Positions 1-64,000 of a stretch of DNA of 64,000 nt are shown piece by piece (the stretch's first letter is position 1; every line of letters begins with the position of its first letter). Position numbers and translations under genes: made by a program. Where the stretch lies: assembly GCF_007753265.1 (NCBI RefSeq), contig NZ_CP036349.1, positions 1,831,363 to 1,895,362 on the forward strand, written 5' to 3'. The notes beneath the pieces are model-generated. The model was not told the origin of the DNA, did no database searches, and was given only the letters and a program-made list of their open reading frames with translations. The DNA is from Botrimarina mediterranea. GTDB taxonomy: Bacteria > Planctomycetota > Planctomycetia > Pirellulales > Lacipirellulaceae.

Positions 1-431
1 TGGTCATCGTAAAAGTTCATCCCGCGGGCCGTGTCGAAGAACGCATCGACGGTCGCCTGCGGCACGCGGAAGTTCTCGACGAGCTTCTTCGAGAAGTCAG
101 CGCGGGTGAAGTCGGTTTGCAGCGAGAACATCGGGTTCTCGAAGCGGATGCCGGTGAGCTGGACGATCGAGTCGGCGATCTCCTGCGACCAGTACCGCCG
201 GCAGCTCTTCACCATGCCGACGGGGAAGCCGTGCAGCGAGATGTCGAAGATGTGGTGGCCGGGCCGCTTGAACCACGTGGCGAGGCCGCCGAGCTTGTAG
301 TGCTGCTCCAGCAGCAGGACCGAACGCCCCTGCCGGGCGAGGATGTTGGCCGAGGTGAGCCCGGCCAGCCCGGCGCCGATGACGACGACGTCGTAGTGGT
401 CCTGGGCGCCGGCGAGGAAGTCTTTGGGCAT
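1..431 (-). CDS. FAD-dependent oxidoreductase, phytoene-desaturase-like (partial)
   Basis: The start codon is at 431 and the gene runs off the left edge, so only about 143 N-terminal residues are visible. After a short leader the protein shows the dinucleotide-binding fold [11 protein letters not shown] (about residues 16-26), followed by a second-strand acidic position in [11 protein letters not shown], the FAD-binding layout of the phytoene desaturase / retinol saturase group (COG1233). It lies upstream, on the same strand, of nothing else visible, and is followed in the reverse direction by a similar oxidoreductase (1562-2968), an acyl carrier protein and a ketoacyl synthase. A role in desaturating or isomerising an acyl or polyene chain is inferred from that company. 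The substrate cannot be told, and the catalytic and C-terminal parts are outside the window. Confidence 0.8.
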
Positions 432-535
432 GGGGGAGTGGGCAGTGGGCGGTCGGCAGGGGGCGGGAGGGGACCCTGTAGTTTACCGGGGAGGGGGCGG
501 GGTGGGGAGCGGTCAAGTCAGCCAACCGCTAGACG

Positions 536-1282
536 CTACTTCTGAGGAGCGATCCAAACTAGCAATCCCTCACAGGGTTCTTCGATTTCTTCAATCAAAG
601 GATTCCCATACGAGCCAACGAAATTACCTACCGTAAAATCAGGGCCTCGCGACTCTCGGTCAACGTGTTTAGCCCGGTACCGCACAAGGACAAGTGCCTC
701 ATCAAGCCGAGGAGAGACCGTTTCGAAGTCTAGAAACTCGCGCGAGGCGAAGCGTTGCTGCCAACCGTCGTGCCGAATCCAGTCGTGGTTCAGTTCGTCA
801 AGAACATGAATCGAGGTAATTGCTCCATCCAGCAGAATCTTCACCTCGATCTGATCTGTGGCGTCGTCATCCGAGAAGTACACGTCGATCAGATGCTCGC
901 CCGATTCGATAAGGCTTCCACTTCCGCCGGATGGCCGGATTGCCTCCCCCTCGTCAATGACCCAAGTCTCGCTGCTTTTTCCCTTCGGGATGAGGTCACT
1001 CATGCAGCCGAACCAGTACCTTCGTTGGTCTGGCACCAAGACTCGGAATCGCCAGTGGTTTTCATCCGTGGTGGCGACACGAATTCCATGTAGGCGATTC
1101 GGGTCCTCTACTGAAAGCTCACCAACCTCGCTCCGCAGTCGCTTGTTCTCGATTCGCAACGGTGCGAGTTCGCGAGCTTGCAGGGTGACGACGATCAAGC
1201 ACGCGACCACTGCCGTCAGCAGCAGCAAACTCAGCAGCGAGATGCGTGGCCGCAGGCGGGGCTTTGGCTCGGGCGATTCCAT
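536..1282 (-). CDS. Membrane-anchored protein of unknown function
   Basis: A 248-residue protein starting at the ATG at 1282; a GTG 42 bases upstream (1324) is an alternative. The N-terminus has a basic stretch followed by one strong hydrophobic helix (about residues 12-32, SLLSLLLLTAVVACLIVV) and then a short charged, heptad-like region (LAPLRIENKRLRSEVGEL) that could form a coiled coil. The rest is soluble and has no catalytic motif I recognise. This topology, one N-terminal anchor plus a short coiled coil plus a beta-rich domain, is common in planctomycete proteins of unknown function. It separates the two FAD oxidoreductases but need not belong to their pathway. Confidence 0.7.
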   Translation of the reverse strand: MESPEPKPRLRPRISLLSLLLLTAVVACLIVVTLQARELAPLRIENKRLRSEVGELSVEDPNRLHGIRVATTDENHWRFRVLVPDQRRYWFGCMSDLIPKGKSSETWVIDEGEAIRPSGGSGSLIESGEHLIDVYFSDDDATDQIEVKILLDGAITSIHVLDELNHDWIRHDGWQQRFASREFLDFETVSPRLDEALVLVRYRAKHVDRESRGPDFTVGNFVGSYGNPLIEEIEEPCEGLLVWIAPQK

Positions 1283-1443
1283 CGCGGCGGGGCTCTGCTT
1301 TTGAGGGCGAGAAGTTGGGAACACTAATCGGCGCTAATTTACGCTAATGTGCTTCGCTTGTGCGCTTTGCGGAGATTAGCGTTGATTCGTGTTCCTCTTC
1401 AACTTGATTGCGTGCGACGCGGGGAGTTTTGCAGAACCGTTGA

Positions 1444-1510
1444 GCGAGTCGCATCGTGTCGATGCGGTGAAGTGGGTTGAGCCGTACCGCGTCGACACGA
1501 CGCGACTCGC
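1444..1510. repeat. Intergenic inverted repeat
   Basis: Two 24-base arms (1444-1467 and 1487-1510) are reverse complements with two mismatches, around a 19-base loop. It sits in a 279-base spacer that otherwise holds only a short tandem of the unit ACTGCCC near 1540-1562. It could fold into a hairpin in RNA from either strand. No gene is seen in the spacer. Confidence 0.8.
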
Positions 1511-1561
1511 GGACGCTTCGCGTTCGCCCTTTTTTACTGCCCACTGCCCACTGCCCACTGC

Positions 1562-2968
1562 CTACTCCTTCAAGCAATGCAGATTCGCCATGCCGATGCC
1601 GCTGACGATGCTGCCGACGATGCCGACGAAGCCTTGGTCGGTGCCGCAGATGAAGAGGTTCTCTAAGTGCGTCGTGCCGTCGAGTTGCTTCTCGGGGGCG
1701 CCGTAGACCGCGCCGTTGTCGTGGCCGGTGAAGCGGACAATCGTCGTCGGCGTGAACATGTCCGTGTCGACGATCCGCCCGCGGAAGTCGGGCGTGAACC
1801 GCACGGCCGACTCGTTGACGCGCTCGAACCAGCGGAGCTTCTCGAGCTCGTAGGCTTCTTTGTCGAGCCCGTTCCAGTAGTCGTAGTTGGCGAGCACCGT
1901 GATCCGCATCGTGCCGCGGCCGCCGCGGCCGTCGTCTAAAGCTTCCGTGTACTCGAAGTTGTTAGGGCTACAGATCACGCCGCTACGCAAGTCGCACGGC
2001 ACGTTCGGCACGGTCCAGTCGAACTTGTCGTGGTCGTTGAAGAACGTGATCGTGCGGTCGTAACCCATCTCTTTGGGATCAATATCGAGCGTGCTGATCG
2101 TCTCGCAGAACGAGAGCCGCCCCGCGGAACGCTGCGGCGAGCCGGCGACCTCGACGGGCTGGCCGTCGTCGCAGAGCCGCATCGTCTCGCACCAGCCGGC
2201 GGACGAAAGAATGCGTTTCGCCTCGATGACCTCGCCGTTCTCGAGCACGACGCCGACGACGCGGCCGTTCTCGACGTGCATCCGGTCAACGCCGCTACGC
2301 AGCTTCAACTCGCCGCCGAGGCCGCGGAACTTCTTCACGAGGTTCTTGAGGATCAGCCGCACACCCGCATGAGGCCGGCCCAGTCCCTCAAGAAAGATGC
2401 TGCGGAACATGATGCAGAACTGGCCCCAGTCCATGTCATGCTCGCGGGCCGAGCCGTAGAACATCAGCGGGCAGAAGAGCATCTCCACGAGCAGCGGCTC
2501 GGTCAGGTAGCTCGACACCACCGCGCGGGCCGACTGCTGCTGGTGCTCGTCGGTCAGATCGTCGTAGTCGGCGATCGACGCGATGAACTTCCGCCAGTTG
2601 TCGGCCTGCGCCGGGAACTCACGGGCGACCGACTCGGCGAGCCGCTCGGGGTTGTTGTCGAACTGCAACCGATGGCCCGGGAAGACCACCTGCGAGCCGA
2701 TCTGCGGCGAGATCTGAAAGTCGTCCCAACTAAACCGCAACTGCCGCAAGAGCCGCGCGAGCGGTCCCTTCTTCGTCCCCTTCGGCGTGATGTTCGTCAG
2801 CGCATGCAGGCCAACGTCGTAATCCCGTCGGCGCAGCCGATAGAACGAGTTGAGCCCGCCGATGGTGGTGTGCTTCTCAAGGATGCACACGCGCTGATCG
2901 TACATCGCCAACCGAATCCCGGCCGCGAGCCCGCTCATGCCGGCGCCGATGATGAGGGTGTCGTACAC
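1562..2968 (-). CDS. FAD-dependent oxidoreductase, phytoene-desaturase/COG1233-like
   Basis: A 468-residue protein starting from GTG at 2968. Residues 3-15 (DTLIIGAGMSGLA) form the FAD-binding Rossmann motif, with the ribose-binding acidic residue in ILEKHTTIGG. The C-terminal end has the FAD-contact segment LENLFICGTDQGFVGIVGS, typical of carotenoid desaturases and related isomerases. Length and both ends match that family, so the gene looks complete. The acyl carrier protein and ketoacyl synthase genes lie just upstream on the same strand, with about 100 bases of palindromic spacer before the ACP. A role in oxidising a carrier-bound or released polyene/acyl chain is inferred; a carotenoid enzyme is possible, but no other carotenoid gene is present. 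Confidence 0.8.
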   Translation of the reverse strand: MYDTLIIGAGMSGLAAGIRLAMYDQRVCILEKHTTIGGLNSFYRLRRRDYDVGLHALTNITPKGTKKGPLARLLRQLRFSWDDFQISPQIGSQVVFPGHRLQFDNNPERLAESVAREFPAQADNWRKFIASIADYDDLTDEHQQQSARAVVSSYLTEPLLVEMLFCPLMFYGSAREHDMDWGQFCIMFRSIFLEGLGRPHAGVRLILKNLVKKFRGLGGELKLRSGVDRMHVENGRVVGVVLENGEVIEAKRILSSAGWCETMRLCDDGQPVEVAGSPQRSAGRLSFCETISTLDIDPKEMGYDRTITFFNDHDKFDWTVPNVPCDLRSGVICSPNNFEYTEALDDGRGGRGTMRITVLANYDYWNGLDKEAYELEKLRWFERVNESAVRFTPDFRGRIVDTDMFTPTTIVRFTGHDNGAVYGAPEKQLDGTTHLENLFICGTDQGFVGIVGSIVSGIGMANLHCLKE

Positions 2969-2972
2969 AGGA

Positions 2973-3056
2973 GGGGTTAGGGGCTAGGGACGAGGGGCGA
3001 GGGAAACGAGCGCCAGCCGGCTCGGCGAAGCGAAACTTCCCTAGCCCCTAACTCCT
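2973..3056. repeat. Palindrome, GGGGCTAGGGA family
   Basis: Arms at about 2973-2990 and 3038-3056 (GGGGTTAGGGGCTAGGGA and its complement) flank a GC-rich loop. Relatives with the same core GGGGCTAGGG occur near 12960-13020, 35655-35750 and 38932-39045. It lies between an oxidoreductase and the ACP gene and could act as a transcript-processing or stabilising hairpin. Confidence 0.75.
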
Positions 3057-3067
3057 ATCCTCGGCCG

Positions 3068-3328
3068 TCAGGCCTTGGCGATATCCTTCATCAGCGGCTC
3101 GAGGTAGTTGACCGTTGAGCTCATGCTCGCCAGTTCGACGTAGTCGTCCTCGGGGATCTGCACGCGGTGACGCTTGCGCAGCTCCATGACGATGTCGAGG
3201 AAGTCCATCGAGTCGAGCTCCATCTGCTCGCGGAAGGACTGTTCGTCTTTCAGCTCCGAAAGGTCCTCGTCGGGAGCGATGTCGCCGAGGATGTCGAGGA
3301 TCTCGTCGCGAATCTCATCACGCGTCAT
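3068..3328 (-). CDS. Acyl carrier protein
   Basis: An 86-residue acidic protein with the phosphopantetheine attachment motif ELDSMDFLDIV; Ser40 is the predicted modified residue. Length and helix pattern fit an acyl carrier protein that holds intermediates as thioesters on the prosthetic arm. It is preceded on its strand by a purine-rich ribosome-binding stretch (GGAAGTAGG) about 7 bases before the ATG. It sits between a ketoacyl synthase (3429-4673, upstream) and an FAD oxidoreductase (downstream), so it is likely a pathway-specific carrier rather than the housekeeping ACP, which normally lies beside fabG/fabF. A holo-ACP synthase that could modify it is at 39035-39415. Confidence 0.9.
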   Translation of the reverse strand: MTRDEIRDEILDILGDIAPDEDLSELKDEQSFREQMELDSMDFLDIVMELRKRHRVQIPEDDYVELASMSSTVNYLEPLMKDIAKA

Positions 3329-3355
3329 TGAATTACCTACTTCCTTCTCTTATTA

Positions 3356-3418
3356 AGCCCACGAATCGCACGAATCGACGCGAATAAGATTCGTGAGGAT
3401 TCGTGTGATTCGTGGGCT
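3356..3418. repeat. Palindrome between ACP and ketoacyl synthase
   Basis: Arms 3356-3376 and 3398-3418 are 21-base reverse complements with one mismatch, built from the tandem unit CACGAATC. The palindrome fills most of the 100-base gap. It may form a hairpin in the shared transcript that adjusts ACP expression relative to the synthase; this is inference. Confidence 0.8.
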
Positions 3419-3428
3419 CTTAACGTAT

Positions 3429-4673
3429 TTAGACTTTGGTTACGATCAGCGCGCTGTTGATCCCCAGCATGCCGAACGAGTTGTTGAGGATCGCTTTGAC
3501 TTCGTGGCCTTCGCGGGGCTCGTTGATCACGAGGCCCGGAACGGCGCAGTCGGGGTCGAGGTCATCGACGTTGATCGTGGGGTGGACCACGCCGTCGACG
3601 AACGACAGCAGGTTGCCGGCGAGTTCGAGCGAGCCGGCGGCGCCCATCGCGTGGCCGATGAAGCTTTTGGTGTTGTTGACCGCGGTGCGGGTGCTCTGGC
3701 CGAAGACCTTGCGGACCGCCTCACACTCCTGGATGTCGCCGCTGGGGGTGGCGGTGGCGTGGGTGCTGAGGAGGTCGATGTCGTCGGCGTTGAGCCCCGC
3801 CTTCGCCAAAGCCATGTGCATGCAGCGGGCTTGCTGGACCGGGTTGGGCAGAACGAAATCGCTGGCGTCGGAGTTCATCGCGTAGCCGGCGATCTCACCG
3901 TAGATCTTTGCGCCGCGGGCCGACGCGTCCTGGAACCTTTCCAAGGTGTAGATAGCCCCGCCTTCGGAAACGACAATGCCGTTGCGGTCTTTGTCGAAGG
4001 GACGCGAGGCCTTCGTCGGGTCCGCGTTGCTAGCGAGGGCGCCTTGGCTGGCGAAGCCGGCGAAGATGCCGAACGTGTGGATGCTCTCCGAGACGCCGCC
4101 GCAGATCGCCAGGTCGCACTCGCCGAGGCGGAGCATCTGGGCGCCCTGGATCAGGCCGGCGTTACCCGCAGCGCAAGCGGCGCCAATCGAGTAGTGCGGG
4201 CCGGTGATGCCCAGGTTCAGCGTCACTTCGCCGGCCGGGTTGTTGGCGACGGTGCGCGGGTTGTGGTGGTGCGACCAGACACTCGTGTCGTAGTCGTAGC
4301 CCTTAATCTCGTTGATCTCGTTCTCGGTCTCGACGTTGCCGTGCTCGGTGACGCCGATGTAGACGCCGACGCGTTCGCGATTGACGTTGGTCCAATCGAT
4401 GCCCGAGTCCTGGATCGCCTCGTTAGAGCAGTAGATCGAGACCCCGCCGGCGCGCGTGCCGCGGCGGACTTCTCGCCGCTTCTGGTACTTGAGCTCGTCG
4501 AAGTCGCAGACGCCCGCCAAGGTCTTGCCGACGTAGCGGATCTCGTAGTCGCGGACACCGCTGCGGCCGTTCAGCAGCGCATCGCGGTACTCGGCAAGCG
4601 TGTTGCCGTTGGGCGACGTGAGACCGATGCCGGTGATGACGATGCGGTCGGTCGGGCTGGCCTGGCTCGTCAT
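3429..4673 (-). CDS. Beta-ketoacyl-ACP synthase, KAS II (FabF)-type
   Basis: A 414-residue thiolase-fold condensing enzyme. The nucleophile is Cys167 in SIGAACAAG, and the two catalytic histidines are His305 (STHATATPSGD, a variant of the usual HGTGTP motif) and His341 (KSFIGHAMGAAG), with Lys336 nearby. This Cys-His-His set defines elongating KAS I/II enzymes, which extend acyl-ACP with malonyl-ACP. C-terminal NNSFGMLGINSALI is also typical. Most FabF proteins have Gly and Thr around the first His, whereas this one has Ala, suggesting a specialised branch. It is the first gene of a minus-strand group with ACP and two FAD oxidoreductases, pointing to a dedicated acyl or polyene pathway. Confidence 0.9.
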   Translation of the reverse strand: MTSQASPTDRIVITGIGLTSPNGNTLAEYRDALLNGRSGVRDYEIRYVGKTLAGVCDFDELKYQKRREVRRGTRAGGVSIYCSNEAIQDSGIDWTNVNRERVGVYIGVTEHGNVETENEINEIKGYDYDTSVWSHHHNPRTVANNPAGEVTLNLGITGPHYSIGAACAAGNAGLIQGAQMLRLGECDLAICGGVSESIHTFGIFAGFASQGALASNADPTKASRPFDKDRNGIVVSEGGAIYTLERFQDASARGAKIYGEIAGYAMNSDASDFVLPNPVQQARCMHMALAKAGLNADDIDLLSTHATATPSGDIQECEAVRKVFGQSTRTAVNNTKSFIGHAMGAAGSLELAGNLLSFVDGVVHPTINVDDLDPDCAVPGLVINEPREGHEVKAILNNSFGMLGINSALIVTKV

Positions 4674-4847
4674 CGCGGTGGGTCGGCAGCGAGTGGGGGT
4701 GGGCGCTACGTTTGTCGGTCCGTCAGGCCCAAAGGGAAGCTGTTGAAGCTACCGGCGCGGCGGCGGCTTGGCAAGCGTTCGGAGAGTCCGCTGGGCGGAC
4801 CGTGGTTGGCGGTAGAAAGCCACGTGGCGGCGCGGCTTCCAACGAAC

Positions 4848-4864
4848 GGTCCGCACAGCGGACC
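4848..4864. repeat. Short palindrome GGTCCGC-ACA-GCGGACC
   Basis: A 17-base perfect stem-loop unit followed by CTAC. The same unit with the same CTAC tail recurs at 26562-26576 (one arm base shorter) and 29489-29505. Related forms with a GGG centre appear at about 4784-4802 and 26229-26245. Confidence 0.75.
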
Positions 4865-6151
4865 CTACAGAAACCCCGTTGCGTTGATGCTGCGGGCGTA
4901 GGCGGCTTGCTGCTCGTCCCAGCCGCGGGCGTGGTGGATCGCTTCCCACTCGTCGGCGGCTTGCTGGAGGGCCTCGGCGGGGGGGCGGCCGTCGAGGGCT
5001 TCGCGGACGCGTTTGCCGAGGACTTCGAGGTACTCTTCCGACCCCGGCAGGCGGGGGGCCAGCAGGAAGCGGGGCGTCCGCAGGGCGGCGGCCTGGGCTT
5101 CGGCGAACCGGCGGCCCAGGTCGCGGTTGTCCGAAGCCCGCCAGGCGTCCGGCGCCCGGGCCAGTGACCCGCGGCAGTTGGCGACGTTGTCACTTGCCGT
5201 GGAAACCAGCCGGCTGTTCTCGGGGCTCACGAGCCAGGCGGCGTAGCGGAAGGCCGTGGCCGCGTTGCGGCTCGTGGCGGAGATACCGAGGAGGCGGCCG
5301 CTGGAGGCCAACAGCGTCGCTCTACGGGCCTCGGCGCCGAGTGGCTCCCATTCACCGGAGATCGGATTGAAGACGCTCTCGGTGCCTCCTAGGGGCTCTG
5401 GGGAGGCCTCTGCGGGCGCCGGTGACTCGCGCTGAGGCCAGGCGATCGTGCCGGGTCCGTCGCCCGCCGCGGCGACCAGCGATTCCAGCGCCCTGACGAA
5501 CGGCGGCGCCGCCAACCGGGGGCGGAACGTGTCGCTCTCGATCAGCGTCGAGATGCGGCTGCGGTGCTCGGCGTACGGGGCCGCCCAGGCGAGATAAGCC
5601 AGCGCCAGCTCGATGTCGTCATCCGGCAATGACAGATTGGACGCCTTACCCTCCGCCGTCAGCAGCAGCGGTGTCGGGCAGCCGATCGGCAGGGCCATCA
5701 CCTGCTGGGCGTAAACCACCTCGTGGTCGCGGACCAGCGGCAGGAAGTCCTCGAACCGCAGATCGGGCGATTTGAGGACGCTCGGCCGCACGGGCAGGAG
5801 GGCCCGTGCCTCGCACAGCTCGCCGATCGCCCGGCTAGGGAAAACTATCAGATCGGCCTCCTTGGCCGCGGCGACGAGGTCGGCGTCCTTGGCGACATCG
5901 AAGGTCTCGATCTCGCCGTCGGTCTGTTCACGCCACTCGCCCCGCAGGCGGTCGATCGCCCGGCCGAGGGATTCATCGCTGACGACCGCGACCCGCAAGG
6001 TTACACTCGCCCGCGGCAGCGCCCCCGCGTCGCCCTTTTCAGCTGATTCCTTCTTCTCTGGCGCGTCGGGGCAACCCGCCGCCACGACGACAAGTAAGCC
6101 AACGAGCACACTCCGTATGAGCGGTTCTGCGAAGAATGTCTTTCTGGGCAT
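4865..6151 (-). CDS. Extracellular solute-binding lipoprotein (ABC sugar-type)
   Basis: A 428-residue protein with a lipoprotein signal: a hydrophobic stretch ending in VVVAAGC (Cys about residue 27), so it is probably lipid-anchored and periplasmic. The mature part has an RVAVVSDESLGRAI start, a repeated alpha/beta pattern, the segment LIVFPSRAIGEL and late aromatic-rich helices, resembling type-1 extracellular solute-binding proteins. No permease or ATPase gene is adjacent. The frame stays open far upstream; I chose the ATG at 6151 because GAGGTG lies about 9 bases before it and it gives a signal peptide. A GTG at 6109 is an alternative that would avoid overlapping xylB. Ligand unknown; pairing with the neighbouring xylulokinase hints at a sugar. 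Confidence 0.65.
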   Translation of the reverse strand: MPRKTFFAEPLIRSVLVGLLVVVAAGCPDAPEKKESAEKGDAGALPRASVTLRVAVVSDESLGRAIDRLRGEWREQTDGEIETFDVAKDADLVAAAKEADLIVFPSRAIGELCEARALLPVRPSVLKSPDLRFEDFLPLVRDHEVVYAQQVMALPIGCPTPLLLTAEGKASNLSLPDDDIELALAYLAWAAPYAEHRSRISTLIESDTFRPRLAAPPFVRALESLVAAAGDGPGTIAWPQRESPAPAEASPEPLGGTESVFNPISGEWEPLGAEARRATLLASSGRLLGISATSRNAATAFRYAAWLVSPENSRLVSTASDNVANCRGSLARAPDAWRASDNRDLGRRFAEAQAAALRTPRFLLAPRLPGSEEYLEVLGKRVREALDGRPPAEALQQAADEWEAIHHARGWDEQQAAYARSINATGFL

Positions 6152-7661
6152 CGACATCGGCACCTCGGGCACGAAGACCATCGCGATCGACGCGGCGGGC
6201 CAAGTGCTCGCCGGCGCCAGTGCGACGTATCCCTGCGAGCATCCGCGCCCGCTGTGGAGCGAGCAAGACCCGCAGCACTGGTGGGACGCCGTTGTCGAGA
6301 CCGTCCGCGGCGTCGTCAAGAAGGCGAAGCTAAAGAAACAGGAGGTCCGCGGCATCGGCCTCTCGGGCCAGATGCACGGGTCGGTCTTCTTGGACAAGTC
6401 GGGCAAGGTGCTCCGCCCCGCGTTGCTCTGGAACGACCAACGCACCGCCGCCGAGTGCGACGAGATCACCGAGCGGGCCGGCGGTCGCAAGAAGCTGATC
6501 AAGCTGGTGGCGAACCCCGCGCTCACCGGCTTCCAGGCGCCGAAGATCCTCTGGCTCCGCAACCACGAGCCACGGAACTTCGCCAAGCTCGCTCACGTGC
6601 TGCTGCCCAAGGACGACGTCCGGCGCCGATTGACGGGCGAGCTGGTCACCGAGGTCAGCGACGCCAGCGGCACGCTGCTGCTGGACGTGGTGAAGCGGCA
6701 ATGGTCGAAGCCGCTGCTCGACAAGCTGGAGCTTGATCCCGCGCTCTTGCCGAGCGTCGTCGAATCGGAGGACGTGACGGGCAAGCTGACGCCCGAAGTG
6801 GCCGAGCTGCTGGGCCTCTCGACCGATTGCGTCGTCGTCGGCGGCGCCGGCGACTGTGCGGCGGGGGCGATCGGCAACGGCATTGTGCGGAAGGGGCTCG
6901 TCAACACGTCGCTGGGCACGAGCGGCGTCGTGTTCGCTTACAGCGACCAGCCCGAGTTCGACCCGGCCGGTCGGCTGCACACGTTCTGCCATGCCGTGCG
7001 CGGCAAGTGGCATCAGATGGGCGTCACGCTCGCGGCGGCGGGCTCGTTCGGCTGGTTCGCCGACGCGCTCTGCCAGACCGACAAGGAGCTGGCGAAGAAG
7101 GCCAAGCAGGACATCTACGAAAAGCTCGTCGCCGAAGCGGCCGAGCACGCCCCCGGCGCCGAGGGGCTGTTCTTCCTGCCGTATCTCGCCGGTGAGCGCA
7201 CGCCCCACGCCGACCCCAACGCCCGCGGCGCCTTTGTCGGCCTGACGCTGTCGCACGACCGCGGCGCGATGGTGCGGGCGGTGCTCGAGGGCGTCACGTA
7301 CTCGCTGCGTGACTGCCTCGACCTGATGCGAGAGCTGGGCGTCCCCGTCAACGAAATCCGCACGACCGGCGGCGGCGCCAAGAGCCCCTTCTGGCGCCAA
7401 CTCCAAGCCGACATCCTCGGCGCCAGGGTCCACGCCATGCAAGCCGACGAAGGCCCCGGCTACGGCGTCGCGCTCTTGGCGGCGACCGGCTGCGGCGAGT
7501 ACCAGAGCATCACCGAAGCCTGCGACGCCACCGTACGCACAGCGAGCGAAACCAAGCCAAGCGCCAAGGCAAAGAAAGCCCACGACGCCCGCGTCGGCGT
7601 TTACCGCGACCTCTACGGGCAGCTTAAGCCGGCATTCGATCGCATCGCGACGTTAACCTAG
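6117..7661 (+). CDS. xylB: Xylulokinase
   Basis: A 514-residue FGGY-family kinase that phosphorylates D-xylulose with ATP, feeding the pentose phosphate pathway. The N-terminal phosphate loop reads FLGIDIGTSGTKTIAID. The substrate region has GLSGQMHGSV and LLWNDQRT, as in XylB. The central GAGDCAAGAIGNG carries the predicted catalytic base Asp246, followed by TSLGTSGVVF. The ADP-binding end has TTGGGAKSPFWRQ. Length is typical or slightly long, with a C-terminal Lys-rich extension. The ATG at 6117 directly precedes the phosphate loop; the longer open frame upstream is the antisense of the lipoprotein gene. Xylose isomerase is not in the window. Confidence 0.92.
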   Translation: MSGSAKNVFLGIDIGTSGTKTIAIDAAGQVLAGASATYPCEHPRPLWSEQDPQHWWDAVVETVRGVVKKAKLKKQEVRGIGLSGQMHGSVFLDKSGKVLRPALLWNDQRTAAECDEITERAGGRKKLIKLVANPALTGFQAPKILWLRNHEPRNFAKLAHVLLPKDDVRRRLTGELVTEVSDASGTLLLDVVKRQWSKPLLDKLELDPALLPSVVESEDVTGKLTPEVAELLGLSTDCVVVGGAGDCAAGAIGNGIVRKGLVNTSLGTSGVVFAYSDQPEFDPAGRLHTFCHAVRGKWHQMGVTLAAAGSFGWFADALCQTDKELAKKAKQDIYEKLVAEAAEHAPGAEGLFFLPYLAGERTPHADPNARGAFVGLTLSHDRGAMVRAVLEGVTYSLRDCLDLMRELGVPVNEIRTTGGGAKSPFWRQLQADILGARVHAMQADEGPGYGVALLAATGCGEYQSITEACDATVRTASETKPSAKAKKAHDARVGVYRDLYGQLKPAFDRIATLT

Positions 7662-7676
7662 TTCAAACGACAATGA

Positions 7677-7747
7677 CTCACGCAAAGGCGCGAAGGCGCA
7701 AAGAAATCGTAAGCAGAGACCTTTGCGTCTTCGCGCCTTTGCGTGAG
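7677..7747. repeat. Palindrome, CACGCAAAGGCGCGAAG family
   Basis: Arms around 7677-7702 (CTCACGCAAAGGCGCGAAGG) and 7720-7747 are near-perfect complements. Other copies are the inner palindromes at about 15364-15468, 25456-25530 and 48097-48160. It lies just after the xylB stop and before the end of the convergent small gene, so it may end transcription from both sides. Confidence 0.85.
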
Positions 7748-7760
7748 ACCTAAATCGCGA

Positions 7761-8054
7761 CTACTTGAACAGCGAAAAGCCGACGCCCGGGATTGGCAGC
7801 GGCAGCGCCGGCGCGATGGCGCCGCCAGTTTTCGCCTGCTTCTCTTCACGGAAGTACGTGTAGAGGTCGGCGTGCAACTGGGCCGCCTCGAAGGAACGCG
7901 TCCGCGCCGTGGGGTCGGCCAGCAGCATCGCGTTCAGCTCGGCCGCCTCGCCGTCGTCGAGGCAGTCGTCGAAGAACAGCGACAGCAGCTCGTCGAGCCG
8001 GTCGCAGGCGACGTCGTTTAGATCGGTGAAATCGTGGTTCGATTGCTTGGGCAT
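7761..8054 (-). CDS. Small anti-sigma/FecR N-terminal-like protein
   Basis: A 97-residue protein with an acidic helical pattern: DRLDELLSLFFDDCLDDGEAAELNAMLLADPTARTRSFEAAQLHADLYTYF. This matches the N-terminal helical segment that precedes FecR or LamG domains in many planctomycete anti-sigma-like proteins. No transmembrane helix and no FecR domain follow; the protein ends after a short Pro-rich tail. It may be a stand-alone small regulator or the remnant of a longer gene. No sigma factor gene is adjacent, which weakens a regulatory assignment. Confidence 0.55.
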   Translation of the reverse strand: MPKQSNHDFTDLNDVACDRLDELLSLFFDDCLDDGEAAELNAMLLADPTARTRSFEAAQLHADLYTYFREEKQAKTGGAIAPALPLPIPGVGFSLFK

Positions 8055-8255
8055 CGGTCGTGACTCGGGAGGGAGGGAGTCGTGGAGGGGACCGGTTTGT
8101 TGGGCACAAACGGTTCAGCTGTCCTCTTAAGGACTGATCGGATTCTGAGCAACGGCGTTGTGAGCAAACCTTGCGGCCATGTGTGCTAGCGGTCAGGCGT
8201 GCTGGCGTGGTGGAGCGGGTTTCGGTACGGTCGCTGCTCAACCACAGAAACGAAT

Positions 8256-8468
8256 GGCGAGCCGGTAGCGTCACAGGATTATGCAACTGCTAGCAAATGG
8301 ACGTTTAACAAAGGACTTACGTCGATGATGCACTGCTGCGATAGCAGTCCGACGACGCTTAAGTCCTTATCTGAACGTGGTAACTGCTAGCCCTTGCATA
8401 ATCCTGGTCAGCGACCGGAGGGAGCCCTGAACCTGCTTCACTCCGGTCGCTGACGCTACCGGCTCGCC
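8256..8468. repeat. Host palindrome (GCGAGCCGG family) split by the 133-bp element
   Basis: The outer palindrome has arms reading GGCGAGCCGGTAGCGTCA and TGACGCTACCGGCTCGCC. Its left arm is interrupted after GTCA (8270-8273), and the GTCA is repeated at 8407-8410 where the arm resumes (GTCAGCGACCGGAGG). This is the pattern expected of a 4-base target duplication. An equivalent structure is at 26297-26510. Confidence 0.85.
8274..8406. mobile_element. MITE-like 133-bp palindromic element, copy 1
   Basis: The termini are inverted repeats: CAGGATTATGCAACTGCTAGC at the left and the complement of CAGGATTATGCAAGGGCTAGC at the right. Inside are further nested inverted repeats (AAGGACTTA with TAAGTCCTT, ACTGCT with AGCAGT), so the unit could fold end to end. 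It codes for nothing. A copy of equal length, identical by eye, is at 26315-26447. Identity of the element combined with divergence of the surrounding palindromes suggests recent movement or conversion. Confidence 0.8.
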
Positions 8469-8520
8469 AATGTTCCGCTTGGCGTCGCCGACGCCACTGC
8501 AAGCCTAGCTCACGAGCACC

Positions 8521-10140
8521 GTGCCCGATCGCCCGCCGCTGGCGCCGCCTGCCTCCAAGACGCCGTCGGGCCGGTTTTGGTTCGACGGGGCGCTGGTTTT
8601 CCTCGTGTTCTTCGTCGCCGGCGGGGACCCCTCGCCGGGGGTCAACGAGCCCCACTACCTCTGTCGGCTGCGGCACTTCTGGGACCCCAGCTACTGCCCG
8701 GGAGACCTGTTCCTCGATTCTCCCGACGCCCATTTCACGGTGGTCTGGCTCTTCGGCTGGGTGACTCAGCTCTTTTCGCTCGAAGCGACCGCTTGGATCG
8801 GGCGTCTGGTGTCGTGGGCGTTGATCGCCGCGGGGTGGACTCGGCTGGTGCATCGCGTCATGCCGGGGACGCTGCTGGCGCCGCTGGGGGCTGCGCTGGT
8901 GGTCTACGGCACGCGCCAACTGCACTTCGCCGGCGAGTGGCTCATCGGCGGGTTCGAGGCGAAGACGCTCGCCTACGGGTTTGTCTTCTTCGCCATCGCC
9001 GATGCGATCGACGGGCGTTGGAACCGCGCCTGGATTCTGTTGGGCGTCGCCAGCGCGCTGCATGCGCTGGTGGGCGGTTGGTCGGTCGTCGCGCTCGGCG
9101 TGGCGGGGCTCGTGAGCCGGCAAATCCCGCCCGTGCGGTCGATGCTGCCGGCGCTCGCGCTCGGCGGCGGCTTGGCGATGGCGGGCGTCGTGCCAGCGCT
9201 GCTGCTAAATGTCGGCACGCCCGCCGAAGTCGTCAGCGAGGCGAACGAGATCTATGTCTTCACCCGCCTCTCCCATCACCTGTCGCCGCTCACCAAGCCG
9301 TGGGAGTGGATCGAGAACCGTGGCGGCCATCATCTGCGGATGGTGGCGGTGCTCGCCGTGCTACATGCGTTGCGGGTGCGGCGTGACCGGCCGGGTTTAC
9401 GGCTAGTGACCTACTTCGCCTGGGCCGCCGAAGCGATCAGCCTCGCTGGCCTGACCATCGAACTCGTGCTGTGGAATCACCCGGCGTGGGCCGCGTCGTT
9501 GCTGAAGTATTACTGGTTCCGATTGGCCGACATCGCCGCGCCGGTCGCCGCTAGCATCTTGGCGGTCGAATGGATCGGCGTCGCGATCGCCGAGCGCCGC
9601 CGCTCGGGCGCCTACGCCGCCGTCGCGCTGGTGGCGCTGTGCGGTTGGTACATGGGCGACCTCGTCGTCGAGCGGGCGCGTCAGCCGGTCGCCGCCTCCG
9701 ACGCGGCGATGGACGACCCGGCGGCGTGGATCGAGATGTGCGATTGGGTCCGTGAGAACACACCCGCCGACGCGGTGTTCCTCGTGCCGCAGCAATCGCA
9801 GTCCTTCAAATGGCGCGCCGAACGCGGCGAGGTCGTCACTTACAAGGACGTGCCGCAAGACGCCCGCAGCATGGTCGAGTGGCGGCGGCGTTACTTCGAC
9901 GTGTTCAAGGCCGGCGAGTTCGCCGACGGCTCGACGCGGTGGACGCCGAGCCTCGCCGCCCTCGGCGCCGAGCGGCTGCGAGAGCTCGGCGAGGAGTACG
10001 GCGCCACTTACGTTCTCAGCGAAGAGCCCCGCGGCGACGTCGAGTCGGGCCGCATCGGTCGCCGCCGCGCGAGTTTGCCCATCGTGCATCGGGTGGGGCC
10101 GTACACGCTGTATGGGTTGGCGGATGTCGGGGACCCGTAG
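8521..10140 (+). CDS. Polytopic membrane protein, glycosyltransferase-C-like
   Basis: A 539-residue protein starting from GTG at 8521. It has about nine or ten hydrophobic segments (for example near residues 22-36, 75-110, 115-130, 145-160, 170-195 and 210-230), then a soluble C-terminal domain from about residue 400. The first periplasmic loop holds acidic and aromatic residues (SPGVNEPHYL, DLFLDSPDAHF), the arrangement seen in GT-C type glycosyltransferases and planctomycete membrane proteins of unknown function. There is no diagnostic catalytic motif beyond that, so a transferase role is a guess. The next gene on the strand is a HAD phosphatase 206 bases away, across a palindrome, so they need not be co-transcribed. 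Confidence 0.7.
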   Translation: MPDRPPLAPPASKTPSGRFWFDGALVFLVFFVAGGDPSPGVNEPHYLCRLRHFWDPSYCPGDLFLDSPDAHFTVVWLFGWVTQLFSLEATAWIGRLVSWALIAAGWTRLVHRVMPGTLLAPLGAALVVYGTRQLHFAGEWLIGGFEAKTLAYGFVFFAIADAIDGRWNRAWILLGVASALHALVGGWSVVALGVAGLVSRQIPPVRSMLPALALGGGLAMAGVVPALLLNVGTPAEVVSEANEIYVFTRLSHHLSPLTKPWEWIENRGGHHLRMVAVLAVLHALRVRRDRPGLRLVTYFAWAAEAISLAGLTIELVLWNHPAWAASLLKYYWFRLADIAAPVAASILAVEWIGVAIAERRRSGAYAAVALVALCGWYMGDLVVERARQPVAASDAAMDDPAAWIEMCDWVRENTPADAVFLVPQQSQSFKWRAERGEVVTYKDVPQDARSMVEWRRRYFDVFKAGEFADGSTRWTPSLAALGAERLRELGEEYGATYVLSEEPRGDVESGRIGRRRASLPIVHRVGPYTLYGLADVGDP

Positions 10141-10146
10141 GTTGTT

Positions 10147-10222
10147 GGCGAGCCGGCGACGCGAGTCATCGGTGTGAGGCGGGTACCGAAACGACACCGA
10201 CGACTCACGTCGCCGGCTCGCC
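10147..10222. repeat. Palindrome, GGCGAGCCGGCGACG family
   Basis: The arms GGCGAGCCGGCGACGCGAGTC and its near complement enclose a loop with GAGGCGGGTACC. A second copy is at 32238-32313. It follows the stop codon of the preceding gene by about 7 bases. Confidence 0.85.
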
Positions 10223-10346
10223 GTCATTGGTGATGACCCGCGACGGTTCTACGCAACCTGGGCTGGCAGCCGCTCCCGCGTCCGTTAGAACAAAGTTCCC
10301 ACCTTGGCCTGTCCCGCCCCAGCCGACTGCCCACCGCTCACTCCGC

Positions 10347-11018
10347 ATGTCCCACCCCCTCCCGCAAAAGCCGATCCGCGCCGTCACCTTTGATATGGAC
10401 GGCGTGCTCGCCAGCAGTGAGGACGTTTATCTGCGTGTCGGGACCGAGACGCTTCGCCGCCGCGGCCGGCTGTTCGAGGACGACCTGCGGCACAAGATGA
10501 TGGGGCTGCCCACGCTCGTGGCGCTGCAGACGATGATCGACTTCCACGGTCTGGAAGACGACCTGACCATGCTGGCCGAGGAGTCGGAGCAGACCTTCTG
10601 GGAGTTGGCGGGCGACGACCTGTTGCCGATGCCCGGCGTTACCGAGACGTTCGACCGCCTCGACGCCGCCGGCTTGCCGCGTGGCGTCGCCACCAGCGGC
10701 GCCCGCAACTACGCCGAACGCATTCTCACGATCATCGGCGTGCGTGACCGCTTGCGGTTCGTGATCACGGCCGACGACGTCACGCACGGCAAGCCCCACC
10801 CCGAGCCCTACCTGATGGCGGCCGAGCAGCACGGCGTGACGCCGGCGGAGATGATCGTCTTCGAAGACAGCGCCAACGGCTGTAAGGCGGCCGTCGCCGC
10901 CGGCGCGTATGTCGTCGCGGTCCCGAGCCCGCACACGCACCACCACGACTTCACCGGGGCGGCGTTTGTGGCGGAAACGCTCAGCGATCCGCGAATCGCC
11001 GCGGTGCTGGGGTGGTGA
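10347..11018 (+). CDS. HAD-superfamily hydrolase, beta-phosphoglucomutase-like
   Basis: A 223-residue protein. Motif I is FDMDGVLAS with nucleophile Asp16 and Asp18; motif II is the Thr/Ser in GVATSG; motif III is Lys in HGKPHPEPYL; motif IV is FEDSANG. A helical cap sits between motifs I and II (residues about 25-95). This is the layout of subfamily IA phosphatases and beta-phosphoglucomutases, cytosolic enzymes acting on small phosphorylated sugars. The start at 10347 places motif I near the N-terminus; the upstream open frame is antisense shadow. The C-terminal HTHHHDFTGA stretch is His-rich but has no assigned role. The exact substrate cannot be read from sequence. Confidence 0.85.
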   Translation: MSHPLPQKPIRAVTFDMDGVLASSEDVYLRVGTETLRRRGRLFEDDLRHKMMGLPTLVALQTMIDFHGLEDDLTMLAEESEQTFWELAGDDLLPMPGVTETFDRLDAAGLPRGVATSGARNYAERILTIIGVRDRLRFVITADDVTHGKPHPEPYLMAAEQHGVTPAEMIVFEDSANGCKAAVAAGAYVVAVPSPHTHHHDFTGAAFVAETLSDPRIAAVLGW

Positions 11019-11020
11019 GG

Positions 11021-11137
11021 TGAAAGTGGAAAGTGGAATGTGGAAAGTGGAATGTGGAATGTGGGAATGCAGCGCGAAGCGATCCTCAAGCTCCGCTAGC
11101 GCTTCTTTCCCCTTTCCCCTTTCCACATTCCCTTTTC
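11021..11137. repeat. Low-complexity inverted repeat (GTGGAAAGTGGAATG)
   Basis: Tandem-like GTGGAAAGTGGAATG units at about 11021-11062 are matched by complementary CTTTCCCCTTTTCCACATTCC at about 11103-11130. The pair could form a long imperfect hairpin after the HAD gene. Confidence 0.6.
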
Positions 11138-11227
11138 CTTCAAACCCTACAACCGCCCCAACCGATACCACGCTAACGTAGGCGCACGCGGTGCGCCGTC
11201 GGCAGCTGCTAGCGGAGTGTGGGCGTC

Positions 11228-11446
11228 ATGCGGAAACCTTCGGTTGTTGTGGTGGTTCTCGCCGCTCTTGCTGGCGCCGCGCAGCTTGGCTGCCGGGCTT
11301 GCCAGAATCCTTACGACTACAGCTCGCCCGTGGCCGGCGCCAGCTGCGGCGGCTGCAACGAGTGCCGCGCCGGGACCTACGCCGCGGCCCAAGCCGGCGG
11401 CCACACCGTCGTCGCCGAGGCGCCGACCGGCCAAGTGATGCGCTAG
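11228..11446 (+). CDS. Small Cys-rich lipoprotein of unknown function
   Basis: A 72-residue protein with a signal peptide (MRKPSVVVVVLAALAGAAQLGC). The lipobox Cys is residue 22, so lipid attachment is likely. The mature part is tiny and contains further cysteines in CRACQNPY and SCGGCNECRAG, two CxxC-like pairs that might bind metal or form disulfides. The gene stands alone between repeats. A GTG nine bases earlier (11219) is a possible but less likely start. Function unknown. Confidence 0.6.
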   Translation: MRKPSVVVVVLAALAGAAQLGCRACQNPYDYSSPVAGASCGGCNECRAGTYAAAQAGGHTVVAEAPTGQVMR

Positions 11447-11460
11447 AGCAGCGCTCAATC

Positions 11461-11485
11461 AGCCGCGGGGCCTTAGCCCCCGGTT
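11461..11485. repeat. Dispersed 25-bp hairpin unit, copy 1
   Basis: The unit AGCCGCGGGGCCTTAGCCCC continues CGGTT and contains the stem GGGGC-CTTA-GCCCC. Identical units are at 12782-12806, 22250-22274 and 33350-33374. Confidence 0.85.
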
Positions 11486-11538
11486 TACTCTGCGATCCAC
11501 GCAGGTGCGACCCACGCAGGCCTCCAACAGCCGTCGGT

Positions 11539-12717
11539 TCACTCCAGCGGCTCGTCGTCCTGAGGACGACGGTAACGGGTGTTGAACACGGCGGGGTCGA
11601 ACTCATCCCGCGGACCGACGCGTTTGAGTTGCGCGCCGTGCTTCAGCTCGGGCGGCTTCGCTTCGGCCGCCGCGACGATCGCTTCCCAATCGGGCTCCTC
11701 GGACGCTTCGTTGGCGGCAGCAGGCGTCGCTGCCGAGGTCGGCTGAGCAGCGGCAGGCGGCGTCGGTAACGCCGCTGCGGCGGATGCGGGTGGCGATGGC
11801 AGCAGCGCCGCGGTTGCTGGCGTAACGGCCGGTGATTCGGTTGGCGTCGGCGGGGCGTTGTAGCTGGCGATCGACCCGACCCAGATCGCGATCCGCTCGA
11901 GCATCTCGTCGCGTCGCGGCCCGCTGATCGGCGACACGCCCGCATGCGGTCCCCGCGCCGTTGTCAGCAACGTGCTGTCGAGCGGCCGATGAACATCGAT
12001 GAGGCGGAGCGACGCGAACAGGTTGCGTTCGGTCGATCGCGCGTCGCCGTAGCCGCGGAGCGGCGCCACGTCGAGCGCGAAGCCGCCGGCGGGCTCGGCG
12101 CCGTGGCAGCCCGTGGCCGCGCAGCTGTTAAGCAGCACCGGCTGGATCCGGCGGGTGAACTGTTCGAGTGCGCCGTCGGGGAGCTTGGGGCGGTCGGGGT
12201 CGTCGGCGAGGGCCTCCGCTAGGGGCCCACCAGGAGCCTCAGAAGGCCCCGTAGACGCATCGGTTTCGGCAATGGCGTCTTGGGCCTCCAGCCGCATTAC
12301 CTCGTCCAGGCGACGCTCCAGGAGCCCCAGGCGGCCGCTCTGGGGCACGAGCTGGCGGGCGTCGAGCAGTTCGCGGGCAGCCTGCTCCCACAGGCGGTTC
12401 TCGATCGCCCAGTCGGCCAGCTCAAGGTGGTCGATGGCGGTCAGCCCGCCTTGCCCCATCTGCCCCCGCTTCCATTCATAAGCCGCCAGTAGCGAGTCGG
12501 CGACATAGGCGACGTCGGCGGACCGCAACCGGATCAGCGACCCCTGGCCTTCAACACTAATCGCCTCGGTGGACCGTTCGACGGCCCCCTCGAAGACCCC
12601 GCCGTTGTGCAAGAGCACGACCTCGGCCCCGACGTGCCCCGCTGTCAGCAGTGCGAGCGCAGCGGCGGCGGATCGGGGCCAGGAAGACACGGCAGGGACG
12701 CTACAGGGAGGCCGCAC
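11539..12717 (-). CDS. Secreted protein with CX4CH cytochrome-like motif
   Basis: A 392-residue protein from GTG at 12717; a GTG at 12690 would start right before the signal peptide (SSWPRSAAAALALLTAGHVGA) and is equally plausible. The first mature domain (EVVLLHNGGVFEGAV) looks like a short beta domain. Then comes a helical repeat-like region, and near residue 200 RIQPVLLNSCAATGCHGAE. The CX4CH spacing around ATG differs from the usual CXXCH heme site but resembles planctomycete cytochrome-c-like domains. The C-terminal third is Pro/Ala-rich and low complexity. Function unknown; heme binding is only a possibility. Confidence 0.65.
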   Translation of the reverse strand: MRPPCSVPAVSSWPRSAAAALALLTAGHVGAEVVLLHNGGVFEGAVERSTEAISVEGQGSLIRLRSADVAYVADSLLAAYEWKRGQMGQGGLTAIDHLELADWAIENRLWEQAARELLDARQLVPQSGRLGLLERRLDEVMRLEAQDAIAETDASTGPSEAPGGPLAEALADDPDRPKLPDGALEQFTRRIQPVLLNSCAATGCHGAEPAGGFALDVAPLRGYGDARSTERNLFASLRLIDVHRPLDSTLLTTARGPHAGVSPISGPRRDEMLERIAIWVGSIASYNAPPTPTESPAVTPATAALLPSPPASAAAALPTPPAAAQPTSAATPAAANEASEEPDWEAIVAAAEAKPPELKHGAQLKRVGPRDEFDPAVFNTRYRRPQDDEPLE

Positions 12718-12781
12718 GGGGCGTCAACAGCGAAGAGAGAACCGCCAGCACGCCAAGAGCGCCAGGGATCGCCGTGGCATT

Positions 12782-12806
12782 AGCCGCGGGGCCTTAGCCC
12801 CCGGTT
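12782..12806. repeat. Dispersed 25-bp hairpin unit, copy 2
   Basis: Identical by eye to the unit at 11461-11485, about 70 bases upstream of the nested palindrome. Confidence 0.85.
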
Positions 12807-12853
12807 CGTAGCGCCACAACCGGACGCTAGCGCACGCTTCGCCAAACCGTCGC

Positions 12854-13130
12854 GTCTGAGCCGTGGGCGGTACAGGATTATGCAAGGGCTAGCAGTTCGA
12901 CGTTGGGCAGATAGAAGAAGCGTAAGCGCGTTGTGTCCCCCTCCACCGCTTTCGGGGGAGGGGCTAGGGGAGGGGGTTGGAACCCTGGTACCCGCTTCAG
13001 CACCCTCCCCTAGCCCCTCCCTCTGAAGAAGGAGGGGGACACAACGCGCTAACGCTTCGTGGACGAAACCACCTAAACCCACTTCACACCGCTAGCCCTT
13101 GCATAATCCTGTACCGCCCACGGCTCAGAC
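12854..13130. repeat. Three-layer nested palindrome with related termini
   Basis: Outer arms 12854-12872 and 13112-13130 are a perfect 19-base inverted repeat (GTCTGAGCCGTGGGCGGTA), the same family as 45889-45955. Directly inside, at 12873 and 13111, sit the CAGGATTATGCAAGGGCTAGC termini of the MITE-like element. Inside those, 12925-12944 and 13031-13050 are a perfect 20-base inverted repeat, and the core carries GGGGCTAGGGGAGGGGG with its complement. The interior differs completely from the 133-base copies. Confidence 0.85.
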
Positions 13131-13328
13131 GTTTCCGGATGGGAGCCGCTACGCCTAGGCGTAGCCTGCACAAAAGCGTTCCGGCTGATATCCGTAGCTC
13201 TGGCGAGTCTCTGCGCTATTCCCAACACTGGCCAAGAGAAGGCCCAGTTATTATGCTGACGTACTCGGGCGCAAACCCTGCGCCTGCCGAGGCTTACAAC
13301 AAGTCGCACGACGACGGGTGGGCGATTG

Positions 13329-13598
13329 ATGCAGCGGCGGACGGTCCTGTTCAGCGGCGAGGTGCAAGGCGTTGGCTTCCGGGCCACGACCTGCCGGCTC
13401 GTTGCGGGGAGGGCGGTCACGGGCTACGTCCGCAACCTGCCCGACGGGCGCGTCGAGCTCGTCGCCGAAGGCGGGCCCGACCTGCTCGATGCGCTTGTCC
13501 GTGACTTGAAGGATTACTTCGGCGACATGATCCACCAGGCCGCTAGCACGACCGAGCCCGCCACGGGCGAGTACGTCGGCTTCGGCATCCGCCGGTGA
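13329..13598 (+). CDS. acyP: Acylphosphatase
   Basis: An 89-residue protein hydrolysing acyl-phosphate bonds such as acetyl or carbamoyl phosphate. The signature GEVQGVGFRATT supplies the phosphate-binding Arg18, and GYVRNLPDGRVEL supplies the catalytic Asn36, at the expected spacing. Length matches the family (about 90 residues) and the ferredoxin-like fold pattern is complete. The ATG at 13329 was chosen over a TTG one codon earlier. The permease gene begins 32 bases after its stop, so the two may share a transcript, although no functional link is known. Confidence 0.92.
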   Translation: MQRRTVLFSGEVQGVGFRATTCRLVAGRAVTGYVRNLPDGRVELVAEGGPDLLDALVRDLKDYFGDMIHQAASTTEPATGEYVGFGIRR

Positions 13599-13630
13599 CG
13601 ACTCGAACCAGCTAACAGGCTCGCGACGAC

Positions 13631-15088
13631 ATGCTCACGCTCTGGTTGACCCCGCTGTGGCTCTTCGCCCTTGGCGTGACCGTTGGTCTGGCGATTCTCG
13701 CCGTGCTGTTCGGCCTGCTGTGGCTCATCAATCGCAAAGCGGCCGAAGGCGTTTGGGCGGCGGTCCGGGAAAGCGTGCTGATGCCGATCCTCTGGATCGC
13801 CGTGGGCATGGTCGCGCTGTTCGCGTTTGCGTTCCCGCAGATGCCGACCGACCGCGTGCTGGAGTCGTTGCGACGCCTCCCGTCCATGGGCACGCAGTCC
13901 GTCACGGTGGACCTGGAGCCGCGTAGCGAGGACGTGAAGGTCCCGGTGTCGCTCGTGGCGGAGGAAGTGGTCTCGTACCGGATCGAAAGCGACCAGGACA
14001 TCCGCGTCGCCGGCGCGCCGGAGCTGGCCTACTCCCGTCCCGCCGCTGTGGTGCAGGGCGGCGAGACCTACAACTGGAACACCAAGAGCAAACTGCAGCG
14101 CGGCCTGACTGGCAAGATCGACGCGGTCTATCTCACCAACGACGGCGACGCCCCCACCGAGGTGACGCTCGCCTTCACCAGCGAGGCTCGCACGCCCGAG
14201 GTGCGGCAGATCCCGGTCACCGCGGCGTCGTTCGTAGCGATCTTCTTGGCGTTTCTGGGGGTCCACTGGCTCGTCCCACGGGCCGCGACGATCTCGGCCG
14301 CCACCGCCAAGGAGGCGATCTCGCAGCCGCTGTTTCTGCTCTTCGCCGTGGTCGGCGCCATCGCCCTGATCGCCTACATCTACATCCCGTACAACACGTT
14401 CGGCGAAGACGTGAAGATGCTGAAGGACTCGGGCCTGGCGACGATCATGGTCCTGTCGATCCTGTTCGCTGTCTGGACGGCGAGCACCTCGATCGCCGAC
14501 GAGATTGATGGCAAGACGGCCCTGACGCTCCTCTCCAAGCCCATCAGCCGCCGCGACTTCATCCTCGGCAAGTACCTGGGGATCATGTGGGCCGTGCTGC
14601 TGCTGTACGTGATCCTCGGCGTGGTCCTGTTGGCGAGCGTCTCGTACAAAGTCGTCTACGACGCCCGCGAGACCAGCAACCCGACCCCTGATTGGCAGGT
14701 CTGCAACGAACAGATGGTCTCGACGACGCCGGGCCTCGTGCTGGCGATCATGGAGACGGGCGTCCTCGCAGCGATCGCCGTCGCGATCAGCACGCGGCTG
14801 CCGATGCTGGCGAACCTGCTGATCTGCGGCGCCGTGTACGTGCTAGGCCACCTGACGCCGCTGATCGTGCAGTCGGGCGTGGGGCAAAACGAGTTCGTGA
14901 AGTTCTTCGGCCGGCTGTTATCGGTGGTGCTGCCGATGCTCGACCACCTCAACATCCAAGCCGCCATCGCCGGCGGCAACCCGGTGCCGTACGTCTATCT
15001 AGCGTGGGCCGCGCTGTACACGTTGATCTACATCGCGGTAGCGATGTTGGTGGCGCTACTGTTGTTTGAGGATCGTGACTTGGCGTAA
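13631..15088 (+). CDS. ABC-2 type transporter permease
   Basis: A 485-residue membrane protein. Two N-terminal hydrophobic segments (about residues 8-35 and 52-70) are followed by a beta-rich extracytoplasmic domain (about 75-195), then a block of about six hydrophobic helices. The segment TSIADEIDGKTALTLLSKPISRRDFILGKYLGI is the cytoplasmic signature of NosY/ABC-2 permeases, which pair with an ATPase to move substrates or fold membrane proteins. No ATPase gene is adjacent. The large extracytoplasmic insert is a distinguishing feature. Substrate unknown. Confidence 0.85.
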   Translation: MLTLWLTPLWLFALGVTVGLAILAVLFGLLWLINRKAAEGVWAAVRESVLMPILWIAVGMVALFAFAFPQMPTDRVLESLRRLPSMGTQSVTVDLEPRSEDVKVPVSLVAEEVVSYRIESDQDIRVAGAPELAYSRPAAVVQGGETYNWNTKSKLQRGLTGKIDAVYLTNDGDAPTEVTLAFTSEARTPEVRQIPVTAASFVAIFLAFLGVHWLVPRAATISAATAKEAISQPLFLLFAVVGAIALIAYIYIPYNTFGEDVKMLKDSGLATIMVLSILFAVWTASTSIADEIDGKTALTLLSKPISRRDFILGKYLGIMWAVLLLYVILGVVLLASVSYKVVYDARETSNPTPDWQVCNEQMVSTTPGLVLAIMETGVLAAIAVAISTRLPMLANLLICGAVYVLGHLTPLIVQSGVGQNEFVKFFGRLLSVVLPMLDHLNIQAAIAGGNPVPYVYLAWAALYTLIYIAVAMLVALLLFEDRDLA

Positions 15089-15162
15089 GGGCCGCGTGCT
15101 GATTGCCCTATCGTGGCGCGATTGGCGAGGCAATCTCGTTAGGTGATTCGATGCCGTAATCG

Positions 15163-15885
15163 TTGGCGGATGTGATGGCGCATGTCGTCGGTTCGAAGCA
15201 GCACCGGCAGCCGTGGATTGACGCCGAGATCGAGCCTGAGCTCTACGCCTACCTGGAGCGTGTTTCACTTGGCCGTAGCGTTTCTAGCCTCGCTCTGATC
15301 CACGGAGCAACTTGGGGAAGTCTCACGCAGAGACGCAGAGACGCAGAGTTAGATGCCTTCAAGACTCACGCAAAGGCGCTAAGCCGCAAAGAACGCGTTG
15401 CTGTGCGATCGTTTGCGGCTACGCTCATTTCTACTTTGTCTTTGCGCCTTGGCGGCTTGGCGTGAGTCTTCGCTGCCGACCCTCTGAGTCTCTGCGCGAG
15501 ACGCTACGGCAAAATAAAGTACGCTATAGCGGCGTAGCCAAGACTATTGGTTGCACGCCGTTCGCGGTTGGCGGCGTCGAAGACCACGTGCACGTCGCTT
15601 GCGAACTATCGTGAACGGTGACAATCGCCGAGCTCGTCCAAGCGATGAAGCAGGGCTCGTCGAATTGGATGAAAAAGAGCACGGCGACGCCTTCCAGTCC
15701 TTTGCGTGGCAGAACGGTTGCGGCGTCTACTCCGTCGGCCAATCGCAACTCTCCGACTTGCGGCGCTACCTCGCCAACCAACACGAGCACCACCGCCGCG
15801 GTACTCGTCAGGACGAGTACCGCACGATCCTCGAGTGTTACCAAATCGAATACGACGTATGCTACGTCTGGGACGAATCCCGCTG
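15163..15885 (+). pseudogene. Y1 (IS200/REP-associated) transposase remnant, interrupted
   Basis: Three pieces of one transposase are recognisable. The N-terminus, HVVGSKQHRQPWIDAEIEP then ELYAYLER, lies at about 15181-15267. The middle, CTPFAVGGVEDHVHVACELS, with the HUH-type HVH motif, lies at about 15553-15611. The C-terminus, FAWQNGCGVYSVGQSQ, RRYLANQHEHHRR (likely catalytic Tyr) and the IEYDVCYVWD end, lies at about 15700-15875. Between pieces one and two sits a nested palindrome. Piece two ends in an in-frame TGA (15612-15614), after which the frame continues (TIAELVQAMKQGSSNWMKK) and then shifts. It cannot make an active enzyme. Confidence 0.75.
15321..15501. repeat. Nested palindrome inside the transposase remnant
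   Basis: The outer arms are AGAGACGCAGAG-type tandem units (about 15321-15349) and the matching CTCTGAGTCTCTGCGCGAGA end (about 15482-15501). The inner palindrome (about 15364-15468) is of the CACGCAAAGGCGC family. The same two-layer arrangement recurs at 25426-25563 and 48061-48211. Confidence 0.8.
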
Positions 15886-15957
15886 CATCAAGAACGCGGC
15901 GACGACAGCGACGAGTCCCCTCGGCGTCAGAAGCCTAACGGGAAACCCATCCCTGGA

Positions 15958-18297
15958 TCAGCGCAGCTCGTCCGGCGTGCGTTCCCACTCCAGGCCCGAC
16001 TCTTCCAGTAGGTTGCCCACCAGGGCCATCACCTTGGTGCGGGCGCGCTGGGTGTTGAGGGCCTCGGCGCCCAGCCAGCGGTCGCCGTCGCGGAGGAACT
16101 CGCGGCGGAGCTCTTCTTCGCTGCCGATCCGCTCGGCGATCCGCAGCACGTAGGCGAGCGAATGGTCGTGGTTCAACTCGGCGCCCACTTGGCCCGGCTT
16201 GAGTTCGAAGACGCCTTGCAGCAATTCGGGGCCCGCCGCCACGAGCGGTTCGGGCTGGCTCATCTGCAGCGGCACCTGCCGGCTGTTGGGGGCGATGCGG
16301 CCGATCGTCAGGTAGGCGAACGCGTCGGTCTCTTTGATGTCGTCCGAGGCGACCGGCGGGTTCTCCATCGCGGCGAAGAAGTCGGTTAGCGAACCCCCCT
16401 TATCTGACGCCTGCTTGGCAAGCTCTTCGGCCTTCTTGAGCGCCAACTCGGCGGCCTTCTGCCGCTTCCAAGCGGCGACAACCTGTTCGCGGACGTCTTC
16501 GAGCTTCGGTGTGACGCCGGGATAACGCTCGGTGACGAGCGTCAGGTAGTTGTTGCCCTCCGGATCTCGGGTCAGCAGCGGCTGGTAGAGCGGGAGTTCT
16601 TCGCTGAGGAAGGCGGTGTACCACAGCGGGATGGCGGAGTTCGTGGCGGCGTCGATCGTGAACGAACCGCCAACCGGCGTTTCGCGCAACTCCATACGCG
16701 AAGCCTGATCGACCTCAATCAGCTCGAGCTGCTCGGCCTCGGCCAGCGGCTTGAGGTCGGTGAGCTTGGAGGGAACGGCCGGCTTCTTGGCATTGGCGTT
16801 CTTCTCGTCGACACGCAGCAACTCGTCCTCGTAGGCGTAGAAGGCGTCATCGAGTTCGCGCTTGATGCGGTTCATCTTCTCGGTAATCCGCTGGACAGCG
16901 AGGTCGATCGCCAAGCGGCGGCGGATCTCTTCCTTCACCTCGTCGAGCGGCTGATAGAGATTGGTGTCGTCGGCCTCGGGGCCATCGTCAGCCGTTTCAT
17001 CGGCCTCGTCAGCGGCGCCTTCGTCAGCGGCTGGCTGCTCTTCCTCTTCTTCTTCTTCCTCAACCGCTTCGCCCGCGGCGTCGCCGCTGCGGAGGGGGTT
17101 GGCGGGCGGGGCTTCCTCGCCTTCTTCGGCGGCGGTGGCCTCTTCGCTCTCGGCATCGTCCTCAGCGGCTTCTTCAGCGGCAGGCTCGTCAGCAGCAGGC
17201 TCTTCCATTGCCGACTCCTCGTCGGTGGCCTCTTCGGCGCCCTCTTCCGAGCCTTCTTCGGTGGCGGGGGCCTCGCTAGATTCGTCGGATGGCTCGTCTG
17301 CTGTCAGGTCGTCGGACCCGAACAGGCTGTCATCGCCAAACAGCGCGCGGTCGGCTTGGATGAAGCTCTCCTTGTTCTCTTCGTAGAAAGAGGCGATCTG
17401 CTCTTCGGTGACTTCCGGTGTGACCTCTTCGACGACCGCGTTGAAATCAGCGCGGAGGACGGCCAGCTTTACCCGCTCGGGGGTCGCGAACGCCGGAACC
17501 GCGGACGGCAGCTCGACTCCAAGCACGGGTTCGGTCGTGGGAGTCCGGAGCTTGTAGAGCTCGAAGAACTCTTCCAGCTCGGCTTCGGTCGGCTCGGGCG
17601 CCTCGGCGACAAAGTCTTCCGTTTTCAGCGGCGCCGCTTCAACGACCACGCGCTCGTTGACGGTCTTCCAGTCTTCCCAACGCTCTTCGGGGAGGATCGT
17701 TTGGAAGGCGTACAAGTAGCTGCGGCGGTAGTTATTGGCGAGCATCGACTCGCGGAGCAGATCGAAGATAAAGGCGATCGTCGCCCGCTGGCCGCCGCTG
17801 AACTTCATATTCGAAAGGATGTCGCGCATCTGATTGTTGCTGACGCGGTCACGGCCCAGCGCGCGGAGGTAGTCGATGATCATCTCGTCGCTGACCACCA
17901 TGCCCGCTTCGCGGGCGCGCTCGGCGAAGATCTTCATCGCTACCACATCGCGTTCGACGCCTTCTTCTGGCGTCCGCGGGAACTCGATCGGCATCACACG
18001 CAGGCCGAGGTCCTGGACGCCATCGGCCTCGGCGTCGCGGGCGCCGAGAACGTAAACGGCTTGCTGAAAGGAGGCGAGGATGTTGCGGTGCATGACCGCT
18101 TGGTCGAGCTGCCGTTCGTTGATCTTGCCGCCGTTCCACCTAGCGACCACCTCGTTGCCGCCGCTCGGGCCGTCCGACCCCCCACCCGCGTACTGCATCA
18201 GCGGGTCGCCGATGACAAAGCTGAACATCAGCAGCACGCACAAAACGGCCATGAGGGCGCCGCTGTACTTGCTGAACGTGGTGAGGGGCGTGGCCAT
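15958..18297 (-). CDS. SurA/PpiD-like membrane-anchored chaperone with acidic insert
   Basis: A 779-residue protein. The N-terminus has one transmembrane helix (about 13-33, ALMAVLCVLLMFSFVIG) preceded by TPLTTFSKYSG, as in PpiD-type periplasmic folding factors. Then come ARWNGGKINERQLDQAV and long helical SurA_N-like segments. A strongly acidic low-complexity stretch fills about residues 325-450, rich in Glu, Asp, Ala and Ser, including a run of eight Glu. After it the helical pattern resumes and ends in a parvulin-like region (GVTPKLEDVREQVVAAWKRQKA). Prolyl isomerase activity is uncertain. The insert is unusual and the start is well defined. The divergent neighbour is topA, about 500 bases away. 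Confidence 0.7.
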   Translation of the reverse strand: MATPLTTFSKYSGALMAVLCVLLMFSFVIGDPLMQYAGGGSDGPSGGNEVVARWNGGKINERQLDQAVMHRNILASFQQAVYVLGARDAEADGVQDLGLRVMPIEFPRTPEEGVERDVVAMKIFAERAREAGMVVSDEMIIDYLRALGRDRVSNNQMRDILSNMKFSGGQRATIAFIFDLLRESMLANNYRRSYLYAFQTILPEERWEDWKTVNERVVVEAAPLKTEDFVAEAPEPTEAELEEFFELYKLRTPTTEPVLGVELPSAVPAFATPERVKLAVLRADFNAVVEEVTPEVTEEQIASFYEENKESFIQADRALFGDDSLFGSDDLTADEPSDESSEAPATEEGSEEGAEEATDEESAMEEPAADEPAAEEAAEDDAESEEATAAEEGEEAPPANPLRSGDAAGEAVEEEEEEEEQPAADEGAADEADETADDGPEADDTNLYQPLDEVKEEIRRRLAIDLAVQRITEKMNRIKRELDDAFYAYEDELLRVDEKNANAKKPAVPSKLTDLKPLAEAEQLELIEVDQASRMELRETPVGGSFTIDAATNSAIPLWYTAFLSEELPLYQPLLTRDPEGNNYLTLVTERYPGVTPKLEDVREQVVAAWKRQKAAELALKKAEELAKQASDKGGSLTDFFAAMENPPVASDDIKETDAFAYLTIGRIAPNSRQVPLQMSQPEPLVAAGPELLQGVFELKPGQVGAELNHDHSLAYVLRIAERIGSEEELRREFLRDGDRWLGAEALNTQRARTKVMALVGNLLEESGLEWERTPDELR

Positions 18298-18794
18298 CGG
18301 TAGCTAGCTCCTGGCGGCTGATTCCCCCACCCAGGGGGGCTGTGAGGCCGCGTCGTTATCTTGGTTGGTGCGTCGCATCCGGCGACGCAAGCGGCCAACG
18401 TCCGACAGCGAAGCTGGCGGCGCCGGTCTTGACAGACGTTAGGGAGTCGCCGCACCTTGCTGCGGCCTTCGGCGACAAGTGAAGCGGGGGATTGTCCGGC
18501 GTTTTCGACGTAAACGCAATCCCAGCAAGCGAGTGTCGTCGAGGAGCGAGCCAGATTTTGGCCCCTCCGCAGCGTGCTAGCCATCGTCACCGGCCCGCCA
18601 ACCGCGTAGCATTCGGCGCGATTGGCGCAGTTTTGCCGGCTGCCTTGTGGTGAGGTGTGTCGGCACAACCCGGGCAACCGGTCGTTTTTGCCAACGGCTG
18701 GGGTGACGTCGGCTTGCTGCCAGATAGACAGCCATACCGCCAAAACTCCCGCCGACTTAGCACCGCTACTTTTACTCCCGTCTACGAATCCTCA
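18298..18794. other. Divergent intergenic region upstream of topA
   Basis: A 497-base gap between two divergent genes, presumably carrying both promoters. I see no convincing sigma-70 pair, RNA gene or repeat family in it. The open frame that extends upstream of topA here has no independent support. Confidence 0.5.
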
Positions 18795-21494
18795 ATGGCC
18801 AAGAAAGCAGCCGCCGCCGGTCAGGGCAACGCCCTGGTGATCGTCGAATCGCCCGCCAAGGCGAAGACGATCGGCAAGTACCTCGGCAAGGGCTACACCG
18901 TCGAGGCCTCGGTGGGCCACGTCCGTGACCTGCCGCAGGGCGCCGCGCAGATCCCCGCTAAGTACAAAGGGGAGAAATGGGCAAGCCTGGGGGTCAACGT
19001 CGAGAAGGACTTCGAGCCTATCTACGTCGTCTCGCCCGGCAAGACCAAGCAGATCAAGCTGCTCAAGGATCAACTGAAGAAAGCGGACACGCTTTATCTG
19101 GCGACGGACGAAGACCGCGAAGGAGAGGCCATCAGCTGGCACCTCTTGGAGTTGCTCCAGCCGAAGGTGCCGGTCCATCGTCTGGTGTTCCATGAGATCA
19201 CCCAGGACGCGATCCAGGAGGCGATCCGTTCGCCCCGCAGCGTCGATACGGGCCTCGTCAAGGCACAGGAAACGCGCCGCATCCTCGACCGCCTCTACGG
19301 TTACGAGGTCTCGCCGCTGTTATGGCGCAAGGTGCGGCCGAAGCTGTCGGCGGGTCGCGTTCAGAGCGTCGCGGTGCGGTTGATCGTCGAGCGCGAGCGT
19401 GAGCGGATGCTGTTCGTCTCCTCCACGTGGTGGGACCTGCAAGCCGTCTTCACCAAGAAGAACGACGCCAAGCAGCGCCTCGAGACGACAATCGTCTCGG
19501 TCGATGGCAAGCGGCTGCCGAGTGGTAAAGACTTCGACGACCGTACCGGCGAGCTGAAGAACACGGCGATGCTGCTGCTCGACGGCCCCGCCGCCGAGAA
19601 ACTCGCCGAGAAGCTCCGCACCGGCGAGTTCCGCGTCGCCAGCGTCGAAGAGAAGCCGTACACCACGAAGCCGTACGCGCCGTTCACGACCAGCACGCTG
19701 CAGCAGGAAGCGAACCGCAAGCTCGGCTTCACCGCCCGGCGGACGATGCAGGTGGCCCAGGCCCTCTACGAGAACGGCCACATCACCTACATGCGTACCG
19801 ACTCGACGAACCTGTCGAAGCTGGCGGTCGAAGAGGCGCGGAACCTCGTCCGCAGTGAGTACGGCGAGAAGTACCTGCCCGGCGCGCCGCGCGTCTATAG
19901 CTCGAAGGTCAAGAACGCCCAAGAGGCTCACGAGGCGATCCGCCCCGCGGGCACGCCGTTCGCGGTGCCTTCGGTGCTGAAGGCGCAGCTCGGCGCCGAC
20001 GAGTTCAAGATCTTCGACCTCGTCTGGAAGCGCACCATCGCCAGCCAGATGGAAGACTCTCGCGGGCGGCGGATCGTCGTCACCATCGAGGGTGAGGGCT
20101 GCGTCTTCACCGTCAGCGGCAAGACGATCGACTTCCCGGGCTACCTCCGCGCGTACGTCGAAGGCTCCGACGACCCCGACGCCGAACTCGCGGACCAAGA
20201 GAAGGCGTTGCCGAGCGTCGAGGTAGGCGAGGCGCTCGACGTGGCGTCGATGATCGCCAAGGACCACACCACCCAGCCGCCAAGCCGGTTCAGCGAAGCG
20301 GCGCTGACCAAGGCGCTCGAAGAGAAGGGCATCGGCCGGCCGAGCACCTACGCGTCGATCATCGATACGATCCTCGCACGGAACTACGTCTTCAAGAAGG
20401 GCGGCGCGCTGGTGCCGACCTGGGTCGCGTTCTCGGTCGTGAAGCTTCTCGAAGACCACCTCACGGGCCTCGTGGACTATCAGTTCACCGCCCAGATGGA
20501 GGACGACCTCGACGCCATCAGCCGCGGCGAGCGCGACAACCTCGACTACCTCAAGAACTTCTACTTCGGCAACGGCAAGCCGGGCCTCAAGCGGCAACTC
20601 GAGAACAAGGTTGAAGAGATCGACGCCCGCTCGATCAGCCGCATCTCGCTTGGCAAGGCCGACGACGGCGAAGAGGTCTTCGTGCGCGTCGGCCGCTACT
20701 CGCCGTTCGTCGAGAAGGGCGAGCAGACCGCCTCGCTGCCAGATGAACTGCCTCCCGATGAGGTAAAGCTCTCGTACGCGCTCGACCTGTTGTCGCAGGC
20801 CGAGAAGGCCGAGGAGCCGCTGGGCTACGACCCCGAGACCGGCAAACCCGTCTATCTGAAGATCGGCCGCTTCGGGCCCTACGTCATGCGGGGCACTCCC
20901 GAGGACGAAGAGAAGCCCAAGAACGCCTCGCTGATGAAGGGGATGGCTCCCGAGGACGTGGACTTCGAGACGGCGCTGAAGTTGCTGTCGCTGCCGCGCG
21001 AGTTGGGCGTCCACCCGACGCTGGAAGGCAAGATCGAGGCGTTCAACGGCCGCTACGGACCGTACGTGAAGTGCGGAAGCGAGACGCGTTCGCTACCGAG
21101 CGACATCTCACCGCTCGACGTGTCGCTCGAACAAGCGATCGAGTTGCTCAACCAGCCGAAGCAACGGGGCAGGGGGGCCGCGAAGCCGCCGCTGCGGGTC
21201 TTCGAGGAGAAGTCGCCCGTCACGGAGGGAGTCGTCCAGATCATGGACGGCCGCTACGGCCCGTACGTCACCGACGGTGAATCGAACGCCTCGCTCCCCA
21301 AGGCACAGAGCCCTGAGGAACTGACCTTCGCCGCAGCGCTCGAGCTGCTCGCCGCCCGCGCGGCCGCCGGCGGGTCGAAGAAAAAGAAGCCCGCCAAGAA
21401 GAAGACCACCAAGAAGGCGGCGACAAAGAAATCGACTGCCAAGAAGAAGACCACCAAGGGCACGACCAAGCGCGCCCCGAAGAAGGCCGACTGA
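18795..21494 (+). CDS. topA: DNA topoisomerase I (type IA)
   Basis: An 899-residue enzyme that relaxes negative supercoils by transient single-strand cleavage. The Toprim domain begins LVIVESPAKAKTIGKYLG and holds the Mg-binding DEDREGEA. The active site is YMRTDSTNLS with Tyr332 as the nucleophile. SAGRVQSVAVRLIVERE and RPSTYASII are further family motifs. The C-terminus lacks Cys4 zinc ribbons and instead has four RYSPFV/RFGPYV/RYGPYV repeat units (Topo_C_Rpt type), ending in a Lys-rich tail of about 35 residues that resembles histone-like tails. The start at 18795 precedes the Toprim motif by about 13 residues. The stop overlaps the next start (TGATG), indicating translational coupling. 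Confidence 0.95.
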   Translation: MAKKAAAAGQGNALVIVESPAKAKTIGKYLGKGYTVEASVGHVRDLPQGAAQIPAKYKGEKWASLGVNVEKDFEPIYVVSPGKTKQIKLLKDQLKKADTLYLATDEDREGEAISWHLLELLQPKVPVHRLVFHEITQDAIQEAIRSPRSVDTGLVKAQETRRILDRLYGYEVSPLLWRKVRPKLSAGRVQSVAVRLIVERERERMLFVSSTWWDLQAVFTKKNDAKQRLETTIVSVDGKRLPSGKDFDDRTGELKNTAMLLLDGPAAEKLAEKLRTGEFRVASVEEKPYTTKPYAPFTTSTLQQEANRKLGFTARRTMQVAQALYENGHITYMRTDSTNLSKLAVEEARNLVRSEYGEKYLPGAPRVYSSKVKNAQEAHEAIRPAGTPFAVPSVLKAQLGADEFKIFDLVWKRTIASQMEDSRGRRIVVTIEGEGCVFTVSGKTIDFPGYLRAYVEGSDDPDAELADQEKALPSVEVGEALDVASMIAKDHTTQPPSRFSEAALTKALEEKGIGRPSTYASIIDTILARNYVFKKGGALVPTWVAFSVVKLLEDHLTGLVDYQFTAQMEDDLDAISRGERDNLDYLKNFYFGNGKPGLKRQLENKVEEIDARSISRISLGKADDGEEVFVRVGRYSPFVEKGEQTASLPDELPPDEVKLSYALDLLSQAEKAEEPLGYDPETGKPVYLKIGRFGPYVMRGTPEDEEKPKNASLMKGMAPEDVDFETALKLLSLPRELGVHPTLEGKIEAFNGRYGPYVKCGSETRSLPSDISPLDVSLEQAIELLNQPKQRGRGAAKPPLRVFEEKSPVTEGVVQIMDGRYGPYVTDGESNASLPKAQSPEELTFAAALELLAARAAAGGSKKKKPAKKKTTKKAATKKSTAKKKTTKGTTKRAPKKAD

Positions 21495-22171
21495 TGTTCG
21501 CGATCGAGCCGGGGAAGGACTACGCGGTCATCACCGGGGACGTGATCGCTTCGTCGGACCTCGAGGCCGCGCGGCGCAAAGAACTGCCGGCGACGATCGA
21601 GTCGATCGCCGCGACGCTGACCGACTGGCTCCGCGCCGATCAGGTCTCGCCGATAGCCATCTTCGGCGGCGACTCGTGGCAACTGCTACTCGCTAAACCG
21701 GCTGACGCTTTACGCGCGGCGCTGTTTATGCGGGCGTCGCTGTTAGCGTCGCCCTTAGAGATCGACACACGCCTAGCGATCGCCATCGGCGGCATCGATT
21801 TCGTTCCCGAGGCGGGCATCGAACAGGCCGACGGCGAAGCCCTGCGGATGTCGGGCCGGCTGCTTAGCGAGTTATCCGGCCGGTCGGTCTCAATGGGCTT
21901 CGAGTGCCACGACCCGTCGCTGTCACGGCACTGGGACCTCGTGGCATGTCTGATTGACGCCCTCGTCCGCACCAACTGGACCCCCAACCGCGCCCGCGCC
22001 GTTAGCGGCGCCCTGCGAGGCCTCACCGGCGTCCAGATCGGCGAGCTCTGGTCCACCCCGATTACGAAGCAAACCGCCGGCCGCCACCTCACCGAAGGCG
22101 CCTGGGAGGCTCTCGAACGTGCGGTGACGGAATACGAAGCCGCCTTCAGCCAGTCAGCGCCAGAAGGCTGA
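21494..22171 (+). CDS. SatD-family-like protein
   Basis: A 225-residue soluble protein. The start overlaps the topA stop by one base. The N-terminus AVITGDVIASSDLEAARRKEL followed by IAIFGGDSWQLLL and RLAIAIGGIDFV resembles the SatD family, which has a nucleotidyl-cyclase-like fold pattern but unknown biochemistry. The C-terminal third is helical with a possible helix-turn-helix-like segment (GVQIGELWSTPITKQTAGRHL). The next gene encodes a DUF3307-like membrane protein, a partnership known for SatD proteins, which supports the call. Why it is coupled to topA is unclear. Confidence 0.6.
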   Translation: MFAIEPGKDYAVITGDVIASSDLEAARRKELPATIESIAATLTDWLRADQVSPIAIFGGDSWQLLLAKPADALRAALFMRASLLASPLEIDTRLAIAIGGIDFVPEAGIEQADGEALRMSGRLLSELSGRSVSMGFECHDPSLSRHWDLVACLIDALVRTNWTPNRARAVSGALRGLTGVQIGELWSTPITKQTAGRHLTEGAWEALERAVTEYEAAFSQSAPEG

Positions 22172-22249
22172 CACCGTCAAAGTAAGCGCCCCAGCGCTTA
22201 CTTCAACAAAGTAAGCGCCATAGCGCTTACCGTCAGGCTGCCAATTATC

Positions 22250-22274
22250 AGCCGCGGGGCCTTAGCCCCCGGTT
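22250..22274. repeat. Dispersed 25-bp hairpin unit, copy 3
   Basis: Same sequence as at 11461-11485. Just upstream (about 22178-22231) is a small tandem/inverted unit AAGTAAGCGCC(A/C)(T/C)AGCGCTTAC seen twice. Confidence 0.85.
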
Positions 22275-22336
22275 CGCCTGCTATCGTGCGTCGCTGAAAG
22301 CAAACGTTTCGATCGACCGACGCCCCCAGCAGAGCC

Positions 22337-22741
22337 ATGAACGCACAAACGCTGGTAATCGCGGCCGTCTTTCTTCTCGGCGCGTGGCTAACAACGTCCC
22401 CCGCCGGCCGCTTCGTCGCGCGGGTGTTGCGGCGTAAGACCGAGCAAATAGAACAACTCCCCACCGCCGACGGCGTCCTCCGCCAAGAGCAGCGCGGCTT
22501 CGTTGACGGCGGGGCCGTGATCGGCTGCCTGGAGCGGCTCTTGATCTATCTCTTCGTGATGAGCGACCAAGCCGGCGCGGTGGGCTTTCTGATCGCCGCC
22601 AAGAGCGTGTTCCGCTTCGGCGAGTTGAGCCAGCAACAGCACCGCCTCGAAGCGGAGTACATCACGATCGGCACGCTGCTGAGTTTCGTGGTCGGCTTCG
22701 CTATCGCGATGGCGGCGCGGCATCTAATGCTGTCGATCTGA
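22337..22741 (+). CDS. DUF3307-like small membrane protein
   Basis: A 134-residue protein with an N-terminal hydrophobic helix (about 3-20), a charged middle and two C-terminal helices. The segment GCLERLLIYLFVMSDQAGAVGF followed by LIAAKSVFRFGEL and AEYITIGTLLSFVVGFAIA is like the C-terminal half of DUF3307 membrane proteins; the usual N-terminal half is absent or reduced. It lies 165 bases after the SatD-like gene on the same strand, across a repeat. It is probably a membrane partner of that protein; molecular role unknown. Confidence 0.6.
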   Translation: MNAQTLVIAAVFLLGAWLTTSPAGRFVARVLRRKTEQIEQLPTADGVLRQEQRGFVDGGAVIGCLERLLIYLFVMSDQAGAVGFLIAAKSVFRFGELSQQQHRLEAEYITIGTLLSFVVGFAIAMAARHLMLSI

Positions 22742-22752
22742 CTCGCGCGATT

Positions 22753-22840
22753 TGTAGGAGGCGTCTCCAGACGCCGACTACGGTGTCTTGGCCGCATCCG
22801 GCATGGTGCGCGAAATCGGCGTCGGAGACGCCTCCTACAA
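22753..22840. repeat. Palindrome, TGTAGGAGGCGTCTCC family
   Basis: The arms TGTAGGAGGCGTCTCCAGACG and the complement of TTGTAGGAGGCGTCTCCGAC enclose a loop of about 45 bases. A second copy is at 50153-50238. Confidence 0.85.
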
Positions 22841-22900
22841 CAGTCATCGAAATCGCTTATCCTCATCACGGGTTTCTTTCCTTCGACGAGCGAGAACGCG

Positions 22901-23398
22901 ATGAACGCCATTCAAGCGATCCAGGCCGCGGCGGCTTCGAGTGACCGGGTCCTCAAGTCTTACGTTGGCGACCTCACCGACGCCGAGCTGCTCGAGCGTC
23001 CGCACGCCGAATGCAACTGCATCGCGTGGCAGTTGGGGCATCTCGTGGTCTCTCAGTGGGGCCTGCTCAAGATGCTCAAGCCCGACGTCGTGCCGCCCGA
23101 ACTCCCCGCCGGATTTGCGGAGAAGCACGCACGCGACAATACGGACCGCAACAACCCGGAAGGCTTCTGGACTAAGGACGAGTACCTCGCGCTGTACGAC
23201 GCCGCCCGTACCGCGACGATCGAAGTGCTCGGTGGCATCAGCGAAGCCGACCTCGACGCGCCGAACCCCTTCGAGCGCTTCCGAGAAGTCTTCCCAACGG
23301 TTGGCTCGATGTACCTGCTCGCCGCAACGCACCCAATGATGCACGCCGGGCAGTTCGTCCCCGTGCGGCGTGAGTTGGGTAAGCCCGTGGTGATCTAA
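22901..23398 (+). CDS. DinB-fold metal-binding protein
   Basis: A 165-residue four-helix-bundle type protein of the DinB/YfiT superfamily. The three metal-binding His are visible: His47 in WQLGHLVVSQ, and His144 and His148 in AATHPMMHAGQ. Such proteins act as thiol-dependent transferases or hydrolases, and many are uncharacterised. The start ATG at 22901 follows a purine-poor leader. It is flanked by palindromes and is probably a single-gene unit. Substrate unknown. Confidence 0.85.
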   Translation: MNAIQAIQAAAASSDRVLKSYVGDLTDAELLERPHAECNCIAWQLGHLVVSQWGLLKMLKPDVVPPELPAGFAEKHARDNTDRNNPEGFWTKDEYLALYDAARTATIEVLGGISEADLDAPNPFERFREVFPTVGSMYLLAATHPMMHAGQFVPVRRELGKPVVI

Positions 23399-23631
23399 GC
23401 GATAGACTCCCCTGCGGCGGAATGCCACGGCGATTGGGCATCCTCCAAACTGCTCTTGGTGGTTAAACTTGCCGATGAAGAGAGTTAGAGAGTCATAAGT
23501 CCAGAAGCGGGCGTCGTTGCGACGCTAGCAGGGGCGTCGCCGCAGACCGGCGCGGCGCCGAGCCCCTCCGATCGCCCCGGTCCTATCCCACCGCGTCGAT
23601 CAACACCGCGCCGATCCCACAGGAGAGCAGC

Positions 23632-25227
23632 ATGCCCTACAACATCAACCTCGACAGCTACGGCATCCACAACGTCAAGGTCCTGCGGAACCTGTCGGCG
23701 GCGGAACTCTACGAGCACGCCGTGAAGCACGATGGCGCCCAGATCGCCGCCAGCGGCGCGTTGTGCGTCTACTCGGGCGACAAGAAGGGTCGCAGCCCGC
23801 TCGACAAGCGGATCGTCGACGAAACCACCAGCCGCGACGACGTGTGGTGGGGCTCGGTCAATATCCCGCTCTCGACCAGCTCGTTTCAGAAGAACCGCGC
23901 GCGGGCGATCGACTACCTCAATCGCTGCGACCGGGTTTACGTGATCGACGCGTTCGCCGGCTGGAGCGCGAAGGACCGCATCAAGGTGCGGGTAATCTGC
24001 TCGCGGCCGTACCACGCGTTGTTCATGAACAACATGCTGATCCGGCCATCGGCGCAAGAAGCCAACCAGTTCGGCGAGCCCGACTACGTCATCTTCAACG
24101 CCGGCCAGCAGCCGGCCGACACGTCGGTCGACGGCGTCGAAACGACGACCAGCGTCGCGCTCAACTTCGCGCTCGGCGAGTTCGTGATCCTCGGATCGGA
24201 ATACGCCGGCGAGATGAAGAAGGGCGTCTTCACGATCATGAACTATCTGTTGCCGAAGAAGGGCGTCCTTTCGATGCACTGCTCGGCGAACGAAGGCAAG
24301 AAGGGCGACGTGTCGCTCTTCTTCGGCCTGTCGGGCACCGGCAAGACGACCCTCTCGGCCGACCCGCACCGCGACCTCATCGGCGATGACGAGCACGGCT
24401 GGGGCGAAGACGGCGTCTTCAATATCGAAGGCGGCTGCTACGCCAAGTGCATCGACCTCTCGGCGAAGAGCGAGCCGGAGATCTACGGCGCCATCCGCTT
24501 CGGCACCGTGCTCGAGAACACAGTGCTCGACCCGGCGACGCGCGTCGTCGACTTTCACGACAGCTCGTTGACGGAGAACACCCGTGCGAGCTACCCGATC
24601 GAGTACATCCCGCACGCTCAGATCCCGTGCCGCGGCCGGCACCCGCGGAACATCATCTTCCTGACGTGCGACGCGTTCGGCGTGCTGCCACCGGTGAGCC
24701 TGCTCTCGCCCGAGCAGGCGATGTACCACTTCATCAGCGGCTACACGGCGAAGGTCGCCGGCACCGAGGTGGGCGTCACCGAGCCGAAGCCGAACTTCTC
24801 GGCCTGCTTCGGCGCGCCGTTCCTTGTGTGGCACCCGACGGTTTACGCCGAGCTGTTGGCGAAGAAGATGCGTGAGCACGACGTGAAGGCCTACCTCGTC
24901 AACACCGGCTGGAGCGGCGGGTCGTACGGCGTCGGTTCGCGGATGAGCCTCGGCTATACCCGGGCGATCATCAACGCCATCCACGACGGCACGCTCGCGG
25001 GCGCGCCGACCGAGGTCGATCCCTTCTTCGGGCTCTCGGTGCCGACCGAGTGCACGCACGTGCCGGCGGAGATTCTGGTGCCACGCAACTCTTGGGCCGA
25101 CGGCGCCGCTTACGACGAAACGGCCCAGAAACTCGCGGGATTGTTCGTGAACAACTTCCGCAAGTACGAAGACGTCGCTTCGCCAGAAATCGTCGCGGCC
25201 GGGCCTTTTGTTGGCGCCGCGGTGTAG
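23632..25227 (+). CDS. pckA: Phosphoenolpyruvate carboxykinase (ATP)
   Basis: A 531-residue enzyme converting oxaloacetate and ATP to PEP, CO2 and ADP, the first committed step of gluconeogenesis. The P-loop is GLSGTGKT (232-239), followed by the metal-binding GDDEHGW and NIEGGCYAKCIDLS. RSPLDKR supplies the oxaloacetate-binding Arg, and NTGWSGGSYGVGSRMSL is the adenine-loop region. Length is typical. A good ribosome-binding site (AGGAGAG) lies about 8 bases before the ATG. It is followed by a nested palindrome that may end the transcript. No regulatory site was recognised. Confidence 0.96.
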   Translation: MPYNINLDSYGIHNVKVLRNLSAAELYEHAVKHDGAQIAASGALCVYSGDKKGRSPLDKRIVDETTSRDDVWWGSVNIPLSTSSFQKNRARAIDYLNRCDRVYVIDAFAGWSAKDRIKVRVICSRPYHALFMNNMLIRPSAQEANQFGEPDYVIFNAGQQPADTSVDGVETTTSVALNFALGEFVILGSEYAGEMKKGVFTIMNYLLPKKGVLSMHCSANEGKKGDVSLFFGLSGTGKTTLSADPHRDLIGDDEHGWGEDGVFNIEGGCYAKCIDLSAKSEPEIYGAIRFGTVLENTVLDPATRVVDFHDSSLTENTRASYPIEYIPHAQIPCRGRHPRNIIFLTCDAFGVLPPVSLLSPEQAMYHFISGYTAKVAGTEVGVTEPKPNFSACFGAPFLVWHPTVYAELLAKKMREHDVKAYLVNTGWSGGSYGVGSRMSLGYTRAIINAIHDGTLAGAPTEVDPFFGLSVPTECTHVPAEILVPRNSWADGAAYDETAQKLAGLFVNNFRKYEDVASPEIVAAGPFVGAAV

Positions 25228-25600
25228 GGATTTGCTAGACTGCGACGAGACAGCCGCGGGGTCGCGGCGGTCGCGGAGTACGGTGGGGATTCTTTTCAAT
25301 AACGGCCGACAGCCATCCGCGGGGTCTCGCGAACCCCTACGATCCTGTCGGAGACACCGATCACCATCCCCCAGTCTCCGCGCCCGCCGCGCGCCCCGCG
25401 GCTTCTTTCTTGGCCTACTCTGTAGGTCTCGCGCGGAGACGCAGAGTCGTAAGGCCTCACGCAAAGGCGCGAAGTCGGAAAGGCCTCCGCTCGTGAATCC
25501 TTCGCGGCTTTGCGCCTTTGCGTGAGGCCCGAAAACTCTGCGTCTCCGCGTCTCTGCGCGTGACTAAACGACAGCCCGCCGGCGTGTTACGCTGCGTCGC
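25228..25600. other. Spacer with two-layer nested palindrome
   Basis: No gene. The second half (25426-25563) is the nested palindrome; the first half is GC-rich with no motif I recognise. Confidence 0.65.
25426..25563. repeat. Two-layer nested palindrome (GACGCAGAG outside, CACGCAAAGG inside)
   Basis: The outer arms read GTCTCGCGCGGAGACGCAGA and the matching complement at the right end. The inner arms are GCCTCACGCAAAGGCGCGAA and TTTGCGCCTTTGCGTGAGGC. Same architecture as 15321-15501 and 48061-48211. Confidence 0.85.
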
Positions 25601-26227
25601 ATGGCGAGAATCCTCATCACCTCCGGGCCGACGCGGCAGTACATCGACGCGGTGCGGTATCTGACGAACGCCTCCAGCGGGCGGATGGGCCGGGGGCTGG
25701 CGCTGGCGGCCCTGGAACTGGGGCACGAGGTCACGGTTGTCACGGGGCCGGTCGAGGTCGAGTACCCAGAGGGCTGCCGCGTCGTGCCAGTGGTTTCGAC
25801 GGAGGAGATGCTCGAGGCGGCAACCGCGGAGTTTGAGCTTTGCGATGGCCTGATCGGCGCCGCGGCGCCGTGCGACTACCGCCCGGTGCGGATCGAGCCT
25901 GGCAAGATCGCCAAGACGGGTGAACCTTTGGAGCTACGGCTTGTCGAAACTGCCGATGTGGTGGCGACGCTCGGGGCGAAGAAGGGCGGCCGCTGGGTCG
26001 TCGGCTTTGCCTTGGAGTCCGAGGACCACCGGCTGCGAGCGCTTGCGAAGCTAGAACGCAAGCACTGCGACCTGATGGTCAGCAACGGCGTCGCGGCGAT
26101 GAACTCGTTGGAGAACGAGGTCGAGGTGCTAACGCCCGACGGCCAAGTCGTCGGACAGATTTCCGGACCGAAGGACGAAGTCGCCCGTGGGATACTAGCA
26201 GTGATCGCCGAGCGGCTGATCCGGTAA
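25601..26227 (+). CDS. coaB: Phosphopantothenate--cysteine ligase domain protein, stand-alone CoaB
   Basis: A 208-residue protein equal to the C-terminal (DFP) half of the usual CoaBC fusion. ILITSGPTRQYIDAVRYLTN and SSGRMGRGLA are the nucleotide-binding start; AAAPCDYRP and KIAKTGEPLELRL form the substrate/dimer region; VVGFALESED is the late motif. It would join 4'-phosphopantothenate to cysteine in CoA synthesis. The CoaC decarboxylase half is not adjacent, so the two activities are split in this genome. The gene is isolated between palindromes and starts 38 bases after a nested palindrome. Confidence 0.88.
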   Translation: MARILITSGPTRQYIDAVRYLTNASSGRMGRGLALAALELGHEVTVVTGPVEVEYPEGCRVVPVVSTEEMLEAATAEFELCDGLIGAAAPCDYRPVRIEPGKIAKTGEPLELRLVETADVVATLGAKKGGRWVVGFALESEDHRLRALAKLERKHCDLMVSNGVAAMNSLENEVEVLTPDGQVVGQISGPKDEVARGILAVIAERLIR

Positions 26228-26296
26228 GGGGCCGCTGGGCGGACCTAGCGATCGATTGACGGTCGGTGGAAATATTCTGCTTGCTGAGCGATTTCA

Positions 26297-26510
26297 GGCG
26301 AGCCGGGAGCGTCACAGGATTATGCAACTGCTAGCAAATGGACGTTTAACAAAGGACTTACGTCGATGATGCACTGCTGCGATAGCAGTCCGACGACGCT
26401 TAAGTCCTTATCTGAACGTGGTAACTGCTAGCCCTTGCATAATCCTGGTCAGCGACCGGAGGGAAGCGGGTACACGGGGTCCCTCCGGTCGCTGACGCTC
26501 CCGGCTCGCC
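26297..26510. repeat. Host palindrome (GCGAGCCGG family) split by the 133-bp element, copy 2
   Basis: Left arm GGCGAGCCGGGAGCGTCA is interrupted after GTCA (26311-26314), and GTCA recurs at 26448-26451 before the arm resumes. The loop contains GAAGCGGGTAC (26463-26473). The arms and loop differ from copy 1 (8256-8468), yet the insertion point is the same. Confidence 0.85.
26315..26447. mobile_element. MITE-like 133-bp palindromic element, copy 2
   Basis: Base-for-base identical by eye to 8274-8406, same orientation relative to its host palindrome. No coding capacity. Confidence 0.8.
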
Positions 26511-26561
26511 GTCTGACTCGTTAGGGGAGTTGATACAGGGGGGGAGGTTTCCAAACCACGA

Positions 26562-26576
26562 TCCGCACAGCGGACC
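26562..26576. repeat. Short palindrome TCCGC-ACA-GCGGA
   Basis: A member of the family at 4848-4864 and 29489-29505, followed by the same CCTAC. Confidence 0.7.
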
Positions 26577-26668
26577 CTACGGAACGGGCCCTTCGGGTGG
26601 TAGCGACCCCGGGCGGGGTTGATTAAGATTTTGCGAACGAGAGCGTTCTTTCAGGCGAGAAGGGGACG

Positions 26669-27697
26669 ATGGCTAGGGTCGCGATCTACGGCGCCAGCGG
26701 CTACACCGGTCTAGAGCTGCTAAAGCTCTTGGCCCGCCATCCGCATGCCCAGGTGACGGCCCTGCTGACCCGTCAGGACGAGGCGCCCCACCTGTCGGAG
26801 ATCCATCCGCAGCTCACCGGCTCGTTCGACTTGCGGCTCGAAAATCTTTCGGTCGATCAGGTCGCCGAGCGGGCCGATGTCGCCTTCACCTGCTTGCCGC
26901 ATGCGGCGAGCGCGGAGGTCTGTGCCGACCTGCTCTCGCGCGGCGTAAAGGTCGTCGATCTTAGCGCCGACTATCGACTCGGCGACGCCGGCACGTATCA
27001 GCAGTGGTACGGCCACGAACACCCCGACGCCGCGCGGCTTGGCAAGACGCCGTACGGTTTGCCGGAGTTGTTCCGTGAGCAGATCATCGGCGCCGACTTG
27101 ATCGCCAACCCGGGCTGCTACCCGACGTCCGCGATCCTCGCGTTGACGCCGCTACTGCGCGCCGGGCTGATCGAGCGTGAGGGGATCGTCGTCGATAGCA
27201 AGAGTGGCGTCAGCGGCGCCGGTCGTACGCCCAAGCTGCTGACTCACTACCCCGAGTGCAACGAGAGCTTCAGCGCGTACGGCGTTGGAACGCACCGGCA
27301 CATGCCGGAGATCGATCGGGTCCTGTCGATGGCGAGCGACCAATCAAAGGCCAGCCACAAGGCGATCGAGGTGCTGTTCACGCCGCACCTCGTGCCGATG
27401 GACCGCGGCATCCTCAGCACGATCTATGCGACGCCTAAGGGCGACGCGACGCCGGCTTCGGTGATGGCGGCGCTCAAGGAGGCCTACGCGAACGAGCCGT
27501 TCGTGTCGGCCGTCGAGGCGCCGCCGGCGACGAAGCACGTCGCGCACACCAACCGCTGCCACGTCTACGGCACGGTGGTCCGTGGCAAGGTGCTGCTGGT
27601 GAGTGTGATCGACAACTTGATCAAAGGCGCCTCGGGCGCGGCGGTGCAGAACTTCAATTTGATGTGCGGTTTCGACGAAACGACGGCGCTGAGGTAG
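26669..27697 (+). CDS. argC: N-acetyl-gamma-glutamyl-phosphate reductase
   Basis: A 342-residue NADPH-dependent reductase, the third step of arginine synthesis. The Rossmann start is VAIYGASGYTGLELLKLL. The catalytic Cys150 lies in IANPGCYPTSAIL. The substrate motif is KSGVSGAGR, and the conserved His region is VGTHRHMPEI with FTPHLVPMDRGI. Length matches family type 1. A purine-rich stretch (GAAGGGGA) precedes the ATG. argJ follows 127 bases later on the same strand, forming an arginine gene pair; argB is not in the window. Confidence 0.96.
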   Translation: MARVAIYGASGYTGLELLKLLARHPHAQVTALLTRQDEAPHLSEIHPQLTGSFDLRLENLSVDQVAERADVAFTCLPHAASAEVCADLLSRGVKVVDLSADYRLGDAGTYQQWYGHEHPDAARLGKTPYGLPELFREQIIGADLIANPGCYPTSAILALTPLLRAGLIEREGIVVDSKSGVSGAGRTPKLLTHYPECNESFSAYGVGTHRHMPEIDRVLSMASDQSKASHKAIEVLFTPHLVPMDRGILSTIYATPKGDATPASVMAALKEAYANEPFVSAVEAPPATKHVAHTNRCHVYGTVVRGKVLLVSVIDNLIKGASGAAVQNFNLMCGFDETTALR

Positions 27698-27824
27698 GAG
27701 AGACATCGATAAGCGTCGTCGACTCGCCAGGGGTGGCAGTAGTTGAGAAAAACAGCGAAGACACAACCAACACTGACCCACGCCGCGGACGCAGGAGCGT
27801 CGCGGCCAAGCCGGACCCCTGCGA

Positions 27825-29054
27825 ATGTCGGAAAATCAGCACCAGTTGCCGAAGGGCTACTCGGTTGGCGGCGTCTACAGCGGCGTGAAGAGTGACGCCT
27901 CGAAGCTCGACCTGTCGCTGGTCGTCAGCGACCGGCCCGCGACGGGCGTCGGCGTCTTCACGCAGAACCTCGTCAAAGCCGCGCCGGTTCAGCTCGACCG
28001 TGAGCGGACCCCTAGCGACCACATCCGCGCGGTCATCACCAATTCGGGCTGCGCCAACGCCTGCACGGGCAAACGCGGCCGACAGGACGCCGAGCGCGTG
28101 ACGGCAATCGTCGCCGAGAACCTCAGCGGCGCCGAGGCGGCTGGCTCTTCCTCAATTGGTCCCGAACAAGTCCTGATGATGTCCACGGGCGTCATCGGCG
28201 AGCACTTGCCGATCGATAAGCTCACGGCCGGCGTGCCGAAGGTCATCGCCGACCTCGGCGCCGACGAGGCCGCCATCGAACGCGCCGCGCGGGCCATCAT
28301 GACCACCGACACGGTCACCAAGGTCCGCTCACGCACCGTCGAGATCGGCGGCCGCACAATTACCGTCACCGGCATCGGCAAGGGCGCCGCGATGATCGGC
28401 CCGAACATGGCGACGATGCTCGCCGTGGTGATGACCGACGCGCCGGTGCTCCCCGCCGACGCGCAGTCCGCCCTTTCGGACGCGGTCGTCGAGAGCTTCA
28501 ACTGCATCAGCGTCGACGGGCACATGAGCACCAACGACACGGTGCTGCTGCTCGCCAACGGCGCCGCGGGTGGCGAGCCGTTCGCCGGGCGTGACCTGTC
28601 GTTGTTCAACGCGACGCTGCTGGAGGTGTGCGAAGACTTGGCGATCGCGATCCCCGCCGACGGCGAGGGCGCTACGCACCTGATCACCGTCGAAGTCCAC
28701 GGCTGTGCGACGCGCGACGACGCGATCCGTATCGGCAAGACGATCGCCGACAGCCCGCTGGTGAAGACCGCCATCGCCGGCGCCGACCCCAACTGGGGCC
28801 GCATCGTTTCGGCAGCCGGCTACGCGGGCATTCCGTTCGACCCTGAAGAGGTAACGCTCCTCATCAACGGGCTGCTGGTCTACGAGAAGGGCGCGCCGGT
28901 CGAGTTCGATGAGAAAGAAGTCTCCGACAGCATCGCGGGCAGCCGCGACACGCTGCTGCTCTTGATCCTCGGCGAAGGCACGGCGACCGCGCGCTTCTGG
29001 ACGACCGACCTAACGGCGGAGTACGTGCGTTTGAACGCCGACTATCGGACCTAG
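27825..29054 (+). CDS. argJ: Glutamate N-acetyltransferase / amino-acid acetyltransferase
   Basis: A 409-residue enzyme that recycles the acetyl group from N-acetylornithine to glutamate. It self-cleaves before the nucleophilic Thr197 in KGAAMIGPNMATML; the usual KGSGMI is KGAAMI here. Other family motifs are NSGCANACTG, STGVIGEHLP, FNCISVDGHMSTND and GADPNWGRI. Length is normal. It is downstream of argC and probably co-transcribed. Whether it is mono- or bifunctional cannot be told from sequence. Confidence 0.95.
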   Translation: MSENQHQLPKGYSVGGVYSGVKSDASKLDLSLVVSDRPATGVGVFTQNLVKAAPVQLDRERTPSDHIRAVITNSGCANACTGKRGRQDAERVTAIVAENLSGAEAAGSSSIGPEQVLMMSTGVIGEHLPIDKLTAGVPKVIADLGADEAAIERAARAIMTTDTVTKVRSRTVEIGGRTITVTGIGKGAAMIGPNMATMLAVVMTDAPVLPADAQSALSDAVVESFNCISVDGHMSTNDTVLLLANGAAGGEPFAGRDLSLFNATLLEVCEDLAIAIPADGEGATHLITVEVHGCATRDDAIRIGKTIADSPLVKTAIAGADPNWGRIVSAAGYAGIPFDPEEVTLLINGLLVYEKGAPVEFDEKEVSDSIAGSRDTLLLLILGEGTATARFWTTDLTAEYVRLNADYRT

Positions 29055-29614
29055 TTGAATTGCGGATTGGGGATTTCGGATTGCGGATTGATGCGGCGGC
29101 GTGGTTTTACCCATTGCGCGATCTTGGGAGCCCTAAGCGCCAACGCCGGGAGTGCGCCGGGTACCCGCGCCTCTCACGTAAACGAAAGTGAGCCGGTTTT
29201 GGGGTGTGGACGCCCCCGCAGATGGGCCCGGGGCGGGCGACCCCACAGCATCGATTTTAAGGGCCCTAGGAGGCCCATGCCGGGCCGTTTGATGTGTCGG
29301 TTGGTCCAACTGTAGGGTTGGGCTTCGGACGCGTTAAATTGGCTCTCAGAGCGTCTGGCGTGGGACGCCTTTTTCCGGGGTTTTTGACGGCTTTTCGCTG
29401 GCTTTTGGCCAGTGGGGTCGAACGCGCAGGTCCTGGGTTTGGCTGGTCTTTGAAGGGCAATCGATCGGCAGGTTAGAACGATCGCTACGGTCCGCACAGC
29501 GGACCCTACCAAGCACTGTTCGCACCGATTCTGCGGGCTGAAACGTTGGCGACCGTGGACTACACTTTCCAGTCCAACCACAGGCACGCTTTCATCACTG
29601 ACGAGGCCCCATCG
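29055..29614. other. Gene-free spacer between argJ and the M1 peptidase
   Basis: No supported gene in 560 bases. It starts with three ATTGCGGATTG-like units (about 29059-29090) and holds T-rich, GTTTTT-containing stretches around 29370-29405 on the plus strand, and the palindrome at 29489-29505. A small RNA is conceivable but not shown. Confidence 0.5.
29489..29505. repeat. Short palindrome GGTCCGC-ACA-GCGGACC
   Basis: Identical to 4848-4864, including the CTAC that follows. Confidence 0.75.
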
Positions 29615-32206
29615 ATGCGATCGGTCGTAACTCGCTGCGCTCTAGTTGTCGCTTTGGTGTTGGCGGCGTCGTACGGTTTCGCCGAGCATGTCTGTCGTTA
29701 CTGCCAGGCCGACGCCGCGGCGGAGGCCGCCAAGCATGGCCCGCACTACGCGCCGGACCGTGTGGTCGATGTGAAGCACATCGAGATCGACGTGACGCCC
29801 GACTTCGCGGCGAAGACGATCCACGCCACGACGACGCTCGAGTTCGCCCCGATCGCTAAGCCAGCGCGGCTGGTGACGCTCAACGCCGTGGGCCTGCGCG
29901 TCGAGAAGATCGACGCCAGCCGCAAGCTCGCCGAGCACTCTTCGACGGGCGAACACCTCAAGCTGCTCTTCGAAGAGCCGATCCCCGTCGGCGAGACGGT
30001 GAAGGTCGCCATCACTTACACGGCCGAACCGAAGAAGGGGCTCTACTTCCGCACCGAGGACATGGGCTACCCCAAGGGTGAGGATCATATCTGGACGCAG
30101 GGCGAAACGCACGAAGCGCCGCACTGGTTCCCCTGCTTCGATTACCCGAACGAGCGTTCGACAACCGAGGTCATCTGCCGTGTGCCGGAAGAGATGACGG
30201 CGCTCTCGAACGGGAAGCTCATCGACGAGACCGTTGATGAAGCGACCGGCCTCAAGGCCGTCCACTGGCGCCAAGGGAAGCCGCACGTGAATTACCTCGT
30301 CTGCTTGTGCGCGGGGCACTTCGCGAAGCTCGAGAAGGAAGCGTCGGGCGTGCGGTTGGGCTTCTACACGCAGCCGAGCTTCATCGACGAGGCGCCGAAC
30401 TCGTTCCAGGACACGGCCGCGATCCTCGAGTTCTTCCAGGAGGAGATCGGCGTCCCGTACCCGTGGGACAAGTACGACCAGGTCACTATCCTGGACTACA
30501 ACTGGGGCGGCATGGAAAACACCACGCTCACCACCCTCACGCACGAGACGGTCTACTCCGACGCCACCGAGAACGTCCGCTCTTCGCAGGGGCTCGACGC
30601 CCACGAGTTCGCCCACCAGTGGTTCGGCGACTACGTCACTTGTAAAGATTGGAGCCACATCTGGCTCAACGAGGGCTTCGCCACCTACTACACGCACCTC
30701 TACGCCGGCCACAAGGACGGCCGCGACGCGCTGCTCTATGGTCTGTGGCGTGACGCGACCGGTTCGGTGCTGCCGGCGATCATCAAGAACGGCGACACGA
30801 AGCCGATCGTCTACCGCAACTACGCCGAGGCGTTCGACCAGTTCGACTACCGCGCGTACCCCAAGGGGAGCTGGGTGCTGCACATGCTCCGCAGCCGGCT
30901 GGGCGAGGACCTGTATCGCGAAGCGATCAAGAAGTACCTCGAGCGCCACGCGTTGTCGAGCGTCGTGACGGACGACCTGCGGCAGGCGCTCGAAGAGGTG
31001 TCGGGCCAGCCGCTCGACGCGTTCTTCGACCAGTGGGTCTACCACGGCGGCGCGCCGAAGCTCGAGGTGTCGCACGATTGGAAGCCCGAGGAGAAGCTCC
31101 TCCGCGTCACGGTTAAGCAAGGCGAGCCGATCGAGGGGAAGACGATGCTGTTCACGTTCCCTGTAATGCTCCGCGCCCACGTCGGCGACGAAGTCGTCGA
31201 TCACGAGGTCGAGATCACCAAGACCGAGCAAGACTTTTACTTTAAGCTCGACGCACAGCCCGACGTCGTCCGCTTCGACCCGCAGTTCACCGTGCTGGCG
31301 GAGGTGAAGCACGAGAAGTCGGAAGAGATGCTCGAGAAGCAGCTCCAGCTCGCCGACGACATGATCGGCCGGCTTCTCGCCGCCGAGGCCCTCGGCGAGA
31401 AGGACAGCAAGGCGGCGACCAAGGCGCTCGCCGCGGCGCTGGGCGAGGACAAGTTCTACGGCGTCCGGATCGCGGCGAGCAAAGCCCTGGGAGAGCAGGG
31501 GACCGACGACGCGCTCGACGCGTTGCTCGCCGGTCGCGAGCAGTCCGACGCGCGCATCCGGCTGCAAGTGGTCGAGGACATCGGCAAGTTCTTCGATACG
31601 AAGGCGTACGAAGTATTGAATGCCGTTGTGGCGAACGAGAAGAACCCCGACATCGTCGCCGCGGCGCTCAGCGGCCTCGCCAAGTACCCCGAAGCGGCGG
31701 CCGGCGAGGCGATCGCCAAGGCGCTCGATAGCGAATCCTTCCAGAACCAACTCGCCATTGCCGCGGCGCGGGCGCTCGGCAAGCGGCGCGACCCGGCGCT
31801 GGCGGAGTCGCTCGTGAAGGCGCTCCGCGACCGTCGATTTGAGTTGCCGGGGCGTCGCTACGGCGAGGTGCTGGTTGGCGTCGGTCGAGTGGGGCGTGAA
31901 CTTGAGGACAAGACGATCGTACGCGAGTTCCTTGCGGAGCTGCTCCAGGACCCCGTGATCGCGGTGCGACTCGGCGCGATCGAAGGGCTGGGCGAACTCG
32001 GCGACAAGCGCGCGAAGCCGCTGCTGGGCGACCTCGCCGCCACCTCGGGCAAAGAAGCGACCACCGCCAAGAAAGCGCTCCAGCGCCTCAACGCCGCGCC
32101 GAGCGATCCGCCCGAAGCGGTCGAGGACCTGCGCGAGCAACTCGACAAGTTGCGTGACGAGCAGAAGGAGTTGAAGAAGCAGGTCGAGCAGCTGCAGGCG
32201 ACGTGA
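29615..32206 (+). CDS. M1-family metallo-aminopeptidase with HEAT repeats
   Basis: An 863-residue secreted zinc peptidase. The signal peptide is about residues 1-23 (ending YGFA). The N-terminal beta domain is followed by the substrate motif GGMENTT. The zinc site is HEFAHQWFGD (His330, Glu331, His334) with the third ligand Glu353 in WLNEGFATYY. From about residue 590 there are HEAT-like helical repeats (for example AAEALGEKDSKAATKALAAAL), then a C-terminal coiled coil (LREQLDKLRDEQKELKKQVE). Family M1 removes N-terminal residues from peptides; the HEAT tail replaces the usual ERAP-type C-terminal domain. The start at 29615 gives the signal peptide; the frame is open a little further upstream. 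Confidence 0.9.
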   Translation: MRSVVTRCALVVALVLAASYGFAEHVCRYCQADAAAEAAKHGPHYAPDRVVDVKHIEIDVTPDFAAKTIHATTTLEFAPIAKPARLVTLNAVGLRVEKIDASRKLAEHSSTGEHLKLLFEEPIPVGETVKVAITYTAEPKKGLYFRTEDMGYPKGEDHIWTQGETHEAPHWFPCFDYPNERSTTEVICRVPEEMTALSNGKLIDETVDEATGLKAVHWRQGKPHVNYLVCLCAGHFAKLEKEASGVRLGFYTQPSFIDEAPNSFQDTAAILEFFQEEIGVPYPWDKYDQVTILDYNWGGMENTTLTTLTHETVYSDATENVRSSQGLDAHEFAHQWFGDYVTCKDWSHIWLNEGFATYYTHLYAGHKDGRDALLYGLWRDATGSVLPAIIKNGDTKPIVYRNYAEAFDQFDYRAYPKGSWVLHMLRSRLGEDLYREAIKKYLERHALSSVVTDDLRQALEEVSGQPLDAFFDQWVYHGGAPKLEVSHDWKPEEKLLRVTVKQGEPIEGKTMLFTFPVMLRAHVGDEVVDHEVEITKTEQDFYFKLDAQPDVVRFDPQFTVLAEVKHEKSEEMLEKQLQLADDMIGRLLAAEALGEKDSKAATKALAAALGEDKFYGVRIAASKALGEQGTDDALDALLAGREQSDARIRLQVVEDIGKFFDTKAYEVLNAVVANEKNPDIVAAALSGLAKYPEAAAGEAIAKALDSESFQNQLAIAAARALGKRRDPALAESLVKALRDRRFELPGRRYGEVLVGVGRVGRELEDKTIVREFLAELLQDPVIAVRLGAIEGLGELGDKRAKPLLGDLAATSGKEATTAKKALQRLNAAPSDPPEAVEDLREQLDKLRDEQKELKKQVEQLQAT

Positions 32207-32237
32207 CGCGCCACAGACTCGCGCCCCCGCGAATGAC

Positions 32238-32313
32238 GGCGAGCCGGCGACGTTAGTCGTCGGTGGGAAGCGGGTACCCGGCGCGCACCGACGACTAACG
32301 TCGCCGGCTCGCC
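32238..32313. repeat. Palindrome, GGCGAGCCGGCGACG family, copy 2
   Basis: The arms GGCGAGCCGGCGACGTTAGT and their complement are near perfect. The loop reads GAAGCGGGTACCC (32267-32279). Paired with 10147-10222. Confidence 0.88.
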
Positions 32314-32367
32314 GTCAATCGTGTTGGTGGATCGCTCGTAATGCCGCCCGACTCTAGCGCGGTCGGT

Positions 32368-33108
32368 TCAATCTTTAGCCGCCACCCACCGCACCGCGGC
32401 TTCGATCATGTGGTTCGGCCCGCCCGTCTTCTCGGGGTGCGGGCTGATGCAGAGGACGCGGCCTTTGCCGAACGGCGCCGCGGCGATCGCCGTGGTGCCC
32501 GCCATGACGCCGGACGGGGCGTCTTTCTTGGCGATCTCCGTTTCGTACACCGCCAGCGGGGTGTAGGGCGGCAGCTCGGGGTCGATCGCCGGCGCGAGCA
32601 ACGGGCCCTGGCCGTAGTAGACCTCGACGCGCTCGGACGGCTCGTTGAGGACCTTGCGGCCCTCGGTCGAGAGCGACAGCGTCACGGCGCCCGTGCCGCG
32701 GGCCCAGTGCTTGCGGTCGATGACGCGGGTGTTGATCAGCCGCAGCGACCAGGGGTATTCGGCCGACGCCAAATACGAGCCCGCGCAGATGCCGACGTAG
32801 CCGCCCCCTTCGCGCACGAACCGCCGCACCTCTTCGCCGCCGACTTCTTCGAGGTGCTTCGCCTGACTGCTGCCCGAGCCGCCGGGGAAGATCACGACGT
32901 CGGCGTCGCGGATGGCGCCGTCGCGGATCGCTTCGCCGCTGACGCGCGTCACTTCAAATCCCTTCTCCTGCGTGAGGAGCTTCGCCAGCGTCGTCGGGCC
33001 CTTGGACTCACCGGTACGGTCGTAGATCGCGACCCGCAGAACGTCATCAGCAATCGCGGCGCTGAGCAGCGAGACGCAAAGACAGAGGACGAGAGCGAAC
33101 TGACGCAT
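32368..33108 (-). CDS. Secreted glutamine-amidotransferase-like protein (BPL_N domain)
   Basis: A 246-residue protein with a signal peptide (residues 1-20). The mature domain begins VLRVAIYDRTGESKGP and contains VVIFPGGSGSSQ and the nucleophile elbow GGGYVGICAGSYLA with Cys108, as in class-I amidotransferase-like domains such as BPL_N. Late motifs VEVYYGQGPLL and VLCISPHPEKTGG supply the His region. It is probably periplasmic. The family has no settled reaction; ThuA-like and biotin-ligase-N-like relatives are the closest guesses. It is convergent with the M1 peptidase. Confidence 0.78.
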   Translation of the reverse strand: MRQFALVLCLCVSLLSAAIADDVLRVAIYDRTGESKGPTTLAKLLTQEKGFEVTRVSGEAIRDGAIRDADVVIFPGGSGSSQAKHLEEVGGEEVRRFVREGGGYVGICAGSYLASAEYPWSLRLINTRVIDRKHWARGTGAVTLSLSTEGRKVLNEPSERVEVYYGQGPLLAPAIDPELPPYTPLAVYETEIAKKDAPSGVMAGTTAIAAAPFGKGRVLCISPHPEKTGGPNHMIEAAVRWVAAKD

Positions 33109-33206
33109 GGCGGCGACCCGTGGGGTTGGCGGACCTGACGGCTCACAATGTAACGCCAGTGAGCAAAATGCGAGTTCTACTTTCTAAGCAGAGGAATCTC
33201 GCAAAG

Positions 33207-33266
33207 GCGAGCCGGGAGCGTGAGCGACCGGAGTTGGACCCGGTTCCCCGCTTTTCTCCGGTCGCT
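33207..33266. repeat. Palindrome, GCGAGCCGG family, right arm broken
   Basis: Left arm GCGAGCCGGGAGCGTGAGCG is intact, but the right arm stops after CTCCGGTCGCT (33256-33266) and continues into CGAGCATTTTGCA. Confidence 0.75.
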
Positions 33267-33349
33267 TGCGAGCATTTTGCATCCATCGTCGTAAGTGGAA
33301 GAACCGGATGCTAAGGCGTGCCGGCTGATCTTATGGGCTAGCGCTTATT

Positions 33350-33374
33350 AGCCGCGGGGCCTTAGCCCCCGGTT
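33350..33374. repeat. Dispersed 25-bp hairpin unit, copy 4
   Basis: Same as 11461-11485; it lies between the two broken palindromes. Confidence 0.85.
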
Positions 33375-33430
33375 CTTTGCCTACCGATTGGCATAACCTC
33401 TTGATCGCCAAAGCCTTCGATAAAGACCTG

Positions 33431-33504
33431 CAAAATGCTCGGCAGCGACCGGAGTCCGCCCTGCGTCCCCGCTTCACTCCGGTCGCTCACGCTCCCGGCT
33501 CGCC
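33431..33504. repeat. Palindrome, GCGAGCCGG family, left arm broken
   Basis: Begins TGCAAAATGCTCG, the complement of CGAGCATTTTGCA at about 33269-33282, then continues AGCGACCGGAG and an intact right arm ending GGCTCGCC. Confidence 0.75.
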
Positions 33505-33545
33505 TTTGTTCTCGATGCGTCGTCGTTCGTGGCGTTACTGGATGC

Positions 33546-34052
33546 TCATGGTTTCTCTTTCGCCTTGAGGATCTTGCCGAACAGCACGCCGCCGTGCTCT
33601 TTGCTGGACCAGTGGCCGGCGTAGTGGCCTTCGTGGAAGAGCACCCTTGCCGAGTAGGTTCCTGCGCCGGGAAAGAAGAGGTTGTCGATCACCACAACGG
33701 GTGTCGGGTGCGGGCCGTTGGCGCCGACCCACTCGACCGGGACCATGAGGGGCAGCTTGAGGTCTTTGTCGCCGTAGCGGATGCGGGTCTGCATCTGCCA
33801 CTGGCCGTTGGGGAGCTTGTGGACGTCGCCAAGCTCGTAGCGTTCGACGTGCAGCTGCGGCGGTTCGTCCGGGTTCGCTTCTCCGAGCGTGAAGCTGCCG
33901 ACGAGCGTCGCGCCGGCCATCGCTTTGGCGAAGGCGTTCTCGGCCTCGTTGAGTTCCACTGGTTCGGCTTCTTGCGCGCGTGCGGGCGCCATGGCGGTTG
34001 CTAACGCCACGCTGCTGGCGACGACGAAGAGGATTCTGGAGTATGGAGACAT
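33546..34052 (-). CDS. Secreted protein of unknown function
   Basis: A 168-residue protein with a clear signal peptide (MSPYSRILFVVASSVALATAMAPARA region, cleavage about residue 26). The mature part is beta-rich, with GSFTLGEANPDEPPQLHVERYELG and a C-terminal stretch NLFFPGAGTYSARVLFHEGHY. This resembles small planctomycete secreted proteins of unknown role. No catalytic motif recognised. It is divergent from sthA (152 bases between starts). Confidence 0.65.
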   Translation of the reverse strand: MSPYSRILFVVASSVALATAMAPARAQEAEPVELNEAENAFAKAMAGATLVGSFTLGEANPDEPPQLHVERYELGDVHKLPNGQWQMQTRIRYGDKDLKLPLMVPVEWVGANGPHPTPVVVIDNLFFPGAGTYSARVLFHEGHYAGHWSSKEHGGVLFGKILKAKEKP

Positions 34053-34204
34053 GAGTTGTCCTTGCTGCGGGGGACGCGACCTGCCAACGCCTCGCTGATT
34101 GTACCCGCCGAGCGGGCGGGAGGCGGCGACCCGCGTTCTCAGCGGGCCGGGATAGTGGTAGGCTGAGCATCCCCCGATCGGCCCCGCCTCCCCGCCCCGC
34201 CGCC

Positions 34205-35650
34205 ATGAAGCACTACGACGTCATCTGTATCGGCACCGGCCCCGCGGGCCAGAAGGGCGCCATCCAGGCCGCCAAGCTCGGCCGCACCGTCGCGGTGATC
34301 GAGAAGAATCCCGTTGTCGGCGGGGCCCAGGTCAACACGGGGACGATCCCCAGCAAAGCCCTCCGTGAGGCGGTGATCACGCTCACCGGCGCCGACAAGC
34401 GGAACATGCTCGGCTCGTCGTACCGCCCGAAGAAGGACGTGACGATCGCCGACCTTGTCGGATTCTCGCAGCAGATCATCCGCCACGAGTGGGAGCTGAT
34501 CGGCAGCCAGTTCGAGCGCAACCACGTCGACCTCATCTGGGGTAAGGCGAAGTTCGTCGGCCCCAACGAGATAGTCGTCGCCGGCAAGGACGGCCCCGAG
34601 CATTACACCGCCGACAAGTTTCTCGTGTCGGTCGGCACGCGCCCGGCTCGACCGGAGCACATCCCTTTCAATGAGCAGACCATCGTCACTAGCGACGAGT
34701 TGCTGCACCTCGACCACATCCCGCGGACGATGATCGTCGTCGGCGGCGGCGTCATTGGCAGCGAGTACGCCTGCATCATGGCGACGCTCGGCGTGCGGGT
34801 GACGCTCGTCGAAGGCCGGCACCAGGTGCTGGGCTTTCTCGATCAAGAGATCGCCGGCGCCTTCCAGTACTTCATGCGTCAGAAGGGCATCACGCTGCGG
34901 CTGGGCGAGAAGGTCGAGTCGATTAACGAAGTCGACGCCGAGAACGCCGAGGTTGGCAACTCGTTCGGCGGCCGCGACCGCCGGCCCGATCGCTTGGTCG
35001 AGGCGAAGCTCGAATCGGGCAAGAAGCTCCGCGCCGAGGTGCTGCTCTACTCGGTCGGTCGGCAGGGCGTCTGCGGCGAGCTCGGGCTCGACGCGGTGGG
35101 CATCGAGTTCGACGACCGCGAACGCCTGAACGTCAACGAGAGCTATCAGACCAACGTGCCGCACGTTTACGCCGCGGGCGACGTGATCGGCTTCCCGGCT
35201 TTAGCGTCGACCAGCATGGAGCAGGGCCGCCGCGCCATCTGCCACGCGCTGGGCGTCTGCGACGTGCGGAACTACAACACCGAGCTGTTCCCCTACGGCA
35301 TCTACGCCGTGCCGGAGATCTCGATGGTCGGCAAGACCGAAGAGCAGCTCACCGACGAGGGGATCCCTTACGAGACGGGGATCGCCCACTACCGCGAGAT
35401 CGCCCGCGCGAAGCTGCTCGGCGACGAGTTGGGCATGATGAAGATGCTCATCCACCAAGAGACGCACCACATCCTCGGCGTCCACATCATCGGCGCCGAG
35501 GCCACCGAGTTGGTCCATATCGGCCAGGCGGTGATGGCTCTCGGCGGGACGGCCGAGTTCTTCATCGACAACGTGTTCAACTTCCCGACGCTCGCCGAGT
35601 GCTACAAAGTGGCGGCGTACAACGGGCTGAATAAGTTGAATCACGTGTGA
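34205..35650 (+). CDS. sthA: Soluble pyridine nucleotide transhydrogenase
   Basis: A 481-residue flavoprotein that interconverts NADH and NADPH. FAD binding is at YDVICIGTGPAGQKGA; NAD(P) binding is at MIVVGGGVIGSEYA. The segment VVGGAQVNTGTIPSKALREA lies where dihydrolipoamide dehydrogenases have CXXXXC; both cysteines are absent, as expected for SthA-type enzymes, where at most the first remains. HVYAAGDVIGFPALAS is the second FAD contact. The C-terminal dimer domain is complete. Its own start is 4 bases into a GC-rich leader; gene appears to stand alone. Confidence 0.9.
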   Translation: MKHYDVICIGTGPAGQKGAIQAAKLGRTVAVIEKNPVVGGAQVNTGTIPSKALREAVITLTGADKRNMLGSSYRPKKDVTIADLVGFSQQIIRHEWELIGSQFERNHVDLIWGKAKFVGPNEIVVAGKDGPEHYTADKFLVSVGTRPARPEHIPFNEQTIVTSDELLHLDHIPRTMIVVGGGVIGSEYACIMATLGVRVTLVEGRHQVLGFLDQEIAGAFQYFMRQKGITLRLGEKVESINEVDAENAEVGNSFGGRDRRPDRLVEAKLESGKKLRAEVLLYSVGRQGVCGELGLDAVGIEFDDRERLNVNESYQTNVPHVYAAGDVIGFPALASTSMEQGRRAICHALGVCDVRNYNTELFPYGIYAVPEISMVGKTEEQLTDEGIPYETGIAHYREIARAKLLGDELGMMKMLIHQETHHILGVHIIGAEATELVHIGQAVMALGGTAEFFIDNVFNFPTLAECYKVAAYNGLNKLNHV

Positions 35651-35654
35651 GAAT

Positions 35655-35750
35655 GGAGGGGCTGAGGGGCTAGGGGCTAGGGACGAGAGATTGGCGACGC
35701 TTCGCATCGACTTGTTTTTCCCTCGTCCCGAGCCCCTCGTCCCTCCCCCC
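35655..35750. repeat. Palindrome, GGGGCTAGGGACGAGG family
   Basis: GAGGGGCTAGGGGCTAGGGA on the left pairs with CCTCGTCCCGAGCCCCTCGT on the right around a 35-base loop, right after the sthA stop. Similar to 2973-3056 and 38932-39045. Confidence 0.7.
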
Positions 35751-35935
35751 ACCTCTTGTGGAATTCTCGCTTCTCGGAAAATTTTCCGGCGCGCCCTCAA
35801 GGCGTGACCTAGCCTTTCAATGACGCGAAGGACCAGACCGGGTCGCTTCCGTCCGCCTAGTCTCGCATTCTTCTCGGTTCTGGTTGGGTTTGCTGGGGAG
35901 CGCCCTGCCACCTCTCTCCTTCAGGAGTCGGCGAA

Positions 35936-36736
35936 ATGTCCGCCCCAAGATCGCTGCGCGCCGCGGCTGCGGCGTCTCTCACACTGTGTTGGCTTGTAGG
36001 CCCGACGACGGTCGAGGCCGACTGGGGCGGCGGGGGCGGCGACTGCACCGGCTGCGTCTGCGAAGGGGACGCCGACCAGAAGGACGTCCAATCCAGCTTC
36101 CGCGTCTTCGGCATGAACATCGCCGGGCTGGTTCAAGAGAGCGGAAGCGATCAGCGAGCGTGCGAGTTCAACCAAGAAATCCTCCCCGGCGCCAACGCGC
36201 TGGTCGAAGCGAACCTGAAGGAAGGCGTGCAATTCCTCGCCGTCGGCGTCACCCGGCTCGACGAGGACGCCCTCTACCTGCTGCGCGACTCGGACCGTCC
36301 GGTCCGTGTTTACTTCATCAATGAAGGCGCGGGCTACCGCAATACGCTCGGGTACTCGACTTCACTGGCGGGTTCGACCTCGCCCGGCTCCCGCCACATC
36401 ATCTTTCCGGATGTTTCTAACGGCAACATCGGCGGTCCGGTCATCCTTCAGAATGGCGACTGGGTTGAGCTCGGTGACTTCCAGGCCGGCACGCAGTTCG
36501 AGTTCTTCATCGTCCGCGACGCCGTCAACGGAGGCCGCCACGTCTTCACGAACAAGGATCACCTCAACCCCGATGGGATTCAGCACCTCGCGGCGTGGCT
36601 GTTGGGCGACCGCTATGTGTTGCTCGGCTTTGAGGACCTCTTGAACGGCGGCGATCTCGACTACAACGACGTCGTCTGCGTGGTGGATCTCAGCCCCGAC
36701 CTCGGCCCCGGCCCGCAAGGCCTCTTGCCTCGTTAG
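35936..36736 (+). CDS. Secreted DUF4114-domain protein
   Basis: A 266-residue protein with a signal peptide (about 1-28) and then a Gly/Cys-rich stretch (GGGGGDCTGCVCEGD). The C-terminal region RYVLLGFEDLLNGGDLDYNDVVCVVDL is the DUF4114 signature, an acidic, calcium-binding-like motif found in surface and adhesion proteins. A good Shine-Dalgarno sequence (CAGGAG) lies 9 bases before the ATG. Downstream on the same strand, 36 bases away, begins a TadE-like gene, so the protein may be a secreted partner of a Tad-type apparatus. Function not established. Confidence 0.8.
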   Translation: MSAPRSLRAAAAASLTLCWLVGPTTVEADWGGGGGDCTGCVCEGDADQKDVQSSFRVFGMNIAGLVQESGSDQRACEFNQEILPGANALVEANLKEGVQFLAVGVTRLDEDALYLLRDSDRPVRVYFINEGAGYRNTLGYSTSLAGSTSPGSRHIIFPDVSNGNIGGPVILQNGDWVELGDFQAGTQFEFFIVRDAVNGGRHVFTNKDHLNPDGIQHLAAWLLGDRYVLLGFEDLLNGGDLDYNDVVCVVDLSPDLGPGPQGLLPR

Positions 36737-36772
36737 TTGTCGTGTCCATCCGTTCCCCGGGAGGAACCAGCC

Positions 36773-37198
36773 ATGACGCGACCACGCTTCCGACGCCGTT
36801 CGAACCGCTCCCGCGACTCGCGCCGCTGGGGGATCGAAGTCGCCGAGCTGGCCATCTCGCTGCCCGTGCTGACGATCATCACCTTCGGTACGCTCGAGAC
36901 CTGCCAGCTGCTTTTCACTAAGCAATCGCTTGCCGTGGCGGCGTACGAGGCGGGTCGCGTCGCGGCCCGCCCCGACGGGACGACCGAGTCGACGCTGAAC
37001 CGCTTCAACCAGATCGCGACCGCGCGTCGGTTGCAGGGCGCCAACTTCACGATGACGCCGGCGGACCTTAACGGAGTGGCGGTTGGAGAATCGATCCGCA
37101 TCGACGTCACCGCCCCCGTGTCGTCGAACAACAGCACCCACCTTGTCCTTTTCAACATCCCCGACATCGTCGAGTCGGTGGTCGTCATCCGTGAATGA
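36773..37198 (+). CDS. TadE-like pilus-assembly protein
   Basis: A 141-residue protein. After a basic N-terminus, one transmembrane segment with GIEVAELAISLPVLTIITFGTLETC is the TadE signature, in which a Glu five residues into the segment is processed in pseudopilins. The rest is a small periplasmic domain. A strong ribosome-binding site (GGGAGGA) precedes the ATG at 36773, favouring it over an upstream in-frame codon. It is followed by a VWA/TadG gene and another TadE-like gene, a minor-pilin trio. The Tad motor and secretin genes are not in the window. Confidence 0.85.
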   Translation: MTRPRFRRRSNRSRDSRRWGIEVAELAISLPVLTIITFGTLETCQLLFTKQSLAVAAYEAGRVAARPDGTTESTLNRFNQIATARRLQGANFTMTPADLNGVAVGESIRIDVTAPVSSNNSTHLVLFNIPDIVESVVVIRE

Positions 37199-37253
37199 CG
37201 ACCGCCGGCGCCCCGTTGCCGCCGTCTCTCACGCGTCGCCGAAGGCTTTCGCT

Positions 37254-38441
37254 ATGAACCTCTTCTGTCACTCTGCCCGACGCGCGCCCGCGGCCCGTGT
37301 CGCGTCCAAGGATCGTCGTGGCGCCACCCTGGTGCTGATCGCCGTGATGTCGTCGGCGCTGGTGTCGCTGGGCGTGCTGGTGATCAACTGGTCGTACATC
37401 GAGCTCACCAACACCCAGCTCCGCAGCGCCACGGACGCCGCCGCCAAGGCCGCCGTCGTCGCGCTTAGCCAGACGCAGCAACAAGACGACGCCCGCGACG
37501 CCGCCCGCGCCATCGCCGCTCAGTACCGTATCGGCGGCCAGCAGCTCACTCTCTCCGACGGCGACATCGAGTTCGGCAACGGCGTGCCCGACGGCTCCGG
37601 CGGTTACGACTTCGTCGCCGGCCAGTTGCCGCTCAATTGCGCCCGCGTCGTCGGCCAGTGCGGCGGCAATTCGGCGACGGCCGCGGTGCCGGTGCTCTTC
37701 GCTCACCTCTTACCCGAGGACTCCTTCAATCTCGAGAAGGACGCCGTCGCAGGACGCTACGACCACGACGTCTGTGTCGTGGTGGACCGCTCGGGTTCGA
37801 TGGCCTGGGACCTGACGGGCGTCGATTTCAGCTACCCGGATGAGTACCAAGACGACTCGACCGTCCAGAACTACTTCCGCCCGCCGCACCCAACCGGCAG
37901 CCGCTGGGCGAAGCTCATCGACGCGCTGGAAGTCTTTCGGCAGGTCGTCGATCGCCGGGACCTGAACGCCCGGATCGGGCTGGTCTCTTACTCGAGCAAT
38001 TACACGTTCGGGCTATTCCATTCGGCGACCGTGACGACCGACCAGACCATGAGCCCAGATACCTATCGCTTCGTCGACGCCGCGCGGGCGATCAGCCTGA
38101 ATCCGATCATCGGCGATACGAATATCGGCGCCGGCATCGACCGCGGGGTCTCGGTCATCACCGATCCGGCCTTTAGCCGCATGACCGCCAACCGCACGAT
38201 CGTCCTGCTCAGCGACGGCCGCCGCACTGAGGGCGCCGACCCGATCGGACGCGCGCAGCTCGCGGCTGGGCAACGCATCACGGTGCATGCGGTGTCGTTC
38301 GGCGACGGCGCCGATCAGAACGTCATGCAACAGATCGCCGCTATCACCGGCGGCAATCACTACCACGCCAACTCGGGCGCCGAACTCGAAGAGGCTTTCG
38401 AACAGATCGCCGAAGAACTCCCCGCGGTCCTAATCCAATAG
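37254..38441 (+). CDS. TadG-like protein with VWA domain
   Basis: A 395-residue protein. The N-terminal hydrophobic segment (RRGATLVLIAVMSSALVSLGVLVIN) is the TadG/Flp-associated type, followed by a periplasmic region. A von Willebrand A domain begins about residue 173 with the metal site DRSGS (Asp178, Ser180, Ser182) and continues to ELEEAFEQIAEELPAVLIQ. VWA domains bind ligands through a metal ion, suggesting a surface or adhesive role. The start at 37254 leaves 55 bases after the TadE stop; earlier in-frame codons are possible. Confidence 0.85.
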   Translation: MNLFCHSARRAPAARVASKDRRGATLVLIAVMSSALVSLGVLVINWSYIELTNTQLRSATDAAAKAAVVALSQTQQQDDARDAARAIAAQYRIGGQQLTLSDGDIEFGNGVPDGSGGYDFVAGQLPLNCARVVGQCGGNSATAAVPVLFAHLLPEDSFNLEKDAVAGRYDHDVCVVVDRSGSMAWDLTGVDFSYPDEYQDDSTVQNYFRPPHPTGSRWAKLIDALEVFRQVVDRRDLNARIGLVSYSSNYTFGLFHSATVTTDQTMSPDTYRFVDAARAISLNPIIGDTNIGAGIDRGVSVITDPAFSRMTANRTIVLLSDGRRTEGADPIGRAQLAAGQRITVHAVSFGDGADQNVMQQIAAITGGNHYHANSGAELEEAFEQIAEELPAVLIQ

Positions 38442-38489
38442 TCGCCAGCCCCCATAACCGCCCCGTGCCAGTACCCGTCAGGCGCCAAG

Positions 38490-38930
38490 ATGTTCCCCCT
38501 TAAGCTCCCCGCGACACGGACTCGCCGCCGCCACGCCTCGCTCTTGCGGCGCGGCGTGGTGGCGGTCGAGTTCGCGTTCTGCGCTTCGATCGTCTTCTTC
38601 TTTTTCCTGACAATGATCGAGGTCGCCCGCTTCCATATTGTGCGGCACTCGCTCGACCAGGCCGTCTACGCCGGCGCCCGCGTCGGCATTGTCCCCGGCG
38701 CCACCGCGGCCGACGTCAACCAGTCCGTCACCGAGCGTTTGGCGATGGCGGGCGTCGTCGGCGCGACGATCACCGTGACGCCACCGGTGATCAATACATC
38801 CACGCAGGCCGTCACCGTCCACGTCGCGGCGCCGTACAACGAAAACAGTTGGACGCTTCCGAAGTTCTTCTCCGGCGTCGATGTCGTCGCGGAGATGACG
38901 CTGGACCACGAGAATGTGGCGTTCAATTAG
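38490..38930 (+). CDS. TadE-like pilus-assembly protein, second copy
   Basis: A 146-residue protein with an N-terminal basic region and the segment RRGVVAVEFAFCASIVFFFFLTMIEVARF, containing the TadE-type Glu. The extracytoplasmic domain has EVAR and HSLDQAVYAGARVG typical of TadE pseudopilins. Starts 48 bases after the VWA gene, same strand. It probably co-assembles with the first TadE-like protein; whether the cluster builds a pilus is unknown without the motor genes. Confidence 0.85.
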   Translation: MFPLKLPATRTRRRHASLLRRGVVAVEFAFCASIVFFFFLTMIEVARFHIVRHSLDQAVYAGARVGIVPGATAADVNQSVTERLAMAGVVGATITVTPPVINTSTQAVTVHVAAPYNENSWTLPKFFSGVDVVAEMTLDHENVAFN

Positions 38931-38931
38931 G

Positions 38932-39045
38932 GAGGGGCTAGGGAATGACGAATGACGAATGACGAACCTGTCGGATGGAGCTAGACCCCTCCGACAGGTT
39001 CGTCATTCGTGCTTCGTCATTCTTTCCTAGCCCCTCATCCCTCCG
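38932..39045. repeat. Palindrome built on AATGACGAATGACG units
   Basis: Arms GGGGCTAGGGAATGACGAAT and their complement bracket inner GACGAACCTGTCGGA units. It lies between convergent genes, after the second TadE-like gene and overlapping by a few bases the end of acpS, and may terminate both. Confidence 0.75.
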
Positions 39046-39415
39046 CGACAGCATACGCCGTCGCGTACGCTCGGCAGTGGCTGATCGAGACATGGATGCG
39101 TTCGATCCCCGAACGCTCCAGCACGTCGCGGGCGCCCCCGTACAGCCGTACTTGCGGGACGCCCGCGGCGCTGTTTCGGACCTCGACGTCACGCCACGAG
39201 ATGCCCCGCACCCAGCCCGTTCCCAAGGCTTTTAGCACGGCTTCTTTCGCCGCCCACCGCCCCGCGTAGTGCTGCGTCGCCGCCTTGCGGCTCGCGCAGT
39301 ACTCGATCTCGTGCTCGGTATAGACGCGGCAGATAAACAGCTCCCCATGCCGCTCGATCATCCGAGCGATTCGCAGCACTTCAACGATGTCGGTGCCGAC
39401 GCCGAGAGTGGACAT
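39035..39415 (-). CDS. acpS: Holo-[acyl-carrier-protein] synthase
   Basis: A 126-residue enzyme that moves 4'-phosphopantetheine from CoA to a Ser on acyl carrier proteins. The magnesium-binding residues are Asp9 in GTDIVEV and Glu58 in RWAAKEAVLKALGTG. The C-terminal HVSISHCRAYATAYAV is also typical. It is probably the housekeeping synthase but could also modify the ACP at 3068-3328. The ATG at 39415 is a natural start. It lies downstream of the PLP enzyme on the same strand, about 150 bases away. Confidence 0.92.
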   Translation of the reverse strand: MSTLGVGTDIVEVLRIARMIERHGELFICRVYTEHEIEYCASRKAATQHYAGRWAAKEAVLKALGTGWVRGISWRDVEVRNSAAGVPQVRLYGGARDVLERSGIERIHVSISHCRAYATAYAVAEG

Positions 39416-39562
39416 GGGAGGAGAAGCAATTGCAGACGGCAGTGGGCAGGAAGATGTTCGATGAGCGAGCGGAGCGAGCCGTCTTTATCCCCCTCCCTTC
39501 TAGGGAGGGGGGCTTTAGTCGCCCACGTTTATTCTAGCCTCTAGCCTCTAGCCTCTAGCCTC

Positions 39563-40807
39563 TCAAGCCCGCAGAGCTTGCTCCAAATCCGCGATCAAGT
39601 CCGCCGAGTCCTCGATGCCGCACGCCAGGCGGATCATGTTGTCGGGGATGCCGAATGCTTTGCGTTCTTCGGGCGTCCGTTGGTAGTAGCTCATCACCAG
39701 CGGCTGCTCGATCAGCGACTCGACGCCGCCGAGGCTGGGGGCGATGCGGCAAAGCTTTGAGCGGTCGACCACGTCGGCCGTCGCCCGCCAGTCGGCGTCC
39801 TTCACGAGGAACGTCACGAGGCCGCCAAAGCCGCGCATGTACTTCTTCGCCTGGGCGTGGTCGCGGTGCGATTCTAGGCCCGGGTAGTAGACCTTCTCGA
39901 CGCGCGGGTGTTCTTCGAGGAACCGCGCTACGGCGAGGCCGTTCTCGTTGTGCCGCTGCATCCGCAGCTCGAACGTCTTCAGGCCACGCTGCAGCAGGTA
40001 CATTGCGTGCGGCTGGTTGATGGCGCCCATGATGCCGCGCAGCTCGCGCACTTGGGCGAGTTGGTCTTCCGAGCCCGCGACCGAACCCGCTAACAGGTCG
40101 TTGTGCCCGCCCAGATACTTCGTGCAGCTGTGCAGCACGTAATCGACGCCCGCTTCGATCGGCCGCAGGTTGTACGGCGTGGCGAGCGTCGCGTCGATCA
40201 GCGTCTCGACGCCATTCTTGCGGCCGATCTCGGCGAACTTCTCGAGATCGATGCAGCTCTGGTGCGGATTGGTGGGCGACTCGCTGATGAGCATCCGCGT
40301 CGACGGCGTGATCGCCGCTTGGACCGCGTCGTAATCGCCTGTCTTGACGGTGATGGTCTCGACGCCGAACCGCGACAGGTGTTCGCGGCAGAACTGCCGG
40401 CTGCGGTGGTAACACTCGTCGGTGAAGACGACATTGTCCCCCTGGCCGAGCTTCGCCATCAGCACGCCCACCAGCGCCGCCATGCCGCTGGAGAACAACA
40501 CCGCGCTCTCGGCGCCCTCGAGCGCGGCGAGCTTCTTCTCGACGACCTTCTCGCCCGGATTGCCGTAGCGGCCGTACTCTTCGCGGGCGTGGCCTTGCTC
40601 GATGAAGTCGATGACCGACTGCGTGTCGGTGAACGTGTAGGTCGAGGTGCAGTAGATGGCGTCGGTGACCGCGTCTCCCCCCTTCTGCCGAGCCTCGCCC
40701 GCATGAACGGCGAGCGTCCCCGTACCAACTCCAGCCGCTTGCGGCTTAGCGGCAGGTTCTGCTTTCGAGCGATCCTTGGAATCCATCACAGCGTCGAGCG
40801 AGGCCAT
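39563..40807 (-). CDS. Cystathionine gamma-synthase-type PLP enzyme (trans-sulfuration family)
   Basis: A 414-residue cytosolic enzyme of the Cys/Met metabolism PLP family. The Schiff-base Lys is Lys230 in VLHSCTKYLGGHNDLLAG. Other motifs: EYGRYGNPGEKVVEKKLAALE, LFSSGMAALVG and the C-terminal APSLGGVESLIEQP. It may be a cystathionine gamma-synthase, gamma-lyase or O-succinylhomoserine sulfhydrylase; the sequence alone does not decide. The first 28 residues are a low-complexity leader that may not be needed. Upstream on its strand is a 350-base leader with a terminator-like hairpin, so expression may be attenuated. Confidence 0.85.
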   Translation of the reverse strand: MASLDAVMDSKDRSKAEPAAKPQAAGVGTGTLAVHAGEARQKGGDAVTDAIYCTSTYTFTDTQSVIDFIEQGHAREEYGRYGNPGEKVVEKKLAALEGAESAVLFSSGMAALVGVLMAKLGQGDNVVFTDECYHRSRQFCREHLSRFGVETITVKTGDYDAVQAAITPSTRMLISESPTNPHQSCIDLEKFAEIGRKNGVETLIDATLATPYNLRPIEAGVDYVLHSCTKYLGGHNDLLAGSVAGSEDQLAQVRELRGIMGAINQPHAMYLLQRGLKTFELRMQRHNENGLAVARFLEEHPRVEKVYYPGLESHRDHAQAKKYMRGFGGLVTFLVKDADWRATADVVDRSKLCRIAPSLGGVESLIEQPLVMSYYQRTPEERKAFGIPDNMIRLACGIEDSADLIADLEQALRA

Positions 40808-40868
40808 TGTCGCGTCGTCCTACAAGCGATCCGGCCGCCGCGGCCTCTCCACGGTCGTGGAGAGCGCA

Positions 40869-40903
40869 CAAAAAAACCGCCAACGGCCATCAGGAGCCGG
40901 GCG
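40869..40903 (-). terminator. Intrinsic terminator in the leader of the PLP enzyme gene
   Basis: Read on the minus strand, CCGCCCGGC and GCCGTTGGCGG pair around a short loop and are followed by seven T. It ends about 62 bases before the start codon at 40807, i.e. before the gene it precedes, the layout of an attenuator rather than of a 3' end. Confidence 0.7.
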
Positions 40904-41060
40904 GATGCAATGCGTGAAAAACTAAAGATCGCCGCCACCTGTGGCCATGAAAGGCGACAGGCGGTCTTGCGATGGCTCTTTAGCAGTCACACGGCTGCAA
41001 GCGGCCACAAATCCCGAATTACCTCCGACGGTAACAGGCGCCGGGCCGAGAGGCAAGCGG
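40904..41060 (-). promoter_or_regulatory. Structured leader upstream of the PLP enzyme gene, possible riboswitch/attenuator
   Basis: Between the terminator and about 41060 a second stem is visible (40928-40973): ATCGC and CCGCCTGT on one side pair with ACAGG-GGCGG-CGAT on the other (minus-strand reading), with CGCCTTTCATGGCC in the loop. Combined with the terminator this looks like a conditional leader. It does not show the conserved core of the SAM-I, SAM-II or cobalamin riboswitches, nor a T-box. The remainder of the 352-base gap has no gene. Confidence 0.45.
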
Positions 41061-41159
41061 TGGGGGAGGGCGGCGGCGGGGATTTCCGGCCTGGGGGCGG
41101 GGTTCTAGCGGCTAAGGTGACTCGGCGGGCAGGGCAGTGAACCCGGTAACCTTGCGTGT

Positions 41160-41918
41160 ATGCTGACGAGCGAGATGACGGAGCCCATCAACCCCTCAGC
41201 CCTCCGCCGCCGCCTGCTCCTCACCCTGCGGGTGCTTATCGTTCTCGTGGTTGGCAAGACGATCGCCGCGACGCTGGCGAACTGGCCGTCGTACTTCCCG
41301 CCCGACTTCCGTTCGGATTTCTTGTTGGGGCGTGAGGGCTACTTCTTCAACGGTTACCACGCGGCCTTCTACGCCCACATCATCGCCGGTCCGCTGACGC
41401 TCGGGCTCGGCCTCGTGCTGCTCAGCGAGGGCATCCGTCAGCGCTGGCCCCTGTGGCACCGCCAACTGGGGAAGTTGCAAGGCCTGCTCGTGCTCTTCGT
41501 CGTTGCGCCGAGCGGCCTGTGGATGGCATTCTATGCCGCAACGGGCCCCGTCGCGGGCGCTGGATTGGCGCTGCTCGCCGTCATGACCGCGGTGGCGACG
41601 GCTCTCGGTTGGCGGTCGGCCGTCCAACGCAAGTTTGCCAAGCACCGCCGCTGGATGCAGCGCAGCTACGTGCTGCTCTGCTCGGCGATCGTGATCCGAA
41701 TGATTGGCGGCGCCGCCCAAGTCGCCGGCGTCGAAGGGACGTATCCGTACGCCGTGTGGATCAGCTGGCTCGCGCCGCTCGCAGCGCTGGAGCTGTGGCG
41801 AATCAGTCTTCTTCGGATTTATCCCCGCCGGCAATCTTCAGCATCCCGCGCAGCACCTCGGGATCAACATCGCGGTGAATTGAGGACGCGTGGCCGTCTG
41901 CAAACGTCGCTAGATTGA
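41160..41918 (+). CDS. DUF2306-like membrane protein
   Basis: A 252-residue protein with an N-terminal cytoplasmic tail and about six hydrophobic helices. Features include FNGYHAAFYAHIIAGPLTLGLGL, the segment WHRQLGKLQGLLVL, and KFAKHRRWMQRSYVLL, arrangement and charged loops like DUF2306 membrane proteins. His residues at helix ends might bind heme; not tested. The last 38 codons lie inside the antisense 3' end of the next gene and encode a basic tail without hydrophobic pattern, so the tail may be recent. An ATG at 41175 is an alternative start. Confidence 0.75.
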   Translation: MLTSEMTEPINPSALRRRLLLTLRVLIVLVVGKTIAATLANWPSYFPPDFRSDFLLGREGYFFNGYHAAFYAHIIAGPLTLGLGLVLLSEGIRQRWPLWHRQLGKLQGLLVLFVVAPSGLWMAFYAATGPVAGAGLALLAVMTAVATALGWRSAVQRKFAKHRRWMQRSYVLLCSAIVIRMIGGAAQVAGVEGTYPYAVWISWLAPLAALELWRISLLRIYPRRQSSASRAAPRDQHRGELRTRGRLQTSLD

Positions 41919-42519
41919 CGTTGGGATGAGCGCCCTTGGTCTCCTTGCCGAACGGCAGTCCATCGGCCTCTTCAAAATCGTAAGGCGACATCCAGTGGAC
42001 GGCGCGCTTCTGATCGACTTCGATAATGAGAATTGTTTTCGCTGCGCCGTCGTCGAAATCGTCAAGCGAACGCGGCTTCTCACCCGCAAACGCCCGGTTA
42101 TCGCCAACTAAAGCTAGATACGTCGTGAATCCGGGTTCTGTGTCTGACGCGAGACAATCGTAGCAAGAAATTGACGTGTCTCTTGCCTTCGCATTCGCCG
42201 GGTCGTCCCAAGGTTTGGTGAGATCGATCGACTCAGCTAGTTGTGTTTCTTCCATGTAGGGAAGAATGAGCGTCCGCCAACTGTGCAGTCGTTTGCCTTC
42301 GCTATCGACCGTATAAGCGGGCGGGAAATGGCCATGTACGTCGTGGTAGTTGCGCAGAGCCAAGCTGATCTGCTTGAGATTGTTCTGGCACAGGTTATGC
42401 CGAGCCGCTTCTCGGGCGCCGCCTCTATAGAAAGGGCTTAGGAAAATAATCAACAAGAAGATGATGGCAACGACGACTAACCCCTCAACGATCGTCAGCG
42501 CGTTTCGGTTGCGAAGCAT
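41803..42519 (-). CDS. DUF1559-type pseudopilin-like protein
   Basis: A 238-residue protein of the DUF1559 family, abundant in planctomycetes. The N-terminal segment LTIVEGLVVVAIIFLLIIFL is a type IV pilin/pseudopilin-like helix with Glu near position 12. The family's hallmark RHNLCQNNLKQISLALRNYHDVHGHFPPAYT follows, and the C-terminal WRTLILPYMEE and FADGHASSI fit the family. It is shorter than typical. A purine-rich site (GGAGAG) lies 8 bases before the ATG at 42519. The 3' end overlaps the convergent DUF2306-like gene by 116 bases. Confidence 0.85.
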   Translation of the reverse strand: MLRNRNALTIVEGLVVVAIIFLLIIFLSPFYRGGAREAARHNLCQNNLKQISLALRNYHDVHGHFPPAYTVDSEGKRLHSWRTLILPYMEETQLAESIDLTKPWDDPANAKARDTSISCYDCLASDTEPGFTTYLALVGDNRAFAGEKPRSLDDFDDGAAKTILIIEVDQKRAVHWMSPYDFEEADGLPFGKETKGAHPNVNLATFADGHASSIHRDVDPEVLRGMLKIAGGDKSEED

Positions 42520-42928
42520 GGCTATCTCTCCAACGGGGACCCCGGTGAACGCATCGTAAACGGAAACGGCGGCGGGGTCGCTGGGAGTGTGAGCGGTAGC
42601 GGGTGGAAAGCGGTCGGGTGATTCCTCCGGGAGCTGACGCTCCCGGCTCGCAGGCGGGCCAAACGTGCTCCACCCCAAACCAGCTCCGTGCGAGCCGGGA
42701 AGCGTCAGCTCCCGGAGCGCCCCGCCAAACCGCTCCCTACAACCGCGCAACTCCGCCCCATCCATCCCCAAAAAATCCCCCAAATCCGCGGCGCCCGCCC
42801 TCTGTGGCGGGGTTTTATCCCAAGGGGGGCCGTCTGCGCGGACGCGACCCCGCTTTGCCCCACGACTAGGATGGTGGGCGATTAGGATGAAGGATCGTCC
42901 CCCGCTTGGATTCCTGACGCCCGACGAC
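42520..42928. other. Spacer with paired inverted repeats
   Basis: No gene. It holds the inverted pair at 42625-42717. The remainder (up to 42928) is C/G-rich, and an in-frame ATG (42887) could extend the next gene by 14 residues. Confidence 0.6.
42625..42717. repeat. Inverted repeat, TGCGAGCCGGGAAGCGTCAG family
   Basis: About 28 bases at 42625-42652 are complementary to 42689-42717 with one base difference in length. A single arm of the same sequence is at 50283-50311. Confidence 0.8.
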
Positions 42929-45856
42929 ATGCCCCTCCGCCGCCAACTGCTGACCCGCCTCGCCACGGCCCTCCTGGTCGCGGTTTTTGCTGTTCCTGCC
43001 CTGGGGGCCGAGTCGGAGATCGTCGGCCTGCTGGCGGTGGCCCTTGAGCCCGCCGTCGCCAAGGACCTGGGCTTGTCCGACGACCAACTCGGCAAGCTCC
43101 AGGCGCTCGCCGACGAGCGCGAGATGAAGGGGATGACCCAGGCGATGAAGGTCGCCAACCTGCCGCGCGACGAGCAGGTCGCCCAGCTCGCCGACTTTCG
43201 GGCGGAGAGCGAGCGGATGGCGTTCGAGGTTCTGACGGCGGAGCAGACAGCGAAGCTGCGCGACGTGGCCCGCGGTCGGGACGACGCGGCTCTCGAGCCG
43301 GTTGAGAAAGAATCCACCGCGGAGGACGCGGAGGTAAGGGACACCGTGATTACGGCGCCATCGTCCGATCCGAGCAAAGAGGAAAGCGCAGAGGAAAGCG
43401 AACAGGACGAAGTTGCCGAGGAGGAATCCGCGGCTCGCCCGCTTAGCGGCGAAACGCCAGCCGTTGCCACTACGATCCCCAACGACGGCAAGCTCTCGTT
43501 CAACTTCAAGCAGCAACCCTGGGCCGACGTCATCCGTTGGTTCGCCGACCAAGCGGGCCTGTCGTTGATCGTCGATCAGACGCCTCCGGGGACGCTTACC
43601 TATCGCGACGACCGCCGCTACACGCCCGCCGAGGCGCTCGACGTGCTCAATGGCGTGTTGCTCACCAAGGGTTACACGCTCGTCCGCAAAGACCGCATGC
43701 TGCTGGTGATCGACCTCGAACAAGACGTGATCCCGCCGAACGTCGTCACCGACGTGCCGCTCGAGCAGCTCGACGAGCGTGGCGAGTACGAGCTGGTGCG
43801 GGTGCTGGTGGAGCTTGGCGATGTCGACGCCACGACGGCGGCCGACTCGCTGCTGCGGCTAGTGGGTCCGCAGGGGGCGGTGGTCGTGCTCCCCGAAGCC
43901 AAAATGCTGCAGATCACCGAAGCCGCCGGGCGGATCCGCACGATGATTGCGGTCATCGACGCCATGAAGCGCGCCGCGACGCCCGTAATGAACGCCGAGG
44001 CCGAACTGCGTTCCTATCCGCTGGGCGGCGCCGACGGTGCGACGGCCCTGGCGATCCTGCAGACGCTGCTCGAAGGGACCGGTTCCGCACGTTTGGCGGT
44101 CGATCAGCAGACCGGCAGCCTGATCGCCCTGGCCACGCCGTCCGAGCACCTGGCGATCCAGCAGACGCTCGAGAAGCTCCAGACCGATGGCCGACGTGTC
44201 GACGTGATCCCCGTCAAGAAGGTGAACCCGACGACCGCCGCGGCGCTCGTGAATCGGCTCTTCAACCCGACCGTTGGGGACGCGAAGACACGCGACCCCA
44301 ACGCCCCCGTCATCGAGGCCGACCGCTACTCCGACGCGCTGTTGGTGCGCGGCACGGCCGACCAGGTGCGGCAGGTCCGCGAACTGGTGAGCCAGCTCGA
44401 CGAGTCGGACACGTCCGCCGAAACCACCGCGCGCGGCCCGGTGCGGACGCTGCCGATCTCCGGCCCCGAGTTGCAGCGAGCCCTCGAGCAGATCGAGACC
44501 CTCTGGCCGACGTACCGCGAAAACCCGCTACGGGTCACCAACCCGGGGCAGGGCATCCCCAGCTTCCGCCCCGGCGCCGAAGTCGAGCGCGAGCTCGAGC
44601 AGGGCGATGACCCGCTCGACATGCTCTACGGCGAACCCGCTTCGCAAGAGCAGCCGCCGCGCCGATCGACCAAGCCAAACAGCCGGACGACCTCGGCGCC
44701 GACGACGGGCTCGCCATTTCGCTTCGCGGCCCAGCCAGGAGAGGTTGCCGAAGAGACCGACGGCGCCGAGCCGATCTACATCTCGCCGGGCGTCGGCTCG
44801 ACGGTGATCGCCAGCCGCGACGCCGAGGCGCTCGACGCGCTCGAGGACCTGCTCGCCTCGGTGCTCGACATGCAGACCACCGGCGGCAAGGAGTACGCGG
44901 TCTACTACCTCAAGTTTTCCGAAGCGACGACCGCCGCGGCGCTGCTCACGACCATCTTCGGCGGCGACAGCGGCGGCGGTGGCGGCAGCCTGATGGGCGA
45001 CCTCGCCGGCGCCGCGATGGGTGGCGGAGCGGGCGGCGACCTCGTCGGCGACCTGCTAGGCATGGGGGGCGGCGCGACCGACAGCGTCGGCTTCAGTTCC
45101 GTCTCGGTTGATATCGTCCCCGACGTGCGCCTCAACGCCCTGTACGTCTATGCGACGCCGCAGGACCTGCAAACCGTCAATCGATTGCTCCGCGTCATCG
45201 ACCAGCCGCGTGGCCCGGACCGCATCGAGTCCGTTGGCGTGCCGCGGCTCATCAAGCTCTACAACACCGAAGTCTCCGACGTCGCGACGGTGGTGAGGCA
45301 AGTCTTCGAGGACCGTATCGGCTCGTCCGCCGGCGGCGGCGGGCAACCCAGCCCGCAAGAGCTGCTCCGCGCCCTGCAGGGCGGCGAGAAGGGCGCCAAT
45401 GACCAAGAGCCCGAGAAGATGTCGATCGGCATCGACGAGCGCAGCAACTCGCTGGTGGTCCGTTCGAGCGAGCCGCTCTTCGAAGAGGTAAAGACGCTCG
45501 TCGAACAACTCGACCGCGCCGGCGTCGAGCGCCCGGTCTCGACGCGCGTCGTGTCGCTCCGCAACACGGGGAGCGAGGCCCTCAAAGAGACGCTCGTCTC
45601 GCTGCTGGGCGACAAAGCGGTCGTCAGCGGCGAAACGCCGGCGGCCCAGAATGATCAATCCCGTCGAGAGTCGGGCCGCGGCGAGAGCAACAACAACAAC
45701 GACGACGCCGATCGCCAACGCCGCGAGATGCAGCAACGCATCGAGCGATTCCGCGACTTCCAACGCACGATCGAACGCATGCGCGGCGGCGGAGGAGGTG
45801 GCCGCGGAGGCCGTGGCGGTGGTGGCCCGCCGGGCGGCGGTCGAGGTGGCCGCTAA
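42929..45856 (+). CDS. Secretin N-domain repeat protein without pore domain
   Basis: A 975-residue secreted protein. The start at 42929 precedes a signal peptide (PLRRQLLTRLATALLVAVFAVPALG). A helical region (about 25-115) is followed by acidic low-complexity sequence. From about residue 188 an STN/secretin-N domain begins (LSFNFKQQPWADVIRWFADQ), followed by several NolW-type beta-alpha repeats (for example YELVRVLVELGDVDATTAADSLL, VDVIPVKKVNPTTAAALVNRL). The protein ends in a Gly/Arg-rich tail (about 951-975) with no recognisable C-terminal pore domain. It may be an outer-membrane-associated partner of a type II-like system; function unknown. Confidence 0.7.
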   Translation: MPLRRQLLTRLATALLVAVFAVPALGAESEIVGLLAVALEPAVAKDLGLSDDQLGKLQALADEREMKGMTQAMKVANLPRDEQVAQLADFRAESERMAFEVLTAEQTAKLRDVARGRDDAALEPVEKESTAEDAEVRDTVITAPSSDPSKEESAEESEQDEVAEEESAARPLSGETPAVATTIPNDGKLSFNFKQQPWADVIRWFADQAGLSLIVDQTPPGTLTYRDDRRYTPAEALDVLNGVLLTKGYTLVRKDRMLLVIDLEQDVIPPNVVTDVPLEQLDERGEYELVRVLVELGDVDATTAADSLLRLVGPQGAVVVLPEAKMLQITEAAGRIRTMIAVIDAMKRAATPVMNAEAELRSYPLGGADGATALAILQTLLEGTGSARLAVDQQTGSLIALATPSEHLAIQQTLEKLQTDGRRVDVIPVKKVNPTTAAALVNRLFNPTVGDAKTRDPNAPVIEADRYSDALLVRGTADQVRQVRELVSQLDESDTSAETTARGPVRTLPISGPELQRALEQIETLWPTYRENPLRVTNPGQGIPSFRPGAEVERELEQGDDPLDMLYGEPASQEQPPRRSTKPNSRTTSAPTTGSPFRFAAQPGEVAEETDGAEPIYISPGVGSTVIASRDAEALDALEDLLASVLDMQTTGGKEYAVYYLKFSEATTAAALLTTIFGGDSGGGGGSLMGDLAGAAMGGGAGGDLVGDLLGMGGGATDSVGFSSVSVDIVPDVRLNALYVYATPQDLQTVNRLLRVIDQPRGPDRIESVGVPRLIKLYNTEVSDVATVVRQVFEDRIGSSAGGGGQPSPQELLRALQGGEKGANDQEPEKMSIGIDERSNSLVVRSSEPLFEEVKTLVEQLDRAGVERPVSTRVVSLRNTGSEALKETLVSLLGDKAVVSGETPAAQNDQSRRESGRGESNNNNDDADRQRREMQQRIERFRDFQRTIERMRGGGGGGRGGRGGGGPPGGGRGGR

Positions 45857-45888
45857 CGCACTCCACTCGCCCCTCCACTAACGTCTGA

Positions 45889-45955
45889 GCCGTGGGCGGT
45901 AGCCCTCGGTGGGAACCCGCGTACCCGCTGCCCACCGAGGGCTACCGCCCACGGC
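45889..45955. repeat. Palindrome, GCCGTGGGCGGTAGCCC family
   Basis: Arms GCCGTGGGCGGTAGCCCTCG and the perfect complement, around the loop GTGGGAACCCGCGTACCCGC. Related copies at 61568-61633 and, split, at 12854-13130. Confidence 0.88.
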
Positions 45956-45999
45956 TAAGACATTACTCACGTGGGGGTCAGCGCGGTACGGGGTTTGAC

Positions 46000-46788
46000 C
46001 TAGCGCCCCGACTCCAACGCTTCCGTCGCGGTGATGATCCCGTCACCATCCGCATCCTTCGACGTGAAGTCACGCACGGTCGAGCTGTTCCACGAACGGC
46101 TCCACTCGTGCATGGCGACCTGCCCGTCGCCGTCGCGGTCACGCTGGCTGAACCAGCTCGGCAGGCCTTCCGCTGGCAGCTTTTCACTGGGCGTGGCGAT
46201 GCGGTAGGACCTCATGGTCAGGGGCGCGCCAGTCGGTGATTTGGGCGCCCCACGGCTGAAATCGACGAGCTCATTGAGGTCGACTTTCCCGTCGTTGTTC
46301 TTGTCGTACTTGGCGATCTTGGACCGATCCAATTCTTCGTCGGAGATAACACTGTCGCGATTGGTGTCGTACCGCCTCATGGCCGCGTCGGCCCATTGAC
46401 GATCTCGATCGCTCGAATCGGCTGTTGGCCGTGCGGCTTCATTGGGCTTCGAGGACCCAAATCCCCGACCTTCGGTCGCCGCCTTCGGCTTGCCAAACCC
46501 CATCGACTCGTTCGCCGGCGAGAGGCTTCGCGGTGGCGCGACAACCGTCGGCGCCCTCTCGTCCTCGTCGTCGCGATCCTCACGGCGGTCACGGCCACGG
46601 CGCCAATCTCGGCCTCTCTCGCGGCGATCTTCGCGATCGCCGTCCTCCGAACGTCCCCAGCGGCCGCGGCGTTCACGGTCGCCCGAGTCCTCCTGCCCGT
46701 AACCGACGGCCGGGACCGCTAGCATCAGGGCCGCGACGAGGCCAATCAGCAGGCGGGCGAACGATTCGTTGTGACGATCGGCGAGCAT
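46000..46788 (-). CDS. Secreted EF-hand protein
   Basis: About 262 residues from the ATG at 46788; a possible GTG-side start at 46833 adds 15. A signal-like hydrophobic stretch (LLIGLVAALMLAVPAVGYG) is followed by an Arg/Asp-rich region. Four calcium-binding loops follow: DTNRDSVISDEE, DKNNDGKVDLNE, DRDGDGQVAMHE and DADGDGIITATE. The loops have the DxDxDG pattern of EF-hands and sit in two pairs. Probably a periplasmic or cell-surface calcium-binding protein. Divergent from cinA (about 83 bases between starts). Confidence 0.8.
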   Translation of the reverse strand: MLADRHNESFARLLIGLVAALMLAVPAVGYGQEDSGDRERRGRWGRSEDGDREDRRERGRDWRRGRDRREDRDDEDERAPTVVAPPRSLSPANESMGFGKPKAATEGRGFGSSKPNEAARPTADSSDRDRQWADAAMRRYDTNRDSVISDEELDRSKIAKYDKNNDGKVDLNELVDFSRGAPKSPTGAPLTMRSYRIATPSEKLPAEGLPSWFSQRDRDGDGQVAMHEWSRSWNSSTVRDFTSKDADGDGIITATEALESGR

Positions 46789-46871
46789 CGGACGGTTTAG
46801 GCGGGGGGCGTCGCTGCGGAACGAAGGGACCACTACATTCTAACCCACACACCACCCAGAGGTTCCGCAAA

Positions 46872-48059
46872 TTGGCCACCGAAGCCCCACCGCCCGAAGA
46901 GGCCGACGAAACCCCGCTGGTCGCCGAGGTCATCGCCATCGGTGACGAGCTGACGACCGGTCAGCGGCTCGACACCAACAGCCAGTGGCTCGCCCAGCGG
47001 CTCACCGACCTGGGCCTCGTGGTGCGGTACCATACGACCGTTGCCGATGACCTGCAGGCCAACGTTGAGGTCTTCCAGAACGCCGCCGGGCGGGCCGATG
47101 TGGTGGTCTCCACCGGCGGGCTCGGCCCCACGGCGGACGACCTCACCCGCGACGCGATGGCCGCCGCGGCAGGCGTGCCGCTAGTGGAGCACTCCGAGTT
47201 GGTCGAGCATACCGAGCGTCTCTGGACCTCCCGCGGCCGCGCCATGCCGCCGCAGAACCGCCGCCAAGCCCAGCTCCCCGAGCACGCCCGCGCGATTCCC
47301 AACCCCGGCGGCACGGCGCCGGGCGTCGATCAAACCGTTGGACGCTGTCGCCTGTTCGCCCTCCCCGGCGTGCCCGCCGAGATGGTCGACATGTGGACCG
47401 CGACCGTCGCCCCGGCGATCGCGGCTAAGACGACCCGCTCGCGCGTCACCTGCCATTGGCTCGTCAAATGCTTCGGCGCCGGCGAGAGCGCCGTCGAAGG
47501 GATGCTGCCCGATCTCATCGCCCGCGGCCGCTATCCGCTGGTAGGCATCACCGCGAGCCAAGCGACGATCACGCTCCGGGTCACCGCCAGCGGCGCTGAC
47601 GAAGCGGCGTGTCTCGCAGCGATGGAACCCACGCTTGAAGAGATCCGTACCAAACTCGGCGACCTCATCTATGCCGAGCAACCAGGCGGCGATGTCGAGA
47701 TCGAGTTGTCGACCGTCGTCATGCGCCTGCTGGTGGGTCGCGACGCAATGCTCGCCGTCACCGAAGGCATGACCGGCGGCCTCCTCGCGCACTGGCTCAT
47801 CGACGCCGATGCGGGGCGCAACATCCTCACCTCCACTTCCTGGTCCGCCAACGCCGTGACGACGACAAGAGCGTCCTTCACGCACCATCTAGCAATCGGT
47901 AACGCAAGAGACGGCGTTGTCCCGATCGAGGTCATCACACCACAAGGCGCTGTTCAAAAAGACATCCAACTCGTCGGCCACCCGTCCATCCAACGCCCGC
48001 TCGTCGCCAAACACGCCCTCAACCTGCTCCGCTTAGAACTCTTGAAACAAAGCCAATAG
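46872..48059 (+). CDS. cinA: CinA-family protein with degenerate amidase domain
   Basis: A 395-residue protein starting from TTG at 46872; no ATG fits the N-terminus, and AGAGG precedes it. The N-terminal molybdopterin-binding-like domain is intact: AEVIAIGDELTTGQRLDTNSQ and VVSTGGLGPTADDLTRDAM. The C-terminal nicotinamide-nucleotide amidase domain is degraded: the usual AESCTGG reads TEGMTGG (residues 297-303), so the catalytic Ser is Gly, and the following catalytic block is short. It may keep only pyrophosphatase-like activity. nadE lies 166 bases downstream on the same strand, an NAD-salvage-related neighbour. Confidence 0.85.
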   Translation: MATEAPPPEEADETPLVAEVIAIGDELTTGQRLDTNSQWLAQRLTDLGLVVRYHTTVADDLQANVEVFQNAAGRADVVVSTGGLGPTADDLTRDAMAAAAGVPLVEHSELVEHTERLWTSRGRAMPPQNRRQAQLPEHARAIPNPGGTAPGVDQTVGRCRLFALPGVPAEMVDMWTATVAPAIAAKTTRSRVTCHWLVKCFGAGESAVEGMLPDLIARGRYPLVGITASQATITLRVTASGADEAACLAAMEPTLEEIRTKLGDLIYAEQPGGDVEIELSTVVMRLLVGRDAMLAVTEGMTGGLLAHWLIDADAGRNILTSTSWSANAVTTTRASFTHHLAIGNARDGVVPIEVITPQGAVQKDIQLVGHPSIQRPLVAKHALNLLRLELLKQSQ

Positions 48060-48060
48060 A

Positions 48061-48211
48061 TCTCGTGCAGAGCCGCGGAGACGCAGAGCCATCGGTTCAC
48101 TTTGCGCCTTCGCGCCTTTGCGTGAGACATCTCGTCAAGCCTCACGCAAAGGCGCAAAGCCGCCAAGTCAGTAGCCATCGAATCCTCTGCGTCTCCGCGT
48201 CTATGCGCGAA
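48061..48211. repeat. Two-layer nested palindrome between cinA and nadE
   Basis: Outer arms CGGAGACGCAGAG and CTCTGCGTCTCCGCG; inner palindrome of the CACGCAAAGGCGC family. Fills nearly the whole gap. Confidence 0.8.
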
Positions 48212-48225
48212 ACAATAACGTACCC

Positions 48226-50139
48226 ATGCCACTGATCCGCCTCGCCGCCGTCGCTATCAATCAGACGCCCCTCGACTGGGAGGCGAACCTGCGCCGCGTG
48301 GTCGCCGCGATCGACGCCGCCCGTGACGCCGGCGCCCGGCTGGTCTGTCTGCCCGAGCTGTGCCTCAACGGCTACGGCTGTGAAGACCTGTACTTTGCGA
48401 AGCACCTGCGAGAGCGGTCGTTGCGATCGCTCATCGAGTTGAAGCCGCAGACACGTGGCGTCGCCGTCACGGTCGGCCTGCCACTCGAGATTGCCGGCAA
48501 GCTCTACAACGCCGAGGCGATGCTTGTCGATGGGCGTCTTCTGGGGATGTCGCTCAAGCAACACTTGGCGAACGACGGGCTGCACTACGAGGCCCGTTGG
48601 TTCACCCCGTGGCCCGCGGGGGGGCGAACAACGGTCGAGGTCGATGGCGAGACAATCCCCGTCGGCGAACTCGTCTTCGAATTTGACGGCGTCGGCCTCG
48701 GCGTCGAAATCTGCCGCGACGCTTGGGTCGGCGCCGAACGCCCGGCGCATCGCTACGCCAAACGCGGCGTCTCGGTGCTATTGAACCCTTCGGCGAGCCA
48801 CTTCGCGTTCGGAAAGCAAGCGATCCGCGACGGCCATGCCCTCGACGGCGCGCGAATCGTCAACGGTCTCTTCCTTTACACGAACCTGCTCGGCAACGAG
48901 TCGGGCCGCGCGATCTTCGACGGCGGGCCGTTCTTCGCGAGGGCGACAGGCGACGGTGAGGCCGAACTGCTCGCCGGCGCGGCGCCCTTCTCGTGCCGTG
49001 ACTTTGTCGTCAGCCTGGTCGACGGCGATGTCGAAGCCCGCCCCGGTGAGGGTCGGATCGCGACCGGCTGGTCGATTGCCAGTGACGAATCGGTTCAGAG
49101 GCAAACGCCCACGCTTAGAGGCGAGCGGCTCTCCAAGTTCGAAGAGTTCAGCCGCGCCGTGCCGCTGGGTCTCCTTGACTATCTGCGGAAGAGCGGCGCC
49201 AAGGGTTTCGTGATTTCGCTCAGCGGCGGCGCCGACTCGGCCGCCTGCGCCGCGCTGGTGTGGCTGATAGTGAAGCGCGTTGTCGACGAAGTCGGCTTCG
49301 CGGGACTCGCCCAACGGTTGCCCAACACGCCTACTCTTGACGGTGCGAATGAGGTCCGTTCGGCGGTGCGATGCCTGCTCACGACCGTTTATCAAGCAAC
49401 GAAGAACTCGTCCGACGTGACGCGGAGCGCCGCTGCGACCGTTGCGGACGCCGTCGGCGCCGAGCATCACAAGTGGTCGATCGACGCGCTCGTCGATGAC
49501 TGCGTCAAGCTCGCCGCAACGGCCGTAGGGCGCGAGCTGACTTGGGAGACGGACGACATCGCCCTGCAGAACATCCAGGCCCGTGTCCGCGCGCCGGGCG
49601 TGTGGATGCTCGCCAACTTGAAGAGCGCCCTGCTCATCACCACCGGCAACCGCAGCGAGGCGTCGGTCGGCTACGCAACGATGGATGGCGACACGGCCGG
49701 CGGCCTCGCCCCGATCGCCGGCATCGATAAGGCGTTCATCCGCGAGTGGCTCCGCTGGATGGAGACCGAAGGACCCGAGGGCGTTGGTCCCTTGCCAGAG
49801 TTGCACGCCGTCAACGCCCAGCAACCGACCGCCGAGCTACGGCCCCTGGCGACGCATCAGACCGACGAGGCCGACCTGATGCCCTACCCGGTGCTCGACG
49901 CCATCGAGCGCTCGATGATCGCTCACCTCGACCCGCGCGATGAAACCCTACGCCGCCTCGGCGAGGCGTTCCCACAGTACGACGCCGCGCAGCTCGCCAA
50001 GTGGACCGACCGTTTCTGGCGCCTGTGGCGCGCGAGCCAATGGAAACGCGAACGCCTCGCGCCGAGTTTTCACATCGACACGCACAACGTTGATTCGCGC
50101 TCGTGGCGGCGCTGGCCAATACTCAGCGGCGAGGGGTGA
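48226..50139 (+). CDS. nadE: Glutamine-dependent NAD+ synthetase
   Basis: A 637-residue two-domain enzyme making NAD from deamido-NAD, ATP and glutamine. The N-terminal nitrilase-like domain has LPELCLNGYG (catalytic Glu), LKQHLAND (Lys) and GVEICRDAW with Cys163. The C-terminal ATP-pyrophosphatase domain has SGGADSAA (333-340) and later TTGNRSEASVGYATMDGDTAGGL, the NadE motif. Length is typical of the fused form. It is likely expressed after cinA. Confidence 0.95.
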   Translation: MPLIRLAAVAINQTPLDWEANLRRVVAAIDAARDAGARLVCLPELCLNGYGCEDLYFAKHLRERSLRSLIELKPQTRGVAVTVGLPLEIAGKLYNAEAMLVDGRLLGMSLKQHLANDGLHYEARWFTPWPAGGRTTVEVDGETIPVGELVFEFDGVGLGVEICRDAWVGAERPAHRYAKRGVSVLLNPSASHFAFGKQAIRDGHALDGARIVNGLFLYTNLLGNESGRAIFDGGPFFARATGDGEAELLAGAAPFSCRDFVVSLVDGDVEARPGEGRIATGWSIASDESVQRQTPTLRGERLSKFEEFSRAVPLGLLDYLRKSGAKGFVISLSGGADSAACAALVWLIVKRVVDEVGFAGLAQRLPNTPTLDGANEVRSAVRCLLTTVYQATKNSSDVTRSAAATVADAVGAEHHKWSIDALVDDCVKLAATAVGRELTWETDDIALQNIQARVRAPGVWMLANLKSALLITTGNRSEASVGYATMDGDTAGGLAPIAGIDKAFIREWLRWMETEGPEGVGPLPELHAVNAQQPTAELRPLATHQTDEADLMPYPVLDAIERSMIAHLDPRDETLRRLGEAFPQYDAAQLAKWTDRFWRLWRASQWKRERLAPSFHIDTHNVDSRSWRRWPILSGEG

Positions 50140-50152
50140 TCACGCCAGCGAT

Positions 50153-50238
50153 TGTAGGAGGCGTCTCCGACGCCGATTACGGTATCCATTCCGAAACGGG
50201 ATGGTGCGTGTCATCGGCGTCGGAGACGCCTCCTACAA
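50153..50238. repeat. Palindrome, TGTAGGAGGCGTCTCC family, copy 2
   Basis: Paired with 22753-22840; near-perfect arms. Confidence 0.85.
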
Positions 50239-50282
50239 ATGGCATGCAGTCCGAACGGCTCAGCAATCCCTAGCCCGCTACA

Positions 50283-50311
50283 TGCGAGCCGGGAAGCGTC
50301 AGCTCCCGGAG
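50283..50311. repeat. Single arm of the TGCGAGCCGGGAAGCGTCAG family
   Basis: Matches 42689-42717; its partner arm is absent here, so it is a half-repeat. Confidence 0.7.
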
Positions 50312-50332
50312 TGAACCCGCGACACGCCGCAT

Positions 50333-52582
50333 TCAAACCGCCGTCAACCGCCAGCAGCGGTGGATGCGTTCGTTCCGGAAATCCTCCGGCACGGTCTGCT
50401 TGCTGATCTCACGCACCGCGTAGCCCGTCAGCGCCGACTCGTCGAGCTTGAAGCGGCGGAAGTTGGTGCTGAAGTAGACGAGGCCGCCGTCGGTGAGGCG
50501 TTTGCGGATCGCGTTCAGAAGCGGCGCCCCGTCGCGCTGCACGTCCCAATCGTCGTCGAGGCGCTTCGAGTTCGAGAACGTCGGCGGATCGACCACGACG
50601 AGGTCGAACTGCGGTTCGCGCGGCAGGCTATCGACATACGCCCGGCTATCGGCGCGGGCGAGGTAGTGCGTCATGCCCGGCTCGAAGCCGTTGAGCCGGA
50701 GATTCTCGGCGGTCCAGTCGAGGTAGGTCTGCGAAAGGTCGACCGTCGTTGTCTTCACGGCGCCACCGGCGGCGGCGTAGATGGTGAACGAGCCGGTGTA
50801 AGCGAACAGATTCAACACCCGCTTGCCGGCGGCCGCTTCGCGGACCATGCCGCGCGTTTGGCGATGGTCGAGGAACAGCCCCGTGTCGAGGTAGTCCGAC
50901 AAGTTAACGCGGAACCGTAGGCCGCCCTCGTTGACGACACGGAACGCCCCCTCGTCGGCGACACGTTCGTACTGGGCCTCGCCGCGCTGGCGTTCGCGTT
51001 TGCGGAGGAAGACTTCGGCGCGCGGGACTTCGAGCGTCTTAGCGATCGTCTTCATCATCAAATCGAGCCAGTCGGCGTGCTCCGCCGGCGTCCGCTCGTG
51101 CGGCCGCTCGTACTCGGCGACGACGACCGCGTCCTCGTAACGATCGACCGCAAACGGCAGCTCGGGGATGTCGCGGTCGTAGAGCCGATAGCAAGTGATC
51201 CCGCGCTTCGTGGGCCATTTACGAAGATGCCGAGCGCGTTTGCCAAGCCGCGCGGCGAACTCGGTGGCTTGTCGCTCCGCCTCCGGCCTAAGTCCGCCGA
51301 ACGCCTGCGGCGGTCGTGGCGGTGAGGCTTGAGGCCTGAGGCTTGAGGGTTCGGCAGGCGTGTCCGACTCGGTAGCCACATCGCTCGAGACCGCCACCTT
51401 CCCCTCGTCCCCCGTCCCCCGTCTCTCGTCCCTCCTCGGCCGTCCTCCGTCTTTCGGCTTCCTCGGTCCATGAAACTCATACAACGCGCACTCGATCCGC
51501 CCGTTGAACAGCTTCCGCCGCTTCGACGCGCCTTGGCCGACGAGGTTCTCGAACTCGGGGTTCGCGGCCAACAGATAGTGCGACCAAGTCTTGAGACGTC
51601 GCAATACCGTCGGCATCGAGCGGTAGAGGCGCCGGACCTCTTCGGCCTCGCCGATGCGTTCGCCGTAGGGGGGGTTGGTGACGAGGCAGCCGTAGTCGCG
51701 TTTGCTGGAGAGATCGGCGAAGTCGCGGATCTGGAAGTGGATGTCGTCGGCGACGCCGGCGGCGGTTGCGCTGCGACGGGCGATCTTCAGGGCGTCTTCG
51801 CTGATGTCGGTTGCGGAGAGCCGCTCTTCGAGCGCCGGTTTGACGCGACGCTCGGCGGCTTCGCGCGCGGCGCGCCAGCCCTCGCCCCCGATGCGGGGCC
51901 ATGCTTCACAGGCAAATGTCCGTCGCAAACCCGGCGCGATGTCGCGGCCGATCATCGCCGCCTCGATCGCGATCGTCCCCGATCCGCAGAACGGGTCCCA
52001 GAACGGCCGGTCGGGACGCCACCGGCTGAACCGCACCATGCCGGCGGCGATCGTCTCACGGAGTGGCGCCTCGCTCACCAGCGGTCGGTAGCCGCGTTTG
52101 TGGAGACCGACGCCGGTGGTGTCTAGGTACAGCGACGCTTCGTCGTTCGCGATGGCGACTTCGATGGCGTAGTCACCGCTCGTCTCTGGAAGCTCCTCGA
52201 CTCCGTGACCCGCGCGGAGTTGCTCGACGACCGCCTTCTTCACGATCCGTTGACACGCCGGCACGCTCGTGAGCAGCGACTTGTACGACCGGCCGCGGAC
52301 CGGGAACTGCCCGTCGGCGGGGATCCAGTCGGACCATGGCGCCCCACGCACGAGGTCGAAGAGCAGACCAAAATCGTTCGCTGGGCCGACGGCCACGCGA
52401 ATGAGAATCCGCTCGGCGCAACGCAGCCAGAGATTCGTCTCGATGATCGCCTGCTCGTCCCCGTGGAAGAGCACGCGCCCCGGGCTCGCGATGCGCGCGG
52501 GGTAGCCGAGCGTCTCGAGTTCGTGACGCACTTCGGACTCAAGGCCGAAGGCGGCGGTCGCAATCAAATCGTATTCGGCCAC
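50333..52582 (-). CDS. rlmKL: Bifunctional 23S rRNA methyltransferase RlmKL
   Basis: A 749-residue protein starting from GTG. The first half has a THUMP domain (about residues 45-160) and a methyltransferase domain with FWDPFCGSGTIAIEAA and NPPYGERIG (303-311), the RlmL m2G part. The second half has LNLFAYTGSFT (590-600) and VVDPPTFSNS (664-673), the RlmK m7G part. The linker (about 372-440) is Pro/Arg/Ser-rich and encoded by DNA that resembles the intergenic repeats of the window. Cytosolic; modifies 23S rRNA. Confidence 0.93.
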   Translation of the reverse strand: MAEYDLIATAAFGLESEVRHELETLGYPARIASPGRVLFHGDEQAIIETNLWLRCAERILIRVAVGPANDFGLLFDLVRGAPWSDWIPADGQFPVRGRSYKSLLTSVPACQRIVKKAVVEQLRAGHGVEELPETSGDYAIEVAIANDEASLYLDTTGVGLHKRGYRPLVSEAPLRETIAAGMVRFSRWRPDRPFWDPFCGSGTIAIEAAMIGRDIAPGLRRTFACEAWPRIGGEGWRAAREAAERRVKPALEERLSATDISEDALKIARRSATAAGVADDIHFQIRDFADLSSKRDYGCLVTNPPYGERIGEAEEVRRLYRSMPTVLRRLKTWSHYLLAANPEFENLVGQGASKRRKLFNGRIECALYEFHGPRKPKDGGRPRRDERRGTGDEGKVAVSSDVATESDTPAEPSSLRPQASPPRPPQAFGGLRPEAERQATEFAARLGKRARHLRKWPTKRGITCYRLYDRDIPELPFAVDRYEDAVVVAEYERPHERTPAEHADWLDLMMKTIAKTLEVPRAEVFLRKRERQRGEAQYERVADEGAFRVVNEGGLRFRVNLSDYLDTGLFLDHRQTRGMVREAAAGKRVLNLFAYTGSFTIYAAAGGAVKTTTVDLSQTYLDWTAENLRLNGFEPGMTHYLARADSRAYVDSLPREPQFDLVVVDPPTFSNSKRLDDDWDVQRDGAPLLNAIRKRLTDGGLVYFSTNFRRFKLDESALTGYAVREISKQTVPEDFRNERIHRCWRLTAV

Positions 52583-52599
52583 GGCCGCGTATGTCCGCT

Positions 52600-53586
52600 T
52601 TAGTGCGACGCGGCCCGCTCGGGGGCGGCGTCGGCGGTGGCGTGGGCGGGATTCTCGACAGCCTCATCGACAGGGGCGTCGGCGCCGGGGAGGGTGAACA
52701 CTTCCTTCAGCGCGGACTCGAGCCGCCGCCACTTCTCGGTCACCTCACGCTTGTCGCAGTAGCGGAAGCGGGCGACGTTCTTGTCTTCGGCCTTGTACTG
52801 CAAGGCGGTGCACTCGATGTCGTGCCGCGACATCGCGTCGTAGATGCGGTGAACGTGCCGGGCGTGGTCATCGACGAAGACGATCGCCTTCGGCGGATGG
52901 TCGGCGAACTCGAGCGCCACCAGCAGCATGGCGCCCTTGTGCTGACCGGCGGTCATCATGACGCCCCCTTCGAGCGAGATCGGCCTGGCCTCTTTGAGGC
53001 CGAACAGCTTCGCCTCGCTCGGGCGGATGCCGTAGTTCTCGATGCACGAGAGCTCGTAGGGGAGGAACTCCCCTTGCGGCGCCTTGCTCATCGCGGGGGC
53101 GTGGCCGGCGATGTCGTAGCCGGCAGCGCTCAGCTCGCGCTCGGTCGCGGCGCGGAACGCATCGCCGCGGGACGTGATGACGAACGTCGCCACGCCGGCG
53201 TCTTGCGTCTTCTTCACCATCGCGGGGAGGTCCGCCTCGGGCGGCCGCATCTTGCCGAGCGTGAACAGGAGGCCCTGCACGTCGAGCAGCCCGTCGAAGT
53301 CCTCAGCGACGAGTTCGGGCGAGTCGGGCTCGTTGAAGACGAGGTACTCCTGCCACTCGAACCACTGGTCACTCCCCAGATCGCCCTGCATGGCGAGGAG
53401 CGTGTTGTCGATGTCCACCACCAGCCAGACGTTCTCGGCGCCATACTGGGCGACATAGCTGTCCACCGCGGTGACGGCGTCGGCGAACCGCTCGGTCTCA
53501 CGGAACTCCGAGGCCCCGGCAACGGCAGACAGCCAGCCGGCGGCGAGCAGCGTCAGGAGGGGGGCAAAACGGCGAAAGGGGGGCAT
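52600..53586 (-). CDS. Secreted HAD-like protein (DUF2608)
   Basis: A 328-residue protein from the ATG at 53586, which begins a signal peptide (RFAPLLTLLAAGWLSAVAGAS). The mature part has VWLVVDIDNTLLAMQGDL, a HAD motif I with DxD nucleophile, then VATFVITSRGD (motif II) and AIVFVDDHARHVHRI (motif IV). The DUF2608 family has this layout; substrate unknown. It overlaps nothing, and lies 17 bases from the start of rlmKL on the same strand, so the two may be co-transcribed. Confidence 0.82.
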   Translation of the reverse strand: MPPFRRFAPLLTLLAAGWLSAVAGASEFRETERFADAVTAVDSYVAQYGAENVWLVVDIDNTLLAMQGDLGSDQWFEWQEYLVFNEPDSPELVAEDFDGLLDVQGLLFTLGKMRPPEADLPAMVKKTQDAGVATFVITSRGDAFRAATERELSAAGYDIAGHAPAMSKAPQGEFLPYELSCIENYGIRPSEAKLFGLKEARPISLEGGVMMTAGQHKGAMLLVALEFADHPPKAIVFVDDHARHVHRIYDAMSRHDIECTALQYKAEDKNVARFRYCDKREVTEKWRRLESALKEVFTLPGADAPVDEAVENPAHATADAAPERAASH

Positions 53587-53825
53587 TACGGCGGCAATTG
53601 GGAAGGCGGGGGAACGAGGATGATACCCACCCGGCAGGCCAAAGGCCACCAGTTCTAGGCCGGTCGGAAGGTCCCCCGTGGGCCGTTTGTAGGGGCTGGC
53701 GACCTACGGAGGGGCGAAAAACCTTGTCGATGGCGGGACGGTCCGGGACGTTCTGACTAGGCTGGAGAGACCCCTCCAAGGCTTGAGGGGACGCCCTCCA
53801 CTACGTTGCCCGGCATCGATTCGAC

Positions 53826-54704
53826 ATGTTCAGCGCTAAACGCTTCGCCCCGCTCGCTCTGCTAGTCCTGGCCGCCGCCTCGGTCGCGCCGGCCCAGACG
53901 GTCCGCTTCCAGACCAGCGTCGGCGCGTTCGACATGCTGCTCAACCCGACCAACAACGCCAACCTCCAGCCGCTCGTCGATAACATGCTCGCCAACGTCG
54001 CGGCGGGCGTGTATCGCAAGTCGGTGGTGAATCGAGCGGTCGAGGACTTCGTTCTCCAGATCGGCAGCTTCACGAGCGACAGCCGGCAGCTCAGCGAGAC
54101 CCCGCAGTTTGGCTTTGACGGCACGAACTCGTTCGACCCGGTCGTCGTCGACGCCAACAACGACGGGCAGGTCGATTTCGACACCAGCGCGTTGACCAAC
54201 ACCCGCGGCACGATCTCGCTCGCCCTTTCGTCGGCTGGCCCCAACAGCGGCTCGGCGAGCTTCTTCGTGAATCTCACCGACAACTCGTTTCTCGATGACC
54301 AGGGCTTTGTCCCCTTCGCAGAGATCGCCGACATGACAGTGATCGACCGCATCATGGGGCTCGAGAAAATCGACCTTAGCGCGGCGGTGGGTCAGCAAGG
54401 GAGCCTCGCCTACACCGATGTGCCGCTCGCTTCGGACGGCGACCTCGTCTTGATCGAGACGGCCACCGTGATCTCGGAGAACAACACGCTGTTTGTTGGT
54501 CCGCTGCGGAACGCGTTTGGCCTCGACGACCTGCCGATGGCTGGCGACTCAACGAGCGGCGCCTCGTCGTTCTCGTCGTCGTCCTCGCTCGACCCCTTCT
54601 CGGCGAGCAACATGGCTGCGGGCTCTGGTTCTTCGATCGCGGTCCCCGAACCGACGGCGCTCTTCCTGGCAATGATCGGCCTAGCCGCCGCAACGCGCCG
54701 CTAA
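53826..54704 (+). CDS. PEP-CTERM cyclophilin-like protein
   Basis: A 292-residue secreted protein. Signal peptide about 1-23. The body resembles a cyclophilin: TVRFQTSVGAFDMLLNP, YRKSVVNRAVEDFVLQIG and SGSASFFVNLTDNSFLDD, though several active-site residues are changed, so prolyl isomerase activity is doubtful. The C-terminus SSIAVPEPTALFLAMIGLAAATRR is a PEP-CTERM sorting tail (PEP motif, hydrophobic helix, basic end), recognised by an exosortase elsewhere in the genome. Isolated gene. Confidence 0.88.
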   Translation: MFSAKRFAPLALLVLAAASVAPAQTVRFQTSVGAFDMLLNPTNNANLQPLVDNMLANVAAGVYRKSVVNRAVEDFVLQIGSFTSDSRQLSETPQFGFDGTNSFDPVVVDANNDGQVDFDTSALTNTRGTISLALSSAGPNSGSASFFVNLTDNSFLDDQGFVPFAEIADMTVIDRIMGLEKIDLSAAVGQQGSLAYTDVPLASDGDLVLIETATVISENNTLFVGPLRNAFGLDDLPMAGDSTSGASSFSSSSSLDPFSASNMAAGSGSSIAVPEPTALFLAMIGLAAATRR

Positions 54705-54764
54705 CTTGAGCCGTCGGCGCTAGCGGCGGGTGGCGCCGCGACCGACCAATCCTTACGGACAGAC

Positions 54765-54842
54765 GGCGAGCCGGAAGCGTGAGCGCCCGGAGTGACCCCG
54801 CGTCCTCACTTCTACTCCCGTCGCTGACGTTCCCGGCTCGCC
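54765..54842. repeat. Palindrome, GGCGAGCCGG family
   Basis: Arms GGCGAGCCGGAAGCGTGAGC and its imperfect complement; loop contains GTGACCCCGCG. Between the PEP-CTERM gene and the zinc-ribbon gene. Confidence 0.75.
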
Positions 54843-54860
54843 ACGAAACGGTAGCGAAGT

Positions 54861-55346
54861 CTACAACCGACACGAGGGGTTCCCCGTGCAGAACCGTCTG
54901 TAGCGCGTCAGCCCGCCGCCGCGGCTAACGCGTAGCTCGACCAGCGAGCCGCAGCGCGGGCAGTACTCGGGTTCGTCGGGTTCGGGCTCGCCCGCCTCGG
55001 CCTTCGATTGGCAGGCCACGCAGCGGCGGGTGTCGGGGAAGACCTCGAGCCGTTCGGGGTCGATCGGCCGACGGCAGCGGTCGCAGAGGACGGCGGTTTG
55101 CCAATCGTCCCCGTCTCCGAAATCGTCATCGGCCTCATCGGCGTCGCCGACCACCAGGCCGATCCGCTTGCACCCCGGGCAGGTCATCCGCGCGGCGGCC
55201 TCGGGCAGCAGCGCGGCCATGATCGCCTCGTCGGGGTCGCCGTCACGACGCAGCATCCCCACCAGCCGCAGCCGCGAGGCGATGTCGGCGGGCCCGCAAA
55301 CAGTCCGCCAACCGCAGGCGCCACAAGTAAGGGTCTTGGCAAGCAT
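54861..55346 (-). CDS. Zinc-ribbon protein of unknown function
   Basis: A 161-residue protein (ATG at 55346; a TTG seven codons upstream is possible). It holds four CxxC pairs: TCGACGW, TCPGCKR, LCDRCRRP, RRCVACQ and a further YCPRCGS, so it probably binds two or more zinc ions. The middle is acidic (GDADEADDDFGDGDD). Some segments (DRCRRPIDPERLEVFPDTRRCVAC) resemble TraR/DksA zinc fingers. Function unknown; a regulatory or nucleic-acid-associated role is a guess. Confidence 0.72.
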   Translation of the reverse strand: MLAKTLTCGACGWRTVCGPADIASRLRLVGMLRRDGDPDEAIMAALLPEAAARMTCPGCKRIGLVVGDADEADDDFGDGDDWQTAVLCDRCRRPIDPERLEVFPDTRRCVACQSKAEAGEPEPDEPEYCPRCGSLVELRVSRGGGLTRYRRFCTGNPSCRL

Positions 55347-55376
55347 GCCGCTCAGCTTAACCCGCAAGCGGGAATA

Positions 55377-55420
55377 AAAAGAGCGGCCGGCGTCGGAAGG
55401 TTCCGACGCCGGCCGCTTTG
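55377..55420 (-). terminator. Intrinsic terminator after the large surface protein gene
   Basis: Arms AGCGGCCGGCGTCGGAA and complement form a perfect 17-base stem (55382-55398 and 55401-55417); on the minus strand it is followed by CTTTTTATTC. It lies about 25 bases past the stop of the gene ending at 55444. Confidence 0.88.
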
Positions 55421-55443
55421 CTTGTCGTTTCTAGCCGACTCGG

Positions 55444-58400
55444 TCAGTTCGACGGGGCCGTGACGCTCAGGTCAGGATCAAAGTCGAACACCGTCGTCGG
55501 GTCGGCCGGAACGGCGTTAGCCGGGTCACGGAAGGTGACGTCGTTGTTGTTGTCGTCGTCCAGCGTCGCCGGGTCGTCCGACATGATTTGGAACCGGTTA
55601 ATCGACGCACTGCGGTTACGGAGGACCAACCCGTCGCCGCTCGAGCCGGAGTTGTTGCTGAAGCTCAGGTCGGTCGAGGCCGACGAGAAGTTGTCGATTA
55701 GCAAGGAGTCGCCGGCGCCGTTGTTGTCGATCGAGTTGCTGGTGAGCGTCGCCTCGATGCCCGCCGTGCCCTGGGCCTGGAGCAAGAACGTTTGGTCCGC
55801 ACTGTTGTTGGTCAGTTCGGCCGAGGAGAGGGCGAAGCGGACGTCTGCGTCGGTGGCGTTGAGCACCATCGCCGAGGCGTTACCGGTGGTAATCGACGTC
55901 GACGAGCCGGTCAGCGAGATGTCCGCGTCTGGGACCGAGCCGCCGATGTCGATCGCGAGGCCCACCACGTCGCCTCCCGTGTTGATATCCAAGTTACTGG
56001 CGAAGAAGTCGAACTCGCCGCCGTCGGTGGCGTTGACGTCCACCATACCATTGACGTCGAGGTTCGAGCTGTTGAAGTCGAACGTGCCATCGCCGCTGTG
56101 GTTGGCGATGATGTCGCCGTTCACGGTCGAGCTGTTGTAGGTGAACACCACGTCGCCGTCGCCGGTGTGGTCGATGGTCACGTTGTCTGGCGTGTCGACG
56201 TTGACCAGCAGCACGTTCATGTCGGTGCCGTTGGTGCTGTTGATGTCGATCGATGGGTCGCCCGACGCGGTGATATCGACGTTCCGCATCGTCAAGCCGG
56301 ACGAGTTGGTGACGGTGACCGCCGTGCCGGTGGTGTTGAACTCGCCGCCGTCGCCGTCGGTCGTGCTGGCGGCGCTACCGATCGACACGATGCCGCCGGT
56401 ATTGTCCTGCAGGAACACGGCGCTGGCGGCGGGGCCGGTCGTGCCGACGTTGACCTCGTCGAAGTTGACGCCGCCCGCGGCGATCGCCATGCCGTTGATC
56501 TCGATGCCGTCACCCGTTTCGGTAGTGATGGTGTTGGTGGTCCCGCTGACGCCGACCGTGCCGCCGCCAGAAGCGGTGAACGCCGCGCCGCTGCCGGTCG
56601 CGATGGCGAGGTCCGAGAACGAGGTCGTCGAGCCCGCGTTGTTGTTGGTGACCTCGACGGCGTTGCCGGTCGTGGTCGTCACGTCGACGCTGGTGAAGGT
56701 GGTCGATGCGGTATTGCCATCGACCACAATGCCGCGGCCGGTCGTCGTCTCGACGTCGAGGTCGGCGAAGGATGTCGAGCCCGCGGTGTTGTTCGTAACG
56801 GTGACGGCGTCGTTGGTGGTCGAGGTGACGTTGGTCTCGCCGAGGAAGCTGTGATTGCCGCCGGTGTTGCCGGTGACGACGATGCCCTCGCCCGTGTCGT
56901 TGATCGTCGAATCAGGACCGAAGGTCACGCTGCCGCCGGTGCGGTTCTCGATCCGGACCGAGTTGCCGACGGAGTTGGTAATCGAGCCGTCGTAGGTGAT
57001 CGAGCCGGCGCCGCCGTTCACGCCGAACGATGTGCCCGTCTTGCCGGTGATCTCGACTTCTTCGTCGAAGGTGAACGTGCCGTCGCCGCCGACGATGCGG
57101 ACGCCGTTGCCGGCGCCGTCGTTGAATGTCGTGTCGTTGACCGCGACGGTTCCATCGACGCCGTCGAGCACAAGGCCGTCGGTGGTCGTCTGATTCATCG
57201 TGCTGTCGTTAATCGTCAGGCTCAGGTTGCCTGCCGTGGCGCCTTGCGTGGCGTTGACCGCGGTGGCGACGCCGTTGTTGGTGGTGACGTCGGTCAGCGT
57301 GACGCTCGAGGCCGTCGAGTTGTCGCTGTCGATGTCGATCGCCGTGCCGGTCGACGAGTCGATCGTCAGGTTGGTGATGGTGGCGTTGGTGACGTCGGTG
57401 AGGACGATCGCCGTGCCGGTCGAGCTGAGGGTGCTGTCGTTCGCGGCGCCGGCTGAGCCGAGGACAACGCGGCCGTCGTAGTCGACGATGCTGATCGGCG
57501 CGGCGCCGCTGCCGTCGGTGGCGTCGATCTCGGTAAAGTTCAGGCCGTCGGAGGCGCCTGCGCCGCCCGAAGACTGGCTGAAGGTGCTGGTGATGTTGAT
57601 CGCCTGGCCGTCGGCGACGCTGATCGTGTTGCCCGCGCCGCTGACATTCAGTTCGCCGCCGTTGGAGACGATGGCGTCTCCGGTCGTGGTCGTGATGTCG
57701 AGTCCGATGAAATCGACGACCGAGTCGGCGTCGTTGTTGTTGAGCGAGACCGCCGCCGTCGCATTCGTGCCGGTGTTCAGCGTCACCTGCGGTCCGAAGT
57801 TGACCTGGGCGCCAGAGGCGAGGTCTTCGATACGGATGCCGGCCCCGTCGTCGGTGATGTCGCCGGCAAACTGGACCGTGTCATTGATGTTGTCGACGAA
57901 GAGGCTGCGACCGCCCTCGTTGGTGACGTCGCCGTTGATGGTGACGGCGATCTCGCTGCTGGTGTCGGAGTCGGTCCCGTCATCGACGATGCGGATGGCG
58001 TCTACCGCACCCGTGTTGGTGATCAACGTGTTGCCGCCGCCGGGTCCGGTGTTGACGCCGCCAACGTTGATCGAAGACTTCGCGTTGAGGATGTCGAGGC
58101 TCAAGGCTTCGTTGGCTTCGATGCTGCCGCCGATGGTCACCGATCCTTCGTTGGCCACAATCTGCACGGTGCCGCCGTTGACCGTGGCGTCGGTCTCGAT
58201 GCCCGAGCTGACGTTCACCGTGCCGGTGTTGCCTTCAATCTCGACGGCGTTGCCGGTGATGTTGCTGATCGAGTTTGTGGAGCCGAAGACGACGTTGCCG
58301 ATCGTGCCGTCGGCGCGGATGGCCGGGCCCGTGCCGCCGGTGAAGTCGGACTCGGTGACGACGGTGCTCGAACCGGTGTTGGTCAAGAGCAGGCCGCCGC

Positions 58401-60222
58401 CGCCGGTGGCGCCGCCGTCGTAGTCGTAGTTGGTGATGCTCGTCGAGCTGCCCGTGACATTCGTCGTGTTACGGATGTCGACGCTCGCGTTGGCGGCGCC
58501 GCTCGATTCGATGTTGGAGATCGCGATCTGTTGGGCGCGGATGTTGTCGGCGCTGGCGGCCTCGCCATCGATGAAAATGTCGCTGCCGCCGCTGCCAGAG
58601 AACGTGACATCGCTAATCGCGACCGCGCCGAGCAGGCTGACCGTCTCGGAGGTGTCGTCGTCGTCGTCGAGGTCATCGACGTCGGCGGCCGTGACCGAGA
58701 CGAGGTTGATCGCGTTGCCGGTCGTGTTGGCGATGGTCAGGTCTTGCAGCGTCGCGTTGTTTGAGCCGTTGACCGTGTCCGAGGTGATCGCGTTGACGCC
58801 GCCGTTGAACGAGAAGTTGCGGACCGTGTTGTCGTCAGCGAGGACGACGCCGGCGGTGGTGGGGTTGTTGATCTGCGGCACGGGGCCCGCCAGGGCGCCG
58901 GGCGCGGTCTCGGGCAGCGTGAACATCCGACCGCCGAACTGCGTGACCGTGAAGGGGTTGTTGCCGCCTTCGCCGACGAAGAGTTGCTCGTTCTGGAGCA
59001 CCGCCGACTGTCCACTAAAGACGCTGCCGCCGTGAGCGAGGACGATGTCGCCCGTCTGGCTGTTGGTGAGGATGTCGCCGATCGAGTCGAGGGGGTTCTC
59101 GAACGAGCCGTCGCCGCCCGGCGCGGCGGAACTATCGACGTGGACGATGCGGAAGGCTTGGCCGTCTTCATCAAGCAACGGCCCGCCAGCCTCGAAGACC
59201 GTCGACTGCTGCAACGCGACGTAGTTGTTGCGGAGGACCGGCTCTCGGAAGCGGTCGCTGAGCTCGCCCCGCGGGCAGTTCTCCGCTCGGGTGCGTCCGA
59301 TGAACCACGTAAGGTTGACGAGGGTGTTGGTGTCGAACTCGCTGTCATTGGCGATCGCGACCGAGACCATCAGGTCGGGCGTCGCGTAGCCACGCAGACC
59401 CACCTTGCCGCCGCCGCCCTCGAACTCGCCGCCGCTAAAGCCGTAGCCGCCGCCGAAGACCCAGGCGTCGTAGTTGGCGATCCGTCCGGCGAGTTCTATT
59501 TCGCCGATGTTCAGCGCCGTATCCGCGACGCCCTGCAGCTGCGTGGCGAGCGAGTTGCCGGAGTAGGTCAGCTGCCCCGTCTGGAAGAAGTCACGCGTCT
59601 GCGTGCGTTCGCCGACCGGCATGTAGCCGTTGGCGCGGAAGTCGAGGTGGTCGCCCAACAGTTCGAGCGACACGCCGACCTGCGGGAAGAAGGTGCCGTC
59701 ACCCTTGCTCAGGCCGTCCGACCAGAGGCTGACGCCGCCGATTTTCTGGCTGTCGGGGCTGAACGGAAAGAGCGGCAGCGTCATCCAGCGGTAGCCGATG
59801 CCGAGGTTGTAGCCGACGTTCGAGGCGTCGTTCATCGTGACTTGGCCGTCGATGAACGACATGCCGCCGTCCGCACCGAACAGCTTCATTGTGCCGAGCG
59901 ACAACTGACCATCTTCTTGGCCGTAGCTCTGCGTCGTGTAGGTGGCGCGGAGGTGAGCGCCGAGCGTCGGGTTGTAGTACGCACCCGATGAGTACATGGA
60001 GCTCGGAGAGCCGCCGCTCATGGAGATGTCACCGCCCGAAGGGACGACGTTGGCGCTGCTCATCGAGGGCGTCGTCGCACTCGGCGAGGGACCATCGGTT
60101 TCGATGACCGTCCCGGCGAGCGGGTCACTCGGCATCTCGAGCTGCTGCGCGGGGGCAGAGTTCGCGGCGAGCAGCGTGGCGTATGCGGCGAGCGCCAGCA
60201 TGGGGGCGAAACGGCTTGGCAT
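55444..60222 (-). CDS. Large surface protein: inverse-autotransporter-like barrel plus beta-helix
   Basis: A 1592-residue protein. Signal peptide about residues 1-25 (AYATLLAANSAPAQQ). Residues about 80-325 look like an outer-membrane beta-barrel: LGAHLRATYTTQSYGQ, GYNLGIGYRWMTLPLF, GVSLWSDGLSKGDGTFFPQ, LLGDHLDFRANGYMPVGER and GGKVGLRGYATPDLMVSV, alternating patterns like intimin/invasin (inverse autotransporter) barrels. From about residue 365 a very long repetitive part rich in Asn, Thr, Gly, Asp forms a right-handed beta-helix passenger (repeats like ITNLTIDSSTGTAIDIDSDN). No RHS or PEP-CTERM tail. Probably a surface adhesin or enzyme scaffold. Its stop is followed by an intrinsic terminator. 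Confidence 0.75.
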   Translation of the reverse strand: MPSRFAPMLALAAYATLLAANSAPAQQLEMPSDPLAGTVIETDGPSPSATTPSMSSANVVPSGGDISMSGGSPSSMYSSGAYYNPTLGAHLRATYTTQSYGQEDGQLSLGTMKLFGADGGMSFIDGQVTMNDASNVGYNLGIGYRWMTLPLFPFSPDSQKIGGVSLWSDGLSKGDGTFFPQVGVSLELLGDHLDFRANGYMPVGERTQTRDFFQTGQLTYSGNSLATQLQGVADTALNIGEIELAGRIANYDAWVFGGGYGFSGGEFEGGGGKVGLRGYATPDLMVSVAIANDSEFDTNTLVNLTWFIGRTRAENCPRGELSDRFREPVLRNNYVALQQSTVFEAGGPLLDEDGQAFRIVHVDSSAAPGGDGSFENPLDSIGDILTNSQTGDIVLAHGGSVFSGQSAVLQNEQLFVGEGGNNPFTVTQFGGRMFTLPETAPGALAGPVPQINNPTTAGVVLADDNTVRNFSFNGGVNAITSDTVNGSNNATLQDLTIANTTGNAINLVSVTAADVDDLDDDDDTSETVSLLGAVAISDVTFSGSGGSDIFIDGEAASADNIRAQQIAISNIESSGAANASVDIRNTTNVTGSSTSITNYDYDGGATGGGGLLLTNTGSSTVVTESDFTGGTGPAIRADGTIGNVVFGSTNSISNITGNAVEIEGNTGTVNVSSGIETDATVNGGTVQIVANEGSVTIGGSIEANEALSLDILNAKSSINVGGVNTGPGGGNTLITNTGAVDAIRIVDDGTDSDTSSEIAVTINGDVTNEGGRSLFVDNINDTVQFAGDITDDGAGIRIEDLASGAQVNFGPQVTLNTGTNATAAVSLNNNDADSVVDFIGLDITTTTGDAIVSNGGELNVSGAGNTISVADGQAINITSTFSQSSGGAGASDGLNFTEIDATDGSGAAPISIVDYDGRVVLGSAGAANDSTLSSTGTAIVLTDVTNATITNLTIDSSTGTAIDIDSDNSTASSVTLTDVTTNNGVATAVNATQGATAGNLSLTINDSTMNQTTTDGLVLDGVDGTVAVNDTTFNDGAGNGVRIVGGDGTFTFDEEVEITGKTGTSFGVNGGAGSITYDGSITNSVGNSVRIENRTGGSVTFGPDSTINDTGEGIVVTGNTGGNHSFLGETNVTSTTNDAVTVTNNTAGSTSFADLDVETTTGRGIVVDGNTASTTFTSVDVTTTTGNAVEVTNNNAGSTTSFSDLAIATGSGAAFTASGGGTVGVSGTTNTITTETGDGIEINGMAIAAGGVNFDEVNVGTTGPAASAVFLQDNTGGIVSIGSAASTTDGDGGEFNTTGTAVTVTNSSGLTMRNVDITASGDPSIDINSTNGTDMNVLLVNVDTPDNVTIDHTGDGDVVFTYNSSTVNGDIIANHSGDGTFDFNSSNLDVNGMVDVNATDGGEFDFFASNLDINTGGDVVGLAIDIGGSVPDADISLTGSSTSITTGNASAMVLNATDADVRFALSSAELTNNSADQTFLLQAQGTAGIEATLTSNSIDNNGAGDSLLIDNFSSASTDLSFSNNSGSSGDGLVLRNRSASINRFQIMSDDPATLDDDNNNDVTFRDPANAVPADPTTVFDFDPDLSVTAPSN

Positions 60223-60467
60223 CCCTGACTTCCCTATCGAGGTGGGCCCGAGCTAGTGCGTTCAGTCAGCGCACCGCAACGACGGCGGCCCGTAGGCCGC
60301 GCGATCGGCGCAGATTGCTCCTGCTAGTTTGGTCCGGTAGAAGAGACCAACCCCGGGACTCGACCCGAGGCGGCGGGAAAGTAGGAGCCCCAAGCGGCCC
60401 AAGCAACCCCAGTTTCACCGGGTTTTGGCGTCTCTCGGAAAGAAAAACGCCGCTAAAGAAAGGCCCG

Positions 60468-61490
60468 TCACGGCGCCGATACAGCGTTCTCCAACACGCT
60501 GACCCGACGCTGATTGGCGTCGACTCGTGCCCGCACTCCCAGCGGCAGCGTGGCGTTGTCCTTTACATGCCCGGCCGGGAAGTTGTAGACCACCGGGTAA
60601 GTGGCGTCGGCGAAGTAATCGAGCAGCACCTCGGCGAGCGCCAGGCTCGAGCCGTCGCCGTCCGACTCGCACTTGCTGAACTGACCGAGGATCACGGCCG
60701 CCGGCTTGTCGAGTTGCCCCGACAGCTTGAGCTGGCGGAGCATGCGGTCGATGCGGTAGGGCGATTCGCGGACGTCTTCCAGGAAGAGAACGCGACCTTC
60801 GGTATCGAGCTCGTACTCCGTGCCCGTCAGGCTGGCGACGAGCGTCAGGTTGCCGCCGCACAGTGTCCCCTCGGCGACGCCCGGGGCGATAACGCGGAGC
60901 GGCGCCCCGTCGGGCGTCTCGTAAGTGAAGCCTTCGTCGCCGTCGTTTTGGTCCGCCATCAAGCAACGCCAGAAGTACTTGGCGTTGTACGCAGGAAAGC
61001 CTTCGTCGCTCCCCAAACCCCACTGCGGGTTGGGAGAGTGGAACGTCACCAGATTGCACTTCTTCGCCAGCGCCATGTGGAGCGCCGTGATGTCGCTGAA
61101 GCCGATCAGGACCTTGGGGTTGTCGCGGATCTTGTCGAAGTCCAAGAGGTCGAGCATCCGCATGACGCCGTAGCCGCCGGTGCCAGGGAAGACGGCGTCC
61201 ACTTCGGGGTCGGTGAACGCCTTCATGAATTCGTCTGCCCGACGCTGGTCGCTGCCGGCCAGATAGCCCCACTGGCTGTAGACGTCTTCCGGGACGATGA
61301 CCTTGAAGCCCAGCTCCTTCAGCCGCTCGACGGCCAGCTCGATGCGCTCCTCATCGAGGTCGCCCGAGGGGGCGACAATCATCACCGTGTCGCCGGGCTT
61401 AAGACCCGCGGGTTTGGTGGTCGGCTCGGCCGCCGTGGAGGCGAGGCAGACGAAGCTGAGGCCCAGGGCCAAGAGCGTGCGGGTCATCAT
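60468..61490 (-). CDS. LD-carboxypeptidase, S66 family
   Basis: A 340-residue protein. The N-terminus (to about 21) looks like a signal peptide, so it is probably periplasmic, acting on murein peptides. The S66 catalytic triad is visible: Ser132 in LIGFSDITALH, Glu238 in VLFLEDVRESPY and His308 in FPAGHVKDN. The substrate motif PGTGGYGVMRML is close to the usual RGGYG. Planctomycetes have peptidoglycan, so a muropeptide-processing role is reasonable. Two ATG codons occur at the start (61490 and 61487). Confidence 0.88.
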   Translation of the reverse strand: MMTRTLLALGLSFVCLASTAAEPTTKPAGLKPGDTVMIVAPSGDLDEERIELAVERLKELGFKVIVPEDVYSQWGYLAGSDQRRADEFMKAFTDPEVDAVFPGTGGYGVMRMLDLLDFDKIRDNPKVLIGFSDITALHMALAKKCNLVTFHSPNPQWGLGSDEGFPAYNAKYFWRCLMADQNDGDEGFTYETPDGAPLRVIAPGVAEGTLCGGNLTLVASLTGTEYELDTEGRVLFLEDVRESPYRIDRMLRQLKLSGQLDKPAAVILGQFSKCESDGDGSSLALAEVLLDYFADATYPVVYNFPAGHVKDNATLPLGVRARVDANQRRVSVLENAVSAP

Positions 61491-61567
61491 CGTGAGGCGG
61501 GTTGAGCGAGGTCGTTGGCGAGGACTGCGAGCTGTTTAGCGCGCCGATCCACTCCATCGACGCCTTA

Positions 61568-61633
61568 GCCGTGGGCGGTAGCCCTCGGAGTGAAGTGAGC
61601 AGGCGCTGCACACCGAGGGCTACCGCCCCCGGC
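61568..61633. repeat. Palindrome, GCCGTGGGCGGTAGCCC family, copy 2
   Basis: Same family as 45889-45955 with slightly changed arms; it lies between the LD-carboxypeptidase and purU genes. Confidence 0.85.
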
Positions 61634-61680
61634 TAAGACCTTCCCTTCGTTCACCAGGATAATCCGCCACCCGCCGCCGC

Positions 61681-62586
61681 TCACCCCACGCTATGCGCAG
61701 CGACTACTCGGTTAAAGTGCAGACGCACCTCGTTGTCCACAACGCGGCGGACCCCCTCGACCAAGCAGTCAGGCTCGTTGTCCTCCTGCCCACGGCGGAC
61801 GACCTCGTCGAGGCTCGTCCCGGGTAAGACCGAGTAGGTGGACTGATTGATGATCTGGTTGCCCGCGTCCAGCTCCGGGACGATGAAGTGGCAGGTCGCC
61901 CCGTAGGCGAGCATTCGGCTGGCGTAGGCCTCGTGGTACGGCCGCATGCCGGGGAAACTCGGCAGCAGGCCATGATGCAGATTGATGATCCGCCCGCCGG
62001 CATACTTCCAGCAGCTCGCCGCCGGCAGCACCCGCATGTAACGGGCGAGCACCACGTAGTCGATCGACAGCTCGTCGCAGATGTCGATCATCGCGTCGTC
62101 ATTCGGCTCGCCGGCGTCGTCGCCGATCAGCCGGAACGGGACGCCGAACTGCTCGGCCACGCCTTGCAGCTTGCGACGGTTGCTGAGGACGACGGTCGCC
62201 TCGCCGCGGATTCGACCATCACGGATCGCCCGCAGCACGGCGAGCGGCGTCTCGGGCCGGTAGGTGACGCAGATCGCCAGTCGCGGCTTGCGGTTCTCTA
62301 GCTTCGGTAGGTCGGGCGACCAAGTGCGGATCGACAGGCCCGTCTCTTTCGAGACGTCGACCATCGCGTCGCGGAGGTCGGCGTAGCGCGCGGGCTCGAG
62401 CTCGATGCGCGTCATCATCGAGAAGACGTGCGCGTCGTCCCGGTCGTACATCTGGATCTCGGCGATGTTCGCGCCGAGTTCCGTGACCGAGTGGACGATC
62501 GGGTCCGCCAGGCCGCGGTGGTCGGGGCCAACGGCAGTGATCACGGCTTGCATAGTGGTGGAATCGCTTCGCATCGGGGACGGCAT
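61681..62586 (-). CDS. purU: Formyltetrahydrofolate deformylase
   Basis: A 301-residue enzyme releasing formate from 10-formyl-THF, balancing one-carbon pools and supplying formate for PurT. The N-terminal ACT domain (about 12-90: VITAVGPDHRGLADPIVHSV) is followed by a formyltransferase fold. Catalytic residues: Asn202 and His204 in INLHHGLLPSFPG, and Asp240 in VPELDAGNQI. ATGs at 62574 and 62553 are alternative starts. Confidence 0.93.
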   Translation of the reverse strand: MPSPMRSDSTTMQAVITAVGPDHRGLADPIVHSVTELGANIAEIQMYDRDDAHVFSMMTRIELEPARYADLRDAMVDVSKETGLSIRTWSPDLPKLENRKPRLAICVTYRPETPLAVLRAIRDGRIRGEATVVLSNRRKLQGVAEQFGVPFRLIGDDAGEPNDDAMIDICDELSIDYVVLARYMRVLPAASCWKYAGGRIINLHHGLLPSFPGMRPYHEAYASRMLAYGATCHFIVPELDAGNQIINQSTYSVLPGTSLDEVVRRGQEDNEPDCLVEGVRRVVDNEVRLHFNRVVAAHSVG

Positions 62587-62642
62587 AAGAGATCCATTTC
62601 GCCCGTCGATTCTCTGCGGGCCGACGCCTTCTGCGAAGGGGC

Positions 62643-63581
62643 TCAGGCAATCGCCAGCTCATGGACGTTGGCGACCGTTTCCGGCAATTCTTCCCACAGC
62701 TGTCGCAGCGACAACAAGTCGAGGCCCATCGGCGTCAGGATGCCCTCGCTCGGAGCGGGCAGGCGGCGTCCTTCTAACGAACCGCGTCCGTACCGTGTCG
62801 AAAGATAATTGGCGATGGTGACGACACGCACCAGCGGGACCGCCTCATCGGGGCAAGCCGCGGGGGCGTGGTGATAGTCGATCGCCGCCACGATGTCGCG
62901 GGGGAATCCGCAACGCCAAGCGACGTACGCGCCTACCTGGGCGTGGTCGAACGCCAGCACATGCCGCTCGGCATTCGGAAGCGACATCCCCGACTGCATG
63001 TGAGCCAGCACCCGCGGCGCCAGGCTGTTCAGATGTTGATTGATGAACAAGAGGCCCATGTCGTGCACCAGCCCGGCGAGGTAAGCCTCTTCGGGTTGGC
63101 AAGCGTTGCAGCGGGTGGCGATCTGCCGGCTGATTGTCGCGACACACACCGAGTGGTCCCACAGCCGCTGCGGGTCGAGCAAGCCAACGGGAGTCGGCCT
63201 CCCGAAGGTCCCGCCGATCGAAATCGTTAGGGCGAGGCTGCGGACGCGTTCAATGCCTAGCAGCGTCAGCGCCGACCGCAGGTCGCCGACCGGGTTGCGC
63301 AGCCCGCAATACGCCGAGTTCACGACCTGCATCAGTCGTGCCGCGACCGCGGGGTCCGTCTCAACCACCTCCAGCAGGTCCTGTGTGTCGGCGTTCGGGT
63401 CGTCCGCGATCTGGATCACTCGCTGAGCGACCGAGGGGAGCGTGCACAAGCCCGTCAGCTGTTCGAACATCGGCTCGATCGACGGGTCGATCGCGCGCTC
63501 GCCTGACCGGAGCGACAAGCAGTGGTCGTCGGCCTCGAAGGCGGCTCGGAGCGATGGGGCAGTGGCGGAAGTCGACGACAC
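62643..63581 (-). CDS. HDOD-domain protein
   Basis: A 312-residue protein starting from GTG at 63581. The HDOD domain begins about residue 45 (TLPSVAQRVIQIADDPNADTQDLLEVVETDPAVAARLMQVVNSAYCG), with the core LLGIERVRSLALT and the HD-like AGLVHDMGLLFI. HDOD proteins lack a full phosphohydrolase active site and usually act in signalling, often with cyclic-di-GMP systems. No partner domain is attached. Role unknown. Confidence 0.82.
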   Translation of the reverse strand: MSSTSATAPSLRAAFEADDHCLSLRSGERAIDPSIEPMFEQLTGLCTLPSVAQRVIQIADDPNADTQDLLEVVETDPAVAARLMQVVNSAYCGLRNPVGDLRSALTLLGIERVRSLALTISIGGTFGRPTPVGLLDPQRLWDHSVCVATISRQIATRCNACQPEEAYLAGLVHDMGLLFINQHLNSLAPRVLAHMQSGMSLPNAERHVLAFDHAQVGAYVAWRCGFPRDIVAAIDYHHAPAACPDEAVPLVRVVTIANYLSTRYGRGSLEGRRLPAPSEGILTPMGLDLLSLRQLWEELPETVANVHELAIA

Positions 63582-63832
63582 GGAGCAACTCTACCAGGGG
63601 TGGTGACGCACTGGATGAAGCGTAGTTCGCAACCGCGACGCCGCGCGTTCCGTGGCGTTGTGTCACGGCGGCTTTCGACCGGCCCCACGTCGCAAGTGTC
63701 GCGACCGCTACGACCGGTTCAACGGGACCCGCAATCACCGTGCCTAGTGTGCGTAAGCTCTCGACGCCTCACGGGCCCGCTCTGGCGGCCTAGATTTTCG
63801 GACGCGACTGAAACCCCGACCGGCGACCCGAA

Positions 63833-64000
63833 CATGCAACCCGCCTCGCCCGGCAATCCACCTACCGACCAGCCCGCTAGCGCTACGCCGATGGGCGCTA
63901 AGCGGCTCGATGAGCTTCTCAATCGCATCCAGAAGCTCACCAACGAAGAGGCCAGTAGCCACCCGGCGGACGCTCGACCCCCAGCCACGCCGGCGGCGCA
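63833..64000 (+). CDS. Partial gene of unknown function
   Basis: From the ATG at 63833 the frame is open to the window end (56 codons). The N-terminus is Pro/Ala-rich, followed by an amphipathic helix-like segment GAKRLDELLNRIQKL. No family can be recognised from this much. It is divergent from the HDOD gene, with 251 bases between. Confidence 0.4.

What the first reader, a model, noticed from the sequence alone, without database searches (positions are those of the whole stretch)
8256..8468. 133-bp MITE-like palindrome nested in a repeat palindrome, with GTCA duplication
Directly visible: an element bounded by CAGGATTATGCAA inverted repeats interrupts the left arm of a GCGAGCCGG-family palindrome, and GTCA flanks it on both sides. 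It has no coding capacity but extensive internal pairing. This is the footprint of a non-autonomous transposable element that uses other palindromes as targets.
Basis: partly seen in the sequence, partly recalled or inferred. Interest (0 to 1): 0.7.

Follow-up and report, generated by a model that had tools for sequence, protein, structure and literature searches.

The report
Mini-transposon family inserting into palindromes
A 133-base non-coding mobile element sits at a fixed spot inside a repeated palindrome of a planctomycete-type genome, and its likely parent insertion sequence picks targets by their mirror symmetry; this matches a known kind of behaviour, seen here in a new family.

Summary
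A 133-bp element (8274-8406, ends CAGGATTATGCAA) lies in the left arm of a palindrome (8256-8468) between GTCA copies. Joining the flanks with one GTCA gives exact 28-bp arms. The genome holds nine full copies, seven identical and two with one difference. The same ends bound 236-267-bp MITEs and a 968-bp IS with a PF01609 DDE transposase. Of 57 insertions read in five genomes, 46 have perfect 4-5-bp duplications. Target choice is sharper than 'palindromes': the duplicated 4 bp are the spacer of a smaller dyad, CCGnnnGC-N4-GCnnnCGG, found once in each arm. The fixed letters are conserved; the middle three are free and pair near the chance rate, which favours symmetric duplex reading by a dimer over hairpin recognition. 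Five related ISs use dyads with G at +7 (110 of 110 half-sites); a distant relative (G276, one site) does not. IS insertion at the symmetry axis of REP palindromes is known (ISRm22, ISPsy8; PMC1525189, passages read). So this is a MITE/IS pair, a new member of a known kind. No exact orthologous empty site was found: G001 lacks palindrome and MITE at that locus.

The parts
8256..8273 (+). outer half of the left arm of the target palindrome, ending in the first GTCA copy (8270-8273)
8274..8406 (.). 133-bp MITE, TIR CAGGATTATGCAA, no coding capacity; 9 full copies in the genome
8407..8410 (+). second copy of the GTCA target duplication
8411..8468 (+). rest of the palindrome: inner left half-arm, main loop, intact right arm with an unused target dyad at 8443-8462
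12873..13111 (.). 239-bp MITE with the same ends, in a family-2 palindrome (flanks TGAGCCGTGGGCGGTA / TACCGCCCACGGCTCA; hybrid junction GGTA/TACC)
26315..26447 (.). second 133-bp copy in the window, GTCA duplication, palindrome 26297-26510
33270..33440 (.). differently ended MITE-like element (GAGCATTTTGCA ends) at the same dyad position of the same palindrome family (33206-33504)
42627..42646 (+). unoccupied target dyad CCGGGAGC-TGAC-GCTCCCGG
45890..45954 (.). unoccupied family-2 palindrome with two intact dyads (45890-45909, 45935-45954)
54765..54842 (.). unoccupied family-1 palindrome, dyad 54771-54790 intact, right arm diverged
61569..61632 (.). unoccupied family-2 palindrome with two intact dyads

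Best explanation
The feature is a non-autonomous element (MITE) of a small IS family with a PF01609 DDE transposase. The transposase encoded by the 968-bp copies most likely acts in trans on the shared ends. It inserts them with a 4-bp stagger at the symmetry axis of CCGnnnGC-N4-GCnnnCGG, so the duplicated 4 bp are the spacer between two inverted half-sites. The site occurs once in each arm of an abundant REP-like palindrome, which is why the MITE appears nested in one arm. The probable basis is that the two halves of a dimeric transposase-end complex each read one half-site of duplex DNA. Shown: copies, shared ends, shared duplication length, shared target, motif. Inferred: trans-mobilisation, dimer reading, duplex rather than hairpin recognition.
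For: Nine 133-bp copies with 0 or 1 difference. The first 22 bases of one IS end equal one MITE end, and 15 bases of the other IS end equal the other MITE end. The four 968-bp copies L063-L066 hold an uninterrupted 320-codon frame that matches PF01609 above its cut-off (copy L063). The aligned transposases have invariant D103, D175 and E236. The model (mean pLDDT 83.6) has piggyBac transposase as its one PDB match at E <= 0.001 and Tn5 transposase at rank 7 (E 1.2e-2), both at low TM-scores of 0.38-0.39. Perfect duplications of 4-5 bp at 46 of 57 insertions. In 23 A-type insertions (MITEs and IS together), half-site positions +1, +2, +6, +7, +8 carry 45, 46, 45, 46 and 46 of 46 identical letters, while +3 to +5 are free and pair 8, 10 and 14 of 23 times against 7.1, 10.0 and 9.4 expected. 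The dyad occurs 13 times in the window against 1.3 expected, and 10 of these lie in the palindromes by my reading of their positions and surroundings.
Against: 11 of 57 junctions lack a perfect duplication of 4 bp or more: five differ at one of four letters (L004, L007, L073, L129, L133) and six at two to four (L003, L061, L065, L070, L104, L134). Of the six, L065, L070 and L134 join two arms of a palindrome, and L104 two hairpins of one MITE; they look like recombination between copies, but that is inference. A-type targets are homologous repeats, so they are not independent (26 distinct of 46 half-sites). Pairing at +5 (14 against 9.4) is above chance expectation. With one mismatch allowed, the dyad is no longer enriched in the window (27 against 22.0). 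L003 lies in no recognisable palindrome and has no duplication. G276 L142 has TACT but no dyad. Transposition was not observed, and no orthologous filled/empty pair was found.
Confidence: 0.85

Rival explanations
1. The transposase recognises DNA structure: an extruded hairpin or cruciform, with the loop cut and duplicated.
For: At 40 of 57 sites at least 7 of 8 flanking positions pair about the duplication (half-step allowed) against 87 of 14,411 background centres. In three of four group B sites and all six G436 sites the duplicated 5 bp are the loop between arms that pair at 7 or 8 of the first 8 positions, and in B the arms differ between sites but still pair.
Against: In the A group, with 23 sites, the middle of the stem pairs near the chance rate while the letters at the other positions are fixed. 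The A dyad lies in mid-stem of the large palindrome, where extrusion would leave it duplex (inference).
Confidence: 0.2
2. The palindromes are part of the mobile element (REPIN-like unit or long TIRs) and move with it.
For: At the G001 locus palindrome and MITE are both absent. Five Y1_Tnp matches are present in the genome.
Against: The same MITE lies in family-1 and family-2 palindromes and in either arm. Palindromes occur in genomes without a match to this transposase, e.g. G001 (36 hits) and G013 (60 hits). None of the 5 Y1_Tnp loci has the four palindrome patterns tried within 1.5 kb. The duplication is internal to the arm.
Confidence: 0.05
3. The 133-bp unit is a structured RNA gene or regulatory cassette, not a transposable element.
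For: Strong fold, z -13.6, for the 213-base stretch; near-identical copies.
Against: No Rfam match at gathering threshold in the window; ends shared with an IS; target duplications; same target as the IS.
Confidence: 0.02

Closest known systems
ISRm22 of Sinorhizobium meliloti (IS4 family in Tobes and Pareja 2006, PMC1525189, passages read)
   Same: transposase given there as Transposase_11 (that this is an old name of PF01609 is recalled), all 9 chromosomal copies in REP palindromes, insertion at the palindromy axis, three hybrid direct repeats ascribed to recombination
   Different: 6-bp duplication there, 4-5 bp here; no MITE partner in the passages read; sequence homology to ISRm22 was not tested directly. 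In plasmid records the best tblastn match of IS-A is E 1e-5 and none covers over 54% in the 25 rows listed
ISPsy8 (IS3 family), same paper, same passages
   Different: different transposase family
MITEs mobilised by a parent IS (general kind; prokaryotic review PMC10969869, passages read)
   Same: short, TIRs, target duplications, no coding capacity
   Different: very strong dyad target here; that review also tells of IS1111 inserting in a palindrome of the QMITE2 repeat, so nesting as such is known

Membership tests
MITE (non-autonomous IS derivative) | short, no transposase, terminal inverted repeats | tested here: met
   133 bp, exact 13-bp TIR
MITE (non-autonomous IS derivative) | multiple dispersed copies with target duplications | tested here: met
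   9 full copies; 6 of 9 with perfect 4-bp duplication, 2 of the other 3 differ at one letter
MITE (non-autonomous IS derivative) | ends shared with an autonomous IS in the same genome | tested here: met
   968-bp IS, 22 and 15 terminal bases shared with the two MITE ends
MITE (non-autonomous IS derivative) | mobilised in trans by that transposase | not testable with these tools
   needs a transposition assay
REP-targeting IS (ISRm22 / ISPsy8 kind) | all or nearly all copies inserted at one fixed position of REP palindromes, at a symmetry axis | tested here: met
   22 of the 23 A133, A968 and A240 sites fall at the dyad of the two palindrome families by inspection; L003 is the exception; L061 (1,127-bp composite, hybrid junction) is not in the 23
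IS4 family | duplications of about one helix turn and YREK motif (PMC2266710, passages) | tested here: not met
   4-5-bp duplications; the YREK motif was not searched for
IS5 family | match to a curated IS5 transposase model above its cut-off | tested here: not met
   best IS5 model 29.9 (IS-A) and 30.4 bits (IS-B) against a cut-off of 110; IS1182 39.6 against 270 and IS982 33.9 against 130 for IS-A. PF01609 is above cut-off for both
REPIN/RAYT | palindrome flanks a Y1_Tnp (RAYT) gene | tested here: not met
   0 of 5 Y1_Tnp loci have the four palindrome patterns within 1.5 kb; mobilisation of the palindromes from a distance is not excluded

The most novel reading that the evidence does not exclude
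A family of planctomycete-group ISs and their MITEs finds targets by dyad symmetry with a shared G at +7 on each side, the duplication being the spacer or loop. Separate elements (A, and the differently ended C) exploit the same genomic palindromes, and element B has inserted in a hairpin carried inside an A-type MITE, so that repeats serve as nested landing pads. For B and G436 the recognised feature may be the hairpin itself.
Probability: 0.2. Interest if true: 0.6.

Novelty: new member of a known kind. Interest (0 to 1): 0.4.

Why it matters
It gives a clean natural data set for how a DDE transposase chooses palindromic targets: within one protein family the half-site letters, the spacer length and the free positions can be compared. 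Landing in extragenic palindromes would also let the elements spread with little harm to genes; that last point is inference and was not tested.

Tried and rejected
REPIN/RAYT origin: 5 Y1_Tnp matches, none with the palindrome patterns nearby. RNA gene: no Rfam match. Hairpin recognition as the general rule: my first idea (note), weakened. Orthologous empty site: G001, G002 and G003 carry the downstream gene; only G001 aligns upstream by eye, and it lacks palindrome and MITE. Clustering of 25 element positions in the genome: at most 4 in 64 kb, 258 of 5,000 simulations as clustered, so not claimed. Profile search of solved structures: none at E <= 1. Whether the palindromes belong to the GTAG- or CGTC-tagged REP superfamilies that PMC3733652 (passages) reports from Planctomycetes was not tested.

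Left out of the 57-site tally: L067 (decayed, one exact end), a truncated IS-A copy at 5206859-5207262 beside an N, L118 (contig start, in-frame stop), L119 and L089 (contig ends inside the site; by their flanks the same locus), L137 and G408 L144 (ends not found), G043 L091 (partial match, not examined), other contig-end matches in G040, the two G037 copies (read by eye only in the output: GCAA and TTGC), and the C-type MITEs. One search scored at most 6 candidates per genome, so further copies there may be missed; the end-pattern searches found six full pairs in G436 and four in G417, the ones used. L064 is in the tally although its right flank repeats that of L063 up to an N and is probably an assembly artefact; L062 holds 100 N. 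L146 and L153 have nearly the same flanks in opposite orientation and may not be independent.

Full report
OBSERVATION. The 133-bp unit 8274-8406 is bounded by CAGGATTATGCAA and its inverse and flanked by GTCA. When the flanks are joined with one GTCA, a 76-bp palindrome with exact 28-bp arms is restored, which is the strongest local evidence that the unit was inserted into a pre-existing palindrome. The strand folds far better than shuffles (z -13.6), as expected of a palindrome within a palindrome.

COPIES. The genome (G000, 5.87 Mb, one contig) holds nine full copies: seven identical, two with one difference from the window copy. Among 39 genomes searched, own included, only the own genome has it. 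The 13-mer end occurs 49 times against 0 for the reversed control. Besides the 133-bp units it bounds nine 236-267-bp MITEs, five ISs of 946-968 bp (one with 100 N) and one 1,127-bp composite. The composite has the ends of a MITE like L076 and carries a second IS (B, 955 bp by the copy comparison, 951 bp between the ends used) at an internal hairpin, with part of the interior of the MITE missing.

TRANSPOSASE. IS-A encodes a protein matching PF01609 (E 2.8e-13). NCBIfam gives only sub-threshold matches to the IS1182, IS982, IS5 and IS4 models. IS-A and IS-B are 47% identical. Relatives, own genome counted: 4 of 43 genomes in the family at E 1e-10, 6 of 392 sampled from the phylum at E 1e-30. 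In the named collection 21 loci, 18 of them in Lacipirellula limnantheis I41. D103, D175 and E236 are invariant in 4 and in 8 aligned proteins. The predicted model (mean pLDDT 83.6, pTM 0.83) has one PDB match at E <= 0.001, piggyBac (E 3.6e-4), with Tn5 transposase at rank 7 (E 1.2e-2); TM-scores are low (0.38 and 0.39), so this supports an RNase H-like DDE fold and no more.

TARGET. I read 57 insertions: 9 of 133 bp, 9 of 236-267 bp, 5 IS-A, 1 composite, 4 IS-B, 18 L. limnantheis, 6 G436, 4 G417, 1 G276. Perfect duplications of 4 or 5 bp flank 46 of 57; of the other 11, five differ at one of four letters and six at two to four. Random junctions of the same flanks give a 4-bp match in 63 of 11,400. 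About the duplication, at least 7 of 8 flanking positions are complementary at 40 of 57 sites (half-step allowed) against 87 of 14,411 other centres in the same flanks. Low-scoring sites are L003 and G276 (4 of 8) and L008, L063, L064, L143 and L151 (5 of 8).

SEQUENCE OR STRUCTURE. For the 23 A-type sites (A133, A968, A240; the composite left out) the half-site reading outward from the duplication is GCnnnCGG: +1 G 45 of 46, +2 C 46, +6 C 45, +7 G 46, +8 G 46, with +3 to +5 free. Pairing at +3 to +5 is 8, 10 and 14 of 23 against 7.1, 10.0 and 9.4 if independent. This argues for symmetric reading of duplex letters. The dyad CCGnnnGC-N4-GCnnnCGG occurs 13 times intact in the window (1.3 expected); 10 are in the palindromes and 3 elsewhere by my reading. 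With one mismatch allowed the excess disappears (27 against 22.0 expected). The four G417 sites show GC at +1/+2 and GG at +6/+7. G is at +7 in all 110 half-sites of A, B, G436, G417 and L. limnantheis; G276, not in that count, does not fit. In G436 and in three of four B sites the 5-bp duplication is the loop of a perfect or near-perfect hairpin, and for B (4 sites only) pairing exceeds what shared letters give, so hairpin recognition is not excluded there. In L. limnantheis the palindrome axis lies half a step from the centre of the 4-bp duplication.

THE PALINDROMES. Two families, GGCGAGCCGGGAGC-GTCA-GCGACCGGAG and TGAGCCGTGGGC-GGTA-GCCCTCGGAG, align without gaps about the same dyad from GAGCCG on, and a full palindrome carries the dyad twice, once per arm. 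The pattern GAGCCGGNAGCGTNAGCG occurs in 13 of 39 genomes, own included: 86 times in G000, 36 in G001 and 60 in G013; the last two have no match to the transposase at E 1e-10. The palindromes therefore do not depend on this IS being present.

EMPTY SITES. Intact paralogous palindromes are common. The orthologous locus in G001 has neither palindrome nor MITE, so it is not an exact empty site. Some junctions with non-matching ends (L065 GTGA/TTAC, L070 GGTA/TACC) join outer halves of both arms, as expected if two insertions in one palindrome recombined, and L134 (TCCG/CGGA) is of the same inverted kind; hybrid repeats of ISRm22 were likewise ascribed to recombination (PMC1525189, passages).

KNOWN OR NEW. 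Tobes and Pareja (PMC1525189, abstract passage and other passages seen) report REP association for IS3, IS110, IS4, IS256 and IS5 family elements, with ISRm22 and ISPsy8 at a symmetry axis. Literature searches were made; of their listings I opened passages of PMC1525189, PMC3733652, PMC3196728, PMC2266710 and PMC10969869 only, and saw no description of this planctomycete family there. One search (Lacipirellula with 'insertion sequence') returned 0 papers. The library lacks most subscription journals and ISfinder was not available. I file it as a new member of a known kind.

Noticed in passing
window 33206-33504; L162, L166, L078: A second, differently ended MITE-like element (GAGCATTTTGCA-type ends, about 170 bp) sits at the same dyad of the same palindrome families; no autonomous partner was seen among the 7 exact end matches.
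   Followed up: partly
window 15528-15686 (G000:C1:1846890-1847048): Y1_Tnp (RAYT-like) match with one in-frame stop, one of five Y1_Tnp matches in the genome.
   Followed up: no
L061 (G000:C1:644137-645263): IS-B at a hairpin inside an A-type MITE, itself in a palindrome, with part of the MITE interior missing: three levels of nesting.
   Followed up: partly
L064 (G000:C1:5205844-5207262): Probable assembly artefact: the right flank of one IS copy repeats that of L063 and ends at an N followed by a truncated IS copy.
   Followed up: no
G436 loci L140, L146, L150, L153, L156, L158: An IS in another family of the same order inserts in hairpins of the CCCTCTCCC-N5-GGGAGAGGG type with the 5-base loop duplicated.
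   Followed up: partly
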